Positions 1 through 64,000 of a stretch of 64,000 nucleotides of DNA are shown in pieces (the first letter of the stretch is position 1; every line of letters begins with the position of its first letter). The translations under genes were made by a program, and so were the position numbers. The DNA comes from Opitutia bacterium (GTDB lineage Bacteria > Verrucomicrobiota > Verrucomicrobiia > Opitutales > T3Sed10-336), in NCBI GenBank assembly GCA_003558065.1, contig PWMU01000099.1:1-64000 (forward strand), given 5' to 3'. The notes beneath the pieces were generated by a model. The model did no database searches and was not told where the DNA came from. It was given only the letters and a program-made list of their open reading frames with translations.

Positions 1-1172
1 AGGAAGCCGGCGGCCTTTACCGGATGGCGTTTACGCCGGCGGACATGGAGGGGCGCCGCTGGCTGAGCGACCGGATGGAGGAGGCGGGGCTGGAGCCCCT
101 GCTCGACGGCGCCGCGAACCTCAGCGCCCGATACGGGGGGCGCCCGGGAGAACCCGCGGTGATGATCGGTTCCCACATCGACACCGTTCCGAACGCAGGT
201 TACCTGGACGGCACCCTCGGCGTCCTGGTCGGTCTCGAAGCGATCCGGCGGATGAAGGAGGCAGGGATCGAGACCCGTTATCCGGTGGAGCTGGTGTCGT
301 TCTCCGACGAGGAAGGCCGGTTCGGCGGCCTGTTCGGTTCCCAGGCGGTGGCCGGCGAGGTGAATCCCGAAACGATCCGGACAGCCCGGGACCTCAACGG
401 CATCAGCCTGGTCGACGCGATGGCGGATTGCGGCTTCGACGCGATGGAGGCGCTCAACGCCCGCCGGGATCGCGAGGCGATTCACTCCTATCTGGAACTG
501 CACATCGAACAGGGGCCGGTGCTGGATCAGATGGGGATTCCCATCGGCGTCGTCGAAGACATAACCGGCCTGTTCAAGTGGTCGGTCCGCCTGGAGGGGA
601 TTCCCAATCACGCCGGCACGACGCCGATGGAGATGCGCCGCGATCCGTTCATGGGCCTGGCGGAATTCGCCGGGGAAATTCCGCGGATCCTGGAAGAGAA
701 CGGCAGCGAATTGAGCCGGGCGACGATCGGCAAAGTCGACCTGTTTCCCGGCGCCGCCAATACCGTGCCGGGCGAAGTGATCTTCTCGATGGACGTGCGG
801 GATACCTCGCGGGAGGTGATGGATCAGCTGGGCGTGGCCTTCAGGAAGGCACTGAGTGCCATCGGCCGGCGACGCGGCTTGAAATTCGAATTCGACGTCC
901 TGAGCGAAGTCGAGCCGGCGCCCTGCGACCCGAAGATCGTTGGCATTATCGAGAAACAAGCGAAGCAACTCGGGTTGAAAAGCCTGCGCATGCCGAGCGG
1001 GGCGGCGCACGACGCACAGATCATGTCGCACATCGCTCCGATCGGCATGATCTTCGTTCCCAGCAAAGACGGGCGCAGTCATTCCCCGGCCGAATGGACC
1101 CCCTGGGAGGATATCGAGGCCGGGGCGAACGTGGTTTTAAACACGTTCCTGGAAATCGCGGGACGGGCGTAG
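1..1172 (+). CDS. M20-family amidase (hydantoinase/carbamoylase type), 5' end outside window
   Basis: Zinc-dependent amidohydrolase of the N-carbamoyl-amino-acid hydrolase / allantoate amidohydrolase group, which releases ammonia or CO2 from carbamoyl or ureido substrates in the cytoplasm. The sequence shows the metal-binding GSHIDTVPNAG stretch, SFSDEEGRFGG, the HIEQGPVLD block, the NHAGTTPM dimerisation motif and the C-terminal GAAHDAQ and SHSPAEWT blocks, in family order. The first ATG is at 24, but the frame is open to the window edge and reads EAGGLYR before it, which fits the family's N-terminal region, so the true start lies upstream. The substrate cannot be told from sequence: ureidoglycolate, allantoate and N-carbamoyl amino acids are all possible. 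Confidence 0.88.
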   Translation, partial: EAGGLYRMAFTPADMEGRRWLSDRMEEAGLEPLLDGAANLSARYGGRPGEPAVMIGSHIDTVPNAGYLDGTLGVLVGLEAIRRMKEAGIETRYPVELVSFSDEEGRFGGLFGSQAVAGEVNPETIRTARDLNGISLVDAMADCGFDAMEALNARRDREAIHSYLELHIEQGPVLDQMGIPIGVVEDITGLFKWSVRLEGIPNHAGTTPMEMRRDPFMGLAEFAGEIPRILEENGSELSRATIGKVDLFPGAANTVPGEVIFSMDVRDTSREVMDQLGVAFRKALSAIGRRRGLKFEFDVLSEVEPAPCDPKIVGIIEKQAKQLGLKSLRMPSGAAHDAQIMSHIAPIGMIFVPSKDGRSHSPAEWTPWEDIEAGANVVLNTFLEIAGRA

Positions 1173-1317
1173 GCGGGCCGCCTGCGCGAGGGGCCTCATG
1201 CCACCTCGTCCGGTTTGTCATGGCAATTGCGGGACAGAGCACCGGCCCGCATTTCTCCAGAATTGCGTTGCGCGGTACGGGGAACGCACGTACGTTGATA
1301 AGGAATTGTCCAAGGGT

Positions 1318-2853
1318 ATGTTAACGCGTTTTCGGAGGTTGTTTGCCGTTCTGTGTGTTCTGACCGGTGCGGGGTTGCTTGCCGCGGATTCCAACCATTC
1401 AAGCGAGTCGTCCTCGCCGGACCCGGAACCTGAAGCGGAATCCGCCGCGGATCGCGCTGGGAGTCCAAGCGATCCCGCCGGGGACGGCGCTGTCAAATCG
1501 GTTTACATTCTCCCTGTCCGGGACCAGATCGGCCGGCCGATCGAGTACATCCTGCGACGCGGAATGAAGGAAGCCGTGACCGAGGGGATCGACCTGGTTG
1601 TCCTGGATATGAACACGCCGGGGGGGCGGCTGAACACCACCCTTGAGATCATGGAAATGATGGCCCGCTTCGACGGAACGACCCTCACCTTTGTCAATTC
1701 CGACGCCATCTCGGCAGGGGCCTTCATCGACGCCTCCACCAAGGAGATCTATTTTGCGCCGCGCGGGGTTATGGGGGCCGCCGCGCCGGTGACCGCGACC
1801 GGGGAGGATATTCCGGAAGCCATGAAGCAGAAGATCCTCAGTTTCCTCAAGGCGCGCATACGGTCCTTTACCGAAGAGGTGCCCTACCGTGCCGACGTGC
1901 TGACGGCGATGGTCGACGCGGATTTCGAGTTGGTGATCGACGACGAAGTCATTTCCCCGGAGGGCGAGCTGTTGACCGTGACGGCGAGCGAGGCGGTGAG
2001 AAAGTACGGCGACCCGCCCTTCCCGCTTCTGGCGCAGGGGATTTACGACGATATCGAATCCCTGCTCGACGACCGGTTTGGGGCGGGCAATTACGTGATC
2101 AAGGAGTTCCACGTGACCTGGTCGGAGCACGTGACCCAATACATCTCGAGCATCGCTCCGCTGTTGATCGGCGTCGGGCTGGTCATGCTCTACCTCGAAG
2201 CGCAGAGCCCGGGATTCGGGATATTCGGGATAATCGGGGTGACCGCGCTGGCGATCTTCTTTCTGGGGAATTACGCCGCCGGGCTGGCCGGTTACGAACC
2301 GGTCCTGTTCTTCCTTTTGGGCCTGGCCTTTATCGCGGTCGAAGTGTTCTTTTTTCCGGGAACCTTCATTTTCGCCATCCTGGGCGCGCTCTTTATACTC
2401 GGATCGCTGATCTACGGCATGGCCGACATCTGGCCCGAAGAAGGGTTTGGCTTTTCGCCGGAAGTGCTGGTGGCGCCGACGCTTAATGTCTTCGGGGGTC
2501 TGATCCTGGCGGTCGTGATCGCCGTTGTATTCGCGCGCGTGGTTCCCCGATCCTGGTTTCTGGACAGGCTGATCCTGAATTCGGCCATCGCCGGGTCTTC
2601 GCAGGGCGCTCTGGTGGGAGACCCGCCGCAACAGACCGGTGATCAGTCGAACCCCCGCCCTTCGGCCATTCCCGGAAAGCCTCCGATCGGCTCGAACGGA
2701 AGGGCGGTCACGGATTTATTCCCGAGCGGGGAAATTGAAATCGATGGGAAACGTTTTCAGGCGCGGGCGCAATACGGAAGCGTGGCATCGGGAGCTGAAA
2801 TTGAAGTGGCCGGCTACGGCGATTTCGTTCTAATTGTCAGGGAAGCTTCCTGA
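1318..2853 (+). CDS. nfeD: Long NfeD-family membrane protein with ClpP-like protease domain
   Basis: About 511 aa. An N-terminal signal sequence (MLTRFRRLFAVLCVLTGAG) leads into a ClpP/crotonase-fold domain with DMNTPGGRLN and a NSDAISAGA block holding the probable catalytic serine. Next come several membrane segments (about residues 275-410) and a C-terminal OB-fold (soluble NfeD) domain. An in-frame ATG at 1198 exists, but the 40 residues it would add look non-coding; the ATG at 1318 starts a clean signal peptide after an AAGG-like site, so I chose it. Long NfeD proteins are partners of stomatin/flotillin-type proteins, and a short NfeD and floA follow directly. This points to a membrane-microdomain operon. 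Confidence 0.87.
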   Translation: MLTRFRRLFAVLCVLTGAGLLAADSNHSSESSSPDPEPEAESAADRAGSPSDPAGDGAVKSVYILPVRDQIGRPIEYILRRGMKEAVTEGIDLVVLDMNTPGGRLNTTLEIMEMMARFDGTTLTFVNSDAISAGAFIDASTKEIYFAPRGVMGAAAPVTATGEDIPEAMKQKILSFLKARIRSFTEEVPYRADVLTAMVDADFELVIDDEVISPEGELLTVTASEAVRKYGDPPFPLLAQGIYDDIESLLDDRFGAGNYVIKEFHVTWSEHVTQYISSIAPLLIGVGLVMLYLEAQSPGFGIFGIIGVTALAIFFLGNYAAGLAGYEPVLFFLLGLAFIAVEVFFFPGTFIFAILGALFILGSLIYGMADIWPEEGFGFSPEVLVAPTLNVFGGLILAVVIAVVFARVVPRSWFLDRLILNSAIAGSSQGALVGDPPQQTGDQSNPRPSAIPGKPPIGSNGRAVTDLFPSGEIEIDGKRFQARAQYGSVASGAEIEVAGYGDFVLIVREAS

Positions 2854-2872
2854 CCGTGCATCGAGTGAACCT

Positions 2873-3340
2873 ATGTTGAGCCTGATTATCGGATTGTTCG
2901 TCCTGGGACTGGTTTTCTTCTTCTTTGAGTTGATCGTTCCGGGCGGTATTCTCGGGATGATCGGGGCGCTGGCGATGCTGGGAGGCTGCGTCCTGGCCTT
3001 TGTCGAATACGGCGCCGGCGGGGGCATGCTGACATTTATGATCTTTGCCGTCCTGGCGGTCGCGTGCCTGGTTCTGGAGTTGAAGTTGCTGCCAAAAATG
3101 CGACTGGGGGGCGGTCTTTTCCTGGAGAAATCCATTTCCGGAACCAGCCAGAAGCCGGCGGGGGAGAGAGATTTGATCGGCAAGGAGTGTGAAGCCTTGA
3201 CGACTCTTTCGCCGACCGGTTTAGTGAGGATCGATGGCAAGCAATATGAGGCCTTTTCCCAAAGCGGCCTCGTCGATCGCGGCACGCGAATGAAGGTCGT
3301 CGATGTGGATAATTTTCGAGTGAAAGTAAATAAGTTATGA
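2873..3340 (+). CDS. Short NfeD-like membrane protein
   Basis: About 155 aa. Two hydrophobic blocks at the N-terminus ([19 protein letters not shown] and the segment after PGGILG) are followed by a small soluble beta domain with the NfeD OB-fold pattern ([21 protein letters not shown], and a closing VKVNKL). There is no protease domain. An in-frame ATG at 2834 would overlap the upstream gene; the ATG at 2873 begins directly at the membrane segment and leaves 19 bases between genes. Its stop overlaps the floA start by four bases (ATGA type), so the two are probably translationally coupled. In Bacillus the similar short NfeD protein works with flotillin. Confidence 0.85.
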
Positions 3341-4371
3341 GCCCTACCGTTATTGCCTTAATTGTTCTTGGTGTCATCGTCGTTATAGCGGCGGGCATCT
3401 TCTTTTCCTTCCTCAGCGTGTGGTTGCGCGCCTGGCTGGCGGGAGCCTACGTCAGCATCATGAACCTCGTGGCCATGCGCCTTCGCCAGGTGCCCTACGG
3501 CCTGGTGGTCGACGCCCGGATTACCGCGAAAAAAGCCGGCATCGAACTGAGCTCCGATGAGCTGGAAGCCCATTATCTGGCTGGCGGCAATCTGATTCCG
3601 ACCGTGCAGGCGCTGGTTGCGGCCATGAAGGCCGGCATTCCGCTCGATTTCACCCGCGCCTGTGCGATCGATTTGGCGACCCGGGGCAGCGGCAAGTCGG
3701 TCGTCGAAGCGGTCCGAACGTCGGTCGATCCCAAGGTGATCGATTGCCCGAATCCGGCGCAGGGACGGTCGACCATCGACGGGGTGGCCAAGGACGGCAT
3801 CCAGGTGAAAGTGCGGGCCCGGGTCACGGTGCGGACCAACCTCGAGCGATTTGTAGGGGGCGCCAAAGAGGAGACGATCATTGCGCGTGTCGGAGAGGGC
3901 ATCGTGACGACAATCGGCTCCGCCGACAGCTACAAGACCGTTCTCGAGAGCCCGGATGCCATTTCCAAGAGGGTCCTCCAGCGCGGCCTCGACGTCGGCA
4001 CCGCGTTTGAAATCCTTTCAATCGATATCGCGGACGTGGACGTGGGCGAAAACGTCGGCGCCCAGCTGCAGGAGGCCCAGGCCGAGGCCAACAAGAACAT
4101 GGCCCAGGCCCAGGCGGAAATCCGCCGTGCCGCCGCCGTTGCGCTCGAGCAGGAAAACAAGGCCAAGGTTCAGGAGATGCAGGCGAAAGTGGTCGAGGCC
4201 CAGGCCCAAGTGCCTCTCGCCATGGCCGAGGCCTTCCGCCAGGGCAACCTCGGCGTCATGGATTACCAGCGCTTCATGAACATTCAGTCCGATACCGATA
4301 TGCGCAAATCCATCGCCAAACCCGACGGGGGGAGCGATCCGGGCGCGACGCCCAAGCCGGGCGGCAAGTAG
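3337..4371 (+). CDS. floA: Flotillin-like protein FloA
   Basis: 344 aa, close to the usual FloA length of about 330. One N-terminal membrane hairpin ([19 protein letters not shown]) is followed by the FloA signature region ([38 protein letters not shown]), an SPFH-like domain, and an Ala/Glu/Gln-rich coiled coil ([19 protein letters not shown]). FloA organises functional membrane microdomains in bacteria. It sits directly behind two NfeD genes, the classical association. The tail after about residue 315 ([17 protein letters not shown]) is low complexity. Family identity is firm; the proteins clustered by this FloA are unknown. Confidence 0.94.
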
Positions 4372-4396
4372 AACCGGCCGGGAAGATTGAATCCTG

Positions 4397-5044
4397 ATGG
4401 AAAACTGGTTCGAGTTCCTCATTCCGATCATCATCGTCCTGCTCTACCTCTTTTCGAGGGGGCGGGGCGGCGATGAGCTGGAGGGTCCGCCGCCGAGCGA
4501 ATCCGACACTTCGGAGCAGGCGCGGCGGATTCAGGAGGAAATCCGTCGCAAGATTGTTGCCCGCCAGCAGGGCCGAAGCGGGGAATCCGCCCAGGCACCC
4601 GTCCACCCGGCAGTGGAGGCCCCCCGGCCGGAAGCGCCGCCCGATAAGAGTTTCCTGGACACCTCCTACCCGACCGAGTTTGAGCGTTATGGGGAGACCC
4701 CGGAAGAGCCGGAATGGGTCGCTCCCGCCGCCGCTTCACCGGCGCGCGATTACGAGGGCGAGTTGAAGGCCCAGCTTCGACGGGTCAAAGAGGCCCGTGA
4801 GGCCCGCCGGGAAGCGTCCCGCGGTTCGGTCGAGGGCGAGGAGATCGGCGCGGGTATCGGCATCGACCACCAGCCGGGCCGAGTCCGGCGTCGCCACGGG
4901 ACTTATTCGCTGGATACGGTCCTCGACGAACTTCACAGCCGCGAGGGCCTCCAAAAGGCTTTCGTTTTGAAGGAAGTTTTGGGGCAACCGGTGGGCGTTC
5001 GTCCGATCCGCGATTGCTACGCGGAGTTTTCACGGGGCGAGTGA
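4397..5044 (+). CDS. Single-pass membrane protein of unknown function downstream of floA
   Basis: 215 aa. A short N-terminal membrane anchor (WFEFLIPIIIVLLYLFS) is followed by a charged, Pro/Glu-rich and probably disordered cytoplasmic stretch with RIQEEIRRKIVARQQG helices. It ends with a small conserved-looking block around DTVLDELHSREGLQKAFVLKEVLGQPVG. It begins 25 bases after floA and most likely belongs to the same operon, so a role connected with the NfeD/FloA complex is reasonable, but I recognise no characterised domain. The C-terminal block looks like a folded helical motif and is the part to use in searches. Confidence 0.72.
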   Translation: MENWFEFLIPIIIVLLYLFSRGRGGDELEGPPPSESDTSEQARRIQEEIRRKIVARQQGRSGESAQAPVHPAVEAPRPEAPPDKSFLDTSYPTEFERYGETPEEPEWVAPAAASPARDYEGELKAQLRRVKEAREARREASRGSVEGEEIGAGIGIDHQPGRVRRRHGTYSLDTVLDELHSREGLQKAFVLKEVLGQPVGVRPIRDCYAEFSRGE

Positions 5045-5120
5045 GCGGCGGCCGACTGGTGAAGGGGGGCCGATGGAGCGTTGTTCTCAAAGGCCCTCTG
5101 AAAACCTGAATTACGAGGGC

Positions 5121-5151
5121 TTGACAGGGCCCCCAAAAGAAACGAAACTTA
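5121..5151 (+). promoter_or_regulatory. Possible promoter of the rpmH-rnpA-yidD-yidC cluster
   Basis: A perfect TTGACA (-35 type) lies at 5121-5126. About 18-20 bases downstream is only a weak AT-rich -10 candidate (around AACTTAT). The region sits 40-70 bases before rpmH in an otherwise non-coding gap. The -35 is convincing; the -10 is not. Confidence 0.4.
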
Positions 5152-5191
5152 TCGCTTTTCTCTCGATCCAACACTTGGCCAGACCATTGTC

Positions 5192-5326
5192 ATGCAACCG
5201 ACTTACCGACCATCGAAACTGAAAAGAGCCCGCAAATTCGGCTTCCGCGCCCGTATGGCCACGCGTGCCGGCCGGAAGGTGCTGGCGGCACGCCGTCGCA
5301 AGGGCCGCAAACGTTTGGCAGCCTGA
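5192..5326 (+). CDS. rpmH: 50S ribosomal protein bL34
   Basis: 44 aa, very basic. It reads [20 protein letters not shown] and ends KGRKRLAA, the typical bL34 pattern (TY.PSK.KR.R.FGFRARM.T..GR.VL..RR.KGR..L). Too short for ordinary gene finders with a 60-codon cutoff. It is followed by rnpA, yidD and yidC in the nearly universal bacterial order. It opens this cluster, and the region before it has a possible promoter. No dnaA or other origin gene lies next to it. Confidence 0.96.
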
Positions 5327-5352
5327 TCCCGTTTGGCTCATGACCTGTCCCG

Positions 5353-5727
5353 ATGCGCTTCCATGCCGCTCAGCACCTGCGAAAAGCCGCGGAGTTTCGG
5401 ACGGTTCGCGAGAAGGGGACGGTGGTCGATTGCGGTCCCTTCGTGGCTTACTTTCTTCTGGAGCCGCTCGATGATCAGGCGGTCGAAGCGTTGCCGCGCC
5501 TCGGGCTCGTGACTTCCCGACGGGTGGGGCCGGCGGTGGTCCGGAACCGTGTGCGCCGTCGTTTGCGCGAGGTCTTTCGCCGTTGCCAGGACGGCTTGCC
5601 GCGTGGTTGTTCGCTGGTTCTTATAGCCCGGCGTTCCTGTGCTTCGCGCTCTTACGGGGAACTCGAGCAACGTTTTACGAAATTATGCCGGAGGGTGTCC
5701 GCCGCCGCTGATGCAATCGCGAATTAG
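5353..5727 (+). CDS. rnpA: Ribonuclease P protein component
   Basis: 124 aa. This is the protein subunit of RNase P, which binds the catalytic RNA and matures the 5' ends of tRNAs. The diagnostic RNR motif is present (VVRNRVRRRLREVFRR, about residues 59-74), as is the N-terminal LRKAAEFRTVREKG block (F..V...G). It sits 26 bases after rpmH. The 3' end overlaps yidD by 17 bases, which suggests coupled translation. The length is normal for the family. Confidence 0.95.
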   Translation: MRFHAAQHLRKAAEFRTVREKGTVVDCGPFVAYFLLEPLDDQAVEALPRLGLVTSRRVGPAVVRNRVRRRLREVFRRCQDGLPRGCSLVLIARRSCASRSYGELEQRFTKLCRRVSAAADAIAN

Positions 5728-6130
5728 ACAGGTACTCAAATGGATCCCGAGCCTGCCCGCGGCGGCGGCTATCGGCCTGATCGCCTTGTACCAGACGGTC
5801 TTTTCTCCGCTGAAGTTTTTCCTCACCGGCGGCACCGGTTCCTGCCGGTTTTATCCCACCTGTTCCTGCTACGCCCGCGAGAGTGTGCGTTGCCACGGAC
5901 TGGTGATCGGGCTTTGCCTGTCGCTCTGGCGATTGTTGAAGTGTCAACCCTTTCACCCGGGTGGCTTTGACCCGGTTCCCGACAGCGTTTCTTCCCTTTT
6001 CCGGGGTCGCCGTTCTGGTTTGGACGAGCGCGCCGACCTCGGAAAGTCACCGGCGGTTGAGGAAGGAAAGGGCCGCCAATGCCCTTTGGAAGTTAAAGAC
6101 AAACCTTTCGGAATTCTTGATTCCCGTTGA
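5711..6130 (+). CDS. yidD: Membrane protein insertion efficiency factor YidD
   Basis: About 139 aa. It carries the full YidD core: LYQTVFSPLKFF, CRFYPTCSCYARESV and a closing LKCQPFHPGGFDPVP. YidD is a small membrane-associated protein that helps YidC/Sec insert membrane proteins. An in-frame ATG at 5639 would lie deep inside rnpA; the ATG at 5711 gives the family-like N-terminus MQSRIRQVLKWIPSLP. The roughly 50 residues after the core are charged and not conserved in the family. YidC follows 12 bases downstream. Confidence 0.93.
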   Translation: MQSRIRQVLKWIPSLPAAAAIGLIALYQTVFSPLKFFLTGGTGSCRFYPTCSCYARESVRCHGLVIGLCLSLWRLLKCQPFHPGGFDPVPDSVSSLFRGRRSGLDERADLGKSPAVEEGKGRQCPLEVKDKPFGILDSR

Positions 6131-6142
6131 GCGGGACCACGC

Positions 6143-7969
6143 ATGGATAAGAAAAACACGATAATCGGGATTACTCTTCTCGTTCTGGCATTCATTCTGA
6201 TGTTCACGTATCAGCCTCCGACGCCTGAAGAGGCGCCGGAACGCGAGCCGCGCGAGGAGCGTGAGCCGGCGGATCCCGCGGAGGCCCCTCCGCCCGCGCC
6301 CGAAACGGAACCCAGGGAAGCGCGTCCCGCGCCCGGGGAGCCCCGTCCCGACGAGCCCGCTGTGGCCCGGGAAGAATATCCCGAGGATGAGGAGCGCGTG
6401 GAGCTGGAAAACGAATACATGATCGTTCGTTTGAGCAACTACGGGGGGGGCGTCCGGGAGGTCGCTCTGAAGCGGTTTGCCGAAACCCTTGGCGCGGACG
6501 AGCGTTACGTTTTCAACCGCGAGAGTTTTGCGCCGGCTCTTGCCCTGACCGGATTTTCCGGGGCGGGGGCGGAAACCGCTTTCCGGCTCGAAGAGCACAG
6601 TTCCGACCGGGCCGTCTATGTGCTGGAACTCGAAGACGGGCTTCAGATCCGCCGCACCTACTCGATCGAGCCGGATCCCGAACCCCGGCGGCCCGCCGAC
6701 TACATGATCCGTCACGAAACCGTGCTGATCAACACCGGAGGCGAGGAGATTTCTCTGCCTCGGTTCGGGATCAACCTGGGCACGGCGATCCCCGACGATA
6801 CCCAGGCTCGGGCGGTGGGCCCGCAGTTCATGAATTTCGGGTTTTATGACGGCGACGGGGCCAGTTTTATCGGGATGAACAAGTTCCGGGGCGGCGGCCC
6901 CCTGAGCTGGATCGGCCTCAGATCCGGTGAGCCGCGAAACCTGATCGAAGGCGAGGATCCGGTCGTCTGGGCCTCGGTGAGCAACCGCTTCTTCACCTCG
7001 ATCGCAACCCTGGACGATCATGGGCGGGGCTACGAAGCCCGTCCGGTCGAGCTGCCCCTCCGTGAGGAGGAGCGGAGCCCGCGCCAGGGCGTGACAGGAA
7101 GCGTGCGCTTCGATCTGCGCTCCCTCGGGGCCGGAGAGGAAAAGGTGATCGGGATGGATTACTACACCGGTCCCAAGGAGTACCGGCGTCTCGAGCACCT
7201 AGACGACCGGCAGGATCTGGTTATGCAGTTCGGGATCTTCGGCTTCCTGTCCAAGCTGCTCCTGGTCATGATGACGGGAATCTTCTCGTTCCTCCCGAAT
7301 TACGGGGTGGCCATCATTTGCACCACTCTGATCATAAAAGGGCTCCTCTGGCCGCTCACCGCCAAAGCCGCGCGCTCCTCCAAGCGGATGATGAAGATCT
7401 CCGAGCCGATGAAGGAGTTGCGCGATAAGTACAAGGACAATCCCCAGAAGATGCAGCAGGAGACCATGAAGCTGTTCCGGCAGTATAAGGTCAACCCGCT
7501 GGGCGGCTGTCTCCCGATCCTGGTACAGTTGCCAATCTTTTTCGCCCTGTTCCGTATGTTGCAGAGTGCGTCGGAATTGCGCTTCGAAGGGTTCCTGTGG
7601 GTTTCGGATCTCTCCTCGGCGGACACTGTGGCCGAAGTGGCCGGCTTCCCGATCAATATCATGCCGGTTCTGATGGGGCTGACTATGTTCCTGCAGATGA
7701 GGATGATGCCCACGGCCACCGCCAACCCGATGCAGCAGAAGATTTTCATGTTCATGCCGCCGGTGATCACGGTGATGCTCTACCAGTTTTCGGCGGGATT
7801 GACTCTGTACTGGACCGTAAACAATCTGTTGACCATACTTCAGCAGTTCCTGATCAACCGTCAGAAGGACGACGTCGACGCGACCCCTCTGCCTGCCGAA
7901 GAGGAGCCTGCCGCCGGAGGGAAGCAGAAACCGAAACGGAAGAAACCCAAAGGAAAACGGAAAAGGTAA
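6143..7969 (+). CDS. yidC: Membrane protein insertase YidC
   Basis: 608 aa, a Gram-negative-type YidC. An N-terminal membrane segment (TIIGITLLVLAFILMF) is followed by a Pro/Glu-rich linker (about residues 27-75), a large periplasmic beta domain (about 80-350) and the conserved five-helix insertase domain. The latter includes MQFGIFGFLSKLLL, the PMKELRDKYKDNPQKMQQE coiled region, NPLGGCLPILVQLPIFFALF and the hydrophilic-groove segments. It ends in a basic, Lys-rich tail (KQKPKRKKPKGKRKR) that may contact the ribosome. The large periplasmic domain supports a two-membrane bacterium. Confidence 0.95.
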   Translation: MDKKNTIIGITLLVLAFILMFTYQPPTPEEAPEREPREEREPADPAEAPPPAPETEPREARPAPGEPRPDEPAVAREEYPEDEERVELENEYMIVRLSNYGGGVREVALKRFAETLGADERYVFNRESFAPALALTGFSGAGAETAFRLEEHSSDRAVYVLELEDGLQIRRTYSIEPDPEPRRPADYMIRHETVLINTGGEEISLPRFGINLGTAIPDDTQARAVGPQFMNFGFYDGDGASFIGMNKFRGGGPLSWIGLRSGEPRNLIEGEDPVVWASVSNRFFTSIATLDDHGRGYEARPVELPLREEERSPRQGVTGSVRFDLRSLGAGEEKVIGMDYYTGPKEYRRLEHLDDRQDLVMQFGIFGFLSKLLLVMMTGIFSFLPNYGVAIICTTLIIKGLLWPLTAKAARSSKRMMKISEPMKELRDKYKDNPQKMQQETMKLFRQYKVNPLGGCLPILVQLPIFFALFRMLQSASELRFEGFLWVSDLSSADTVAEVAGFPINIMPVLMGLTMFLQMRMMPTATANPMQQKIFMFMPPVITVMLYQFSAGLTLYWTVNNLLTILQQFLINRQKDDVDATPLPAEEEPAAGGKQKPKRKKPKGKRKR

Positions 7970-7972
7970 GCC

Positions 7973-8722
7973 ATGTCCGGACACAGTAAGTGGGCGACAA
8001 CCAAGCGGCACAAAGCGGCCGTCGATGCCAAGCGCGGCAAGATCTTCAGCCGCATCAGCAAGGAGATCACGATGGCGGCGCGCGAGGGCGGCGGCGATGC
8101 CGACATGAATCCGCGGCTGCGCACCGTGCTGCTCAAGGCCAAAGGGGCCAACATGCCGGCGGACAACATCGATCGCGCCGTCAAGAAAGGAACCGGCGAG
8201 CTTCCCGGTACCGTTTACGAGGAGTTGATCTATGAGGGTTACGGTCCCGGCGGGGTCGGGGTCATCGTACAGGTTACCACGGACAACAAGAACCGCAGCG
8301 CCTCGGAGGTCCGAAGTGTTTTTACCAAGAATCACGGCAACCTGGCGGGGCCGGGCGCCCTCGCCTTTCAGTTTCAGCACATGGGTCAATTCCTGATCGA
8401 TGCGGAGAAAACGACCGAAGAGGACCTGATGGAAAGCGCCGTCGAAGCGGGGGCGGAAGAAATCAAGACCGCGCCGGACCATTTCGAGGTGCTTTGTCCG
8501 ATCCAGGCTTACTACAGTGTCAGCCAGGCACTGGAGGGGAAGGGCATCGAGCCCGATTCCTCCGAGCTGGCTTACGTTCCGAACACGTTGGTCCCGATTT
8601 CGGATGCCGACACGGCACGCCAGGTCCTCAGACTGATCGACCAACTGGAGGAATGCGAGGATGTCCAGAGCGTTTACGCCAATTACGACATTGACGAGTC
8701 GCTTCTGGAAAAGGCCGGCTGA
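7973..8722 (+). CDS. yebC: YebC/PmpR family (TACO1-like) regulator
   Basis: 249 aa, the usual length. It starts with the family signature MSGHSKWATTKRHKAAVDAK and continues with KIFSRISKEITMAAREGG, NMPADNIDRAVKKG and YEGYGPGGVGVIV. YebC proteins were annotated as transcription factors; more recent work on the family supports ribosome-associated help in translating proline-rich stretches, as for mitochondrial TACO1. It begins three bases after yidC ends, so it is probably co-transcribed, an association I would treat as convenience rather than evidence of function. Confidence 0.95.
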   Translation: MSGHSKWATTKRHKAAVDAKRGKIFSRISKEITMAAREGGGDADMNPRLRTVLLKAKGANMPADNIDRAVKKGTGELPGTVYEELIYEGYGPGGVGVIVQVTTDNKNRSASEVRSVFTKNHGNLAGPGALAFQFQHMGQFLIDAEKTTEEDLMESAVEAGAEEIKTAPDHFEVLCPIQAYYSVSQALEGKGIEPDSSELAYVPNTLVPISDADTARQVLRLIDQLEECEDVQSVYANYDIDESLLEKAG

Positions 8723-8758
8723 CCGCCCGGGGCGGCGGCCTGTGGCCTGCTTGGATCC

Positions 8759-9904
8759 ATGAATGACGCCGAAGAGAATCCATTGCTGAACGGTCCGGGT
8801 GAGGTCGGCCTGGTCCAGTACAGCGATTTCGATTACGAAAAGCCGTTTACCTTTGAAGACGGGCAGACGATTCCCCGCTTCAGGCTGCGCTACGAAACCT
8901 ACGGCCGCCTCAACGAGAATCGCAGCAATACCATACTCATCTGCCACGCCCTCAGCGGGGACCATCATTGCGCCGGGGTGTACTCGATTCGGGACCGCAA
9001 GCCGGGCTGGTGGAACAACATGATCGGCCCCGGCAAACCGATCGACACCAATCGGTTCTATGTGATCTGTTCCAACTGCCTGGGGGGCTGCCAGGGATCG
9101 ACCGGTCCCGAGTCGATCAATCCCGACACCGGAAAGCCCTACAACCTCGACTTTCCGTTCGTCACCATCAGCGACATGGTTCGCGCTCAGAAGCAGCTGA
9201 TTGATTATCTTGAGATTCCCGAGCTCTATGCGGTGGTCGGCGGATCCATGGGGGGGATGCAGGTCCTGCAATGGGCCATCGAGTACCCGGAATTCGTCAA
9301 GCGGATCGTTCCCCTCGCCACCACCTCCCGGCAGGGCGCCCAGAGCATTGCGTTCAACGAGGTCGGACGGCAGGCCATTATCCAGGATCCGGAGTGGAAG
9401 GGCGGCAATTACGAGCCCGATGCGGGACCGCGGGTCGGGCTGACCATCGCGAGAATGATGGCTCACATCACCTACCTCTCCGACAAGGGTATGGAACGGA
9501 AATTCGGACGGCGACGCCGCGACAGCGGCGAAATTAATTTCAGTTTTGACGTGGATTTCGAAGTCGAACGCTACCTGCGCTACCAGGGCCAGAGCTTCAT
9601 CAATCGATTTGACGCCAATACCTACCTGTATTTTACGCGGGCTCTCGATTATTTCGACCTGCCGGAAACCTACGGGTCGCTCGAGGCCGCGTTTCGCGAA
9701 GTCCGGGCCCGAGCCCTGGTGATCGGGTTCACCTCCGACTGGCTCTTTCCGCCGGAGCAGAACAAGGAAATCGTCCAGGCCCTCCTCAGACAGCGCAAGC
9801 AGGCCACCTATGCCGAGGTGCCGATGGATTTCGGCCACGATTCATTCCTGGTCGACGCGCCGAACCTCTACCGTCTCATGGTCGCCTTTCTCTGGGATAA
9901 GTGA
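8759..9904 (+). CDS. metX: Homoserine O-acetyltransferase
   Basis: 381 aa alpha/beta hydrolase. It makes O-acyl-homoserine, the activated intermediate for methionine synthesis, from homoserine and an acyl-CoA. Visible marks are ICHALSGDHH, WWNNMIGPGK, the nucleophile elbow GGSMGGMQVLQWA (catalytic Ser), the VIGFTSDWLFPP strand with the acid residue, and the C-terminal FGHDSFLVD with the catalytic His. The length is family-typical. metW follows after three bases, the well-known metXW arrangement. Acetyl versus succinyl specificity cannot be assigned without an alignment. Confidence 0.93.
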   Translation: MNDAEENPLLNGPGEVGLVQYSDFDYEKPFTFEDGQTIPRFRLRYETYGRLNENRSNTILICHALSGDHHCAGVYSIRDRKPGWWNNMIGPGKPIDTNRFYVICSNCLGGCQGSTGPESINPDTGKPYNLDFPFVTISDMVRAQKQLIDYLEIPELYAVVGGSMGGMQVLQWAIEYPEFVKRIVPLATTSRQGAQSIAFNEVGRQAIIQDPEWKGGNYEPDAGPRVGLTIARMMAHITYLSDKGMERKFGRRRRDSGEINFSFDVDFEVERYLRYQGQSFINRFDANTYLYFTRALDYFDLPETYGSLEAAFREVRARALVIGFTSDWLFPPEQNKEIVQALLRQRKQATYAEVPMDFGHDSFLVDAPNLYRLMVAFLWDK

Positions 9905-9907
9905 AAC

Positions 9908-10513
9908 ATGGAAAAACTTCCCGACAAGCGAACCGTCGACATGCGGATCATCAGCGAGTGGATCGAGTCCGACAGCAGTGTGCTCGACCTGGGCTGCGGC
10001 CGCGGGGTTCTTCTGGAGTACCTCATCCAGACAAAATCGGTTTTCGGAGTCGGGGTGGACTGGAACATGGAGAAGGTCAGCTCCTGCATTAAACGGGGCG
10101 TTCCCGCCTATCAGGGAGATCTGATCGAGTTGATGAAGTCGTTCCCGGACAAATTTTTTGACCGGGTTGTCTGTTCCCGGACCGTTCAGGAGTTGAACAA
10201 TCCGGCCCAGGTCCTCCTTGAAGCTCTCCGGCTTGCCGATTCGGTGACGGTGGGGTTTGTCAATTACGGCTACTGGAAGAACCGGTTCCACCATTTGGTC
10301 AGCGGCAGCCACATCATCAACGAAGTGAACCTCTACGAGTGGTACGAGGGGCCGCCGACCCATCCGATTTCCATTTCGGAATTCGAATGGTTCTGCAACC
10401 GGCATCACATCGAGGTGACCCGGCGGGTTTATCTTCGGGGCGATTGGGAGACTCCCTGCGAGTACCTCCCGAATCTCCTCTGCGGGTACGCCCTGTTCGA
10501 GTTGACGCAGTAG
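9908..10513 (+). CDS. metW: Methionine biosynthesis protein MetW
   Basis: 201 aa, a SAM-dependent-methyltransferase-fold protein. The motif I block is VLDLGCGRGVLLEYL (about residues 25-39), followed by FGVGVDWNMEKV and the MetW-type FVNYGYWKNRFHHLVSG and TPCEYLPNLL regions. MetW is known to work with MetX in homoserine acylation and methionine supply; its own catalysis is not well defined. It starts three bases after metX, so they are surely one operon. Confidence 0.93.
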   Translation: MEKLPDKRTVDMRIISEWIESDSSVLDLGCGRGVLLEYLIQTKSVFGVGVDWNMEKVSSCIKRGVPAYQGDLIELMKSFPDKFFDRVVCSRTVQELNNPAQVLLEALRLADSVTVGFVNYGYWKNRFHHLVSGSHIINEVNLYEWYEGPPTHPISISEFEWFCNRHHIEVTRRVYLRGDWETPCEYLPNLLCGYALFELTQ

Positions 10514-10626
10514 GGGAACCCGGGACGGGAGGCCGGGGGCTGCGCTCCGGGAGGGATCAGGCGGCGGCTTTGAACTGTCGAGAATGCGGTTGCTCCCGTC
10601 GCCGGAGTCCGTTTCTCTCGAAGGCG

Positions 10627-11526
10627 ATGTCTTCCGAACTTCCCGATCCCTCCCCGTACGACCTTCATCTCCACACGTTCTGGAGTTACGACGCCCGCGC
10701 CGAGGTGGAGGCCCATTTCCGGCGTGCGAGCGAGTTGGGCCTGCGCGTCATCGCCATCACCGAACACCACCACCTCGACTCGATGAGCGACGTGCTCGAA
10801 GTGGCCGGGCACTACCCGGGGATTCGCGCCATTCCTGCTGCGGAGTTGAGTGTCAGCACGTCGATCGGGGCGGTCGACCTCCTCTGCTACGGCCTGCCGG
10901 TGGAGCCGGACGCCCGTCTTACGAAGCTGACCGACCGTTACCACGAGTGGCAACGGGAAGCGGGGGCGGCCGTGTCGGCCGGCATGCAGGCCCTGGGTTT
11001 CGATTACTCCGATCAGCGTCGCCTGGAACTCCTCCAGACCTACCGGCCGCAACGGGCCATTGACGTCCAGGGCGTGACCCACGTCAACAACAACGTGCAA
11101 CGAAGCTATTTCGTCGAACGCGGCTACATTCACGACGATTCGGGGTACAAGGAGATTCTCCGCCGTGCGGCCGAGCGCGTGCCGGTTCCTCCTTACCCGG
11201 ACGTAACGGGTGTGGTTGAAACGGTTCACGCGGTCGGAGGGTTGATCGCGATCGCCCATCCCCAGGGTTATTTTCTCGAAAACAACGTCGAACGGATGGA
11301 CCTCCTCCGTCGGGAATGCGGGCTGGACGGAATCGAATGCGCCCATCCGGCTGTGGATCCGGCTCTCACTCCCTTCTACCGGGACTACTGCCGCCGGCAC
11401 GGCCTGTTTTCAGTGGCGGGATCCGATTGCCATTCGCAGGACCAGATCGAGACGAAATTCGCCCGCCACGGGGGCGAGGCCGTTTGGCTGGACGAATTCC
11501 TGGAGCGACTGGATGGGCCGGATTGA
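10627..11526 (+). CDS. PHP-domain metal-dependent phosphoesterase
   Basis: About 299 aa. The start at 10627 (MSSELPDPSPYDLHLHT) puts the first metal motif DLHLHT near the N-terminus. Further metal motifs follow in PHP order: TEHHHLD, AHPQGY, and GSDCHS near the C-terminus. An in-frame start at 10339 would run back through metW and is rejected. PHP proteins of this kind hydrolyse phosphoesters such as 3',5'-bisphosphates or histidinol phosphate, but this one has a large insert (about residues 95-190, including QGVTHVNNNVQRSYFVE) and the substrate is unknown. It lies about 110 bases after metW. Confidence 0.85.
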   Translation: MSSELPDPSPYDLHLHTFWSYDARAEVEAHFRRASELGLRVIAITEHHHLDSMSDVLEVAGHYPGIRAIPAAELSVSTSIGAVDLLCYGLPVEPDARLTKLTDRYHEWQREAGAAVSAGMQALGFDYSDQRRLELLQTYRPQRAIDVQGVTHVNNNVQRSYFVERGYIHDDSGYKEILRRAAERVPVPPYPDVTGVVETVHAVGGLIAIAHPQGYFLENNVERMDLLRRECGLDGIECAHPAVDPALTPFYRDYCRRHGLFSVAGSDCHSQDQIETKFARHGGEAVWLDEFLERLDGPD

Positions 11527-11662
11527 CTTCCTGAAATTTGTCTCCCTGGAGGAGCGGAGCTTTATGCCGCGAAGCCCCGTCCTGCTCTCGGCCGGGAATT
11601 CCCTGTTATTTTCGAAGGATTGAGAATACCCATATCCCGACCGGCACGCCTCCCCGCACCTC

Positions 11663-12526
11663 CTAAGCACCGTTTTCCAACGACTTCTCAGCCAAAGACC
11701 GGGCCCCGTCGACCATGTCCTTCCAATCCTCCACCCGGTAGGCGGGGCCGTAGGCGAAGGGAGGGGTTTCGATGCAGGCCACATCGGAAAAGCCGACTTC
11801 AGCCATCCCGGCAAACACTTGCTTCCATTTCACTCGGCCGAAGCCGGGAGCGAGATGGGAGTCCCGGTCGCCCGCGTTATCGGCGAGATGAAACGCGGCC
11901 AGGGCCGGTTTCATGGCGGAGAAAAACTCGTCGGCCCGGTCGTGAGCCGCCACCAGCGCGTGCCCGGTGTCGAGACAGAAGCCGAGATTTTCATGGCCGA
12001 ATTTCTCCTGGAAAATCTCGAAGTGTTCCGGACGCGACCCCAGCCGCCCGCCTTCCGCCCCGGGCAGCATGTTCTCGACAGCGACGATCAGGTTCAGTCT
12101 TTCGGCGAGTGGCAGGAGCGTTTCGAAGCTCTTTCCGATCGCCCGCAGGTAGTTGTCCATTCCGTCAATTTCAACGGGGCCGCGAGTGGTGGTGGGATGC
12201 TGAATCACGACCCGGGCGCCCGCCCAGGCGGCGCATTCCATCCACCGGGCGATCTTTTCGGTGGCTTTGCGCCGCACGGTCTCATAAAATGAGGCAATAT
12301 CGTCTTCCGGGGAAAACGGAAGGTGGAAGGAATCGATCTTCAGGCCCTCCGCCGCGTACTGTTTGGCGATCCCCTGAACCTCGCCTTCGCTCCTTCCTTC
12401 GAAAAGCGGCGGCACCCCCTCGATCCCGGCCAGACCCGCCCCCTGGCAAAGAGCGCGGATTTCCTCGTGTGTTTTACCAGTCAGACCGTACCCGGTTGTG
12501 GACCAGGACCATTTTAGAGTGCTCAT
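11663..12526 (-). CDS. Sugar phosphate isomerase/epimerase-like TIM-barrel protein
   Basis: About 287 aa. It belongs to the xylose-isomerase-like / endonuclease-IV-fold group: metal and substrate residues appear in GLAGIEG, HLPFSPEDD, VVIQHPTT, VAVENM, CLDTGHA, AAFHLADNAGDRDSHLAPGFG and IETP. Such proteins isomerise or epimerise sugars or inositols. I chose the ATG at 12526 (MSTLKWSW); a GTG four codons upstream is also possible. It is divergent from the following phosphoesterase gene, leaving about 140 bases for two promoters. The substrate is unknown. Confidence 0.82.
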   Translation of the reverse strand: MSTLKWSWSTTGYGLTGKTHEEIRALCQGAGLAGIEGVPPLFEGRSEGEVQGIAKQYAAEGLKIDSFHLPFSPEDDIASFYETVRRKATEKIARWMECAAWAGARVVIQHPTTTRGPVEIDGMDNYLRAIGKSFETLLPLAERLNLIVAVENMLPGAEGGRLGSRPEHFEIFQEKFGHENLGFCLDTGHALVAAHDRADEFFSAMKPALAAFHLADNAGDRDSHLAPGFGRVKWKQVFAGMAEVGFSDVACIETPPFAYGPAYRVEDWKDMVDGARSLAEKSLENGA

Positions 12527-12666
12527 GACTGGCAACACTAAGGGGGAGTGGCTGCGCGCTTCAAGGCTTATTACCTCGACCAGTGACTATTGACTGTCCG
12601 GCGCTTTCTCTATCAGAATCCAACGCAGCCAACTCCACCATCAATCTATCAAGCGAAAACTTCGTT

Positions 12667-13575
12667 ATGCCAAAACATCTGCCTCCGCTTAATCGCCGTC
12701 AGTTCCTCGCCACTGCGGCCGTCACCACCGCGGGGTGGCTGACTTTCGGACCGACCGGATTAGCCGGGAACGGAGACCCGGATGTCGATCCGGATTATTA
12801 CCTGCTCCTGGCCGACACCCACATCGACCGGAATCCCAACCGGCTTCTCCGCGGGGTCAACACCGCCGAGCACCTGGAGATCTGTGTGAATCGGATTCTC
12901 GAGCTCAGCCCGCGCCCAGCCGCCGTGATCATTAACGGGGACGCCGCCAATATCCGCGGCTACCTCGGCGAGTACGGGCTCCTCAGCTGGATCCTCCGGC
13001 CGTTGTCCCGGGCCGGCATCCCGGTCCACATCACCATGGGCAACCACGACGACCGGGATCCGTTTTACTCCGTCCTCGCCGAGATGAAGGCCGACGAGCC
13101 ACTCGTGGAGGGGCGCCACCTCGATATCCTCGAAACGCCCAACGTTTACCTCTTCCTCCTCGACACCCTCGATCAGGTTAACGAGACCCCCGGCTTGCTC
13201 GGTGAACGGCAACTGGAATGGCTCGATCGGGCGCTGGCGCAGCATTCGGACAAACCGGTGATTCTTTTTGGGCACCATTTCCCCGAAACGGGTACCGGAC
13301 GCGGCCTTCAGGACATCGACGCCATGTACGACATCGCTCTCTCGCACAAGCAGGTCAAAGCCTACTTTTACGGGCATTCCCATCGCTGGGAGCTGCTCAA
13401 GCACGAAGAGCTGCATTTGGTCAACCAGCCCGCCACCGGCTACGTGTTTCGCCGGGAACAACCGGGGGCCTATGTGCACGCGCGTTTCCGTGCCGACCGG
13501 GTCGAGCTCGAGCTCGACTGCATCGATCGTGATCACGATTGGCACGGCGAGAAGCACACCCTTGGCTATCGTTGA
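12667..13575 (+). CDS. Tat-exported calcineurin-like metallophosphoesterase
   Basis: About 302 aa. A twin-arginine signal peptide (NRRQFLATAAVTTAGWL) begins at the ATG at 12667. The metallophosphoesterase motifs follow in order: LADTHID, INGDAAN, MGNHDDRD, FGHHFPETG and FYGHSH. The enzyme therefore probably folds in the cytoplasm, binds its metals there, and acts outside the inner membrane on phosphoesters. The nearest families include the Icc/CpdA-like and purple-acid-like groups; cyclic nucleotide, nucleotide or lipid substrates are all possible. Confidence 0.86.
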   Translation: MPKHLPPLNRRQFLATAAVTTAGWLTFGPTGLAGNGDPDVDPDYYLLLADTHIDRNPNRLLRGVNTAEHLEICVNRILELSPRPAAVIINGDAANIRGYLGEYGLLSWILRPLSRAGIPVHITMGNHDDRDPFYSVLAEMKADEPLVEGRHLDILETPNVYLFLLDTLDQVNETPGLLGERQLEWLDRALAQHSDKPVILFGHHFPETGTGRGLQDIDAMYDIALSHKQVKAYFYGHSHRWELLKHEELHLVNQPATGYVFRREQPGAYVHARFRADRVELELDCIDRDHDWHGEKHTLGYR

Positions 13576-13590
13576 GAAACGGGTTTTTCG

Positions 13591-14508
13591 CTACTCGCGC
13601 AGTTTTTTCCCCGTCGCGAGCAGGTAAGCGGCCGTGGCCCCGAAGACGGCGACGGATCCCGCCACCAGGAGCAAGCCGAAGCCCACGGGAACATCGCTGA
13701 CGCCGGTCATTCCGTAGCGGAGTCCGTTGACCATGTAAAGGATCGGGTTCACCAGCGAAATACTGTCCCACGGCGGCGGCAGCATTTCGAGCGAGTAAAA
13801 GACGCCTCCCAGAAACGTCAACGGCATCAGCAGGAAGCTCGGGAAGAGGTTGATGTGATCGAAGTCCTCGGCCAGAATCGACACCACCAGTCCGAACAGG
13901 GCGAAGGCCAGCGAGGTCAGGATCATGAAAGTCAGTGTGAACGCCGGATTGTGCAGCGTTGACGCGCCCATGAGTCCCGCGACCAGCCAGATCAGCCCCC
14001 CGATGATCAGCGCACGCAACAAAGAGGCCGCCGTGTACCCAATGATCAGCTGGAGGGGCGTGAGAGGGGTCAAGAGGACGTCGACTACCGAGCCGTGGAT
14101 TTTTGAAATAAAAAGCGAAAAGCCCGTATTCAGAAAGGAATTATTGATCAGGTTGAGCATAATCAGCCCCGGAACAAGAAAATCGACGTACGGGATCCCC
14201 TGAATTTCGTCGAGTCGGCTCCCGAGCGAATAACCGAAAACGATAAACCAAAGGATGGTGGTGAGGACCGGGCTGACGATGGTTTGTCCGGCCACCTTCA
14301 TAAAGCGCGCCAGCTCGCGCCGGAAGAGCATCCACGTTCCCCTCCAGCCGCGGTTCCCCAGGGCGCGCCGTTCGACTGCCGCGATATGCCGGCGGGCCGC
14401 TGCTTCGGCCGCGGGCGCCGGCGCGCCGTCGTCGGTCCGGGAAGTCGCAATCGTTTGATCGCCTTCCGACTGCAGATTTCCGGCATAGGTTGGATGGGAG
14501 GAATTCAT
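13591..14508 (-). CDS. ABC-2 type transporter permease
   Basis: 305 aa. The soluble N-terminus (about 60 residues) is followed by six hydrophobic segments typical of ABC-2 exporters: IVSPVLTTILWFIVFGYSLG, a FLVPGLIMLNLINNSFLNT core, GYTAASLLRALIIGGLIWL, LMPLTFLGGVFYSLEMLP and a final segment before the basic TGKKLRE tail. The FLVPGLIM and FLGGVFYS blocks match YadH/NodJ-type permeases. It lies just downstream of the ATPase gene on the same strand. Cargo is unknown. Confidence 0.88.
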   Translation of the reverse strand: MNSSHPTYAGNLQSEGDQTIATSRTDDGAPAPAAEAAARRHIAAVERRALGNRGWRGTWMLFRRELARFMKVAGQTIVSPVLTTILWFIVFGYSLGSRLDEIQGIPYVDFLVPGLIMLNLINNSFLNTGFSLFISKIHGSVVDVLLTPLTPLQLIIGYTAASLLRALIIGGLIWLVAGLMGASTLHNPAFTLTFMILTSLAFALFGLVVSILAEDFDHINLFPSFLLMPLTFLGGVFYSLEMLPPPWDSISLVNPILYMVNGLRYGMTGVSDVPVGFGLLLVAGSVAVFGATAAYLLATGKKLRE

Positions 14509-14574
14509 GAGCGATTAATCCTCGTCGGAATGCACGACCTCGCGGAAAATGTCTTCAAGGCGGTTGCGGCCGCC

Positions 14575-15474
14575 TTAGAGGGTTTCGACTTCCAGCCCGG
14601 CGTTCTGGATCGCCTGCATCAGGCGCTTGACCGGCGCTCCATCGCCGGAGGCGTGGTGGGCGCTTTCGGAGAAGCTGATGCGCAGGCGGTCGCGGGCGGG
14701 AGTTTCCGGGTGCAGATCGTCGAGGCGTTCCAGGAGCCCGGACGGGACCGGCGCGGAAAGCCGGACCTCGATCCAGCGCCGGCCGAAGGCGCGCATGAGG
14801 TTGTCGCGGGAATCGACACGCAGCAGCCGGCCCCGGTTAACGATACCGATGCGGTCGGCGAGGTTCTCCGCCTCCTCCAGGTAGTGAGTGGTCAGGACGA
14901 TCGTGGTGCCCGTGTCGCGCAGGCCCGAAATGTAATTCCAGAGCTCTTCGCGCAGGTCGACGTCGACCCCGGCGGTCGGTTCGTCGAGAAAGAGCAGGGC
15001 CGGCTGGTGCATGAGGGCCTTGCAGACCATCAGCCGGCGTTTCATTCCCCCGGAAAGCTTTCGCGTGTTTTCCCTGGCCTTCTCGGCGAGGGCGAAGGTT
15101 TCCAGGAGGAGACCGGCGCGTTCCCGGTTGCCTCTCTCCCCGAAGTAGCCCCCCTGGTAGCGGAGGGTTTCGGCGGTCGGGAAAAAGCCGTCGAAATTCA
15201 ACTCCTGCGGGACCAGCCCGACCAGTTGACGTGTCACCCGGTAGTCGCGGCGGACGTCGTACCCGGCGACCTCGATTCTTCCTTCGAAGCGGGAAATCAT
15301 GCCGGTGATGCAGCCGATCATGGTGGTCTTGCCGGCGCCGTTGACCCCGAGCAGCGCGAAGATCTCGCCGGGACGGATTTCGAGCGATACGTTGTCGACG
15401 GCGGTCAGGGCGCCGTACCGTTTGGTCAGGTTGCGAATCGAAAGAAGGTTTGTCTGGGAATAGGAGTCGGCCAT
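14575..15474 (-). CDS. ABC-2 type transporter ATP-binding protein, apparently cut short by a stop codon
   Basis: 299 aa as read. It carries Walker A GVNGAGKTT, the Q-loop LVGLVPQELNFD, signature LSGGMKRRL, Walker B LLFLDEPTAGVD and switch TTHYLEEAE. The product ends EVETL, then TAA. The same frame continues for 19 more codons after that stop, from 14574 to 14518, encoding GGRNRLEDIFREVV and a short acidic end before TAA at 14515-14517. LEDIF is the classic C-terminal end of this ATPase family, so the TAA at 14575-14577 looks like a premature stop within the ancestral gene. All catalytic motifs lie upstream, so the shortened protein may still work. It pairs with the permease at 13591-14508. 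Confidence 0.87.
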   Translation of the reverse strand: MADSYSQTNLLSIRNLTKRYGALTAVDNVSLEIRPGEIFALLGVNGAGKTTMIGCITGMISRFEGRIEVAGYDVRRDYRVTRQLVGLVPQELNFDGFFPTAETLRYQGGYFGERGNRERAGLLLETFALAEKARENTRKLSGGMKRRLMVCKALMHQPALLFLDEPTAGVDVDLREELWNYISGLRDTGTTIVLTTHYLEEAENLADRIGIVNRGRLLRVDSRDNLMRAFGRRWIEVRLSAPVPSGLLERLDDLHPETPARDRLRISFSESAHHASGDGAPVKRLMQAIQNAGLEVETL

Positions 15475-15757
15475 GAAAACAATGCCCGTTTATTGCCCGC
15501 TGATCCCGCCTTTGGCGTTGAGGATTTCAAAAAGTGGATTTGTAGTATCCTTGGATCGGCCGAACGTTGCGGCGGCTACCTTTCAAAGGAAAATTTATGA
15601 TTCTATCAAGGCACAATAGGGCGAAAAACCAACACCGTCTACGGGCGGGACCGTCGGATCGAACCTCCGTGTCCGGTCTTTTCCCGCGCGGCGACCGCCA
15701 CTTCCGCACCCCCGGCATTGCCGGCCGGGTGCCGGACCCACTGTTGAGGCAACCGGC

Positions 15758-17779
15758 TTGAAACGCAAGAAATCGCAAGGTTTGTCGCCGGAAGGTTTCT
15801 GGCAAAGGCTGAACGAGCCTTCCGTTCCGTTGCTCGAGCAGACGTGGCCCGAAGAAAAACGGTTGGGGTTGCTCGACGCTATCCGGGAAATCGATCCGCC
15901 CGGGTTCGAAAAGCTCGATACTACCGCCCGGATCGCCCGTCGGTTCGGGGAGGTGCCTATCCTGTCGGCGGCCGGTCCCATTAACGGGGGCAAATCCTCG
16001 CTCGTTGCTTCGTTCGTTTCGGCTGAGGGCCGGGATCGCGTTCCGGTCGGACTGGGCAGCCGGCAGGGGACCCAGCGGTTCGTCCTGTGGATTCCCGTTT
16101 CCTGGCGCGGGGACGCCGCCTTGTACGCGCGTTTGAAAGAGATGCTCGGACTGGTTTTCGACGAGCCGCCGGAGGAGCTGGCCGCCGACCCGGAGGCGAG
16201 CCGGGAGCAGTACGCCGACATCAACGGGTTCGCCCGGCCGCTGATCGCCTCCGACGCGAATCTGGACCGGCACGGCGTAGCCCTGCTCGATTGTCCCGAT
16301 ATGCAGCGCCTGCAGGAGAAGGAAAAGGAGGGCGAGAATCTCCGTATGCAGGCGATTGCCCGGGCGTCGGAGATTTGCACCGGCGTCATCATCGTCACGC
16401 CGCGCGCCCAATTGGAGATCCGCGACCTCGCCGAACTCGTCCGCGAGCGGATTCCCCGGGCGGTTCGGATTTATGCGGTGAACCTCATTCGCCCGCCGGA
16501 GCCGCCGGAAGCCGTGTACGAAGAACTGCGACGGGCACTGAAGACGGATGCGGAGATTTGCTGTTACGGGGCCTACGACTTTCTGGTGCCGTCGAGCCGG
16601 GATTTCGCGCCGGCCTGGGACGACAACCCGGACCTCCCCGAAGAGGAGCGTTCCCCCTGCTTTTTCCGGATTTTACCGGAACCCGCGGAAAACCGTCCCG
16701 ACCGGATAGCCCGGGACCGCTCGATCCTCCGGCTCGCCGAGCGGTTGCGTCCGGCGGTCATGCATCAGGAACGCCAGCGGGAACTCGCCCGGGACCTGAC
16801 CGGACAGGTCCGTGCCCGGCTTGGCGAACTGGAGTCGCGGGCGGAATCGGAGCGCAAGCGCCTGAAGCGGGCGGCCGAGGAACTTCACGACCTCGTCCGC
16901 GACCTCATGCACGACAGGGACGGCCAGCTTCGTATCAAGATGGATCCGGAAATTGTCCTGAGTTTCAGGGAAAGCATGGAGCGCACCGCACCGATTCACC
17001 TGAAACCCCTGATGGCGCTGCGGCGTCGAATCGTGGACCGGGCCGCGGAGGCGGTGCGGCACGGGCGCGAGGCGATGGCGCGGGCCTTTCCCTGGATCCG
17101 GGCGGGCGGGAAATACGAGAGCCTCAAGAACCGTTTGCAAAAGCAGCTTATCCAGCCGCGGGATATCGAGAAGCTGCTTTACCGGTGGAGCGTGGTGACC
17201 CGTGAGGCGCCGCCGGAAAGGTCGTGGGAGGAAGAGGCGCACGCCATTCTCGAGCGCTACAGGAGCGAGGAACGCACCAATATGAGCCGTGAGGACTGGG
17301 ACGCGATCGCCCGCCAGATCTGGAAGCACACGAGTAAAATGAAGGCCACCGTGCGCATCTTTGGCTCCTTTTTCATCGGTCTTGCCGCCGTCATCCTGAT
17401 TCCCTTCGACGGGGGGGCGTCGGTGCTCGGGATCACCGCCTTGGAACTGCTCGGCGTGCTGGGCTTCGGCGGTTTGCTTGCGGCCGGTACACTGCGGCTG
17501 CTCGACAGGGAATTGAACGAGAAAATCGGCTACCGGCAGTTTTCCAATTTTGTCGCGATTGTCGCCGACCGGATCGGGATTCCCCGTGAGGTGACCGACG
17601 AAATGCTCGGCGAGAAAGAGCTTTTCAAACCCTCGGTCAGCACCCAACTTGATACGCGGAGCTACGGAATCCGCGAGGGCGGCTGGCGCCTATACCGTCT
17701 GAACCCATCAGCAAGAAAACAACTGCTTCAGACTCTAAAACAATGGGAGAAGGAAAACGATGCCCTCGAGACTGCTTGA
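15758..17779 (+). CDS. Large membrane-anchored P-loop GTPase, first of a tandem pair
   Basis: 673 aa. P-loop GPINGGKS is at residues 73-80, a possible switch I threonine in SRQGTQRF follows, and a G3-like ALLDCPDMQ is at about 175-183 (canonical DxxG altered to DCPD). No clear NKxD is visible. The middle is long and helical (about 330-520), and two hydrophobic segments lie near 530-585 (FGSFFIGLAAVILIPF and LELLGVLGFGGLLAAG). The layout of GTPase, helical stalk and C-terminal membrane segments resembles bacterial dynamin-like proteins, but I cannot place it in a named family. The start is TTG at 15758, with GAGG eight bases before it. It overlaps the next gene by 20 bases. Confidence 0.78.
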   Translation: MKRKKSQGLSPEGFWQRLNEPSVPLLEQTWPEEKRLGLLDAIREIDPPGFEKLDTTARIARRFGEVPILSAAGPINGGKSSLVASFVSAEGRDRVPVGLGSRQGTQRFVLWIPVSWRGDAALYARLKEMLGLVFDEPPEELAADPEASREQYADINGFARPLIASDANLDRHGVALLDCPDMQRLQEKEKEGENLRMQAIARASEICTGVIIVTPRAQLEIRDLAELVRERIPRAVRIYAVNLIRPPEPPEAVYEELRRALKTDAEICCYGAYDFLVPSSRDFAPAWDDNPDLPEEERSPCFFRILPEPAENRPDRIARDRSILRLAERLRPAVMHQERQRELARDLTGQVRARLGELESRAESERKRLKRAAEELHDLVRDLMHDRDGQLRIKMDPEIVLSFRESMERTAPIHLKPLMALRRRIVDRAAEAVRHGREAMARAFPWIRAGGKYESLKNRLQKQLIQPRDIEKLLYRWSVVTREAPPERSWEEEAHAILERYRSEERTNMSREDWDAIARQIWKHTSKMKATVRIFGSFFIGLAAVILIPFDGGASVLGITALELLGVLGFGGLLAAGTLRLLDRELNEKIGYRQFSNFVAIVADRIGIPREVTDEMLGEKELFKPSVSTQLDTRSYGIREGGWRLYRLNPSARKQLLQTLKQWEKENDALETA

Positions 17780-19559
17780 ATCCTGCAACGACCTGGCCGA
17801 CAAAGTGGAGCGCCATGCGGGCGTGCTCGGTCTCGACTGGGAGGGGTACTCCGAGGTTTCGCGGATCTGCGAGGATTTTCGCCGGTCCTGCCGGGAACTC
17901 GCCGAGAACCGCGGGATCGACCAGCTGACGATCGCTTTTACCGGACCGAAGAACTCGGGAAAAACGACGCTGCTTTCGCTCTTTGTTCGCGATGAAACCA
18001 CCCGCAGGCGTTTGCGCGCGGGCTACGCCCGAGCCGACGCCACGGAAAAGGTAACCTGGGTCGGGCCGAATCCGCCCTTCGACCTGCGGGAGGAGAGCGA
18101 GACGCATTTCCGCTGTCGCGAGAGCGACCTGGAGGATCTCGGGTTCCCCTACACTCTTGTCGACGTTCCCGGGCTGAACGAGGCTGACGAGCGCCGGGCG
18201 GAAGCGGCGGTTCATGCCCTGGACAGCGCGCTCGTCAAGGTGCTGGTCCTCGCTCAACGGGAAATGGAGGACAAGGCCGTGTTCCAGTACCTGTCACGCG
18301 CGGACGGGTCGCTGGTTCTGCCGGTGGTCAACCTGGTTCGCGACAAACCGTCACGGGAGGACCTGGACGCCTTTCGGGAGCGGTTGGCGCAACACCTGCC
18401 GCACGCCGAGGTGCGGCCCGTCGTCTGCCTCGAGGATTTCGGAATCCGCGGAAGTGGTGAGGAATCTCCTGTGGGTACCGTCGGTCCCGACGACGCCGCC
18501 CGCCTCAAGGAATCCATCCGTGCCGCCGCCGGTCCCCGGCGACTGCGCGAGCTGCCCCAGGCCCAGTTGAACCACAAGCTACAGCGGTTTCATGAGGATG
18601 TGGGGCGGTTCATGGCGAAGCGCCTTCCGGCAAGCCGCCGAGCGCTCGACGCTCTCCGGGAATCGGAACGCAAGTTGCCCCGGGAGACTCTCCGGCATCT
18701 GCTGGGTTCGGAACCCGCGTTGCGGGCCGGCGTCCGGCAGCGGTTGCGAGCCACGTTTCTGCAACGGACTCCCTGTTTCTTCTTTCCGTGGCGAACGGTC
18801 CTCGCACTGGCCAACCTCCTGCACGGGGCGGTGGAACGGGTGCCCCTGGTGCTCATGGGTAGCCTTCCGTCGTTCGTTTCCGGGGCGTTCACCGCAGCGA
18901 AAAACGTCCGCAACGCCCGGGATTTTTCCCGGGAGGTGGAAGGCGGCATCCGCGACTGCTCGGAGAGCGCGGTCAAAGAGAAGATCACACCCGAGGTTAG
19001 GGAACTGGAGTTCGTCCTGAGGCGCGAACTGGGTACGGCAAAGGGCGAGCCTCCTCCGCGATCCGACGAACTTGAGGTGACTGTTTCCGGCCTCCGCAAC
19101 CTGCAGGCCCGCTCGTCGGAGATCTTTAACCAGGCGGTGGAGCGCCGCGCGCCTTCGCGTGCGGCGGCGGTTTTTTGCGGATTCGCGGGATTTCTGCTAT
19201 TCTGGGGCTTTTTCGCGTGGCCGGTCTACGGGCTGTACCTCGATTTCTTTCAGGCTGTTGGCGAGGTTTTCGGCCGGACCCCCGAGGCTTCCGGCCGCTT
19301 TCCCGCCGCCCCGTTCGGCATGCTGGGGACCAGTCTACTCCTCGCCCTGCTTCCAATGTGCTTTTTTATGCTGGCGGCCGTGTCCCTCCTTGTCCGCCCA
19401 GGAAAGGTGAGCGGTTGTGTCGACGAAATCCGCTCCCGGCATGACGAGACCGTGGCCGAATTGGCCGGCGCCGGGCTGCTGACCATAAAGGTGGAGCAAC
19501 CGCGCATCGACGCCTGTATGTTTCTGCTCAATCTCTCCGTGGACCGAACGCGGGAATAA
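17760..19559 (+). CDS. Membrane-anchored GTPase, second of a tandem pair
   Basis: 599 aa. P-loop GPKNSGKTT is at residues 62-70, G3 DVPGLNEAD at about 138 is canonical (DxPG), and NLVRDK is a possible G4. A helical middle (about 260-460) is followed by hydrophobic segments around 468-495 (VFCGFAGFLLFWGFFAWPVYG) and 520-545. The architecture matches the gene before it, with which it overlaps by 20 bases, so the two are translationally coupled and likely form a heteromeric complex. Tandem partners are known for several bacterial dynamin-like proteins, and membrane remodelling is a reasonable but unproved guess. Confidence 0.78.
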   Translation: MPSRLLESCNDLADKVERHAGVLGLDWEGYSEVSRICEDFRRSCRELAENRGIDQLTIAFTGPKNSGKTTLLSLFVRDETTRRRLRAGYARADATEKVTWVGPNPPFDLREESETHFRCRESDLEDLGFPYTLVDVPGLNEADERRAEAAVHALDSALVKVLVLAQREMEDKAVFQYLSRADGSLVLPVVNLVRDKPSREDLDAFRERLAQHLPHAEVRPVVCLEDFGIRGSGEESPVGTVGPDDAARLKESIRAAAGPRRLRELPQAQLNHKLQRFHEDVGRFMAKRLPASRRALDALRESERKLPRETLRHLLGSEPALRAGVRQRLRATFLQRTPCFFFPWRTVLALANLLHGAVERVPLVLMGSLPSFVSGAFTAAKNVRNARDFSREVEGGIRDCSESAVKEKITPEVRELEFVLRRELGTAKGEPPPRSDELEVTVSGLRNLQARSSEIFNQAVERRAPSRAAAVFCGFAGFLLFWGFFAWPVYGLYLDFFQAVGEVFGRTPEASGRFPAAPFGMLGTSLLLALLPMCFFMLAAVSLLVRPGKVSGCVDEIRSRHDETVAELAGAGLLTIKVEQPRIDACMFLLNLSVDRTRE

Positions 19560-19588
19560 AAAAAAACGGATGCCGAAAACGGCACCCG
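19557..19588 (-). terminator. Rho-independent terminator for the small secreted protein gene
   Basis: Read on the minus strand, an eight-pair stem (one G-U pair) with a four-base loop spans 19568-19587 and is followed by a run of about nine T residues. It lies 35 bases after the stop of the minus-strand gene at 19623-19826 and also overlaps the end of the plus-strand GTPase gene. Confidence 0.85.
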
Positions 19589-19622
19589 CTTGAGAAAGAA
19601 ACGATTTCCTGTTGTGGGAAAA

Positions 19623-19826
19623 TCAGGCCTTGTCGTCGTCCTTTTTCCCGCCACAGGCAGAGCCCCCGCAGCCCGAATTGGCGACTTCAAAAGAGGACGG
19701 CGTAGAGGCTTCGGACTTGTCCCGGTCACAACCCTTCTTGTCCCCGCAACTTCCGCCCGCAAGGGCGAAAGAGGAGAAAGAAGCAATGGCGACAATAGCA
19801 AAGAATGCAGTGATTTTCTTAGTCAT
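19623..19826 (-). CDS. Small secreted Gly/Cys/Asp-rich protein
   Basis: 67 aa from the ATG at 19826 (an in-frame start seven codons upstream is less likely). A clear signal peptide (MTKKITAFFAIVAIASFSSFALA) precedes a short mature part with four cysteines, in GGSCGDKKGCDRD and SGCGGSACGGKKDDD. It has its own strong terminator. Short Gly/Cys proteins of this type are not assignable to a known family from sequence; the paired cysteines could form disulfides or bind a metal. Confidence 0.7.
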   Translation of the reverse strand: MTKKITAFFAIVAIASFSSFALAGGSCGDKKGCDRDKSEASTPSSFEVANSGCGGSACGGKKDDDKA

Positions 19827-19929
19827 AGACTTGCAGGCTAAATTCACCGGGCCTGAATGTCAACAACGAGCCGTGATTTTTTTGGGCGGCTTCCGGTGGG
19901 CCTGTCCGTAAAGGACAGGGAAAAGGCGG

Positions 19930-22900
19930 CTATTGCCGCCCCGCGAGCTTGTCCCTGAGGAACGGCCGGGTCGGACTGCCTTTGCACTTCAGGAGACCGC
20001 GGGAGGGACCCTGGTAGAGCAGGCTTCCGCCGGCTTCGCCTCCCTCGGGACCGATCTCGATCAGGTAATCGGCCTCGGCGAGGAGGTCGGTGTTGTGTTC
20101 GATGACGACGACCGTGTGGCCCTGGTTCACGAGGCGGTGGAGGACGTGGATCAACTTTTCGCAATCGCTGAAGTGAAGGCCGATCGTGGGTTCTTCGAGA
20201 ATGTAGAGGTTGCCTTTTCCGGCGTCGCGGCGCGGCGGGACGCCGGAGGTCGCGCCCTTGATGAGTTCGGTCACCAGCTTCATTCGCTGCGCTTCACCGC
20301 CCGAAAGCGTCGGGCTGCTCTGGCCGAGGGTGAGGTAGCCCAGTCCCGTATCCACCATAAGCTGACAAATGGTGCGGATCCGCGTGTGAAAATCGAAATG
20401 CACGGCCGCCTCCTCGAAAGTCATGGCGAGCACGTCGGCTATCGACTTTCCGTTCCACTCGATGTCCAGCAGGTCCTTGCCGTAGCGGCTGCCGCCGCAC
20501 GCTTCGCAGGGAAGATAGCTGTCGGGGAGAAAATTCATTTCCAGTTTGATGCGCCCGGCGCCCTTGCACGTTTCGCAGCGTCCGCCCTTGGTGTTGAAGG
20601 AAAAGGCTCCCGGCTGGTGGCCGCGTATTTTGGCTTCCGGAAGCGAGGCGTAGACCTGGCGGATGACGTCGAACGCGCCCAGGTAGGTGGCCGGAGTGGA
20701 GCGGGGGGTCTTGCCGATCGGGTCCTGGTCGACTTCGATCACCTTGCGGAACCGGTCGCCGTTGATCAGCTCGGCAAAGGGGGCGCGCCCGTTGCGGTTG
20801 CCCGAGGAGCCGCGGGTTCCGGTGTCGGACGGGACGCCCGACGGGTCGTTCGCGCCCGGGAAGTCGGCGGGTTTCATGCGGGAAAGCCCGTTCTTGGCCG
20901 CGTGACGGACCAACGGGCGCAGCAGGTCGCGCAGCAGGGTCGATTTTCCGGCGCCGGAGACCCCGCAGGCCATGATAAGCCGTCCGATGGGAAGCCGCAG
21001 TTCGTCGCCTTTCAGGTTTCGAAGCGTCGGGTTTTTCAGCACGAGCCAATCGCCGCCGGCCAGCCGTCTTCCGGGTCCGGGCAACGGGGGAAGCTCGCGC
21101 CAGGCGCCCCACAGCGGATGCACGGCCGGTTGCCGGAGGTAGCGGCCGGTGAGCGAGTTCTTGTTTTTCGCCAGCCGTTCGAGCGTTTCGTGGGCGAGGA
21201 GTTCGCCGCCGTGGATGCCCGCCCCCGGACCGAGGTCGATGATGCCGTCGGCGGCCCGCATGGTTTCCTCGTCGTGTTCGACGACCAGGAGGGTGTTGCC
21301 CTTGTTCCGAAGGGAGTCGAGGGACCTCAGGAGCCGCCGGTTGTCGCGCGGGTGCAGGCCGATCGATGGTTCGTCGAGCACATAAAGCACCCCGCAGAGG
21401 TTGGACCCCAGCTGGGCGGCGAGCCGGATGCGCTGGGCCTCGCCGCCGGACAGGGTTTGGGCGGGCCGGTCGAGGCTGAGGTAGTCGAGCCCGACCTCGC
21501 CGAGAAAGCGGAGGCGTTCCTCGATCTGCGGAAGCATGTCGCGAACGATGAGCTGCCCGCGGCGGTCCAGGTCGAGGTCACGGAGTGCCTGAATCAGTTC
21601 GCCGGCGCGGAGTTGAAGCAATTCGGGGAGGGACCGGAAAGGGGAGCCGCGGAAATACAGTTTGACCGAGCGGCTGACCGGGTTGAGCCGTTCGCCCGAG
21701 CAGTCCGGACAGAGGGCGCCGTCCTCGAAGGTTTCGTCGTCGGCCTCGTCGTCGAGCAGGTCGGTGTATAGGCGCCCGTAGCCCCGGCAGGTGTCGCACC
21801 AGCCGCGGGACGAGTTGAACGAGAAATGTTTGGGATCGAGTTCCGGGAAGGATTCCCCGGTGACGGGATCCGTGCGGGAGGTCGACAGCCAGGCGGGGAT
21901 CGTTCCGTTCGGATGAAGAAGGAAACAGGAACCCTTGCCGAGCCGGAGCGCCTCCGGAAGCGCCTGGGTGAGGGAACGGGCGCCCGCGGGACGGCGGCCT
22001 TTTCCGGCCGCCCCGACATCCGCCACAACCACCTCGATATCGTGTTCACGGTACCGGTCGAGCCGGCGGAAATCCCCGACCCGCATCAGTTTGCCGTCGG
22101 CCCGCATCAGTTCGTACCCGTGTTCGCCGATCCACGTGGCCACCGGCTGGTGATGCCCCTTGCGTCCCCGGACCAGCGGCGCGCAGAGGTAAAGGTGGCG
22201 CTCTTTGCGGTGGCGCGGTTCGCGCAGGAGTTTGCGGAGGCGGGCGAGGAGGGCGTCCGGGCTCTGGGAAATGACCGGGCGGCCGGTGGCCGGGTTGTGC
22301 TGGATGCCGATGCGGGCGTAGAGGAGGCGCAGGTACTGGGCGACCTCGGTGACCGTGGCGACCGTCGATTTCCGGTTGCCTCGCGTGACGCGCTGCTCGA
22401 TGGCAACGGTCGGGGGAATGCCTTCCATCGCGTCGATGTCGGGACGCGGAAGCTGCTCCACGAACTGGCGCGCGTAGGCCGACATCGACTCCATGAACCG
22501 CCTCTGGCCTTCGGCAAAGACGATGTCGAAGGCCAGCGTTGATTTTCCCGATCCGGAAACGCCGGTCACGACGGTGAGGTTCCGGTGGGGGATTTCGAGG
22601 GAAAGGTTTTTGAGGTTGTGTTCCCGGGCGCCGGAAAGACGCAGGGCGGGGCCGTTCGGGGTTTCGGCGGGGACATAATCGGCGGAGGCGGGTTCCGCGG
22701 CGAGCAGGGCGTCGTCTTCGCGGCCCTTCAGCGCCGCCGCCAGGAACTCGCGGGAAGGGCAGGGAGTGGCGGCGAGTTTTTCGGGGGTGCCCTGGGCGAC
22801 GAGTTTTCCGCCCCCTTCTCCGGCGCCGGGGCCGACCTCGACCAGCCAGTCGGCCGACTTGAGGACATCGAGCTGGTGTTCAATGACCACCAGGCTGTGG

Positions 22901-25602
22901 CCCTGTTCGACCAGAGCCTGCAGTACGGCGATCAGCCGTTTGATGTCGTGCCGGTGCAGGCCGGTGGTCGGCTCGTCGAGGAGGAGCAAAGAACCGGCGG
23001 TTCCGCCCGCCGGCGACTTGTCCTGACGGCCTTTGAGGGCCGAGAGGTACTTCACGAGCTTGAGACGCTGGGATTCGCCGCCGGAAAGCGTGTTGAGCGG
23101 TTGTCCGAGCGTCAGGTAGCCGAGGCCGACCTCCCGCAGTCTTTCGAGCCCGGGACGGATTTTTCGATGTTCCCCGAAGAACGGGACGGCTTCATCCACC
23201 GTCATGCGGAGCACCTCCTCGATGGATTTGTCGCGGAAGGTGACGCTTAGAATCTCCTCCTTGAAACGTTTGCCCTCGCAGACCGGACAGGGAACGTAGA
23301 GGTCGGAGAGAAATTGCATTTCCACCCGTTCGTAGCCGAGTCCCTGGCAGTGATCGCAACGTCCCTGGCCGGCATTGAAGGAAAAACTCGAAGCCGTGAA
23401 TCCGTGGGCCGCCGCTGCGTCGGTGCGTGCGAAAACCTCGCGGATGCCCTCCCACGCGCCCGTGTAAAGAGCGGGGTTCGATCGGGGGGTGCGGCTGACC
23501 GGCGATTGGTCGACGAGGACCACTTCGTCAATCCGGTCGGCGCCCTCGATCTTCGCGAATTCGGCGGGATCGTCGGCCGTCCGTCCCTTCGCGGCCAGAA
23601 GGCCCTGGTAGATGACGTTGTCGAGAAGGGTGGATTTGCCGGAGCCGGAAACGCCGCTGAGGCCAACCAGCCGGTGAAGCGGGAGGCTGAAGTCGAGGTT
23701 GCGGATGTTGTGCCTGGAGGCCCCGTGAAAATGCAGCCACGCTTTCGATCCACGGGACCGCTTCGCTTTCGGGGGCGGACTGACCGGCCGCCGCGCCTCC
23801 GGCGGGGCGATTTGCCTGCGTCCGGACAGGTAGGCGCCGGTCAGGCTTTCGGCGCTGGCCAGGAGAGCGTCCCGGCCGCCCTGGAAAACGAGCCGGCCTC
23901 CCTGGTGTCCCGGCTCAGGGCCGAGTTCGAGGACGTGGTCGGCGGCGCGGATCATGGCCTCGTCGTGCTCGACCACGACCACGGTGTTACCCAGGCCGGT
24001 CAGGCGCCGGAGGATGCCGATCAGCCGGTCGATGTCGCGCGAGTGGAGTCCGATCGACGGCTCGTCCAGAACAAAGAGCGTGTCCACGAGGGAAGTGCCG
24101 AGACAGGAAGTGAGATTGACCCGCTCGACTTCGCCGCCGGAAAGCGTCCGGGAGGTGCGGTCGAGGGTGAGGTAGCCGAGGCCGACCTGGGCCAGATAGC
24201 CGAGGCGGCCCAGGATCGCGTCGAACGCGGTATCCGCCTGCCGGTTTCCTGCGGGACGCCGGTGTTTGCGGAGACGGTCGAGCAGCTCGCTGATCGGCAG
24301 TTGATAGAGTGCCGGGAGCGTCCGGCCCTTCCACCGCCAGCAGAGCGATTCCGGCTGGAGGCGGGCGCCGCCGCAATCCGGGCATCTGTTGTAGGAGCGG
24401 TATCGCGAAAGAAAGACGCGCACGTGCATCTTGTAGGTTTTCGTTTCGAGGTAATCGAAAAACCCCTTCAACCCGTACCACGCGTCCGGCCAGTCGCGGC
24501 CGTCGTTTCCGTAATCCGGCTCCCCGTGGAGGATGAGGGTGCGGTGTTTCTCGGAAAGGTCGTCGAAGGGGACGTCGACCGGGATGCCGGCCTTCCGCGC
24601 AAAGCGGAGCATGTCTTTCTGCGACTCCCCGTACACCTGGCCCTGCCAGGGTTTGACGGCCCCTTGGGCGAGGGTGAGCGTCGGGTCGGGAATCGCCAGG
24701 CGATGGTCGATTTCGATGATCCGGCCAAACCCGCGGCACCGCGGGCAGGCGCCGAGGGGAGAGTTGAAGGAAAAGAGGGAGGGCACCGGTTCGCGGAACT
24801 TCCGGCCGGTCGCGGGCGAGCGAAGACCGGCGGCGAAACGCGCGAGCCCGCGCCCTTCCCCGTCGAGCAGCTCCAGTTCGCCCTGCCCGAAGTGGAGGGC
24901 GGTTTCGGCGCTTTCAAGGAAACGTTTCCGGTTCACCGGCTTCAGCGGAACCCGGTCCTGGATGACGTGGAGGCTGCCGGCGGCCTCTTTGCCGGTCTGG
25001 AGTGAAGCGGAGCGTTCGCGGAAGAGATCGATTTTTTCGAGCGCCCCGTTAAAGACCACCCGGCGGTAACCCTGCCGCAGCAGGTTTTCAAAGACTTCTT
25101 CCCAGCCGATGGATGCGGGCTTCCCGAGGGGAAACGCGACGAGAACCGTTTCCCCGGAAAACCGCGCCCGGGCCTTCTTCCAGATCGCCGCGGGGGTGTC
25201 GTCCTCGATTTTCTCGCCGGTATCGGGATCGAAAAGCTCGGCGGCATGGCTGAACCAGACTTTGAAGTAGTCGCAGAGCTCGGTCATGGTGCCCACGGTC
25301 GACCGGGACGTCTTGACCGTGTTGCTCTGCTCGATGGCGATGGACGGGGGAATGTTTTCGATGCTGTCGACGTCGGGACGGTCGAGCAGTTCGAGAAACT
25401 GGCGGGTGTAGGGACTGAAGGTTTCGACGTAGCGACGCTGGCCCTCCGCATGGAGGGTTTCGAACACAAGGGACGATTTCCCGGTGCCGCTGAGGCCGGT
25501 GACGACGATCAGTTTCCCCCGGGGGAGGTCGAGATCGAGATTCTTGAGATTGTTCTGGCGTACGCCGCGGAGGCGGATCGATCCGGTGTTCTTCGCGCTC
25601 AT
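19930..25602 (-). CDS. uvrA: Double-length UvrA excinuclease subunit with four ABC domains
   Basis: About 1,890 aa, roughly twice the normal UvrA (about 940 aa). Four nucleotide-binding domains are visible, with Walker A motifs GLSGTGKSS (about residue 36), GVSGSGKST (about 655 and 1017) and GVSGAGKST (about 1550). Four LSGGE signatures and four Walker B/GLH blocks are present; the last reads [10 protein letters not shown], with Glu in place of the usual Asp. Zinc-finger CxxC pairs occur in each half (CPRC/CPDC, CDHCQG/CPVCEG, CDTCRG/CPDCSG, CETCKG/CEACGG). UvrA finds bulky DNA lesions with UvrB. Fused double UvrA is known in Chlamydiae. The ATG at 25602 was chosen over a TTG at 25644. Confidence 0.94.
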
Positions 25603-25659
25603 GGGAAAAGGAGTATCCTCGCTAAAAACCGCGGCGTTTGCCAATCGAAAGAAAGGAAA

Positions 25660-27573
25660 TCACCGGATTCGCGACGCGATCTCGGTCAGTTCGCGGTCAA
25701 GCGGGGTTCCTTCGCCGGGATTCAGCCTCCGGTGAGTCTGGCGAATCATGCGCCGGGCTTCGTCGCTCCGTCCGCTCCGGACAAGGTGGGTGAAGAACGG
25801 CTGTCCCAGTTCCCGGTAAAAGCCCATTCCCGGGGCGTGATTGCCCAGTTCGGAGAGGAGGTTCCGGTAGATGGCGAGTTGCTCGTCGCCATTGTCGTGG
25901 GTGAGGCTGAACTCGAGGAAAACAGCGGCCATCGACAGACTGATGTCCGGGCGATCGCTCCGGTTTTTCCGGCTGATCCGGCGGAGTTCCTCGTAGGCCT
26001 TGTCCCGTTCGTTCCGGGAAATGAGGCTCTCGGCGAGTTCTCCGATGTAGTAGGCTTCGAGGTCCGGGTAACGCGAGAACGCATCCGCGGCCTCGCGCAG
26101 CGCCGTTTCGTGGGCGGCGACGTCTTTGCGGCCTTCCAGAATCTCGAGGACGACCGTCCAGGCGTCGCGATTGCGCGCCTCGATTTCCAGGGCGCGGCGG
26201 GCGAATGAAAGCGCTTTTTCGGAATCGCCTTTAATCCGGAACTCGCGGGCGAAGTCGCTGTGGAACAGGGAGTCGCGGTAGTTCCGCGAGTTGTGAAAGC
26301 GCTCCTCCAGGTAGGCGATGTCGTGGTCACGGACCGGTTCCCAGGTCTGCGGGTCCAGAGCGTGGCCCGTGACGTAATTCCCCTGCATAAAGTAGCGGCC
26401 GACATCGAGGTTCCAGCCGCCGCTTGTCCCGCGTAGATAGCCGAACCAGGCGTGTCCGGCATCGTTGCCGGTACCGAGGAAATAAAGGGTGGGCAGGCCG
26501 CGGGCTTTTCCGGCCTGGGTCGCGAAGTAGGCCTGGTCGACGCAGATGCCCCCCTTTTCCCGGATCGTGCTCAACCTGTAGTCCTCGTGTTCCCAATGAT
26601 ATTGAATCGTTTCCACATCGCGCCCGTAGCGGCTGTCGTCGTACTCGACCGCGTAGTAGACCTGATCGAAGCGACTCAAGCCCTGGCGAACCTGCTGTTG
26701 GGCCCATTTCAGTTCTTCAAGGGGGGCCAGGATGTCGACCGTGAACCGGAGCTCTTCCGCGCGCAGACGCTGGGGATTGATCAAAAGGCGGCCGGTCCGG
26801 TGACTGTCCACGAAAAATTCGAACGCCTCTTCAGGTTCGGGCAGGCGGCGCGGCAGCAGATCCTGCGACACCTGGCGGTGAGGCCAGCGACGGGGCGGTT
26901 CCTGGTCGTAGACCACCGCGATCGCCAGCGCCAGAGAGGAGTAGTTCCGGAAGTTTCCGGCATCGTTTTCATAGAGTTGTTGAAGGATCCGGGAGACCTC
27001 GCCCGTCCGGTCGCCGGGGGAGATCAATCCGAAGAACTCCCGGGAAAAGTCCCGGTTTTCCAGAACGAAGCGGCGCAGCGAATCGGGCCACCCGTGCCCG
27101 AAAGGTTCGCTTCCGGTTGCGAGTTCACGGTGGAAGGGCTGGTCCTGGAAGAGGTCGAGCCACCGGTAGAGGGTGTACCATTCATCCAGCTGGGACGCCC
27201 GGCTTCCGTACGCGGCGAGAAGTTTCGAGCGGAGGCGCTCGGCCGCCGAGTCCCACCCTTCCTCGGCGCCGTAGCGCAGGAGGGCGTCAATCTGTTCGCC
27301 GGAGGGGCTGCGATGGGGGTCGAACGCGGGGAAGGAGGCGGCCTCCCGCGCACGAGCGTAGTCGCGATCCTCCGGGCTCAACCGGTCTATCGCGAGGGTA
27401 AAGACCCGGCTGTCCGAACGGCGGATTGTCACGGTATCGCCGTCGCGGGAAAGGAACTCGGCCTCGATCGTGCGCCCGTCCTCGGCGGTCCAGGTTCTCA
27501 TTTCCCTGGCCGAAGCGCACAGGGTGATGAGGAGGGCGGCTGTCGCCGCCAGAATGACCTTGGGTCCAATCAT
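25660..27573 (-). CDS. Secreted SHD1-like/transglutaminase-like protein with helical repeats
   Basis: 637 aa. A signal peptide (KVILAATAALLITLCAS) is followed by an SHD1-like domain (about residues 25-75: RTWTAEDGRTIEAEF, then FTLAIDRLSPEDRDY). A long helical part leads to a transglutaminase-like core with the probable catalytic Cys in EKGGICVDQAYFATQA and His in NDAGHAWFGYL (about 345-385). The C-terminal third is tetratricopeptide-like. SHD1-like modules are common in planctomycetes and verrucomicrobia. It starts downstream of a short gap before an oppositely spaced membrane gene. A protease or crosslinking function outside the cytoplasm is possible. Confidence 0.77.
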   Translation of the reverse strand: MIGPKVILAATAALLITLCASAREMRTWTAEDGRTIEAEFLSRDGDTVTIRRSDSRVFTLAIDRLSPEDRDYARAREAASFPAFDPHRSPSGEQIDALLRYGAEEGWDSAAERLRSKLLAAYGSRASQLDEWYTLYRWLDLFQDQPFHRELATGSEPFGHGWPDSLRRFVLENRDFSREFFGLISPGDRTGEVSRILQQLYENDAGNFRNYSSLALAIAVVYDQEPPRRWPHRQVSQDLLPRRLPEPEEAFEFFVDSHRTGRLLINPQRLRAEELRFTVDILAPLEELKWAQQQVRQGLSRFDQVYYAVEYDDSRYGRDVETIQYHWEHEDYRLSTIREKGGICVDQAYFATQAGKARGLPTLYFLGTGNDAGHAWFGYLRGTSGGWNLDVGRYFMQGNYVTGHALDPQTWEPVRDHDIAYLEERFHNSRNYRDSLFHSDFAREFRIKGDSEKALSFARRALEIEARNRDAWTVVLEILEGRKDVAAHETALREAADAFSRYPDLEAYYIGELAESLISRNERDKAYEELRRISRKNRSDRPDISLSMAAVFLEFSLTHDNGDEQLAIYRNLLSELGNHAPGMGFYRELGQPFFTHLVRSGRSDEARRMIRQTHRRLNPGEGTPLDRELTEIASRIR

Positions 27574-27681
27574 GGGAATTCGATCGGCACAACTTACACC
27601 AATGGAAGAAAATGTAAATCCAGGCTCCGGGCTTCGCCAGGCGACCGGATTTCGCGCTTTCTCCTCGGGTGAAGGGAAGCG

Positions 27682-28164
27682 CTAACCCACCGCGCGCGCG
27701 ACGATGCCGGTGATTCCGATGATCAATCCCACGAGCGCTCCGTAGGCCAGGTGGCCCGCGAGGTGGGCCACGCCGACTTCGATGCCCGCATTCCGGAAGG
27801 TCTCCACCGGATGGTGCTCGGAGATCACCATTACCAGCATGATGCTGACCACGATTCCATGAAGGAAACCAAACCCGACCCCGGCGGCCAGGCAGGCCAG
27901 CGCGGCTTCGAGGCCGAATGCCATAAAGAGAAGCGTGTAGACCATCGCGAAAACCACGCCCGCCACCCCGTGGATAAACCAGCCGACCAGGCTGGCGGTT
28001 TCGAGTGACTTCGTGAACAGGCTCCCCAGAGCGGTCGTCATCGGGGCATGGGTGAAGCCGCTCCGGGTGATCAAATGCATGACCCCATCCATTGCGGCGG
28101 CGCCGATCAGACCGGCGATCACGGTGAAAACGAGAAACTGCAGGATCAACTCGATCGAGCCCAT
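27682..28164 (-). CDS. Four-helix membrane protein of unknown function
   Basis: 160 aa with four predicted membrane helices: ILQFLVFTVIAGLIGAAAM, a VGWFIHGVAGVVFAMVYTLL segment, ACLAAGVGFGFLHGIVVSIM, and HLAYGALVGLIIGITGIVA. Histidines recur in or next to the helices (WFIHG, FLHG, SEHHP, VAHLAGH), a pattern seen in metal- or heme-binding membrane proteins, though it may simply be family-specific. I recognise no named family. It is divergent from the DUF3108-like gene that follows. Confidence 0.7.
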   Translation of the reverse strand: MGSIELILQFLVFTVIAGLIGAAAMDGVMHLITRSGFTHAPMTTALGSLFTKSLETASLVGWFIHGVAGVVFAMVYTLLFMAFGLEAALACLAAGVGFGFLHGIVVSIMLVMVISEHHPVETFRNAGIEVGVAHLAGHLAYGALVGLIIGITGIVARAVG

Positions 28165-28339
28165 TGAATTGGTGGTTAGAGGTTTGTCGACTGTCCGAGG
28201 CGGAACTTATCGGCGGTGGTTTCAACCCGGCTTCCATGGACAGCCAAATCGATTCTTTGTTCGCAAAAGGCTGATTTTGCGGACACCTTGTCATCTATTG
28301 CCTGTCATTGAGACGCAACGTACCGAAAGAAGAAGGTCT

Positions 28340-29155
28340 ATGAGGATTTGGCGCATTTGGATTCTTGCGGGCGCGGCGCTCGCTTTGTTGGTTCCCGTGA
28401 CGGCGGCAGCGGATTCTTCGCGGGAGATTCCCTTCGAGCCGGGAGAAAAGCTGACTTTTAACCTGCGTTGGGGCGTGTTCTCGGCCGGCACGGCCGTGCT
28501 GGAGGTTCATCCCATGCGGGAGTATAATAACCAGGAGGTTTATCATTTCTCCCTCACGGTCAGGACGAATTCCTTCGTGGACCGTATCTACAAAGTGCGG
28601 GATCGCATCGACGCATTCGCGGACAGCGGTGTTCAGGGGTCCGCCTATTACAAAAAGAAGCAGCGGGAAGGCCGGCACGAACGGGATATCGAGGTGATCT
28701 TTGACCGGGAGAACGGAAAAGCCCAGTACTCCAATTTCGGGAAGAAAGATGATCCTATAGAGATCGAGCCCCGAACGTATGATCCGCTTTCGGCCTTCTA
28801 CGCGTTTCGAATGATGCCGATCGAGGAAAACTCGAGCGTCGAAATGTTTGTGACGGATGGAAAAAAGCTCCAGCTCGGCGAGGGCCGTGTGGGCGGCCGC
28901 GACACCATCAGGGTGCCCGCCGGGGAGTTTGAAACGGTACTGGTCGAGCCGGACATGCGGGATGTCGGGGGAGTGTTTGAGGAAAGTGACGACGCGACGC
29001 TCAGGATCTGGGTGACCGACGATGAGCGCCGGCTTCCCGTCCGCCTTTCCAGCAAGGTCGCGGTGGGGAGTTTTTACGCCGATCTGATCGAGATCGACGG
29101 TGAGGAGCCCGCACCCCGGCCCGCCGGCCCGCCTCAACCCAGACGCCGCCGTTGA
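28340..29155 (+). CDS. DUF3108-like periplasmic protein
   Basis: About 271 aa. The start at 28340 follows an AGAAGAAGG-type site and opens a signal peptide (MRIWRIWILAGAALALLVP). The mature part has the DUF3108 pattern: PFEPGEKLTFNLRWG near the N-terminus, then VRTNSFVDRIYKVRDRIDAF and FYAFRMMP. It ends in basic residues (PAGPPQPRRRR). Members are thought to act in the periplasm; the function is not known. It is followed 65 bases later by a lipoprotein gene on the same strand. Confidence 0.8.
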   Translation: MRIWRIWILAGAALALLVPVTAAADSSREIPFEPGEKLTFNLRWGVFSAGTAVLEVHPMREYNNQEVYHFSLTVRTNSFVDRIYKVRDRIDAFADSGVQGSAYYKKKQREGRHERDIEVIFDRENGKAQYSNFGKKDDPIEIEPRTYDPLSAFYAFRMMPIEENSSVEMFVTDGKKLQLGEGRVGGRDTIRVPAGEFETVLVEPDMRDVGGVFEESDDATLRIWVTDDERRLPVRLSSKVAVGSFYADLIEIDGEEPAPRPAGPPQPRRRR

Positions 29156-29220
29156 TTCGGGCGGCCGAATCGAAATTCTTGCTTCCCTATTCCTTGAGAT
29201 TCTTCCATCCTGACCGCTTT

Positions 29221-30225
29221 ATGTCGTCTCGTCTGATAGCTTTTGGTTTGCTGTGCTGCGGCGCCGCATCGATGTCCGCCTGTTCCGCCTTCGAGCAGGA
29301 AGCGAGAATGGAAGGGCAGGTCTTTGTGGTCGTGCCGGCGGGCGACAGCGTTCCGCTTAGCCTGGTCGAGGTGCAGGTGTTCGAGCGGGAGTCGATTTCG
29401 CGTTTCCTTGAGGAGCGGGAAACCGCCGTTGAAGAAGCGCGGAAGCTTTTGGAGCGGAAGCTCGAAGAGGGCCGGGCGGGGCTCGTCGCAGCGCGTGAGG
29501 CCCGCGAGCGCGAGATCGAACGCATTCGAGCCCGCCGGGCAGCGATCGAGGAGGAGAAGCGGGAATTTCTGGAGCAGGTGAGTGACACTATCGAGGACTA
29601 CCGGCAGAGAATCCTGGCCAACGAGGCCTTTATCATTGATCTCGATGAGACCCCGCAGGCGCCCGAAGGTATTCCAACGCGCCAGGAGTTCGCAGCCTAC
29701 AGCGAACGTCTTGAGCGGTGGTACTCGATGGCGCGTTCCGAGCGCGAAGCCTGGCAGGTGGTTCTCAAGGGGCAGAACGAGGATTTGGAGAGTGCGATTG
29801 CGGAACAGCGGGCCGAGCGGGCGGAGCGTCTGGAATCCTGGGAAGTCGAGCGGAAGGAGCTGGCGGCGTCGATCGAGACGCATGACGAGGCGGTGGTCGC
29901 CGCCGAACGCGCGCTCAGGGAGGTCGAGGCGGAGCGGCGGAGCTTCCCGTCGGTGGCCGACTACTTTGAGGGGTTGCCGAACCCGGAGCTTAGAGTCAGG
30001 ACCGACGCCAACGGCGAGTTTACTCTGGTCTTGTCCAGGAACCGGCCGGCGGCCCTGGTGGCGAGGGTGAATCGCGAGATCCGCGGGAACAGGGAGCAAC
30101 ACGCCTGGCTGCTTTGGCTGGATCCCGCGAAGCAGGAGCCGGGGAAGATTCTCTTGAGCAACCACAATTCGATGGACCTTCAGGACGCGGCCGAAACGCT
30201 GGCTGTGACTACGGAGGGGATGTGA
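29221..30225 (+). CDS. Probable lipoprotein with long coiled-coil region
   Basis: About 334 aa. The ATG at 29221 starts a lipoprotein-type signal (LIAFGLLCCGAASMSACS), with the likely lipidated Cys in the SMSAC stretch. Behind it is a short beta region (MEGQVFVVVPAGDSVPLSLV), then a long Glu/Arg-rich coiled coil from about residue 60 to 250 (RKLLERKLEEGRAGLVA, ERKELAASIETHDEAV). A small domain closes the protein, with a stretch resembling carboxypeptidase-regulatory-like repeats (DANGEFTLVLSRNRPAALVA). I do not recognise a characterised family. Confidence 0.72.
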   Translation: MSSRLIAFGLLCCGAASMSACSAFEQEARMEGQVFVVVPAGDSVPLSLVEVQVFERESISRFLEERETAVEEARKLLERKLEEGRAGLVAAREAREREIERIRARRAAIEEEKREFLEQVSDTIEDYRQRILANEAFIIDLDETPQAPEGIPTRQEFAAYSERLERWYSMARSEREAWQVVLKGQNEDLESAIAEQRAERAERLESWEVERKELAASIETHDEAVVAAERALREVEAERRSFPSVADYFEGLPNPELRVRTDANGEFTLVLSRNRPAALVARVNREIRGNREQHAWLLWLDPAKQEPGKILLSNHNSMDLQDAAETLAVTTEGM

Positions 30226-30302
30226 CGTGGCCGGCCGGTGTGTCGGGTTAGTCGATTTCGAGCGGCGCCGGCACACGGCCCCGCCGATGATTGCCAAGTG
30301 AA

Positions 30303-30542
30303 ATGAGAGCGAGACGTCCGCATTGCCCCCGCTGCCACAAGGAGCCCTTGAAGAAGTTTTTTACCCGCGGCGACAAACTGGTGCTCTGGATTTTCGTGGT
30401 TCTGTGCTTCCCGGTGGCTTTGTGGATCTGGTTCCGGCCGCGGCATTATCATTGCCGCAAATGCGGTTACGGGCTGCACGCGCGACCATGTGGGCGGAAG
30501 CCGGCAAGTTGGAAGCGGAAACACTTTCAACCGCAGCCGTAA
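30303..30542 (+). CDS. Small membrane protein with two zinc-binding-type CxxC pairs
   Basis: 79 aa. CPRCHKEPLKKFF at the N-terminus and YHCRKCGYGLHARPCG after the membrane part give two CxxC pairs on either side of a single hydrophobic segment (LVLWIFVVLCFPVALWIWF). Such an arrangement suggests that the flanking cysteines form one zinc site while the helix inserts in or rests on the membrane, as in LITAF-like proteins. The name is structural inference only. It lies 78 bases after the lipoprotein gene. A start at 30291 (TTG) is less likely. Confidence 0.6.
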   Translation: MRARRPHCPRCHKEPLKKFFTRGDKLVLWIFVVLCFPVALWIWFRPRHYHCRKCGYGLHARPCGRKPASWKRKHFQPQP

Positions 30543-30567
30543 GCCGCGACGGACAAGGCTCCAGCAC

Positions 30568-32190
30568 TCACCCCACGGTCGTCAACGGGTGGCGCTCCAG
30601 GGTGCTTTCGAGCGCTTCGAGAATCTCCAGCCGCTCGTCGCTGTACAGGAACCGGTCGCTGCTCAAAAAGAGATAGGCTTCGGTCAGGACTTCCGGGGAG
30701 GGCAATCGCATATCCATCAGTTTTCGGATATTTGAAATAATGGACGGACCATCGCCGCGTGCCATATCCAACCGGATCAAGCCGGTGAGAAGGCTCTGGC
30801 TGCGGGGGTTGTTGCGTTGGGCCTGAGCGAGAATGCGCCGGGCGACGTCGGGGTAACCGATTTCAACGAGCTTGTCCGCATAAGTAATGTAATTGGAGGG
30901 GCGCAGTTCGCCGGCCGACAGAAACTGATTGAGATTCAGGTCGCCGTTCGCCCGGTCACCTGCCGCATAATTCGCAATCGCCGCAATCGCCAGGAGCTGA
31001 GGGCGAAAATTCTCTTCGAAATGATCCACTTCCTGAGACAGGCGTTCGGCCAGCTCCTGACCGGCTTCGTATTGGCCCGTCTGGATCAAAGAATGAACCA
31101 GCACGATTCCCGGGATCGAGGGGTCCATGTTTCGTGCCTGGGTATGGTCGAGAATTCTCCGGGCAAGACCGACGTCCTCGATGTCGAGGGCAAACTGCGC
31201 CAGGTGATGGATCGTTTCGACGTCGCCACGAAATTCGCGCAGGAGGGAATCGATCTCCTGCTCGAGTCTGCGCGTATCTCCGGTCTCATGGTAAATATAA
31301 AGGAGGTCGATCCTGGGTGTGGCGCCGAGCGGGTTGTTCAGCTGCCGAATGACGGCGTAGCGCTCGGCTGCGTCGACATTTCCCAATTCGTGGTGATAGC
31401 GGGTCAGATAAACGTACACCTCGTCGCTGTCCGGACGCTGACGGGCCATCTCTTCCAGGCGTTCGAGGGCTTCCGACCGGCGTCCCCGTTCCCAGTCGAT
31501 TCTCGCCAGAAGGATTCGTCCGTTGTTGCTGGCTCCCAACCGATAATCGTTGATCAGCTGAACCGCATGGTCGAAGTCTCCGCGGTGAAAGCTCGCCCTG
31601 GCGGCGGCGAAGGCGATGATGATATAACGGTCTTCCATGACCGGCTCCTCGGGCAAATACTCTTCCGCGATCTGGCGGATTTCCGTATCCTGTTCGGTAA
31701 GAAGGAGCACCCGCAAGGTGCTCGTCAAATAGTCCGTGTCCTCCACCCCGTAGGGGAGTCCCTCCATCAGCAGCCGGGCGCCCCGGTCGGATCGGTTCTG
31801 GGCCAGCATCAGGTTGGCCAGAAGGAGACGGCCCTCAATGTTTTCGGGGGAGCGGCCCACCCCGACCCTGAGAAAATGGAATCCTTCGGCAAACTCATTA
31901 TCTTCAATGAGTTCCTTGCCCCGCCTGATGTAGTCTTCACCCCAGGCGACTCGGTACTCCTCCCAGCGGAAAAACAAGAGGTCGGCAAACCGCCCTGTCT
32001 CAATATCGCGGGTGTGCTTCAAAAACAGAAATGCGGCCAGAGCGACAGTGATCCAGGCCGCAACGGCCAAACCGCACAGCAGTACGAAAACCCGTCCCCA
32101 AACCGGATGGATCCCGAACTGCCCCTCCTTGTTTCGGCCGAAATTGACGAATCCGAGAAGCGCATTGCCTTTCCGAAAGTATTTTTTCAT
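30568..32190 (-). CDS. Membrane-anchored tetratricopeptide-repeat protein
   Basis: 540 aa. After a short cytoplasmic end it has one membrane helix (VFVLLCGLAVAAWITVALAAFLFL, about residues 34-57). It continues as about ten TPR-type helical hairpins, for example AEGFHFLRVGVGRSPENIEGRLLLANLM and DEVYVYLTRYHHELGNVDAAERY. This is a scaffold protein. It is divergent from the exopolysaccharide-locus genes on the plus strand, with about 170 bases between them, so a role in the export apparatus is conceivable. No catalytic domain is visible. Confidence 0.78.
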   Translation of the reverse strand: MKKYFRKGNALLGFVNFGRNKEGQFGIHPVWGRVFVLLCGLAVAAWITVALAAFLFLKHTRDIETGRFADLLFFRWEEYRVAWGEDYIRRGKELIEDNEFAEGFHFLRVGVGRSPENIEGRLLLANLMLAQNRSDRGARLLMEGLPYGVEDTDYLTSTLRVLLLTEQDTEIRQIAEEYLPEEPVMEDRYIIIAFAAARASFHRGDFDHAVQLINDYRLGASNNGRILLARIDWERGRRSEALERLEEMARQRPDSDEVYVYLTRYHHELGNVDAAERYAVIRQLNNPLGATPRIDLLYIYHETGDTRRLEQEIDSLLREFRGDVETIHHLAQFALDIEDVGLARRILDHTQARNMDPSIPGIVLVHSLIQTGQYEAGQELAERLSQEVDHFEENFRPQLLAIAAIANYAAGDRANGDLNLNQFLSAGELRPSNYITYADKLVEIGYPDVARRILAQAQRNNPRSQSLLTGLIRLDMARGDGPSIISNIRKLMDMRLPSPEVLTEAYLFLSSDRFLYSDERLEILEALESTLERHPLTTVG

Positions 32191-32363
32191 GTGCTCAGGT
32201 AAAAAAGATTGACAATAAGTCGCCTAATTAAGGATCCTTTCGGGCTCGTGAGCAAGGAAAGAGTGATGAAAATCGGCTTCCTTGTTCTTTTTTCTTGCGA
32301 TTCAGGTTGAACACCTTACGCTCTAACCGAGACTTTAACTGCAAAACTCACACATAACCGATT

Positions 32364-32864
32364 ATGAAATACCTAAAATCACTCCTCGCGTTCCTGGCTC
32401 TTGCCGCTTATTCCCTCTCTTTTGCGCAGGCCGACGTGGACGCTATCGTCAGCGAAATTGAAACGAATCCCGACGATTTGGAATCCATTGTAGCCATGGC
32501 CGTTGCGGATAATCCCGATCAGGCCCAGGAGATCACCGAAGGAGTTCTGGCGGCCTACCCGGAGGAGGCCGATCGTGTTGCCGGCAGTGCTATCGCCGGA
32601 CTTCCGGAGAAATCCGCAGAGAACGTCGGAGCCATCGTGCGCGCCGCCGTTGCCGCCAATCCCGGCGCCGTCGAAGACATTGTCAATGCCGCGAATGCCG
32701 CCGCCCCGGATCAGTCGGCCGCTATCGAAGAGGCCGCCGCTGAAGGGCTGGAAGAACCCGTTAGTCCGCGCCGTCGTCCAATTCAGGCCCTGATGCGTCC
32801 CTCGCCGGTTTCCCCCACACCCGGGATCGCCATCGACGCCTCCATCATCAGTCCCAGCAGCTAA
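32364..32864 (+). CDS. Secreted protein with Ala/Asn-Pro helical repeats
   Basis: 166 aa. A signal peptide (MKYLKSLLAFLALAAYSLSFA) is followed by about five short imperfect repeats of some 20 residues built on an IV..A(V/A)A.NP pattern: SIVAMAVADNPDQAQEI, AYPEEADRVAGSAIA, NVGAIVRAAVAANPGAV, and DIVNAANAAAPDQSAAI. The C-terminus is Pro/Ser-rich. The composition is Ala-rich and acidic. It sits directly before the outer-membrane barrel gene, so it may be part of the same envelope or export locus. No family recognised. Confidence 0.68.
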   Translation: MKYLKSLLAFLALAAYSLSFAQADVDAIVSEIETNPDDLESIVAMAVADNPDQAQEITEGVLAAYPEEADRVAGSAIAGLPEKSAENVGAIVRAAVAANPGAVEDIVNAANAAAPDQSAAIEEAAAEGLEEPVSPRRRPIQALMRPSPVSPTPGIAIDASIISPSS

Positions 32865-32961
32865 GCGGAATGCATCTTGGAAATGGGGATTCCCTCCACG
32901 CCGGGAATCCCCATTCGCTTGACGTCGGGTCGACAAAACTTTGAAAAAACGCCAATAAATT

Positions 32962-34134
32962 ATGAAACTGACTCCCCGTTCGCTATTCTCCCTCAAAACC
33001 GCCGCTATGGCTTCCCTGGCTGCCCTGACCGGAGGGACGACGGCTGTGGCATCTCCGTTGATTTCCGTCGGTGACCGTGGCGCGATCTATTTCAATGGCA
33101 GCGTTACGCTGCGGGCTGACGACAACGTGTTTCTCAATGCCAATAACGAGGAATCGGATATCATCTTCATTTTCTCGCCCGGCATTGAATTCACTTATGG
33201 CAGCGACGCGATCTGGAATTTCAGTGCTTATTACCGCGAGGATATCTACCGCTACACCGACAACACGGAGCTGAATACCAATAATTCCAATGTTTTTCTG
33301 AATGCCGATTATAGCGACGGACGGGTGGACGCCTCTTTCGACGCCAGTTATCAGCGGCTTGTCCAGAGCTCATTCGACGTTTCAGACATGTCCGGTATTC
33401 TCGTTGAGCGAGATGTCTACCGAATCGGCTCGGACGCTGAGTACGACTTGACCCAGTTGATCGATGTCGGCGCCGGAATCTCCTACCAGGAAACCAATTT
33501 CAAGCGTCGCGAATTCCGGGATACCGAAGTTATCAGTGTCCCCGTGGACCTGTACTATAACTGGCGGCCGACGATCGACCTGAGTGCGGGATACCGTTTC
33601 CGGGACAACAACACACGTGGGACCGGTCTCGATTCCCAGGATCATTTTTTTAATGTCGGCATGAGGGGCGAGATTACACCGGCGATCCTCGGAATCGTAA
33701 AAGTTGGCTATCAGGAGCGCCAGTTTAAGGACAGTGGCGCCCCCGATGATCGCGACGGACTGGCATTCAACGGTCAAGCCGTATGGGATGCGACCGAACG
33801 GATCAACCTCTCACTTCTGGCTAATCGGGACCTGACCTACAGCGCCCGTGGAAACACCATTCAAAGAACCGGAGGCGGCCCGCGAATGGATTACCTCTTC
33901 ACCGAACTCTTTACCGGTTCTGCCGGGCTTCACTATCAGGAGTCCCGGTACCACGACGGTGCTCTTGACGGTCGTAAAGACGAGAAATGGACCGCGGATA
34001 TCGGCTTGGGCTATTCCCCGAACGATTACGTGGAACTTGCGGCAGCCTACATTTACACGAATAACGAGTCGAATCGTGCCTACGCCGATTTGGACCGGAA
34101 CATTTTTCAGTTGACCGCGTCACTGAGATATTAG
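32962..34134 (+). CDS. Outer-membrane beta-barrel protein of the exopolysaccharide locus
   Basis: 390 aa. A signal region (SLFSLKTAAMASLAALTGGT) is followed by many alternating amphipathic strands with aromatic ends (DAIWNFSAYYREDIYRY, FNVGMRGEITPAI, AYIYTNNESN), and the protein ends in a terminal aromatic residue (LTASLRY), a classic outer-membrane insertion signal. It resembles the outer-membrane barrels found next to Wza/Wzc-type genes. It is 70 bases upstream of the Wza-like gene on the same strand, so a joint role in exopolysaccharide export is likely. Confidence 0.8.
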   Translation: MKLTPRSLFSLKTAAMASLAALTGGTTAVASPLISVGDRGAIYFNGSVTLRADDNVFLNANNEESDIIFIFSPGIEFTYGSDAIWNFSAYYREDIYRYTDNTELNTNNSNVFLNADYSDGRVDASFDASYQRLVQSSFDVSDMSGILVERDVYRIGSDAEYDLTQLIDVGAGISYQETNFKRREFRDTEVISVPVDLYYNWRPTIDLSAGYRFRDNNTRGTGLDSQDHFFNVGMRGEITPAILGIVKVGYQERQFKDSGAPDDRDGLAFNGQAVWDATERINLSLLANRDLTYSARGNTIQRTGGGPRMDYLFTELFTGSAGLHYQESRYHDGALDGRKDEKWTADIGLGYSPNDYVELAAAYIYTNNESNRAYADLDRNIFQLTASLRY

Positions 34135-34204
34135 CAACTGTGGTCTGGCCAAAAAGCCGGGCCGCATTTACTATAACTGGAGGAAATTTATTAGGGACTG
34201 TCCA

Positions 34205-34825
34205 ATGGTCAAACGCATAGCTGTCTGCATCCATCTCTTCGCATTCGCCTTCACGGCTTTGATAGCCGCTGAGGAATCGAGCCCGTCGGCCTTTGAGTCC
34301 GAACCGCCGGAAGTTGAATCTTCCGATTATGTGATCAACCCCTCCGATCTCCTTCGCTTCCAGGTTTACCAGGAGGAAGAGCTGACGCGGGAAGTGCGCG
34401 TCTCACAGAACGGAAATATCTCGCTTCCCCTGATTGGTTCGGTCGAGGTGAAGGGGAAAACCGTGGATGAGGCCGAACGGCTCCTGGCGGAGCTCTATGA
34501 CCGTGATTATCTCGTCAATCCCCAGGTCAACCTCGGGGTTCTGGAGTACTCTCAACGAAGAGTTAACGTTCTCGGCCAGGTTAACCGGCCCGGTACCGTT
34601 GTCTTTCCTCCCGAAGAGTCCATGACGCTCATAGACGCTATTTCCAGGGCAGGCGGGTTTCAACGAAATGCCAACCGCCGGTCGGTTATTCTCTCCCGAA
34701 CCAACGAAGATGGCGAGGTAAAGCGATATAATGTTAACACCGAGGAAATCATCCAGGGAAACACGAGCTTTATCTGGCAACTGGAAAGGGATGATGTCAT
34801 TTACGTACCGCAACGGATCTTTTAA
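34205..34825 (+). CDS. Wza-like polysaccharide export protein
   Basis: 206 aa. A signal peptide (MVKRIAVCIHLFAFAFTALIA) is followed by the polysaccharide biosynthesis/export domain (YVINPSDLLRFQVYQEEEL, SLPLIGSVEVKGKT) and an SLBB segment (RRVNVLGQVNRPGTV, LIDAISRAGG). The protein is shorter than Wza (about 380 aa) and lacks its C-terminal membrane-spanning helix, a difference common in such short export proteins. It ends just before the Wzc-like gene (14 bases), so the products probably work as a pair. Confidence 0.9.
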   Translation: MVKRIAVCIHLFAFAFTALIAAEESSPSAFESEPPEVESSDYVINPSDLLRFQVYQEEELTREVRVSQNGNISLPLIGSVEVKGKTVDEAERLLAELYDRDYLVNPQVNLGVLEYSQRRVNVLGQVNRPGTVVFPPEESMTLIDAISRAGGFQRNANRRSVILSRTNEDGEVKRYNVNTEEIIQGNTSFIWQLERDDVIYVPQRIF

Positions 34826-34839
34826 TCAACTTGTCACCC

Positions 34840-37077
34840 ATGTCGGATCACCAACCGCCCAGAGATCAGAATCAGAATAAGCCCACATCGGGATATGGCT
34901 ACGGCTACTATCCCGACACAACTTCCTATTATTCAGATCAACACGACGATACCCCGCAGCGCAGCCTTAAGGATTACCTCCTTATCTTTCGTGAGCGCTT
35001 CTGGTACATTCTCGTCGTATTCCTCCTCTTTTTTTCCGGGGTTTTAATCTACACCCTCACCCGGACCGAAATCTATGAGGCTCGCTCCACGGTCGAGCTT
35101 CTCCGTCAGGATGCACGGGTTATGCAGGTTGAGGCGGTAATGCCGCAGGAGATCCGTTCACAGGAGGATTTCAATACCCAGATCCGGATCCTTGAGAGCG
35201 CCCGTATCATCCGTGGCGTGGCCAACCGGATGTCCGAAGCCGAGCGTAACCGTTTCATGCAACCCTACGAGGAGCCGGAAGCGACCGGCAGGTTCGTCGG
35301 GGTTGAACAGCTCCTTTTTGAGAACCGCCAGATCGTTCCCGGACGAATGAATCTCATTGTCGATGTGCGCTTCCGTCATCCCGACCGCGAGATTGCGATG
35401 ATGGTGGCCGATTACTTTGTTGAGGAATATATTTCCCATAACCTCAGTGTCAGCATCGACGAATCCATGCGTGCGGTGGATGATTTGCGGGTTCGTGCCG
35501 AGGAGCAACGAGAACGCCTTCAGGAAATCCAACTGAACCGGCAGGATTACATGGAGGAGAGCGGTACGGTCTCTCTGAACCAGCGTACCGACATCGCCCT
35601 GGAAAAACTTAAGTCTCTCAATCTCCGGGAAGTGGATCTCGGGAGCAGCTTGCGAATGGCCGAATCCCGCTGGAGACTCATTGAGGCTTACAAAGAGGAA
35701 GGCCGCGACCTGACGAATATTCGGTTTATCGCGGATCAACCTCAGGTGAGCGAATTGCTGTCCGACTACACGCGCCTGAGTATCACACGTTCCCGAATGG
35801 CCGAACGCTACCGCGAACGACATCCCAGGATGGTGGAGCTGGCCGAGTCAATCAGGCAGACCGAGCACGAGCTGAATCACGCGGTCGAGACGGCGGTTTC
35901 CAAAATTGAGTCTGAATATCGGAATATTCGTGATGCGCATGAACAACTCGTCAAGAGCGTCGATGAACAGGAAAACGAAATTCTTCGGCTGAGTCGACTG
36001 GCAGTGGATTTTGACTCCATCTCCCGCGAAGCTGAAGTGAATGAGTTCATGTATCAGTATTTGCTCCGCCGTATGCGGGAGACCACGCTTTCCAGTTCCA
36101 TTGAGTCGGTGAGTGCGCGCCCACTCGACGAAGCCAGCGCTTCTCTGCGCCCGGTAACCCCCAATATACCGCTGAATCTGGGGCTCGGTCTCCTCGGCGG
36201 TCTTGGGCTCGGTATCGGGGTCGCCTTTGTCGTGGCATTCCTCGACGACAGAGTGAAGAGCGCTTTCGACATCGAATCCATTGTCGGACTTCCCCTCCTT
36301 GGAATTCTGCCTGAAGTGAAAAAGCTCAAGCCGGAAGACAAGGTGAAGATCGCCTTCACCGGTACCGATCGACATGTGGTGGAATCGTTCCGATCCCTGC
36401 AATCCAGTCTTAAGCTCAGTAAACAGAGCAATCTCGCCCAGTGCATCATGGTTACCAGCAGCCTTCCGGGCGAAGGTAAGTCGTTCGTGAGTGCCAATCT
36501 GGGATTGACTTATGCTGTCAATGGAGAGAAGACCCTTCTGGTTGACTGTGACCTTCGTATGCCCAGCGTTCACAAGTCTCACAAACTGAAGAACGACAGG
36601 GGCGTGATTTCCTATTGTCACGACAACAAGGAAATCGACGAGGTCATTCACAAGGATGTTCATCCGAACTTTGATATTCTGACTACAGGCGGGAAGGCGA
36701 AGAATCCGACTCAGACGATTAACAGTGTGGCCTTCGAGAACATGATAGCCGAGCTGAGGAAGCGGTACACTCGTATTATTATCGATACGCCTCCTCTGGC
36801 AGCCGTCAGCGATGCGCTGATCATTATGCAGCATGCCGACGGCAGTTTGTTCACTCTCAAGTTCAACAAGGTCCGGCGCAGCGCCGCCAAACACAATGTG
36901 CGACGCCTGTTGTCGTCCGATACGCCTGTATTCGGGGCGGTTCTCAACCACCTTAATATTTCGGTGGGCGGCTACTATTACGCCCAGTATTACGACAAAT
37001 CCTATCGTGACTATTATTACGTCCGGGAGGGCAACAAGGCGAAGAAGAAGGACGATAAGCCGGTTGGCAAAACTTGA
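34840..37077 (+). CDS. Wzc-like chain-length regulator and tyrosine autokinase
   Basis: About 745 aa. The N-terminus is Tyr-rich (GYGYGYYPDTTSYYSDQ), followed by a membrane helix, the Wzz/GNVR periplasmic coiled coil (about 90-420), a second helix (IPLNLGLGLLGGLGLGIGV) and a BY-kinase domain. The kinase has Walker A SLPGEGKSFVSANL, Walker A' LLVDCDLRMP and Walker B IIIDTPPLA. A Tyr cluster (GGYYYAQYYDKSYRDYYYV) closes the protein, the site of autophosphorylation in this family. ATG at 34840 is preferred over TTG at 34831. It governs polymer length and export with the Wza-like partner. No glycosyltransferases are in the window downstream. Confidence 0.92.
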   Translation: MSDHQPPRDQNQNKPTSGYGYGYYPDTTSYYSDQHDDTPQRSLKDYLLIFRERFWYILVVFLLFFSGVLIYTLTRTEIYEARSTVELLRQDARVMQVEAVMPQEIRSQEDFNTQIRILESARIIRGVANRMSEAERNRFMQPYEEPEATGRFVGVEQLLFENRQIVPGRMNLIVDVRFRHPDREIAMMVADYFVEEYISHNLSVSIDESMRAVDDLRVRAEEQRERLQEIQLNRQDYMEESGTVSLNQRTDIALEKLKSLNLREVDLGSSLRMAESRWRLIEAYKEEGRDLTNIRFIADQPQVSELLSDYTRLSITRSRMAERYRERHPRMVELAESIRQTEHELNHAVETAVSKIESEYRNIRDAHEQLVKSVDEQENEILRLSRLAVDFDSISREAEVNEFMYQYLLRRMRETTLSSSIESVSARPLDEASASLRPVTPNIPLNLGLGLLGGLGLGIGVAFVVAFLDDRVKSAFDIESIVGLPLLGILPEVKKLKPEDKVKIAFTGTDRHVVESFRSLQSSLKLSKQSNLAQCIMVTSSLPGEGKSFVSANLGLTYAVNGEKTLLVDCDLRMPSVHKSHKLKNDRGVISYCHDNKEIDEVIHKDVHPNFDILTTGGKAKNPTQTINSVAFENMIAELRKRYTRIIIDTPPLAAVSDALIIMQHADGSLFTLKFNKVRRSAAKHNVRRLLSSDTPVFGAVLNHLNISVGGYYYAQYYDKSYRDYYYVREGNKAKKKDDKPVGKT

Positions 37078-37117
37078 GGTCCTGCGGTTTTTTGACTTCC
37101 GCCTGAATCAGGTTTTT

Positions 37118-37161
37118 AAAAAGCCTCTTGCCGATGTTCGGCGGGAGGCTTTTTGTTTTTT
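37118..37161 (+). terminator. Rho-independent terminator after the Wzc-like gene
   Basis: A long stem, AAAAAGCCTC at 37118-37127 pairing with GAGGCTTTTT at 37145-37154, continues through two G-T wobbles into an inner GCCGA/TCGGC stem with a TGT loop. A T-run (GTTTTTTG) follows. It closes the exopolysaccharide genes. Confidence 0.85.
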
Positions 37162-37231
37162 GTGCCCCGTCCCGGAATTGCTTTGTCAAAATGCGAGAGC
37201 CGCAGTCCCAAACCCTGGGGCGCCAGCACGC

Positions 37232-37262
37232 AAAAAAGGGGCTCCTGAAAATCAGGAGCCCC
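37232..37262 (-). terminator. Rho-independent terminator after rpsR
   Basis: Read on the minus strand, an eleven-pair perfect stem (37238-37248 with 37252-37262, three-base loop) is followed by a run of six T residues. It lies 33 bases past the rpsR stop. Confidence 0.88.
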
Positions 37263-37294
37263 TCCGAAATAAAGAAATAAATGCCGGCGTAAAT

Positions 37295-37495
37295 CTATTT
37301 CATCAGGAGAGCGTTACGGGCATGCTTAATAGACCGTGTGATCGTGCGCTGCTCCTTTGCCGACAATTTGGTAATCCGTCGGGGCAAAATCTTTCCCGTG
37401 TCCGTCACGTATTGAGAGAGGGTTTCGGTATCCGTGAAAGGTATGTCGGAAGGTTTGCGGCTCCCGGTGCTGGCTGTGTTTGATTCGTTCTCCAT
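37295..37495 (-). CDS. rpsR: 30S ribosomal protein bS18
   Basis: 66 aa. The bS18 core is plain: TETLSQYVTDTGKILPRRIT, then KLSAKEQRTITRSIKHARN and a short LLMK end. It is basic and the length is normal. In most bacteria rpsR sits with rpsF, ssb and rplI; here it stands alone between two convergent terminators and on the strand opposite to its neighbours. This suggests it was separated from its usual partners. No clear Shine-Dalgarno site precedes the ATG. Confidence 0.92.
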   Translation of the reverse strand: MENESNTASTGSRKPSDIPFTDTETLSQYVTDTGKILPRRITKLSAKEQRTITRSIKHARNALLMK

Positions 37496-37645
37496 GTTCT
37501 AAAAAAGGCTAATTAAACGTGAAGCCGGAGGAAATTCAAGGAAAAAGATCATTTTATGTTTCCTTTGGGATGTCCTGAGGAGATAATGGCGCCTTGGGGA
37601 TGTCCATGCAGTCAGAAATCCGGTGGGGCCCAAAGGGGTGGAAAC

Positions 37646-38599
37646 GTGTTGGGTGTCTCACATAAAAAACTTTCCAGCTGGTACCTTCAACTGGCACAGC
37701 AACTCGCTGCCGGGACGACTCTGACCGAAGCTTTGGCAAATGCATCAGGGGTGCCTTCCCGGGACAGCCTGGAAATGATCGAGGAATTGTCCCGGGGGGT
37801 GAGCCTGCCGGAGACACTCGAGCGTGCGCCCGGCTGGTGGCCCCGCGACGACCGGGTTATACTGGCGGCTGCCGCCAGAAGCGGGCGAATGGTACCGTCG
37901 CTCTACCTGCTCTCTCAAAAGCACAAGGATCTCGCCCGGCATTCAGCCCACGCCATGGGCGCGGCGGTGTACCCGCTCTTCGTTCTTCATTTCGCCGTGC
38001 TCATTCTTCCCCTTCCGGAGTTGATTATGGGGAGCGCGGAAGTCTATGCGCGGCAGGTGATTTCAGTTCTATTACCTCTGTGGCTCCTGATCGGGCTCTT
38101 CGTTGTGGCTGCCAGGAAACGTTCCGCCTGTCTTGGATTCGCCCTGGGATTCGTGCCGGGATTGCGGGGTTATCGGCGGGCCCGGGCACTGGCGGATTTT
38201 TGCTTCACCCTCGAAGGATTGATCAGTGCGGGGGAAAGCTATTCCGGCGCCTGGGAGCAAGCCGGCTCTTCGGCAGAGCACAGGGTTGTTCGCCGGTGCG
38301 CGGCAAGGGTGGCGGAAGTTGCCAAACAGGGGCGCGCTCCCGGGGAGGCGCTGCAGCGTGAGAGAGCGCTTCCAGGAAATTTCATATCACTCTATACCGT
38401 GGGCGAGAAATCGGGTCGTCTGGAGGAGAACCTGAGAGAGCTGGCAAACCATTTTCAGGAAGAAGCCCAGGGCAAACTGGCCGCGGCAAGCTTTTGGTAT
38501 CCCAAGCTGTTGTTTATTGTTATCGCCGCCTGGCTGGCCGTTAAAATACTGAGCTTTTACACCGGACTCTATGAACAGATGGACCCGCTCCTCTTCTGA
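37646..38599 (+). CDS. Type II secretion F-domain (GspF/PilC-like) membrane protein
   Basis: About 317 aa. Two T2SS F domains are visible, the first at about residues 10-105 (LAQQLAAGTTLTEALAN, EELSRGVSLPETLERAPGW) and the second at about 195-290 (FCFTLEGLISAGESYSGAWEQAG, SLYTVGEKSGRLEENLRELA). Hydrophobic segments lie between and after them. GspF/PilC proteins form the inner-membrane platform of type II secretion or type IV pilus assembly. The GTG at 37646 has an AAGGGG site seven bases before it; earlier ATGs at 37556 and 37586 are possible. No other pilus or secretion genes are adjacent. Confidence 0.84.
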   Translation: MLGVSHKKLSSWYLQLAQQLAAGTTLTEALANASGVPSRDSLEMIEELSRGVSLPETLERAPGWWPRDDRVILAAAARSGRMVPSLYLLSQKHKDLARHSAHAMGAAVYPLFVLHFAVLILPLPELIMGSAEVYARQVISVLLPLWLLIGLFVVAARKRSACLGFALGFVPGLRGYRRARALADFCFTLEGLISAGESYSGAWEQAGSSAEHRVVRRCAARVAEVAKQGRAPGEALQRERALPGNFISLYTVGEKSGRLEENLRELANHFQEEAQGKLAAASFWYPKLLFIVIAAWLAVKILSFYTGLYEQMDPLLF

Positions 38600-38835
38600 T
38601 TGAAACCCGCGGTTTTTTACTGATAGTCCCGGAATTGTACGGACTCGAAGATAACCCTTCGGAACCGGATCGTTTCCTCCCGGATCCCTCCAGGAACGCG
38701 ATTATCCCGCGATTCGACCGGATGGAAGACACCGCAGGGGTTGTTTAGTTTTCCGGCGTCCGGTAAGAGTTCAGCAATTTTGTCTTTTCCCCGACACTGA
38801 TTTGTTTTAGCTTTCCTTGATCAAATGCCATGACC

Positions 38836-38910
38836 GTCCCCGTAGTTCAAAGGATAGAACCGCGGTTTCCTAAACCGTTAATCCCAGTTCGAGTCTGGGC
38901 GGGGGCACCA
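38836..38910 (+). tRNA. tRNA-Arg(CCT)
   Basis: 75 bases including an encoded CCA. A complete cloverleaf can be drawn: acceptor GTCCCCG/CGGGGGC (one T-G pair), D stem GTTC/GAAC, anticodon stem GCGGT/ACCGT with loop TTCCTAA, so anticodon CCT, and T stem CCCAG/CTGGG with loop TTCGAGT. The accessory-looking region follows directly, and tRNA genes are common integration sites. I found no repeat of its 3' end in the window. Confidence 0.93.
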
Positions 38911-39027
38911 CTCTTATAAGCAACGAGTTCCAAGATCAAATAGCCCGACAGGTGGGATGGCTCCTCTTTTGATTTACTTATTCCGGACGCCTATCGATTA
39001 CGGCCTATTTCGGTAAACAGGTGGGAA

Positions 39028-39147
39028 TTAACGTGTGCCGATTTCCACGCGTCGTCTCGCTTCTATTGCGTCGCAGGCGTTGGCCACGAGATTCATGATG
39101 ACCTGGCACTGGATTGCGGGATCGACACCGAACCGATCCTTTGCCAT
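39028..39147 (-). pseudogene. Remnant of a sensor histidine kinase (ATPase-domain N-box)
   Basis: On the minus strand, 39 codons from the ATG at 39147 encode VDPAIQCQVIMNLVANACDA and a short basic end before TAA at 39028-39030. That stretch is the N-box of the histidine-kinase ATPase domain, with the hallmark N in NLVANACDA. A stop lies just before the ATG (TAG), and nothing else of a kinase is present. It therefore looks like a decayed fragment. It fills the gene-free stretch 38911-39235, in which I see nothing else. Confidence 0.65.
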
Positions 39148-39235
39148 TCTTTTCTAAACTGCCTTGTTCGATTGGATGCGCCGGCAAGGGCGCCGGTGCT
39201 TATTGGTTGCAACTAGGACAGCAGGAAACGGAACC

Positions 39236-40894
39236 ATGCCAAGCGATCCGGAGACACGGCTTGCCTCGGGCCGAAAGGCCCTGGAGGCCGGTGATTGGAA
39301 GAACGCCCGCGACAGGTTTCGCGAAGCGCTCGAATCGGGAGAAACCCCCGAGGCGCTGTGCGGGTTGGGGGAGGCGCTGTGGTGGCTGGGGGACCTCGAG
39401 GGGACCGTGAGCACGTTCGAGCGGGCCTACTCGGTATCCCGGAGCCGAGGGGATCATCTCCGTGCCGCGGAAGCCGCCTTGCGCAACGTGCTGCACGCCC
39501 GTTTCTACCTGGGGAATGAAACCGCGGCTTCAGGGTGGGTCGCGCGTGCCCGGAGGGTGATCGAGGAGCATGACCTTGACGCGCTTCGCGGGGAACTGTT
39601 GGTCATTCAATCCTGCTGCGCCGGCGATCCGTCGGCCGGGGAGAGGGACGCGCGCCGGGCGCTGGAGTGGGCGCGCCGGGCGGGAGATCCCGATCTCGAA
39701 CTCTGCTCGCTCAGCAGCGCAGGGGCGGCGCTCGTGCGACAGGGACGGGTTGGAGACGGCCTCGAACTGCTGAACGAGGCCTGGACGGGAGCGCTCTCGG
39801 GAGAAGGCCGGCGATTGGAGACCACGGTATTCACAGGATGCGACTACATGACCTCCTGCGCGCACTGCGCCGCCTTCGAACGCGCGGTCGAATGCCTGCG
39901 GGCCGCGGAGCGGTTCTCACGGCGCCACGGGTGCCCCTTCCTGTATTCGGAGTGCCGACTCGTTTACTGCGAGGTGTTGCTGGCGACGGGGAATTGGTCG
40001 CAGGCGGAGAAAGAGCTGCGGATGGCGATCGAACGGACGCGTGCGACGGTTCCGGTCTACCATGCGTGGGCCCTCGCCGGACTCGCTGACCTGCGACTCT
40101 CACAGGGGGGGATGGAGGAGGCCGAGCGGTTGGTGCAGGGCTACGAGGGGTACCCCAGAACCGTGCCGGTGATTGTCCGGATGCACCTCTTGCGCGGGGC
40201 GTTCGACGCGGCGGCGCTGGCCGCTCGGCGCCGCCTCGACGTTGTCGGCGACGGGCAGCTCGAAAGTGCTCTGCTGCTCGAGCTGCTCGGGGAAGCGGAA
40301 GCGGGACAGGGGTGTTTCGAGGAGGTGGCCCGGATCGGGCGCCACCTGGTCGACCTCGGGAGCACGCGCAACTGCCGCGTGATGCGGGCCCGCGGAGAGC
40401 GCCTGCTGGGACGGGCCTCCCTCGGGGCGGATCCCGCGGCGGGACGGCGCCGTTTCGACGAGGCCCTGGCGGCGTTCGTCGAGCTGAACATGCCCTACGA
40501 GGCGGCGCGGACCCGGCTTCTCCTCGCCGAAACCCTTTGCGAGCTCCAGCCGGAGCTGGCGGCCGGGGAAGCCCGCGCGGCGCTGAAGAGCCTGGACGGC
40601 CTGGGCGCCGGCCGCGAGGCCGACCTCGCGGCCGATCTTCTTCGGCGGCTGGGAGTCCGTTCCGGCCGGGAGGGGTCCCGGGGGCTCCACCCCCTCACCC
40701 GGCGTGAGCGCGAGGTGTTGGCCTTGCTCGGGGAAGGGCTCTCCAATCCCGAAATCGCCCGGCGACTCTTCATCAGCCCCAAGACGGCGGAGCACCATGT
40801 GTGCAGCATTCTCAGTAAGACCGGTTTCAGAAGCCGCGCCGCGGCCGCCGCCGCTTCGGTGCGGCAATTCTCGGCAAAAACTGTCAAAAAATAG
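39236..40894 (+). CDS. TPR-containing LuxR-family transcriptional regulator
   Basis: About 552 aa. From residue 1 it is a helical tetratricopeptide-like array (ALEAGDWKNARDRFREALES, CGLGEALWWLGDLEGTVSTF), and the last 65 residues are a LuxR helix-turn-helix: LTRREREVLALLGEGLSN, PEIARRLFISPKTAEHHVC. The start at 39236 follows a GCAGGAAACGG site. There is no N-terminal ATPase, so it is not a full MalT-type protein. It opens the region downstream of the tRNA and shares design with the regulator at 45073. The ligand or partner sensed by the TPR part is unknown. Confidence 0.82.
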   Translation: MPSDPETRLASGRKALEAGDWKNARDRFREALESGETPEALCGLGEALWWLGDLEGTVSTFERAYSVSRSRGDHLRAAEAALRNVLHARFYLGNETAASGWVARARRVIEEHDLDALRGELLVIQSCCAGDPSAGERDARRALEWARRAGDPDLELCSLSSAGAALVRQGRVGDGLELLNEAWTGALSGEGRRLETTVFTGCDYMTSCAHCAAFERAVECLRAAERFSRRHGCPFLYSECRLVYCEVLLATGNWSQAEKELRMAIERTRATVPVYHAWALAGLADLRLSQGGMEEAERLVQGYEGYPRTVPVIVRMHLLRGAFDAAALAARRRLDVVGDGQLESALLLELLGEAEAGQGCFEEVARIGRHLVDLGSTRNCRVMRARGERLLGRASLGADPAAGRRRFDEALAAFVELNMPYEAARTRLLLAETLCELQPELAAGEARAALKSLDGLGAGREADLAADLLRRLGVRSGREGSRGLHPLTRREREVLALLGEGLSNPEIARRLFISPKTAEHHVCSILSKTGFRSRAAAAAASVRQFSAKTVKK

Positions 40895-41069
40895 GGGAAC
40901 TCCCCGATGTTTCACGGAGCGAAATCCGGTAGGATGTCCGTCGTTCAGAGCCCCCGGTATTAGCGGCAGGTGATGCGGTTTCGGCTGGCGCTGATTCGGT
41001 TGGGCGGAAGGGCATGCCGGTTGAATTCGCTCAAGGTAAGTGATGTAAACTCAAATCCAGGAGGTAGCT

Positions 41070-42752
41070 ATGAAAGAGAAACATGGGCAGAAGGTTCGAT
41101 TCGCTCCCAACTTGCACAGCCCGGAGCCCCGTTTTCGACTTGGCCGCGCCGGGAGGAACGACCGTTTCCCGGTGCGAATCGTTCCCGTACTCCTCGCTTC
41201 GGGATTGTTGCTGGGAGTGTCGGGTTGTACCCACAACAACGCCGAACCGGACCGCGGGCATGGCGAGGCCATGGCCGGTGAGCACGAGCACGGGGTGGTC
41301 CATTTCCCGACTTCATGCAACCCGGAGGCCCGGGAGGAGATCGAAACGGGACTGGGACACCTGCACCATATGATGTACGAGCAGGCTCGGCCCCATTTCG
41401 AGGCGGCGGCGGAAGCCGACCCCGATTGCGCGATGGCGCATTGGGGCATTGCCATGACGCGCTTTCAACCGCTGTGGCATCCCACGCCGACGGAGGGGCT
41501 GGAGCGCGGCAAGGCCGCCCTGGCGCGGGCGCGGGAACTCGGCGCGCCAACCGAGCGCGAGGAACGGTACATCGCGGCGGCAGAGGCGTTCTTCACCGAT
41601 CCCGAACCGCCGAGAGAAAGCCGCGCCCGGGATCATGAGGCACGGGTCCGCGCCTGGCTGGACGCGCAGCGACAGGTGCACGAAGCCCACCCCGAAGATG
41701 TCGACGCCGCGGCCTTCTACGCGCTGGCCGAGGTCTCCTATGCGATGACCCAGTTCTCGCCGCACGAGGAGCGGGACTTCACCCGAGAGCGCCGCGCGGG
41801 GGCCTTAATGGAGGAATATTTGGAGGATTTTCCGGAGCATCCCGGTCTTTTCCACTACCTCATTCATGCCTACGACAGCCCCGAATTGGCCCACAAGGCC
41901 CTGGAAACCGCCCGCGCCTACGATAAGCTGGCGCCGGACACCGTCCACGCCCTGCACATGCCCAGCCACATTTTCGTCCGGCTCGGGTACTGGGAGGAGA
42001 CGGCCGAGTGGAACGAACGGTCAGCGGAGGCCGCGCTTCGGGATATGGAGGATGATTTCCACGCCACCGCCCATTACGTTCACGCTCTCGACTACATGAT
42101 GTACGCCTACCTCCAGATGGGCGATGAAGAGAAGGCGCGAGAGACGCTGCGAAAGGTTCAAGGGGTCGATGAGATGTGGGATGCCGCCTTCGCGGCCTAC
42201 AACATCGCGGCGCCGCAGGCGCGGTACTACCTCGAGCAGGGGAAGTGGGAAGGCGCGGCATCGTTGGAGCCGCGAACGCCTCGTGTTGTCGACTGGGACC
42301 AGTTCCCTCCCGGGGAAGCGCAGTTCTACTACGCCCGGGGCCTGGGGGCGGCCCGGATCGGCGATCTCGACCAGGCGGAATCGGACCGCGAGCGGATCAC
42401 TAAGCTCGTTGCGGCCCTGCGCGAGGCCGACGACGCCTACTGGGCGTACATGACCGAAGCCCTGGGCAACGCGGTCGAAGCCTGGATCCTCTACGAGCGT
42501 GGCGAGACCGGGGAAGCCCTGGCGCTGATGAGTGAAGCGGCCGATCTCGAAGACTCCATGGACAAACATCCCACCACCCCGGGCGAAGTGCTTCCCGTGC
42601 GCGAGCTCTATGCGGAACTGCTCCTGAAGGAGGGGCGGGTCGAGGACGCGATAGAGGCGTTCGAGGCATCCCTCCAACGGACTCCCGACCGGCGAAATGC
42701 CCTGAACGGCATCGAGCGGGCCCGGACCGAGCTCGCGGCTGCGTCCAATTGA
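41070..42752 (+). CDS. TPR-repeat lipoprotein
   Basis: 560 aa. The signal is preceded by about 35 charged residues; the hydrophobic part is VLLASGLLLGVSGCTHNN, with the lipid-carrying Cys at about residue 53. The mature protein is His-rich at first (GHGEAMAGEHEHGVVHFPTS) and then all helical TPR repeats, including HYLIHAYDSPELAHKALE and AEWNERSAEAALRDMEDDF. A very good ribosome-binding site (CAGGAGGTAGCT) precedes the ATG. The His cluster right after the lipid anchor might bind metal. It stands first in a run of accessory genes. I do not recognise its family beyond TPR. Confidence 0.78.
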   Translation: MKEKHGQKVRFAPNLHSPEPRFRLGRAGRNDRFPVRIVPVLLASGLLLGVSGCTHNNAEPDRGHGEAMAGEHEHGVVHFPTSCNPEAREEIETGLGHLHHMMYEQARPHFEAAAEADPDCAMAHWGIAMTRFQPLWHPTPTEGLERGKAALARARELGAPTEREERYIAAAEAFFTDPEPPRESRARDHEARVRAWLDAQRQVHEAHPEDVDAAAFYALAEVSYAMTQFSPHEERDFTRERRAGALMEEYLEDFPEHPGLFHYLIHAYDSPELAHKALETARAYDKLAPDTVHALHMPSHIFVRLGYWEETAEWNERSAEAALRDMEDDFHATAHYVHALDYMMYAYLQMGDEEKARETLRKVQGVDEMWDAAFAAYNIAAPQARYYLEQGKWEGAASLEPRTPRVVDWDQFPPGEAQFYYARGLGAARIGDLDQAESDRERITKLVAALREADDAYWAYMTEALGNAVEAWILYERGETGEALALMSEAADLEDSMDKHPTTPGEVLPVRELYAELLLKEGRVEDAIEAFEASLQRTPDRRNALNGIERARTELAAASN

Positions 42753-42893
42753 CCCTTTGGAAAAAGGGTTTGCGAGGAGGACGGCACCGCTGGTCATCGA
42801 AAACACCTATCCTCTGACAGTCGCAATCCGTGTGCAGGGGCGCGGCCCGTTTTGAGAAACCTCCAACCAGAATTCGAAAGGAGACCGTAAATC

Positions 42894-43316
42894 ATGAGCG
42901 CCGATCACGAAAAACCTGAGAAAGAGTCCGTGAGCCGCGAAGAGATCGATGCGTCCTTCGCCCGCATTGCGAGGGGATCAGGACCACTGGACGGACAGAC
43001 ATTCGTAGGTACGGCAACCGAAGAGGGAAAAACCGAACCCGAGCCCCTGCACCTCGAATTTCGGCTGGGAGCCCTGCTTGCCGTCGAATGCATGCCTTAC
43101 GCATTTGGCGCCGGACCGTACACCGCCTCCACCACCGGAGACGGGGCCATCGAGTTCACGTCCGAAATCCGGAGTCTCGAGCACGAGACGGAGAATCATC
43201 TCTGGAAGGGGCGGGTCAGGGACGGTGCGATCACCGGGACCATGATCTGGACCGATCGCGGGGGAAAGCGCACAGCAATGTCGTTCGAGGGCCGCGCGAA
43301 GGGAGCGGACGGATGA
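42894..43316 (+). CDS. Small protein of unknown function upstream of the flavoprotein gene
   Basis: 140 aa. An acidic/charged N-terminus (EKPEKESVSREEIDASFARIA) is followed by beta-rich sequence (PLHLEFRLGALLAVECMPY, DGAITGTMIWTDRGGKRTAM), compatible with a small beta-sandwich or barrel. An AAAGGAGA site lies before the start. The last codon overlaps the next gene's ATG (ATGA), so the two are translationally coupled and the protein may work with the acyl-CoA-dehydrogenase-like enzyme. No family recognised. Confidence 0.65.
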   Translation: MSADHEKPEKESVSREEIDASFARIARGSGPLDGQTFVGTATEEGKTEPEPLHLEFRLGALLAVECMPYAFGAGPYTASTTGDGAIEFTSEIRSLEHETENHLWKGRVRDGAITGTMIWTDRGGKRTAMSFEGRAKGADG

Positions 43317-44518
43317 TCGTCAGGGGAATGACAATGAAACATGCGATCGATGAAGAGCCGCTGGAAGCTGCTAGAAAATTGGCTCCGACGATTCGCAAGC
43401 ATACCGACGATGCCGAACGGAAGCGGAGACCCTCAAAGGTGGTCATGGATGCCCTGACCGAATCCGGGCTCCAACGCATGTTCACTCCCCGTTCCCTGGG
43501 TGGATTGGAAACGGACCCGGTCACCTACGCGCGCGTGGCCGAGGAAATCGCCGGATTCGACAGCGTGGCCGCGTGGGCGTTGCAGCTCGGCAACCACATC
43601 GCCTGGTGGTGCGCCCGCTTGCCGGAGCAAGGGGTGGAGGAGATTTATGGTCGGGGACCTGACGTCCCGATCGCCGGCGCCTTTCACCCGCCCCAGCGGG
43701 TTGTCGAACGGAATGGTGGCTACCGCATAACCGGGCGCGCCCCTCTCGCCAGCAACATTCACGACGCCGAATGGCTGCTGCTGAGCGGGATTCCGATGGA
43801 TGGAGATAAGCCGAAACGAACGGAAGACGGCACACCCGAATTTCTGCAGCTTGTTCTGCCGGCCGGTGAAGTGGAAATCATCGATACCTGGCACGCCCTC
43901 GGCATGCGCGGCACGGACAGCAACGACGTCGCCGTCGAGGACGTCTTCGTGCCACAGTCGCGAACCTTTGCGCTGGCACCCGGGTTCGATCCCGGCCCGC
44001 ATTACCAGGGTCCCCTTTACCGTTTTCCGGGCATGGGGACCGTTGTCGCCATCTTCACTCCGGTGATGCTGGCCATCGGGCGCGGCGCGATCGACGAGTT
44101 CCGCAAACTCGCCCTGGAGAAGACGCCCCTCGGTTACGCACGGAAGCTCAGGGAGCGCACCGTCGTTCAGGCGACGCTCGCCCGGGCCGAGGGAATGCTG
44201 CGGGCGGCCCGCGTGCTTTTCTACGAAACCCTGGCGGAAGCCTGGGAGCGGACGCGAAACGGCGAGTCCTCCACGCTCGAACAGAAGTCGGACCTGGTGC
44301 TGGCCGGAACCCACGCCGCCCAGACCGTGGCGAAGGTCACCGAGATGATGCACGGCCTCGCGGGCACTTCCGGCATCTACACAAGCAGCCGCCTCGAGCG
44401 GCACTTCCGCGATGCGCACACCTTGCGGCACCAGGGCTTCATCTCGGCGAATCGCTACGAGACCGCCGGCCAGGTTCAACTCGGCGTGACACCCGAGTTC
44501 CCGATGGTTGCTATTTGA
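43313..44518 (+). CDS. Acyl-CoA-dehydrogenase-like flavoprotein (possible monooxygenase type)
   Basis: About 401 aa. It shows the acyl-CoA dehydrogenase fold: the N-terminal helical part ends LGGLETDPVTYARVAEEIA, a beta-domain motif pair follows (GGYRITGRAPLASNIHDAEW and GTDSNDVAVEDVFVP), and the C-terminal helical domain holds GLAGTSGIYTSSRLERHFRDAHTLRHQGF. The HsaA/DszC-type monooxygenases share the latter pattern, while a typical catalytic Glu of dehydrogenases is not obvious, so a flavin-dependent hydroxylase is possible. The start codon overlaps the preceding stop, and GGGAG precedes it. Confidence 0.83.
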   Translation: MIVRGMTMKHAIDEEPLEAARKLAPTIRKHTDDAERKRRPSKVVMDALTESGLQRMFTPRSLGGLETDPVTYARVAEEIAGFDSVAAWALQLGNHIAWWCARLPEQGVEEIYGRGPDVPIAGAFHPPQRVVERNGGYRITGRAPLASNIHDAEWLLLSGIPMDGDKPKRTEDGTPEFLQLVLPAGEVEIIDTWHALGMRGTDSNDVAVEDVFVPQSRTFALAPGFDPGPHYQGPLYRFPGMGTVVAIFTPVMLAIGRGAIDEFRKLALEKTPLGYARKLRERTVVQATLARAEGMLRAARVLFYETLAEAWERTRNGESSTLEQKSDLVLAGTHAAQTVAKVTEMMHGLAGTSGIYTSSRLERHFRDAHTLRHQGFISANRYETAGQVQLGVTPEFPMVAI

Positions 44519-44586
44519 GTGTATCTTCCGGACGCCGCAACGGTCCGTGATGATTGGAGAAAGGTTTCACGGAGGGTAGCTCGCTA

Positions 44587-44615
44587 TTGACAAATTGCCG
44601 TGGGTTTTATTAATT
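44587..44615 (+). promoter_or_regulatory. Possible sigma-70-type promoter before the DUF4242 gene
   Basis: TTGACA at 44587-44592 is followed 15-17 bases later by AT-rich TATTAATT at about 44608-44615. This stands in a non-coding gap, about 95 bases before the DUF4242 start. The -35 is a perfect match; the -10 is approximate. Confidence 0.45.
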
Positions 44616-44709
44616 AGCGGAAATTATAACTCATCAAACCCAAGCTTATTCGCAAGGCTGACGCTTTGCGGTTTCGTGCCCTGCAATACAGGAAAGGAGG
44701 TGAGCAACC

Positions 44710-44982
44710 ATGCCCAAATACGTTATCGAGCGAGAAATCCCCGGCGCCGGAAAGATGTCCACGAATGAACTTCATGACGCCTCGACCAAATCCTGTGAGG
44801 TTATTCGCAAGCTGGGTCCCGAGATCCAGTGGCTTCACAGCTACGTGACCGACGACAAAATCTACTGCGTCTACATTGCGTCCGACGAGAACTGCGTGAA
44901 GAAACATGCGGAACAATCAGGCTTTCCGGCCAGCCGGATTTCGCCGGTCGCAACGGTCATCGACCCGACCACCGCGGAATGA
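44710..44982 (+). CDS. DUF4242 (SCO4226-like, possible nickel-binding) small protein
   Basis: 90 aa. The DUF4242 pattern is clear: KYVIEREIPGAGKMS at the N-terminus, then LGPEIQWLHSYVTDDKIYCV and ENCVKKHAEQSGFPASRISPV. It forms a ferredoxin-like dimeric fold; one member, Streptomyces SCO4226, binds nickel. A near-perfect ribosome-binding site (AAAGGAGGTGA) precedes the ATG, suggesting strong expression. The LuxR regulator starts 90 bases downstream. The exact role is unknown. Confidence 0.83.
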   Translation: MPKYVIEREIPGAGKMSTNELHDASTKSCEVIRKLGPEIQWLHSYVTDDKIYCVYIASDENCVKKHAEQSGFPASRISPVATVIDPTTAE

Positions 44983-45072
44983 GCTGTCGGTGCCTCCCCG
45001 GTTGTCAGATGACGGCCGTTCAACCGGAATATCACCCGGAGGTCCGGTCGCTGGCCGGACCTCCTATGTTCC

Positions 45073-47154
45073 ATGAAACCAACAGCCCAACCCGTCAATC
45101 CCGCGACCTCCCGGAAGGCCCGTGCCGGGGCATCTCCTCCTGCGGACGATGCCGGATTCAATGAAGCTCTCGAGGTGGCCGCTTTGATGCAGCCGACCTT
45201 TCCCGTATTCCTGCTCGTTCACTTCGGGATCGCTCCGGAAGTTCTCGACCGTTGCTTCGAAACTGGTGTTTTGGTCGAACGGGACCCCGGTAACGCCGGG
45301 TTCAACTGTGCCGTGACCCGTCGGCGAACCGCGGAGGCAGTGCCCTGGGGCAGACGCCGCTGCCTGCACAGGCGTCTGGCAACGGCGATCGAAGCTACGG
45401 GCGGCTCTCCGAACGAGGCGGCCGAGCATTACGCTGCCGCCCACGCCTACCCCGAGGCCCGGTGTGCCTGGATTGGGTTCGCGGATGCGGCTTGCGCCCA
45501 AAAGCGTTACGGGGAAGCTCTGGCGGCGTTTCGGAAGGCACTGGAGATTTGGCCGGCGGGAGAAGACGACCCCGAACGGGGTCGCGTGCTCCAGGAGCTT
45601 GCGCGCTGTGCGGAGAACGAGGATGTGCTCGGCGCGGCCGAAATGGCCTGGACGGAACTGTTTGAGCGGGCCGTCGAAGAAGACGATCTGGAATTGGGGA
45701 TCAGGGCGTGCCATCGTCTGGCGGATTTCGGACGCCGCCGCTGCGATCCCGTCGCCGTGCGGAAACAGTTGACTGCGGCTGCCGATTTGGCGGAGCGTGC
45801 GGGTGATTGCGAGGCAATCGCAGGAACTCGTTTCGCCCTTGCCGGGTTCCTGACCGACCGAATTCGGCTGCACGACGCCCTCGAGGAAATAGAACGGGCC
45901 GAGCGTGCCTCCGAACGCACCGGCAAGCCGGAGCTTCTCTCTCAAATTATGGGTTTTCACGGATTGCTTCTTGCCATGCTCGGTCGGTCCGGCGAAGCCC
46001 ACCGCGTCGTGGATGATTCGCTGCGTTTGGCGCTGGAGGCCAACTCGATCGAAGCAGCCGCTACGGCTTATAGGCGATTGGCGAACCTCCGTGACTATGC
46101 CGCCGACTACCCCGGTGAGCGCGACGCCCAGTTGCGGGCCATCGCGTTCTGCCGGAGCAAAGGCGTTTCCACGGGCGTGCATTCCTGTCTGAGTTGCCTG
46201 AGTTACGCGTTCTTTCGCACTGGCCAGTGGAAACGGGCCCTCCACACCGCCCAGGAAGTGTTGGCCGCCAGGGACTCTCACCCGTCCCTCCGCGCCACCG
46301 CTCTGCTCGTCCGCGGATTGATTACCACTTTCCGGGGCGAGCGCCGACACGCCGACGCTCTGATCGACGAAGCCCTGCAGGGACTTCGGCGGGAAAATTT
46401 CGTGGGCATGGAGTTCTTCGCCCTTTGGGCACGGGCGACACTGGCAGAGGTCGACGGTCGAGTGGCTGACGCGGCCGCTGTTTACACCCACATCCGTTTT
46501 CTGTGGGAGGAAACGGAAGACCTGCACGATGTGCTGCCGGCGCTGATCGGAGCGAGCTGTTTTTACGCAAGGCAACACCAGCTTGATGCCTTGCGGGAAT
46601 GTGTGGACATTCTTAACCGCATTTCGGCGCGGAGCGACACACCGGAAGTCCGTTCTGTCGGGCGAGTGGCGCAAGGGGAAGCGGCCAGAATCGAGGGAGA
46701 TCGGGCCATGGCGATCCGATTGATGCGCCAGGCGGTTGACGATTATCAACAGGTCGGCGCGCCGGTGGAACAGGCGCTGGTCCGGCATCGGCTCAGCCTG
46801 GTTCTGGCGGAAGGGGCCCATTTCGAGGAAGCGCTTCGATGGCGCCGAGAGGCGCAGCGGATTGCCGAACGATTGGGTATGCGGCTCATTCTGGAAAAAC
46901 TTGAAAAGGAATTTCCCGCAGGTCTTGCCGGGACCGTTGAACCGCTGCCGACGGGCGGATTGACGGAGCGTCAGCGCGACGTTCTTCGGTTGATGTCGAA
47001 GGGACTCACGAACAAGGAAATCGCGGCACGATTCTCACTGAGCCCGCGCACGGTCGAAATGCACGTCGCTAATATGCTGCAACGCCTGCACTGTCGCACC
47101 CGCGCCCAGGCGACCCGGAAAGCGGCGGAATTGGGGATCGTCGACTCTTCCTGA
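45073..47154 (+). CDS. LAL/MalT-type regulator lacking its ATPase domain, with LuxR helix-turn-helix
   Basis: 693 aa. The first 130 residues look like the winged-helix segment that follows the ATPase in STAND/LAL regulators (LEVAALMQPTFPVFLLVHFG, RRRCLHRRLATAIEA, PNEAAEHYAAAHAYPEA). TPR repeats follow (about 130-600), then a LuxR domain at the C-terminus: LTERQRDVLRLMSKGLTN, KEIAARFSLSPRTVEMHVAN. No Walker motifs are present, so the ATPase has been lost or never existed. It resembles, but is longer than, the regulator at 39236. It lies between the DUF4242 and nitroreductase-like genes, which are plausible targets. Confidence 0.83.
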   Translation: MKPTAQPVNPATSRKARAGASPPADDAGFNEALEVAALMQPTFPVFLLVHFGIAPEVLDRCFETGVLVERDPGNAGFNCAVTRRRTAEAVPWGRRRCLHRRLATAIEATGGSPNEAAEHYAAAHAYPEARCAWIGFADAACAQKRYGEALAAFRKALEIWPAGEDDPERGRVLQELARCAENEDVLGAAEMAWTELFERAVEEDDLELGIRACHRLADFGRRRCDPVAVRKQLTAAADLAERAGDCEAIAGTRFALAGFLTDRIRLHDALEEIERAERASERTGKPELLSQIMGFHGLLLAMLGRSGEAHRVVDDSLRLALEANSIEAAATAYRRLANLRDYAADYPGERDAQLRAIAFCRSKGVSTGVHSCLSCLSYAFFRTGQWKRALHTAQEVLAARDSHPSLRATALLVRGLITTFRGERRHADALIDEALQGLRRENFVGMEFFALWARATLAEVDGRVADAAAVYTHIRFLWEETEDLHDVLPALIGASCFYARQHQLDALRECVDILNRISARSDTPEVRSVGRVAQGEAARIEGDRAMAIRLMRQAVDDYQQVGAPVEQALVRHRLSLVLAEGAHFEEALRWRREAQRIAERLGMRLILEKLEKEFPAGLAGTVEPLPTGGLTERQRDVLRLMSKGLTNKEIAARFSLSPRTVEMHVANMLQRLHCRTRAQATRKAAELGIVDSS

Positions 47155-47198
47155 GCCCGGGGCACCAGGGAACCCGCCGGCGAGATTAACTCCTGCCG

Positions 47199-47340
47199 GG
47201 AGTGGTGCTCGGTCAAAGCGCTCGCTCAGGCTTCCAGCCTGAGACGACACGTTTCTGCTGAGCACCGTGCGAAGTCCCGTGCCTGCCGGGAGAAGCCTGT
47301 TCTGCTTTGAGCTTAGCCGTGCCATTCCCCCTACCGTGGT
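47199..47340. repeat. Intergenic repeat copy A (candidate MITE-like element)
   Basis: One of three related copies in the window. It shares a nearly identical stretch with copy C (61104-61243): a TTCCAGCCTGAGAC segment, TTCTGCTGAGCA, CCGTGCCTGCCGGGAGAAGC and a CTTTG(A/G)GCTTA end. It has an internal stem, CTCAGGC/GCCTGAG. The ends are only loosely inverted. It fills most of the gap 47155-47465, between the LuxR gene and the nitroreductase-like gene; otherwise I see nothing there but a strong ribosome-binding site. Confidence 0.6.
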
Positions 47341-47465
47341 CAGGAGGGTCCGATACCGTATTTTTGCGAGCTACTCAACAGCTCGGCCGGTTTGGTAGTC
47401 TTGGGTCCATCTCCGGACACGAACAGTCCGGACCGCCAATTCACCAGTATAGGAAAGGAGAAGTT

Positions 47466-48761
47466 ATGGACGAGACAGTAGTGCCGCCCGGGTTTGACGA
47501 AATGCTCGAGTTTGGACTGCTTGAGGCGCTTCTGGGACGCCGTTCGCGGCGGTTCTTCATGGGGGCGGAGATTCCCGACGGAGTATTCGCCTGGAAATCG
47601 CGGCACGAACCGGTGCCGCTTTCCGAATTGGAGAAACGGCTCATTGTGACCGCCTGCGGCGGCAACACCGGTTGGCATCATATGATCTTCCGCGCCGCAC
47701 ACTACGCGCCGCACCTGTCGAACTACGCCGGCGCGGCCGGCGGCCGGTCGTTTCCTTCGGCGGCCGGCTTTCACACCAGCAAAACCTTCTTTACCGACGA
47801 CGAAGGCGTCTATGTCCTCGACAATCGCGACGCTCCCGCCTGCGCGAAGCGGAAGCCGGACGGTTCCCTGGACCTCAAAACCGTTCTCGACGCGGTGAAT
47901 GGAGCTACCCGGAAGCTTCAGGACGGCCGGCTTAAAGTCCCGCCGGAGGTGCCGCACGTGGAAGCGCACAACACCTGGGTGGTCAACCGGCCGGGAAGCT
48001 TTCTCGTTATACCGGTGGCCGATCTCTCGCTCCACCTGATTCTGGCGCTCTGTTATTTCCTGCAGAACGACTCGGTGATTACCGACGACCTCAACGGGGG
48101 CCCGATACCCGGTATCGAAAAATTCAAGGACATCGTGAACTTGGAAAACACCTGGCCGTTGAGTTTTGTGGAACAGTGGTCCCTGACGGAGGCCGCGGCC
48201 GAGCTCTCGACGAGCTGCTACGCGGGCTTTCTGATGCTGCAGGCCATGGGGCTCGGGGGCTGGATGTTCAACGGTATGGATCCCTTGAGCGTGCTCGGGG
48301 GCAGCGGCGATCCGGACGCGCCGGGGCTTGGGTTCCGTTACAGCCGGGACGAAACCTGGCGTTGGCCCTTTCCCGATCTCACGGGCTTGAGCGGGGTCAT
48401 GGAAGGGTACTGCCCGCCGCATTATCCGGACATGCGGAGCGCGGTCGACGCGGTCTGCGAGCGCAAGTTCGGTCCGGGCGGGCCGTTCCACCCGAAGGAT
48501 CCCGGGCCGTGGAAGGATTCGAAAAAGGTGCGATCGGCGGCACAGGTTCATAGCGAGGCGTTCCGGGAGTGTGTCGCGCTCCAGGCACAGTACATTCTGG
48601 ATACATTCGGAAAATTCCCGGCGACGTTGCCTGCCATGATCTGCACCATTTACCTCCAGGCCCACCACTTGGACCTGGAGTTCTACGATCACTTCTTCGA
48701 ACCGGGATCGTACCTGAAAACCCACGCCGATCATATGAAGCGCTGGCATGCGGCGAAGTAG
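47466..48761 (+). CDS. Possible nitroreductase-like protein of unknown function
   Basis: About 431 aa. The start at 47466 follows an excellent AGGAAAGGAGAAG site; 53 codons of earlier open frame overlap the repeat. The beginning (LLEALLGRRSRRFFMGAEIP) resembles the nitroreductase RRSxRxF motif, and a later LMLQAMGLGGWMFNGMD resembles the conserved ALGLG segment. The rest is unusual: AHNTWVVNRPGSFLVIPVAD, and a large C-terminal part with many His and aromatic residues (YLQAHHLDLEFYDHFFEPG). The family remains uncertain. It may be a target of the neighbouring LuxR regulator. Confidence 0.6.
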   Translation: MDETVVPPGFDEMLEFGLLEALLGRRSRRFFMGAEIPDGVFAWKSRHEPVPLSELEKRLIVTACGGNTGWHHMIFRAAHYAPHLSNYAGAAGGRSFPSAAGFHTSKTFFTDDEGVYVLDNRDAPACAKRKPDGSLDLKTVLDAVNGATRKLQDGRLKVPPEVPHVEAHNTWVVNRPGSFLVIPVADLSLHLILALCYFLQNDSVITDDLNGGPIPGIEKFKDIVNLENTWPLSFVEQWSLTEAAAELSTSCYAGFLMLQAMGLGGWMFNGMDPLSVLGGSGDPDAPGLGFRYSRDETWRWPFPDLTGLSGVMEGYCPPHYPDMRSAVDAVCERKFGPGGPFHPKDPGPWKDSKKVRSAAQVHSEAFRECVALQAQYILDTFGKFPATLPAMICTIYLQAHHLDLEFYDHFFEPGSYLKTHADHMKRWHAAK

Positions 48762-48921
48762 CCTGTGTGGTCCGCTCATTTGCGAAATTCCGACCGTGTC
48801 CCTTGGCACATCGGTTCCGAGGAGTCCCGCAGTGCGCCATTCGGGCCGTTGATCACCCCGAATCGACCGACCGAGCCGGATCCTGCGGCCTCCAACACGA
48901 ATGCCCGCCGGATACTCTTGT

Positions 48922-48959
48922 GCGACAACAATTTTCCCAGCTGGGAAAATTGTTGTCGC
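48922..48959. repeat. 38-bp perfect palindrome before the PaaX-like gene
   Basis: The half GCGACAACAATTTTCCCAG at 48922-48940 is followed at once by its exact reverse complement at 48941-48959, with no spacer. It ends five bases before the ATG of the PaaX-like gene. It could act as an operator for that protein, form a hairpin in the RNA that hides the start, or mark a mobile unit. It has no T-run. A second palindrome of the same design lies at the gene's other end. The gap 48762-48963 holds nothing else visible. Confidence 0.9.
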
Positions 48960-48963
48960 CAGG

Positions 48964-49797
48964 ATGATGGTTCGGGAAACAGAATATTCAGGGACTATGA
49001 GAGCCTCTACCGAACTGTTTTTGTGGGAAATGTATTCGATTGCCGAATCGCTTTTCTACCCATCGTACAGGTATTCGAATGAAAGTTTCGAGGGGTGGGC
49101 CTACAGGAGGGGATTGCTGCGCCAGATTCAGCGTCTGGAAAGGGAAGCCTACCTGGAGCGGCAGCCAGGGGGAAAGGCGGATAGAGTGTATCGGCTTACG
49201 CCGAAAGGACGGTTGGCAGCTTTGGGCGGGAAGGATCCGGAGGAGCGGTGGAATCGCTCTTGGGACGGACGCTGGCGATTGTTGATGTTCGATTTGCCTC
49301 AGGCGCCGGCGGCGCCGCGCAAACAATTGCGGAAGGTGTTGCGGGAGCACGGACTCGGATGCCTGCAGGGTAGTGTTTGGGTGTCGCCTGATCAAATGGA
49401 TTCCCTCCGCAAGCAGATGCGCGGAGACCGGCATCCCTCCTCGCTCCTCCTGTTTGAAGGTGATGCCGTGGGCGGTGAGAAGCCCGGGGAGGTGGTGCGT
49501 GAAGCGTGGGATTTTTCCGAGATCGAGCAATACTGGGCGAGCTATTCGCTGGTGCTTGAGCAAGGGAAGGAGCTCATGGAGGGCCGGGGTCTCGACCGGG
49601 AAAAGTTGCGCGAGTGGAGTGCCCGGGAGCATGCAAGCTGGAAAGAAGTCATCAAGGTGGACCCGTTGCTGCCGGCCGCTTTGTTGCCAAGAGGCTATTC
49701 GGGACGCAAGGTGTGGCGACGTCGCCTGGGGCTCTGGAAGAAAATCGCTGCCCGGTTTCAGAAATCCGGCGGAAAGCCCCTCCAACAGCGACATTAA
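48964..49797 (+). CDS. PaaX-like protein (HTH plus Cas2-like central domain) between two palindromes
   Basis: About 277 aa from the ATG at 48964; ATGs at 48967 and 48997 (MRASTELFLW) are alternatives. An N-terminal winged-helix part (GWAYRRGLLRQIQRLEREAYLERQ, VYRLTPKGRLAAL) is followed by the PaaX middle domain (WDGRWRLLMFDLPQ, RKQLRKVLREHGLGCLQGSVWV), which has a Cas2-like ferredoxin fold in this family. The C-terminal part is helical and basic. PaaX is a repressor of phenylacetate catabolism; no paa genes are here, so the target is unknown. The stop codon lies within the 60-bp palindrome. Confidence 0.78.
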   Translation: MMVRETEYSGTMRASTELFLWEMYSIAESLFYPSYRYSNESFEGWAYRRGLLRQIQRLEREAYLERQPGGKADRVYRLTPKGRLAALGGKDPEERWNRSWDGRWRLLMFDLPQAPAAPRKQLRKVLREHGLGCLQGSVWVSPDQMDSLRKQMRGDRHPSSLLLFEGDAVGGEKPGEVVREAWDFSEIEQYWASYSLVLEQGKELMEGRGLDREKLREWSAREHASWKEVIKVDPLLPAALLPRGYSGRKVWRRRLGLWKKIAARFQKSGGKPLQQRH

Positions 49798-49836
49798 AAT
49801 TCCCAGCTGGGAATTTTAATGTCGCTGTTGGAGGGG
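49777..49836. repeat. 60-bp perfect palindrome at the end of the PaaX-like gene
   Basis: A 30-base half (49777-49806) is followed without spacer by its exact reverse complement (49807-49836). The innermost 19 bases (GCGACATTAAAATTCCCAG) share the outer GCGACA and inner TTCCCAG of the 38-bp palindrome, with a different middle six (TTAAAA versus ACAATT). It covers the last seven codons and stop of the PaaX-like gene. It has no T-run, so it is not a standard terminator. The gap from its end to 50109 has no gene I recognise. Confidence 0.9.
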
Positions 49837-50109
49837 GGCGGGGTTTGTGATTTCACGGGCGGGCGGGTTTTTGGGGAAAAGGATGAGTGCGCCGGGTACG
49901 GCGAGGAGAGATCCACCTATGGCTCAAATCCGAGCAACGCGAGCATCGTCGGCGGGGAAGTCTCGGTTCGCGACCACCGTGAGTCCAGCGGAATCCGCTG
50001 TTCCGGCACGGCTTCCGAGTTCGTCGATCGTTCCGGTTTCCGCGAACCGGCGCATGACCTAATCCGGGGATTGAGTTTTGCCGCCGGAGGGGAGAGGGTG
50101 GGGGCCTTC

Positions 50110-51081
50110 ATGCAGGATTTGAATGTGACGACCGGATGGCAGCTCGCCGTTTTGATCGGGCTTATAGGGGGGTCCATTTTCACAGGGTACGCGGCACGGC
50201 GGCTGGGGTTTCCGGACGCCCTGTCCCGGAAGCTGATGTATGTGGTCGTGCTGGGGCCGTACACCCTTGTGGGCTTTCTGGCGATCTGGGAGCTGGAGTT
50301 GGCGGGCCGGTATGTCCTGCTGCCTATGATCGGGTTTCTCTTGATGGGAGTCGGCGCCGCGGTCGGAGTCATGTTTTCCCGTCAGCTCGGTCTCAACCGA
50401 GGCGAAGCGGGGGCCTTTGCCATGGCCTGCGGGGCCTCGAATCTGGGATTCACGATGGGCGGAACGGTGAACTTCGTCTTATTCGGTGAATACGGTCTGG
50501 CGTTGGCATCGATTTTCACAGCCTTCTGGAATTTCGGCCTGGTGTTTATCCTGTATCCGATCGCCCGCCACTACGGCACCGCGGCACGTCAACCTGTATG
50601 GAGGCTGCTGGTGGCCAACTTCTGTGACATTCGTTCCCTTCCGTTGCTCGGGGTTGCGTCGGGGCTTGTTCTGAACTTGTCCGGGATCTCCCGGCCGGAG
50701 GCGGTTGAGCGCTATCACCTGGTCACCGCGTTCATCATCGGCGGGGTGGTCATCGCCTTTTTCACCACGGGACTGCGGCTGCACTTTTCGGGAATGTCGG
50801 GACGTTTTCAGCTCTACGGGCTGGTGGCGGGGGTGAAGTTCGTTTTGCTGCCGGTAACTGCGGGGTTGATCCTCATCGTGCTCGAGTTGGCCGGGTGGGG
50901 GTTTCCGTACACGGCAAACCGGGTTGTACTGGTCCAGGCCACGACCGCGGTGGGGGTGTACGCGGTTATCATTTCCAACCTGTTCCACCTCGACGACCGA
51001 TTTGCCAGCACCCTGTTTTTTACCAATACCGTTTTCTATCTCATCGTCGTTCTGCCGATCGTGGTGTTTCTCCTTGGATGA
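50110..51081 (+). CDS. AEC-family-like membrane transporter
   Basis: About 323 aa. Roughly ten membrane helices are visible, from LAVLIGLIGGSIFTGYAARR to the final FYLIVVLPIVVFLLG. The arrangement in two halves of about five helices, with broken-helix Asn/Gly segments (ACGASNLGFTMGG in the first half and QATTAVGVYAVIISNLF in the second), is typical of the auxin efflux carrier/bile-acid-type fold. The substrate is unknown; malonate, auxin-like acids and other anions are transported by relatives. The ATG at 50110 is chosen; earlier in-frame codons give a non-membrane, non-conserved stretch. It follows the 60-bp palindrome. Confidence 0.78.
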   Translation: MQDLNVTTGWQLAVLIGLIGGSIFTGYAARRLGFPDALSRKLMYVVVLGPYTLVGFLAIWELELAGRYVLLPMIGFLLMGVGAAVGVMFSRQLGLNRGEAGAFAMACGASNLGFTMGGTVNFVLFGEYGLALASIFTAFWNFGLVFILYPIARHYGTAARQPVWRLLVANFCDIRSLPLLGVASGLVLNLSGISRPEAVERYHLVTAFIIGGVVIAFFTTGLRLHFSGMSGRFQLYGLVAGVKFVLLPVTAGLILIVLELAGWGFPYTANRVVLVQATTAVGVYAVIISNLFHLDDRFASTLFFTNTVFYLIVVLPIVVFLLG

Positions 51082-51343
51082 ATTTGGAGGGGGGAATAGC
51101 CGACCGGTGAGAACCGCGCAATCGGCGGGTGAATGCTTCCTCGCCGGGCCTGTAACCTGAATCGTGCGCCAACCGTTTCAGTGAGTTGACAGCCGGCCTC
51201 CTGTCGGCCAACCTCGGTGAAGGCCGTCCGGCGTCAGTCCGCCGGAGAAGGCCAACAGAGGCCCGGACTGCGGACCAAGATGCGCGCAGGAGTCGGCAAG
51301 GGTTGCGGAGCGACACCGGCCCTCACGAGGCATACTGTCGGCT

Positions 51344-51817
51344 GTGAACGACAGGGAGATCTTACGGCAGTTACGCAGGAAGAAGTTTGCGGTTCTCGTT
51401 CAGTGGAAGCAGGAATTGGAGATAAAATTTCCCCTCCATGTGGACGAGAAGGCGCGATTGCCTCCAAGGCTTTTGTTCCGCAGCTTTGATGAGGTGGTTT
51501 GCCGATTGAAACGGGGAGAATACGATACCCGGCGGTCCCGCATTTTCGCGCTGGCAGGCGACCTTACGTCCGGCTCGCTGCCCCCGATTGACCGCTACCT
51601 CGAGGTTTTTCTGACCGGAGAACAGGTGCTCGGGGATTTTGTCGTCGACGCGGCTGAGAGAGGGCCGGATTCCTGTTGTGACGTTCTTCTCGCCTTCCAG
51701 AACGCGTTGTATGAGGTATTCCACGAAATAATCCGACGCGAGATCGCGGTGTACCGGGCCGCTGCAAGCGCCGGAGCCGGGGCGGCTGTGAGAGGGGCGA
51801 ACCGCGCATTTGTCTGA
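51344..51817 (+). CDS. Small helical protein, possibly RsbRD-N-like
   Basis: 157 aa. It is all alpha (REILRQLRRKKFAVLVQWKQELE, SFDEVVCRLKRGEYDTRR, FQNALYEVFHEIIRREIAVY) and resembles the next gene's product in length and pattern. The layout fits the N-terminal globin-like module of RsbR-type stress sensors, or a similar sensory helix bundle, but I would not assign it firmly. The start is GTG at 51344, without a clear ribosome-binding site. It forms a small group with the next gene and the PocR-AraC regulator. Confidence 0.58.
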   Translation: MNDREILRQLRRKKFAVLVQWKQELEIKFPLHVDEKARLPPRLLFRSFDEVVCRLKRGEYDTRRSRIFALAGDLTSGSLPPIDRYLEVFLTGEQVLGDFVVDAAERGPDSCCDVLLAFQNALYEVFHEIIRREIAVYRAAASAGAGAAVRGANRAFV

Positions 51818-51848
51818 CCTTGGATCCTGGAAACCATTGGGGAAAAGT

Positions 51849-52223
51849 ATGAGTGAGAGCGATATCGGGAGCCGTTTGGCACAGGGGATGAGCGAGCATC
51901 GCCAGGAGGTGCTGCGGGCCTGGGAGCGTGCGATCATTCGCGAACTCAAGCCCCTCCCCCTTGGAGCATCCGAAATCCCTTGCCTGCTGGACGGATATTT
52001 GAAAGAAGTGTGTATACGATTAGGCAACCGGGATTACCCGGAGGAGGCACGGACGGATCCGTTGACTCCATTCGACCGGATAAGCCTGTTTCTTGTTGGG
52101 GAGGAAGCTATCGCGGAAAAACTGGAGCACATTTGCGGAAACCCATCGACTATGCAATTGTTGGCGTTGAGACGCGAGCTGAATGAGATTTTCAGCGAGA
52201 TGATACGCCGGCATTCAGTCTGA
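51849..52223 (+). CDS. Small helical protein, paralogue of the preceding gene
   Basis: 124 aa. The helical pattern (QGMSEHRQEVLRAWERAIIRE, PFDRISLFLVGEEAIAEKLE, ALRRELNEIFSEMIRRH) aligns in outline with the protein encoded at 51344, including LFL/FLTGE and the closing EIIRR/EMIRR. It lies 31 bases downstream, so they are co-transcribed. The likely family is the same RsbRD-N-type helix bundle, with the same uncertainty. The start at 51849 is chosen over an upstream in-frame codon that reaches back into the previous gene. Confidence 0.58.
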   Translation: MSESDIGSRLAQGMSEHRQEVLRAWERAIIRELKPLPLGASEIPCLLDGYLKEVCIRLGNRDYPEEARTDPLTPFDRISLFLVGEEAIAEKLEHICGNPSTMQLLALRRELNEIFSEMIRRHSV

Positions 52224-52324
52224 GGCAGAGGTTTTATCGCGGGTGTTGCTGAAAGGATCAGGGGGAGAGGGCAGGAATTTTTGCAGGCTGTCAAAGTCAG
52301 GAATTGCACACTAAAAAGCCGATT

Positions 52325-53215
52325 ATGAAAACAAGTCCGAGGGAGTTTGTTGACCGTCTCTCACAGTCCAGGATTTTTCAGGACTACGAGCGGGCTTTCA
52401 ACGAGGCGGCCGGCTTGCCCCTGTCGATTACACCGCAGCAGAACTGGGGTTTACCGCACCACGAGAAGGCGTTCGAGAACCCGTTCTGCTACCTGATGGC
52501 AAAGAAGAGCCAGGCCTGCGCGGCCTGTCTCGAGGTCCAGCAGAAACTTGCGGAGGACGGGCGCGAGTCGCCGGTTACGACGACCTGTTTTGCCGGACTC
52601 TGCGATACGGTGGTGCCTCTGCGCGTGGGCGACGAAGTCCTCGGCTTTCTGCAGACCGGTCAGGTCGCACTCACTGCTCCGTCCGACGAACAATTCGATG
52701 ACATGACCCGGCAGTTGATCAAGTGGGGGGTCGAGGTCGACCTGACGGATTTGCGTGAGGCCTATTTCAACAGCCGGGTAATGACCGCTGAGCAGTACCA
52801 GGCGTTCGTCCGGCTGGTCGAGACGTTTGCCGAACACCTCGCGCTGGTCGGTAACCAGATCCTCATTCACGAAGAAAACGATGAAAACCCGGTTGTGCGT
52901 CGTGCGCGCCGGATCGTTGACGAGCACCATTCCGAAAACCTGAGTCTCGAAAAGGTTGCGGGGATGGTCAATACTAGCACGTATTACTTCTGCAAGCTGT
53001 TCAAAAAGGCCACGGGCCTGACCTTTACCGACTATCTCGGGCGTTCGCGTGTCGAACGGGCGAAGGAGTTGCTGATCAACCCGAATTTGCGGGTGAGCGA
53101 GATTGCGTTCGAGGTGGGGTTTGAATCGCTCTCTCAGTTCAACCGCACTTTCAAGCGAATAGCCGGTTGCAGCCCGACCCAGTACCGGCGGAACAGATCC
53201 GAAGAGGAAAAATAA
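52325..53215 (+). CDS. PocR-domain AraC-family transcriptional regulator
   Basis: About 296 aa. The N-terminal PocR sensory domain (about residues 15-165) has FCYLMAKKSQACAACLEVQQ, TTTCFAGLCDTVVPLRVGD and EVLGFLQTGQV, including conserved cysteines. A linker leads to two AraC helix-turn-helix units: LSLEKVAGMVNTSTYYFCKL and RVSEIAFEVGFESLSQFNRT. PocR domains bind small hydrocarbons or derivatives in known members (propanediol control in Salmonella). It follows two small helical genes on the same strand and may regulate them or the transporter. The ligand is unknown. Confidence 0.88.
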   Translation: MKTSPREFVDRLSQSRIFQDYERAFNEAAGLPLSITPQQNWGLPHHEKAFENPFCYLMAKKSQACAACLEVQQKLAEDGRESPVTTTCFAGLCDTVVPLRVGDEVLGFLQTGQVALTAPSDEQFDDMTRQLIKWGVEVDLTDLREAYFNSRVMTAEQYQAFVRLVETFAEHLALVGNQILIHEENDENPVVRRARRIVDEHHSENLSLEKVAGMVNTSTYYFCKLFKKATGLTFTDYLGRSRVERAKELLINPNLRVSEIAFEVGFESLSQFNRTFKRIAGCSPTQYRRNRSEEEK

Positions 53216-53373
53216 CTCCGGATCAGTGGGCCTCGATTTCCTCGGCGGTACTGAATTTTGCCAGTGAATTTTGGATACATTCGCGGGGGCTGAGTTCGTC
53301 GTTCTTCAACAGCAGTCCGGTTTCCGGGGAGCCACGTCGGCTGTGCGAAAATCCCGCGACAAGGCAAGCCGTG

Positions 53374-54636
53374 TTACTCTTCCGGGTCCGGACGAGACGC
53401 CAGGGGCACCGTGTAGCGGGCCCATACCAGGATGCCGGCAATCCAGAAAAAGGCGGATTTCCCGAGAAATGCCCCGTAGGAGCCGGGATAAATGTCCGCG
53501 AGGAAGCGCAGAGCGGCCGCTGCCAGGGTGAGTGCCAGGATCACCCCGAAAAAACCGACTCTTCCCTCGATTTGATTACGCCTCCCGGAATGCCCGAAAA
53601 TCACCCTTGTGGCTACCACCAGGGTGACCATTCCAAACCCGGTGAGGAGAACCGCGTGAATGCCGGCCATCCGGTAATCCGGGAAAAGGGCCATGGCGAA
53701 ACCTCCGGCGGGAACCGCCGCGAGACCGATTTTCAATGACAGGGTCAGGAAACCGGGATGCTCGGCTTTTCGCCAGAGCGGTACCATCCGAAGCAGGTAC
53801 GCGCTGACAGTTGCGTAGCGGAGGGCGATTCCCGTGGCCCCGTGAATCATATGCTCTACCCAAAAGGACGCGAAGACCAGCGCTCCGATGGCAAACGGGG
53901 TTGCCGCGCGGCGAAACCACTCGGAATCCGGCGTCGCGCCTCCCGCAAAGCGCTGCCTGGGCGGATATCCCAGCAGACGCGGGAAGAAAAAGGCCCCCAC
54001 GCCGGTAATCATGCACAAAAACGCCCCTTCGGCAACGAAACCCATCCCCAGAGCCGTCCAGGGAACTCCCGTTCCGAACGTGCCTCCGGCAAGCAGGAAG
54101 AGGAGTCCCGCCGGGAGGTGGGCATAGCCCCAGAGCACCAGCGCGAACGAGGGGGGAGGAAGGTCGCTTCGCCGGGGAAAACGCAGGGCCAGCATGCCGG
54201 CGAACCCGGCGAAAAGGAGCAGAAAGGCGACATCCCCGGTCGCCAGAGAACCCGCAAAATAGGCGGTGGTGCCGGTAAGGAACAAGCCCAGCAATACCCC
54301 GAGTTCCACCCACCTCAGCGGCCGGACTTCGAGCATCCGGGGTGCCGCGGTTCCAAGAAATCCGATTACGAACGCCCCGAAAAAACCCATGATCATGATG
54401 CGGCCGTGCGAGGGGCCCGGGTACTGGAACCAGAGGTCATAGAAAAACAAGGGCCACAGCAGGACGGCCAACACTCCCGCCAGCAAACCAAGCGGAAAGA
54501 GCAAGCGGAAGGGCTCTCCCGGAATGTCGCTCCAGCGAAGCTTTCCCGCTGAGAAATCCGCTTCGGTGGGACCGCCGTCGGCTGCCTGAGCGGAGCCACC
54601 CTTTGCCTCCGGGCCTGGGTCTGAGGTTTCTGACAT
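53374..54636 (-). CDS. nnrS: NnrS family heme-copper membrane protein
   Basis: About 420 aa with about twelve hydrophobic segments. NnrS marks include PFRLLFPLGLLAGVLAVLLW, GPSHGRIMIMGFFGAFVIGFL, GFLGTAAPRM and the later VEHMIHGATG and GIHAVLLTGFGMVTLVVATR with conserved histidines. NnrS is linked to nitric oxide metabolism and stress in denitrifiers. It stands next to azurin-like and NirK-like genes. The ATG at 54636 is preferred over an in-frame start at 54693. A soluble, Pro/Glu-rich extension precedes the first helix. Confidence 0.88.
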   Translation of the reverse strand: MSETSDPGPEAKGGSAQAADGGPTEADFSAGKLRWSDIPGEPFRLLFPLGLLAGVLAVLLWPLFFYDLWFQYPGPSHGRIMIMGFFGAFVIGFLGTAAPRMLEVRPLRWVELGVLLGLFLTGTTAYFAGSLATGDVAFLLLFAGFAGMLALRFPRRSDLPPPSFALVLWGYAHLPAGLLFLLAGGTFGTGVPWTALGMGFVAEGAFLCMITGVGAFFFPRLLGYPPRQRFAGGATPDSEWFRRAATPFAIGALVFASFWVEHMIHGATGIALRYATVSAYLLRMVPLWRKAEHPGFLTLSLKIGLAAVPAGGFAMALFPDYRMAGIHAVLLTGFGMVTLVVATRVIFGHSGRRNQIEGRVGFFGVILALTLAAAALRFLADIYPGSYGAFLGKSAFFWIAGILVWARYTVPLASRPDPEE

Positions 54637-54789
54637 GCGTGCCTTCGTTGTTTCCTGGGTTGAACGTCCGGTTGCCGGGAGCGGGTGCCTCACCCTGAGC
54701 GGTTTCAGCTCTGAGTTAAAGGATTTTCGCGGGAGTTATCCGGCATGAACCGAGACCCGTCATTCGAAGCGGGCCTCGGCCGGACGGGT

Positions 54790-55266
54790 TTACTCGACTT
54801 GCATCGTGCCGACCATCCCGGCAGACGTGTGGCCGGGAAAGGAGCAGACGAAAGGAAAGTCGCCCGCTTCAGACGGAGCGGTGAAGGTCAGGGTTTCCTC
54901 TTCGCCCGGACCGAGCACCTTGGTGGCCGCGATCACCTGGTCCTCCAAGTCCGGGGCGATGTACTCATTGTCCGCGTGTCCTTGAGCAGCCCTTGCAAAG
55001 GCGCTCACATTGGCTCCCTGCTCCAGGATAGCAAGGTTGTGCCCCATGCTCTCCTTCGGCATCCTTCCGACGTTCCGGAAAATCAGAGTTACCTCGCTTC
55101 CGGCCTCCACGGTAAATTCCGTGGGACTGAACTGCATCTGGTCGTTGCCTGTAATGACGAGCTGATCGGAGGAGCCCCCCTCCGCGGTTTCCGGGCCGCC
55201 GCAACCGGCGAAGCCGGCCAGGGCGGCGAGAGCGAGGAGACTGGCGAGGAGTCGATAGGATTTCAT
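54790..55266 (-). CDS. Azurin-like blue copper lipoprotein
   Basis: 158 aa. A lipoprotein signal (RLLASLLALAALAGFAGC) puts the lipid on Cys22. The azurin domain keeps the complete copper site: His76 (ESMGHNLAI), Cys141, His146 and Met151 in FVCSFPGHTSAGM. It is an electron carrier on the outer face of the inner membrane, or on the outer membrane, probably feeding a NirK-like enzyme or other reductase. A perfect FNR/CRP-type box stands about 110 bases before the start. It is divergent from the ribonucleotide reductase gene. Confidence 0.9.
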   Translation of the reverse strand: MKSYRLLASLLALAALAGFAGCGGPETAEGGSSDQLVITGNDQMQFSPTEFTVEAGSEVTLIFRNVGRMPKESMGHNLAILEQGANVSAFARAAQGHADNEYIAPDLEDQVIAATKVLGPGEEETLTFTAPSEAGDFPFVCSFPGHTSAGMVGTMQVE

Positions 55267-55371
55267 AGGTGGTCTTCGTTGTTCTTGATTTGCTGTTGGT
55301 TGCCGGCCGGCGTATTTGTCCCGGCGGCGCAAGTGATAAGTACTTTTTAACCCGGAATGCCGACTTTAACT

Positions 55372-55385
55372 TTGATCTGAATCAA
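55372..55385. promoter_or_regulatory. FNR/CRP-type regulatory box between the azurin and nrdJ genes
   Basis: TTGAT-CTGA-ATCAA, a perfect match to the FNR consensus TTGAT-N4-ATCAA. It lies 106 bases before the azurin start (minus strand) and 171 bases before the nrdJ start (plus strand). Being symmetrical, it may serve either or both. Oxygen- or nitric-oxide-responsive control of the azurin gene is expected for this kind of gene. Confidence 0.75.
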
Positions 55386-55555
55386 AGATCGAATCGCTTT
55401 TCCATGAGAGAATGCCTCGGTGGACGCCAATCAACATTTGGATAAGAACCCTGTTCTTCCGCCGAATTTAGCCTATATTGCGCGTCCGGAAGCAAATTTC
55501 GCGCAGCCGACACCGGCTCAGTTTTGTTAGCCTCACCGATTATGCTGAAAAACCT

Positions 55556-58072
55556 ATGAAAACAGAACAAAACCTATCCCTGTCCGAGGAAGAATCGTTC
55601 TTTCAAGTTCGCTTGCCCGGCATTCGCTTTCGTGCCATCGCTCCCGAACACCGACAGGTGGTTAAACGGGACGAGACCAGGGTTCCCTGGGACGAGGCCA
55701 AAGTCACTCGTGCCATCGCCCTTGCCTTTTACGACGTGCGCAACAATGGGGCCGCGAATCCGCACCGGGACGCGCCCGACCTGCGGTACGGATTGAATGA
55801 AGAAGATTTCAGGAAAGTGCGTTCGATCGCGAAAAGGGTCGAGCGAATGCTCGAACTCCATTACCTGGAAGGACGGCATCCGGGAGTGGAGGAGATCCAG
55901 GACACCGTGGAAAAGGCGATCGCCGCCGAGGGTGAATGGGCGATCGCCCGCGCGTACATGCTTTACCGCGCCAAGCGTGCCGAGATGCGCCTTTACCGGC
56001 ACCGCCGGAATGGCCTGGGCGAATACATCGCCGTTTCCAGGTACGCCCGTTATCGTTCCGATCTGCAGCGCCGTGAGGTGTTTGAGGAAGCCGTCGACAG
56101 GGTAGTCGACATGCATCGGCGGCGCTTCGGGGGTCGCATCATGGTCAATTTCGCCGCTATCCTTACCCGGCTCGAAAAAGAAGGCGTGATCGAATCCGGA
56201 ATCGCCCGTCGCATCGGGGGGTTCCTTGAAAACAAGAGTCTGCTCGACACGATCGACGCGGCGTTTGAAGGAGTGCGGCGCAAGCGGGTATTGCCTTCGA
56301 TGCGCTCGCTTCAATTCGGAGGAAAGGCAATCGAAGCGGCGAATGCGCGCCTGTTCAATTGCGCCTACAGTCCGGCGGATCGTCTCGAGTTCTTCCGCGA
56401 GTATTTCTATCTGCTGCTCGCCGGTGTCGGATGCGGCTTTTCCGTGCAGAAGCATCACGTCGAACACTTGCCGACGCTGCCCAGACGGGCGCAGGAGATG
56501 GACCTCCCCGTGAAGTACTTTACCGTCGCCGACACCATCGAGGGTTGGTCCGACGCACTGCACGAACTGGTATTGTCGTATTGGAACGGCTACAAGGTTG
56601 AGTTCAACTTTACCGGGATCCGCCGGCGCGGTTCCCCGTTGCGCACGTCGGGCGGAAAGGCGCCCGGACACCTCCCGCTCAAACGAGCGTTGACCCGGGC
56701 GGAGCAAATTCTCGAAGGATCCGCCGGGCGCCCGATCAAACCGATCGAGGTATACGATCTGTGCATGTTCGTCGCGCGCTCCGTTCTGTCTGGCGGAGTT
56801 CGGCGATCCGCGACCATTTGCCTCTTTTCGGCTGAGGACGAGGACATGCGGTTTGCCAAGACAGGCAACTGGTTTGAAACGCAGCCGCAGCGTTCGGCCT
56901 CCAATAATTCCGCCGTCCTCAACCGGAAGACGGCCGAGTTCGAGATGTTCCGTGATCTGTTCGAAGCTCAAAAGGAGTTCGGAGAACCCGGTTTCTATTT
57001 CAGCGAAGATCCCGAATACGGGTGCAATCCCTGTTGCGAGATCGGCTTGCATCCCGTGGTAAGAGAGGTCGATCCGGAATCCGCCCGCCGTCTGCGGGAA
57101 CTCGGATACGAGGGGGACCTCGGTTCCGGGACCCGCCTCTCCGGGTGGCAGATGTGCAACCTTTCGACAATCAACGGCGCGGCCGTCGGGGGAGCGGATG
57201 ATTTTTATGAATCCTGTGTTCTTGCGGCTGTCATCGGGACCGTGCAGGCTTCCTACGTGGACATGCCGTACCTCGGGCCGATTACGCGTTACCTCAACGA
57301 ACGGGAGTCGCTTCTGGGCGTGTCCATCTGCGGCGTGATGGACAATCCGGAAATTTTCCTGAACCCGGGCGTGCTCAAAACCGGCGCGCACATCTGCCGC
57401 GCCACCAACGCTGTCCTCGCGGAGGCGATCGGCATTCCCCGCGCGGCGCGGGTTACGTGCGTCAAGCCGGAAGGAACCGCGTCCCTGTTGCTCGGGGCCG
57501 CCTCGGGCATCCACCCTCATCATGCCAAACGTTATTTCCGGCGGGTCCAGGCCAACCGGAAGGATCCGGTTTACGCGCACTTTCATGAAACGAATCCGCA
57601 CATGACCGAACCTTCCGTCTACAATCCGGATACCGACGATGTGATCACTTTTCCCGTGGAAGCCCCCGAGGGAGCCGTTTTGCGAAGCGACGTGAATGCC
57701 GTATCCTTTCTTGAATACGTGCGTCTGGTTCAGCGGTACTGGGTGCAGGAGGGAAGAGCTCATGATTTTTATTCGCCCGGGCTGCATCACAACGTATCCA
57801 ACACATGCGGAGTCCGGCCGGAAGAATGGGACCGCGTAGCCGCGTTTATCTGGGAGAACCGCAATTACTTTACGGGTATCGCCCTGCTTGGTTACTGCGG
57901 AGACAAAGCCTTTGCCCAGGCGCCAAACGAAGAGGTGAGCACCCAGGAGGATATCGCCAAGTGGAACCGCTTGAAATACCGTTCGGTCGACTACACGAGC
58001 CTGCGGGAACAATCGGATGAAACCGCCCTCAAGGATATTGTCGCCTGCGCGGGCGGCGCTTGCGAGCTGTGA
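55556..58072 (+). CDS. nrdJ: Adenosylcobalamin-dependent (class II) ribonucleotide reductase
   Basis: About 838 aa. It makes deoxyribonucleotides with a radical from coenzyme B12, so it works with or without oxygen. An ATP-cone-like N-terminus (VVKRDETRVPWDEAKVTRAI) is followed by YLLLAGVGCGFSVQKHHVEH, then the active-site blocks NNSAVLN, CNPCCEIGLHP, WQMCNLSTI and KPEGTASLLLGAASGIHPHH. The end is CAGGAC, the usual reducible cysteine pair. GVGCGFSVQ is typical of the RTPR subtype. The ATG at 55556 is preferred over an earlier in-frame start. An FNR-type box and a B12-riboswitch-like sequence lie on its two sides. Confidence 0.9.
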   Translation: MKTEQNLSLSEEESFFQVRLPGIRFRAIAPEHRQVVKRDETRVPWDEAKVTRAIALAFYDVRNNGAANPHRDAPDLRYGLNEEDFRKVRSIAKRVERMLELHYLEGRHPGVEEIQDTVEKAIAAEGEWAIARAYMLYRAKRAEMRLYRHRRNGLGEYIAVSRYARYRSDLQRREVFEEAVDRVVDMHRRRFGGRIMVNFAAILTRLEKEGVIESGIARRIGGFLENKSLLDTIDAAFEGVRRKRVLPSMRSLQFGGKAIEAANARLFNCAYSPADRLEFFREYFYLLLAGVGCGFSVQKHHVEHLPTLPRRAQEMDLPVKYFTVADTIEGWSDALHELVLSYWNGYKVEFNFTGIRRRGSPLRTSGGKAPGHLPLKRALTRAEQILEGSAGRPIKPIEVYDLCMFVARSVLSGGVRRSATICLFSAEDEDMRFAKTGNWFETQPQRSASNNSAVLNRKTAEFEMFRDLFEAQKEFGEPGFYFSEDPEYGCNPCCEIGLHPVVREVDPESARRLRELGYEGDLGSGTRLSGWQMCNLSTINGAAVGGADDFYESCVLAAVIGTVQASYVDMPYLGPITRYLNERESLLGVSICGVMDNPEIFLNPGVLKTGAHICRATNAVLAEAIGIPRAARVTCVKPEGTASLLLGAASGIHPHHAKRYFRRVQANRKDPVYAHFHETNPHMTEPSVYNPDTDDVITFPVEAPEGAVLRSDVNAVSFLEYVRLVQRYWVQEGRAHDFYSPGLHHNVSNTCGVRPEEWDRVAAFIWENRNYFTGIALLGYCGDKAFAQAPNEEVSTQEDIAKWNRLKYRSVDYTSLREQSDETALKDIVACAGGACEL

Positions 58073-58079
58073 GGCTACC

Positions 58080-58433
58080 AGCCTGAATGGTGCTCGAATA
58101 AGCCCGGCGTTCCCGCTGCTTACGCACCGGCCTACACTGAATGGCGCTCGGTCAGGGGGTTCGATCGGAAGAATTGGGCGTATGGAAAGTGGGAGTTTCA
58201 GGCCGGTTGGTCGACACACCCCACCATGCTGGCGCATGGTCCCCCCTCTCAAGAGGGGAATTTGTAACAAGTCCCCTCTAAAAAGAGCGGTGGGGTGCGT
58301 CCGTTGTGCCTGCGGTACGCATCCTTCCATCGATCCACCCGCTTATCCGAGGGGCATTCAGCTTAGGCTTCCAGCTTGAGGCTACACCGTGGAAGCGTGT
58401 TATGCCCGGCTTAACCGAGAATCCATTCAGGCC
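58080..58433. repeat. Intergenic repeat copy B with terminal inverted repeats
   Basis: About 350 bases directly after nrdJ. The left end reads GCCTGAATGG..CTCGAATAAGCC, and the right end (58409-58433) is its approximate inverse, ending ATTCAGGC. An internal part (CTTAGGCTTCCAGCTTGAG) matches copies A and C, and ACTGAATGGCGCTCGGT at 58136-58152 is a nested end. Long inverted repeats and no coding capacity fit a non-autonomous miniature element. No target duplication is obvious. Together with the riboswitch-like sequence and terminator it fills the gene-free stretch 58073-58610. Confidence 0.6.
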
Positions 58434-58531
58434 GGGGATCACCGGCTCCGCAGGATGAAGCCTCAACCGGACCATTGAGGAGGCACCCCGCAGCTGTAAC
58501 GGGGAAATGAAGGTTGCGGAAGAAGCGAAGC
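58434..58531 (+). promoter_or_regulatory. Sequence resembling the core of a cobalamin riboswitch
   Basis: The stretch ACCCCGCAGCTGTAACGGGG is very like the conserved CCCGC(C/A)ACTGTAA core of the cobalamin riboswitch. A stem (GCCTCAA/TTGAGG) precedes it. The expected upstream GGTGxAA box and the downstream B12 box are not recognisable, and no plus-strand gene follows before the minus-strand NirK-like gene. A decayed or variant riboswitch is the best reading. It lies behind a B12-dependent enzyme. Confidence 0.3.
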
Positions 58532-58534
58532 CGG

Positions 58535-58566
58535 AAAAAAAAGGCCGGCGCCAGGCGCCGGCCTTT
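58535..58566 (-). terminator. Rho-independent terminator after the NirK-like gene
   Basis: A perfect thirteen-pair stem with one-base loop spans 58540-58566 (AAAGGCCGGCGCC and its inverse). Read on the minus strand it is followed by a T-run of eight. It lies 45 bases past the stop of the gene at 58611-60746. Confidence 0.88.
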
Positions 58567-58610
58567 CCGCTTATGAGCAACAACGCCGTTGCTCAAGGAA
58601 TGATCGATCC

Positions 58611-60746
58611 CTATTTCTTCGGTCGGAGGACTCCGACCACTGCCAGAATCAGCGCCAACCCAGCGAGACCGATGGCCCAACCTGCGGTACGCGGTCCTTG
58701 CACTTCGGCCACCTCGTCGACCGGCGGCAGCGCCTCCTCCTTTACGATGACCCGCGCCTCCATGTAGGGATGGGGCGTGCAGATGTAGTCGTAGGTGCCT
58801 TCTTCCTCAAACGTGAAGCTGAACCTTTCGCCATGCGCGAGCAAAGGAGAGGCAAAGCGCTCCGGGGGCTCACCGATCGTAACGACATTGTGGATGCCTG
58901 AGAACTCCCCCGCCATATAGGAGAAGACGTCTTCGTTGACCCAGGTTACCTTGGTCCCCGGCGTTACCTGAATGACCTTGGGAGAATAGGAATTTCCGAT
59001 AATTCGAACATTAACCTCCTCGGTTTCCCGTCCGTAATAGACGGTCTCGTCCGCGGGTGCCGAAGCCGGACGGTAGGGGGAGACGACCCGGGTCGCTTCC
59101 TCCTTCATCTGTTCCAATTCCTCCTGGGTGTGTTTGGGGCCTTCGGCGTCAATGTAAACCGGAGTTTCCGCGTCGCGGTCCACGACCAGAAGCCCGATCG
59201 ATCCGCGGGCCGCTTCGCCGACCCCGTGGGTCAGCATGGTGTAGGCGCCTTCGTCGGGGGGCGCCCGAAACTCGATTACCCATGAGTCGGAGGGACCCGC
59301 GGTCACCGTCTGGCCGCCGGGCATCCAGGCGTCGGGGTGACCCTGCCAGTAAACGTAGTCCCAGACGATGCCGACGAAATGGAAGGTGGAGAGTTCGTTC
59401 GGTCCGACGTTCAGGAAGTAGATGCGGACGTAGTCGCCGGGGCGAACGCTGATCGGTTCCTCGACGTACCGGAAGATCTTTCCGTTGAACAGGCTGTAAA
59501 GGGGCGACCCTTCGATGGCGTCGGCGCCGCTCTGGTAAAGGCCGTGCTGGATGATGTTCAAAATGGCGTCCGGTTCGCGGCCGAGCTCTTCTTCGAGCTT
59601 GTATTTCTTTTCGGCCGGTTCCACCACGATCATTCCGTACTGTCCGAACTGGACGTGCATCGGAATGGCGTGTCCGCCGGGAGCGCAGTGGTACATGAAA
59701 ACTCCCGGCTGAGTGGCGCGGAACTTGACGTTTTTGCTTTGCCCCGGATTGATCTGGCCGACGTATTTTGAAGTCTGAGTGTTCGCCGCGTGAATCGATG
59801 CCCCGTGTGGAACGGTTCCCTTGTTGACCACGTTGAAGTCAACGATGTCTCCCTGTTTCACCCTCAGGGTGGGCCCGGGAATCCTTCCGTTGGTCACAAA
59901 GCCGTCGTAGATCACGCCGTTGCCCAGGTAGGTCAGGCCTTCGGACAACTCGATTGTGAACTCAACGTCCGCTTCGATATCCTGAGGCACGTAACTGGTG
60001 GTCGGAATCGAGAGTCCCTCGTCCCGCTGAATGATTTCAAGAAAAGGTTCGTTCTCATAAAGTTCCGGGTGCTTTTCCGACAGAGGAGCCCAGAGTTGGC
60101 CGGAGCGTGCGCTTGTCTCTGCGGGGTCCTGCTCGCCGATAGGGGTCAGTTCCGGATACTCGTCGAAGACGTTCAGGTCGAGGGCGGCGGTCGGAGTTTC
60201 ACCCTCCGCCGCCTCTTCCAAATCCGGTTCCGCCGTCTCATCCGACTCATCCGAAGCCTTTTCCGAGTCGACGCAGGTGTCGTCGTCGGAGACACAGCAG
60301 TTGTCACTCTGGAGGCTGAGGAGAGCCGCCTCTTCGAGGCTTTGGCGCTGTTCCGGACTGACCCCCGACATTTCGTCGAGCGGCAATCCCCTCTGGTTGG
60401 CCATGGCCCGTCGAATGTCCTGACCAATCAGTGAATCGGTCCGATCACCCAGGACTTCGTTACCGAAACTGATATTACAGGCGACGCAGGCCCGGGCCTC
60501 TGGAGCGGCGGCGGCAAAAACCAGTGCGCCGGCGGCTATGAGCGCCGCGGTCACGGGCCGTAACGCCCGCGTCAGGAAGGACGGTCTCGTTGTGACGGTC
60601 GCAAAGTCGCGGATTTTCCCGCTTTTCGCGGTGGAGAACGCGCTTGCGCGAGAGGAGGAAGCAGTCGTTTCGGCGGGTAGACCGTCAATCGACGCTTCAA
60701 TGGTGTTACAGTCAGGTGGGTGCATCATAATTTTCATAGCGGGCAT
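58611..60746 (-). CDS. NirK-like multicopper protein fused to a third cupredoxin domain
   Basis: 711 aa. Residues 60-90 are a signal segment; a Cys-containing acidic linker (CVAC at 87-90, NCC, TCVD) follows. Two NirK-type cupredoxin domains cover about 255-525. Copper residues are His314, His319, His353, Cys354, His364 and His507, but the position of the catalytic Asp is Ser317 and that of the axial Met is Gln369. A third cupredoxin (about 575-670) has a complete blue-copper site: His619, Cys656, His659, Met662. A C-terminal membrane helix follows. It may reduce nitrite or act on other substrates. An FNR-like box precedes it. Confidence 0.8.
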   Translation of the reverse strand: MPAMKIMMHPPDCNTIEASIDGLPAETTASSSRASAFSTAKSGKIRDFATVTTRPSFLTRALRPVTAALIAAGALVFAAAAPEARACVACNISFGNEVLGDRTDSLIGQDIRRAMANQRGLPLDEMSGVSPEQRQSLEEAALLSLQSDNCCVSDDDTCVDSEKASDESDETAEPDLEEAAEGETPTAALDLNVFDEYPELTPIGEQDPAETSARSGQLWAPLSEKHPELYENEPFLEIIQRDEGLSIPTTSYVPQDIEADVEFTIELSEGLTYLGNGVIYDGFVTNGRIPGPTLRVKQGDIVDFNVVNKGTVPHGASIHAANTQTSKYVGQINPGQSKNVKFRATQPGVFMYHCAPGGHAIPMHVQFGQYGMIVVEPAEKKYKLEEELGREPDAILNIIQHGLYQSGADAIEGSPLYSLFNGKIFRYVEEPISVRPGDYVRIYFLNVGPNELSTFHFVGIVWDYVYWQGHPDAWMPGGQTVTAGPSDSWVIEFRAPPDEGAYTMLTHGVGEAARGSIGLLVVDRDAETPVYIDAEGPKHTQEELEQMKEEATRVVSPYRPASAPADETVYYGRETEEVNVRIIGNSYSPKVIQVTPGTKVTWVNEDVFSYMAGEFSGIHNVVTIGEPPERFASPLLAHGERFSFTFEEEGTYDYICTPHPYMEARVIVKEEALPPVDEVAEVQGPRTAGWAIGLAGLALILAVVGVLRPKK

Positions 60747-60774
60747 AGATTAACCCGATGAGGGGTGATTTTGT

Positions 60775-60788
60775 TTGATCTCGGTCAA
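60775..60788. promoter_or_regulatory. FNR/CRP-type box before the NirK-like gene
   Basis: TTGAT-CTCG-GTCAA, one base off the FNR consensus. Its centre is 35 bases before the ATG at 60746. If it acts at the usual -41.5, transcription would start near 60740, inside the annotated first codons, so the real start may be one of the later Met codons (60728 or 60725) or lie elsewhere. Confidence 0.6.
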
Positions 60789-61103
60789 AAGTGCGCGAAA
60801 TTTTCCCAGCGCCTTCTTCCAGGGGGGTTATGGGGAACGGGTGCGGCAATGTCAAACCGCACCGCAGGTTCCGGCCGAAAGTGTGCAAGGATTGACCGCG
60901 GCCAGCAGGGAAGGCGGTTTCCTGGACCTGCCGCCGCCGGCCACTCGAGCGTGTCCCCTCGAGCCGCGTTTCCTGGAAGGTCATTGCTTGCTCGTGGCCG
61001 TTCGTCGTGGGCACGAGGGTGCGGGGCGTTTCGGCAGGGGCTGATGCAAGAACGCAGTCCCGGCTTAAGACTCCGGAAGGCTGAGTCGCCCGGTCAGCCC
61101 GAA
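60789..61103. other. Intergenic stretch without recognisable gene
   Basis: Between the FNR-type box and repeat copy C. Open frames here are short, Arg/Gly/Pro-rich and typical of chance frames in GC-rich DNA. I see no RNA gene, hairpin terminator or further regulatory site. Confidence 0.5.
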
Positions 61104-61243
61104 TGCTGCTCGGTTAAGGCGCTTGATCGAAGTAGCTTAGGATTCCAGCCTGAGACAACACGCTTCTGCTGAGCATCATGCTAAGTTCCGTGCCTGCCGG
61201 GAGAAGCGTGTTTTACTTTGGGCTTAATCGAGCGCCATTACCT
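61104..61243. repeat. Intergenic repeat copy C (MITE-like)
   Basis: The left end (AATGCTGCTCGGTTAAG) is nearly the reverse complement of the right end (CTTAATCGAGCGCCATT), giving terminal inverted repeats of about 17 bases. The interior closely matches copy A at 47199-47340 for about 100 bases. It lies directly after the stop of the PyrD-like gene (minus strand). With no coding capacity it fits a miniature element or a structured RNA. Confidence 0.65.
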
Positions 61244-61250
61244 TTCGCCA

Positions 61251-62243
61251 TCAGGATTTCCAGAGCTGAAGCGTGCGCAGGTAGTTTACCCGTTCGAATT
61301 TCTCCGGGTTCGGACAGTGCTGGAGGCTCATCGAGCCTTGCATCTGTTGCAACGATTCATAGTCGTGTTCCTCGAGCCAGGCCTGGGTTCCATCGATCAG
61401 GGTGCGTAAATAACCCGAGCCGTGACGAAGCAGCGCGGAAACAACCTGCACCGCGTCCGCACCCGCCATGATCGCCTTGATCGCGTCCTCCGGCGTATGA
61501 ACCCCGCCGCTGACGGCCAGGGATGCGTTTACCTGCCCGTGCAGGGCGGCGAGCCAGCGGATGCGCAGAAGCAGTTCGGCGGAGGTCGAAAGCTCGATTC
61601 GGGGAACCACTTCCAGGCCTTCAATGTCGATATCCGGCTGATAGAAACGGTTGAAAAGGATCATTCCTTCGACACCCAGGCCGTTCAGTTGCCGCGCAAA
61701 ACGCGGAAGCGACGAGAAGAACGGCGACAGTTTGACCGCGGTCGGAATAGTGATCTCGTTTTTCACCGCCCTTACGATCTCAAGAGTCCGCTCCTCGACG
61801 TCGTCATTGGAGTCGTCCGCGGCGGCCGGAAGGAAATAAACATTGATTTCCAGCGCATCGGCTCCGGCTTTCTGGATCAGGTTGCTGTAATTGGTCCAGC
61901 CGCCGGTGCGGGAGCCGTTCAGGGAGGCGATGACCGGAATTGAGACGCTCTGTTTGATCCGGTGCAGGTGGTCGAGGTACTGGTTCGGCTCCAGGGCGAA
62001 GTCGGAAGCGGGCGGACGATAAGTGACCGCTTCGGCGAACGAATGCTCGTGAACATGCATGTGCCGTTCCTCAAACAGCGCCTCTTCTTCGAGCTGCTCC
62101 TCAAACAGAGAGTGCATGACGATGGCCGCGGCGCCGGCATCCTCCAGGCGGCGCACTTCGTCGATGTTGTCCACCAGCGGGGAGGCCCCGGGCATAAAGG
62201 GATGGGGAAGTTCCAACCCGAGATAGTTTGTGGAAAGGTTCAT
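61251..62243 (-). CDS. Dihydroorotate-dehydrogenase-like flavoprotein
   Basis: 330 aa TIM barrel of the PyrD group. Features are LPHPFMPGASPLVDN at the start, PVIASLNGSRTGGW, DALEINVYF, TAVKLSPFFSS (with the conserved Lys), and SGGVHTPEDAIKAIMAGADAVQV for flavin phosphate binding. Members found next to pyruvate:ferredoxin oxidoreductase are probably not true PyrD but an unassigned accessory enzyme. It overlaps the stop of the nifJ-type gene by four bases (ATGA), so the pair are translationally coupled. Confidence 0.85.
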   Translation of the reverse strand: MNLSTNYLGLELPHPFMPGASPLVDNIDEVRRLEDAGAAAIVMHSLFEEQLEEEALFEERHMHVHEHSFAEAVTYRPPASDFALEPNQYLDHLHRIKQSVSIPVIASLNGSRTGGWTNYSNLIQKAGADALEINVYFLPAAADDSNDDVEERTLEIVRAVKNEITIPTAVKLSPFFSSLPRFARQLNGLGVEGMILFNRFYQPDIDIEGLEVVPRIELSTSAELLLRIRWLAALHGQVNASLAVSGGVHTPEDAIKAIMAGADAVQVVSALLRHGSGYLRTLIDGTQAWLEEHDYESLQQMQGSMSLQHCPNPEKFERVNYLRTLQLWKS

Positions 62244-64000
62244 TCTTGTTTTTCTCCGTTTCCGTTGCCGGCTTTGAATGGGAATTCCGCCAGTTTTTCA
62301 AAAAGCGCGCGATCCGCACTGACAAATTCCTGGGCTTTCTGCCGCAGCTGCTGGGCACGCTCGGGGTTGGACCGCTCAAGAGCGCGGAAGCGCAGCTGAT
62401 GGGTCAGGAAGTCGCTCAGCGGTAAGCGCGGTGCGGGAGAATCCAGTTGCAGCGGCGGCGCGTCCTGGTCGATCCGCCTGGGATCAAATCGGAAGAGTTT
62501 CCAGGATCCGGAATCCACCGCGAGTTTCTGCTCGTCCATTCCCTGATTCATTGTAATCCCGTGGGCGATACAGTGACTGTACGCCAGAATCAGCGACGGT
62601 CCCGGGTAGGACTCGGCTTCCAGAAAGGCGCGGGTGGTCTGGGCGTCTTTGGCTCCCATGGCCACGCTGGCTACGTAGACGGAACCGTAGGTCAGCGCCA
62701 TAAGCCCGAGGTCCTTCTTGGGAAGGGCCTTCCCTTCGCTGCTGAATTTGGCCGAGGCGCTCATGGGAGTCGACTTCGAGCATTGGCCGCCCGTGTTGGA
62801 ATATACCTCCGTGTCGAGGACGAGGAGGTTCAGGTCCCGGCCGCTGGCCAGGACGTGGTCCAGACCTCCATAGCCGATATCGTAGGCCCAGCCGTCGCCG
62901 CCGACGCTCCAGACGCTCTTGCGGACGAGATAGTCGGCCAGGAACTCCAGCGCGCGGGCGTCCGCATTGCCGGAGACGCCCTTCAGCTTTTCGCGCAGGG
63001 CGACAACCCGTTGGCGCTGGGAGGCAATCATCGTTTCGTCACTTTGTTGTGCCGAGAGAATCTCTTCGACAAGTGAGTCCCCGACCTGCGGGGCCAGCTT
63101 ACGGAGAGCGTGCTGGGCAAGATAGGCCATTCGGTCCATCGCGAGCCTGAGACCGAGTCCGAACTCGGCATTGTCTTCGAAGAGAGAATTCGCCCAGGCC
63201 GGACCGCGTCCGTCCGCGTTCACCGTATAAGGCGTAGTGGGGAGATTTCCGCCGTAAATCGAGGAGCAACCGGTGGCGTTGGCAATGAGCAGGCGGTCTC
63301 CGAAGAGCTGGGTGAGCAGTTTGACATAAGGGGTTTCCCCGCAGCCGGCGCACGCGCCCGAGTATTCAAAGAGCGGTTCCAGGAACTGGATGTGTTTGAC
63401 ATCCTGCTTGAGCGTCGTGCGGTCGGGCGAGGGAAGGTCGAGGAAGAAACGGTAATTGTCCCGCTCGGCGTCGCGCAGCGGGGACTGCGGCTCCATGTTG
63501 ATCGCCTTATGTTTCGGAGTCGCCTTGTCCTTGGCGGGGCACACGTGGACGCACAGCTCACAGCCGGTGCAGTCTTCCGGGGCCACCTGTAGCGTGTAGC
63601 TCATGCCGGGAAACTCGCGGGAGCGGAAAGGTGTGGACTTGAAAGTTGAGGGCGCGCTTTCCGCGAGAGAAGGTTCGTAAAACTTGGCCCGGATTGCGGC
63701 GTGGGGGCAGGCCATCACGCATTTGTTGCACTGGATGCAAATGTCCGCGTCCCAGACGGGAATGGAGGGGGCGAGATTGCGCTTTTCCCATTTCGCCGTT
63801 CCTGTCGGCCAGGTTCCGTCCACCGGGAATGCGCTTACCGGAAGGAGGTCTCCCTTGCCGGCAAGAAGCACCGAAGTCACGCGTTTGACAAACTCGGGCG
63901 CCTCGTCGGGAACCGGAGTCCGTTCGATTTCTTCTCCGTCCAGGGACTCCGGGACCGGAATCGGGTGAAGCTCTGCGCGGGCCGCGTCCACCACCGCAAA
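62240..64000 (-). CDS. nifJ: Pyruvate:ferredoxin (flavodoxin) oxidoreductase, C-terminal part
   Basis: At least 586 aa; the N-terminus lies beyond the window, since the frame stays open to base 64000 (FAVVDAARAEL at the edge). It has the two ferredoxin-type clusters CIQCNKCVMACP and CTGCELCVHVCPAKDKATPK, the further cluster cysteines in CAGCGETPY, and the thiamine diphosphate site GDGWAYDIGYGGLDHVLASG and DTEVYSNTGGQCSKSTP. The enzyme oxidises pyruvate and CoA to acetyl-CoA and CO2 and reduces ferredoxin or flavodoxin, mainly under low oxygen. This fits the neighbouring FNR-type sites. The PyrD-like gene follows with a four-base overlap. Confidence 0.95.
   Translation of the reverse strand, partial: FAVVDAARAELHPIPVPESLDGEEIERTPVPDEAPEFVKRVTSVLLAGKGDLLPVSAFPVDGTWPTGTAKWEKRNLAPSIPVWDADICIQCNKCVMACPHAAIRAKFYEPSLAESAPSTFKSTPFRSREFPGMSYTLQVAPEDCTGCELCVHVCPAKDKATPKHKAINMEPQSPLRDAERDNYRFFLDLPSPDRTTLKQDVKHIQFLEPLFEYSGACAGCGETPYVKLLTQLFGDRLLIANATGCSSIYGGNLPTTPYTVNADGRGPAWANSLFEDNAEFGLGLRLAMDRMAYLAQHALRKLAPQVGDSLVEEILSAQQSDETMIASQRQRVVALREKLKGVSGNADARALEFLADYLVRKSVWSVGGDGWAYDIGYGGLDHVLASGRDLNLLVLDTEVYSNTGGQCSKSTPMSASAKFSSEGKALPKKDLGLMALTYGSVYVASVAMGAKDAQTTRAFLEAESYPGPSLILAYSHCIAHGITMNQGMDEQKLAVDSGSWKLFRFDPRRIDQDAPPLQLDSPAPRLPLSDFLTHQLRFRALERSNPERAQQLRQKAQEFVSADRALFEKLAEFPFKAGNGNGEKQE

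Follow-up and report, generated by a model that had tools for sequence, protein, structure and literature searches.

Dispersed palindromes in bacteria have so far been tied mainly to the Y1 tyrosine transposases. In REPtrons, the gene of a RAYT tyrosine transposase is flanked by GTAG REPs, and TIRtrons are likewise Y1 genes flanked by palindromes (PMC3733652). This is the nearest described arrangement (PMC3733652) to the locus analyzed here, in which a PaaX/Cas2-like gene is bracketed by two perfect palindromes of 38 and 60 bp. The locus lies within a 64-kb stretch of DNA from an Opitutia bacterium, which is referred to as the window hereafter (Table 1). As in REPtrons and TIRtrons, a single gene is bracketed by short palindromic repeats that are also dispersed, mostly extragenic and sometimes paired. 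Three differences from REPtrons were found, however. The protein is PaaX/Cas2-like and lacks the Y1 HUH domain, the defining feature of REPtrons; there is neither a GTAG nor a CGTC tag, and the repeats, as seen in the genome G236, are symmetrical without a one-sided tag; and the palindromes are loopless, often perfect, and of a type that matches the individual protein. The locus resembles the IS200/IS605 elements in that a single gene forms a compact unit whose two ends are hairpin-forming DNA, but it has no Y1/HUH transposase, and it carries full palindromes in contrast to the imperfect subterminal hairpins of those elements. Thus, membership in the REP/RAYT or IS200/IS605 units, which an earlier note on this DNA had brought up, was not borne out, because the protein is of another kind and the solo palindromes do not lie beside Y1 genes.

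Table 1 Features of the palindrome-bracketed locus, in window positions (the slash marks the junction of the two arms)
Feature	Position	Strand	Description
Left palindrome	48922..48959	.	19-bp arms, perfect, no spacer; GCGACAACAATTTTCCCAG/CTGGGAAAATTGTTGTCGC
PaaX/Cas2-like gene	48997..49797	+	266 aa plus stop; Pfam PaaX_M and PaaX_C; most likely start, by alignment
N-terminal winged-helix-like DNA-binding region (putative)	48997..49248	+	residues 1-84; from weak PadR/HTH matches and position relative to PaaX_M
Central Cas2-like domain	49255..49494	+	residues 87-166; D99 codon 49291-49293; Q124 and S126 of the LQxS motif
PaaX_C-like domain	49507..49713	+	residues 171-239; C-terminal motif DPLLPxxLxPxxYxG, invariant across the alignment of 42 relatives
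Right palindrome	49777..49836	.	60 bp, 30-bp arms, perfect, no spacer; covers the stop codon
Right-palindrome core	49788-49825		counterpart of the left palindrome

Both palindromes were confirmed at the positions and lengths given in the earlier note. They are the longest perfect palindromes of the window, the third longest being only 18 bp, and as DNA hairpins they have energies of -18.9 kcal/mol (left; z -8.5) and -34 kcal/mol (right; z -14). Their proposed relatedness was also upheld: a core of about 38 bp is common to the two, and there are five related copies genome-wide. The additional 11 bp in each arm of the right palindrome are the mirrored 3′ coding end of the PaaX-like gene. The central 14-mer, TTCCCAGCTGGGAA, occurs five times in the 4.13-Mb source genome (G000), every time within a long palindrome, and the reversed control of this pattern gave no match there. 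Beyond the window pair, the copies are three solos, on the contigs C60, C78 (31-bp arms) and C102, and the consensus around all five is CGACA-(variable A/T-rich)-TTCCCAG/CTGGGAA-...-TGTCG. In the variable middle, these copies differ almost exclusively by exchanges of A and T. An assembly artefact was rejected, since related palindromes recur in genomes obtained independently and since G001, a sister species of the same genus, has an orthologue that is slightly decayed. A known RNA family was also rejected, the only matches being sub-threshold ones to miRNA hairpins, as expected by chance of any perfect hairpin. Elsewhere in the window, ordinary hairpins with loops, probably terminators, are located at 32882-32915, 37237-37263 and 58540-58566.

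The translation start is probably the ATG at 48997 rather than the ATG at 48964 or the further in-frame start at 48901, which would give longer proteins, because the homologues begin at MKAxTELF. The left palindrome therefore probably ends 37 bp before the gene; the earlier note had placed it five bases before the ATG at 48964, and of this statement the palindrome stands while the start probably does not. The window protein matched Pfam PaaX_M (E = 2.9e-17) and PaaX_C (4.1e-4), in agreement with the earlier description of a PaaX-type protein with a Cas2-like center. The PaaX_M (PF20803) scores range from 63 to 80.6 bits, above the gathering score of 24, which places these proteins in the PaaX-like superfamily. 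No Y1_Tnp match was found in the protein by the profile search, where PaaX_M, PaaX_C and TIGR02277 were matched instead.

With the PaaX repressors (TIGR02277, 8a39), the protein shares a winged-helix-like region at the N-terminus, a Cas2-like middle and PaaX_C. Unlike them, however, it is encoded between palindromes, and its TIGR02277 scores (51.9 to 65.4 bits; 51.9 bits and E 7.7e-14 for the window protein) are far under the curated cut-off of 264.55. Furthermore, it has an Asp and a QxS motif, while the aligned E. coli PaaX (8a39) lacks both this Asp and the Gln of QxS. These residues recall Cas2 (TIGR01573, PF09827), in which an Asp ending strand 1, a downstream Arg and Q-x-S follow one another in the same order, as judged by sequence alignment. 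The domain differs from Cas2 in being fused in a PaaX-type protein and in matching the Cas2 profiles only weakly (E 0.0016 to 0.11, with a cas2 match of 0.0016 for the window protein; 13 to 18.7 bits, under the cut-offs of 23.8 or 24.5). W85, W89, W93, D99, R108, G121, Q124 and S126 are invariant in all 42 aligned relatives, and the order of the motifs suggests that D99 would be the counterpart of the metal-binding Asp of Cas2. In the subfamily of the loci L037, L038, L049 and L052, conservation is highest in the Cas2-like domain (81-83% versus 54-65% for the N-terminus in these comparisons). The protein is under purifying selection, with a dN/dS of 0.09-0.17 where estimable. An AlphaFold model from a three-sequence alignment had a pLDDT of 47 and was too poor for use. 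Relatives of the protein were matched neither in phages nor in viral contigs, and the plasmid matches, mostly annotated as PaaX-family regulators, were only 25-33% identical; a phage or plasmid origin was therefore rejected.

The bracketing is not peculiar to the window. A first scan of contigs gave two relatives of about 45% identity, L018 and L019, in MAGs of Verrucomicrobiaceae and Akkermansiaceae. Both are bracketed by palindromes unlike those of the window in sequence: the ends of L018 share TGATGCGGCCGCATCA, and the palindromes of L019, 48 and 34 bp long, have one core in common. Among 388 Verrucomicrobiota genomes searched, 26 were found to hold relatives of the gene, patchily distributed and up to three per genome. 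When the best palindrome at each gene end was scored against a null from windows of the same locus, a palindrome above the 99th percentile was found at one end or both in 36 of the 42 loci, and at both ends in 19. Of 85 gene ends taken from the other genes of these loci, a single one exceeded that level, and it was a solo copy of the element's own palindrome.

Within each element, the palindromes at the two ends match, whereas between elements the sequence differs; the centers of different elements are commonly CGATCG, GGCC, CAGCTG or similar. The more alike two proteins are, the more alike are their palindromes (Mantel r 0.45, 0 of 500 permutations), a correlation confounded by shared ancestry. 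L037, L038, L049 and L052 are one inherited locus, and among these orthologues the palindrome type of L049 differs from that of the other three, at both ends together. In the palindromes of G236 (L048, L096-L111), the variable positions 12-14 are G or C in all of 34 half-sites and never A or T, so that here, as in the five copies of the source genome, the variation preserves strong or weak bases.

We regard as probable, with modest confidence, a REPtron-like system of repeats that has a PaaX/Cas2-like protein, and not a tyrosine transposase, as its dedicated component. The window would hold one member of a phylum-wide system composed of a gene between two palindromes (P-gene-P) and scattered solo P, with P of about 36-44 bp. 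That the protein recognizes its own P is strongly implied and very likely; it would probably do so as a dimer, with the N-terminal winged-helix-like region making the contact. Because the gene start is overlapped or closely preceded by the left P, the protein probably also limits its own expression.

The strongest rival, although on balance unlikely, takes this last point as the whole function: the protein would be an autoregulated repressor without any mobility, with the left palindrome as its operator, the right one as a second site and the solos as the operators through which it controls a small regulon. The PaaX relatives characterized to date act as repressors of transcription, which counts against a repeat system. 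The protein belongs to that family, whose E. coli member is named a repressor in 8a39, and in most loci the left palindrome does lie over or just before the start. Purifying selection and the vertical inheritance of several copies are also in its favor. On the other hand, the copies at the 3′ and 5′ ends are equally conserved across relatives, the Cas2-type Asp and QxS are invariant, and the number and positions of the solos fit operators poorly.

Copy numbers vary greatly among species. In G236, the 18 core matches consist of the 2 copies bracketing the gene, 15 solos and 1 chance match; the 17 true palindromes have in common a 40-bp unit, TGTTTCAYTTASSSTCACGA/TCGTGASSSTAARTGAAACA, in unrelated flanks, and 7 of them are perfect against 2.3 expected after shuffling halves. 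G187 has 22 core matches, about 20 of them solos, and G277, G257 and G336 have 8, 6 and 5 core matches, respectively. The gene-less relatives G163 and G028 gave no palindrome match. In the genus of the window, G001 keeps only the slightly decayed copy, at the position of the C78 solo, and G002 has none. All 15 solos of G236, where genes were called by ORF length only, are intergenic, with a median distance of 15.5 bp to the 3′ end of a gene; just one lies between divergent genes. The C78 solo sits between convergent genes in G001. Some solos in other genomes are inside long ORFs, but the solos as a whole are mostly intergenic. Several G187 solos form fixed composite pairs, 36 or 65 bp apart, which resemble BIMEs and also speak against simple operators. 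At two solos 1065 bp apart in another genome (L084 1501-2581; G056:C16), a DnaQ-like exonuclease ORF lies in between, perhaps by chance or as cargo. A search with the DNA flanks of the C60 solo returned only unrelated repeats; a dispersed repeat of another kind, about 150 bp long, is present on that contig (L012 6756-6907) and has more than 40 copies in G001 at 81-100% identity.

Mobilization of the palindromes as REP/MITE-type repeats by a RAYT or other transposase, with the paaX-like gene as a captured passenger, is improbable. Y1 transposases do occur in these genomes, and RAYT-like debris surrounds the C102 copy: its palindrome directly precedes a second, truncated paaX copy with 77% identity over 69 residues, and both are located between two RAYT-like pieces, a C-terminal one at 9275-9754 and an N-terminal one from 10146 onward, which were recognized by eye from ORFs (L014 8600-10300). 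PaaX remnants were not found at the solos examined. Mobilization by RAYT is nevertheless unlikely, because no Y1 gene was found within 6 kb of any solo in G236, G336, G257 or G277, nor in the source genome among the matches listed. Moreover, the PaaX-like gene is the sole recurrent partner of the palindromes across the 26 genomes and their many palindrome types, and its capture would have to recur independently for each type. The 5.3-Mb genome of G187 has an unusually large RAYT-like complement, with 134 Y1_Tnp matches.

Still less probable is a role at gene ends, as bidirectional terminators or as hairpins that protect mRNA. The strength of the hairpins and the proximity of the solos to gene 3′ ends would suit such a role, but one copy also precedes the gene start, there is no T-run, and neither an intrinsic terminator nor a sigma-70 promoter was predicted at the palindromes. 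Other genes of the same loci lack such palindromes at their ends, and only this one gene family is bracketed on both sides. Resolution sites at which the protein, like a protelomerase, would make hairpin ends through a dumbbell intermediate of P-gene-P are hardly credible, since, despite the long perfect palindromes with a C/G-rich center at both ends of a compact unit, the protein has no similarity to protelomerases and no linear form was seen.

As for the mobility that the REPtron-like reading includes, a similar unit in different flanks, the pattern expected of a transposable element, was found: the L059 unit is 81-85% identical to L040/L041, with the similarity confined to the unit, and the solos lie in unrelated flanks. 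For the window unit, the left flank has a counterpart of 78% identity in G001 that lacks the unit, and the right flank is rearranged there and not syntenic. The sister species G300 lacks two of the G336 solos at the corresponding intergenic positions. No clean, base-exact empty site accompanied by a target duplication was found, the compared intergenic regions being too diverged. A comparison of the three G187 copies gave no clean copy boundaries. Several gene copies are vertically inherited, at a single locus across a genus, and therefore the gene is not a purely transient insertion; together with the strong purifying selection, this inheritance also fits a domesticated regulator. The palindrome-bound or palindrome-mobilized module of the earlier note is thus supported in part, and it withstands the refutation proposed there: the palindromes accompany the gene in relatives, with matching ends, and the solos are not ordinary terminators, while binding by the protein and mobility are predicted. 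Separately, a different long inverted repeat, CCAAGGGGAGGGTCC...GGACCCTCCCCTTGG, occupies the spot of G300 matching a G336 solo (L142; C18 about 18600-18790).

In the REPtron-like system, the Cas2-like domain, with its invariant Asp and QxS, would nick or cut P, either as an extruded hairpin or as a duplex. The cutting may carry P into additional sites close to the 3′ ends of genes and may keep the two arms and the two ends alike. That the protein causes the dispersal of P is a predicted role, and we hold it at slightly less than even chances. More tentatively, the domain could provide the catalysis in a novel class of mobile-element enzymes that cut or nick palindromes and spread them; P-paaX-P would then be the first transposon-like system driven by a PaaX/Cas2 fold, and a possible relative of the CRISPR Cas2 lineage.

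In the open-access papers searched, among which most subscription papers are missing, no report was found that links PaaX with Cas2 or that connects PaaX to palindromes and transposition in the present sense, and this looks like a kind of protein not previously linked to a mobile-repeat system. The constant partner of dispersed palindromes throughout the phylum is a protein different from the Y1 transposases, with a Cas2-like core keeping the key residues of Cas2. Should this protein move or maintain the palindromes, it would represent a mobile-repeat enzyme of a new type and would place Cas2-like domains outside CRISPR in a cellular setting open to tests. Should its role be limited to binding, the protein and its palindrome would still form a fast-evolving pair, whose many natural specificities could help in the study of changes in DNA recognition.
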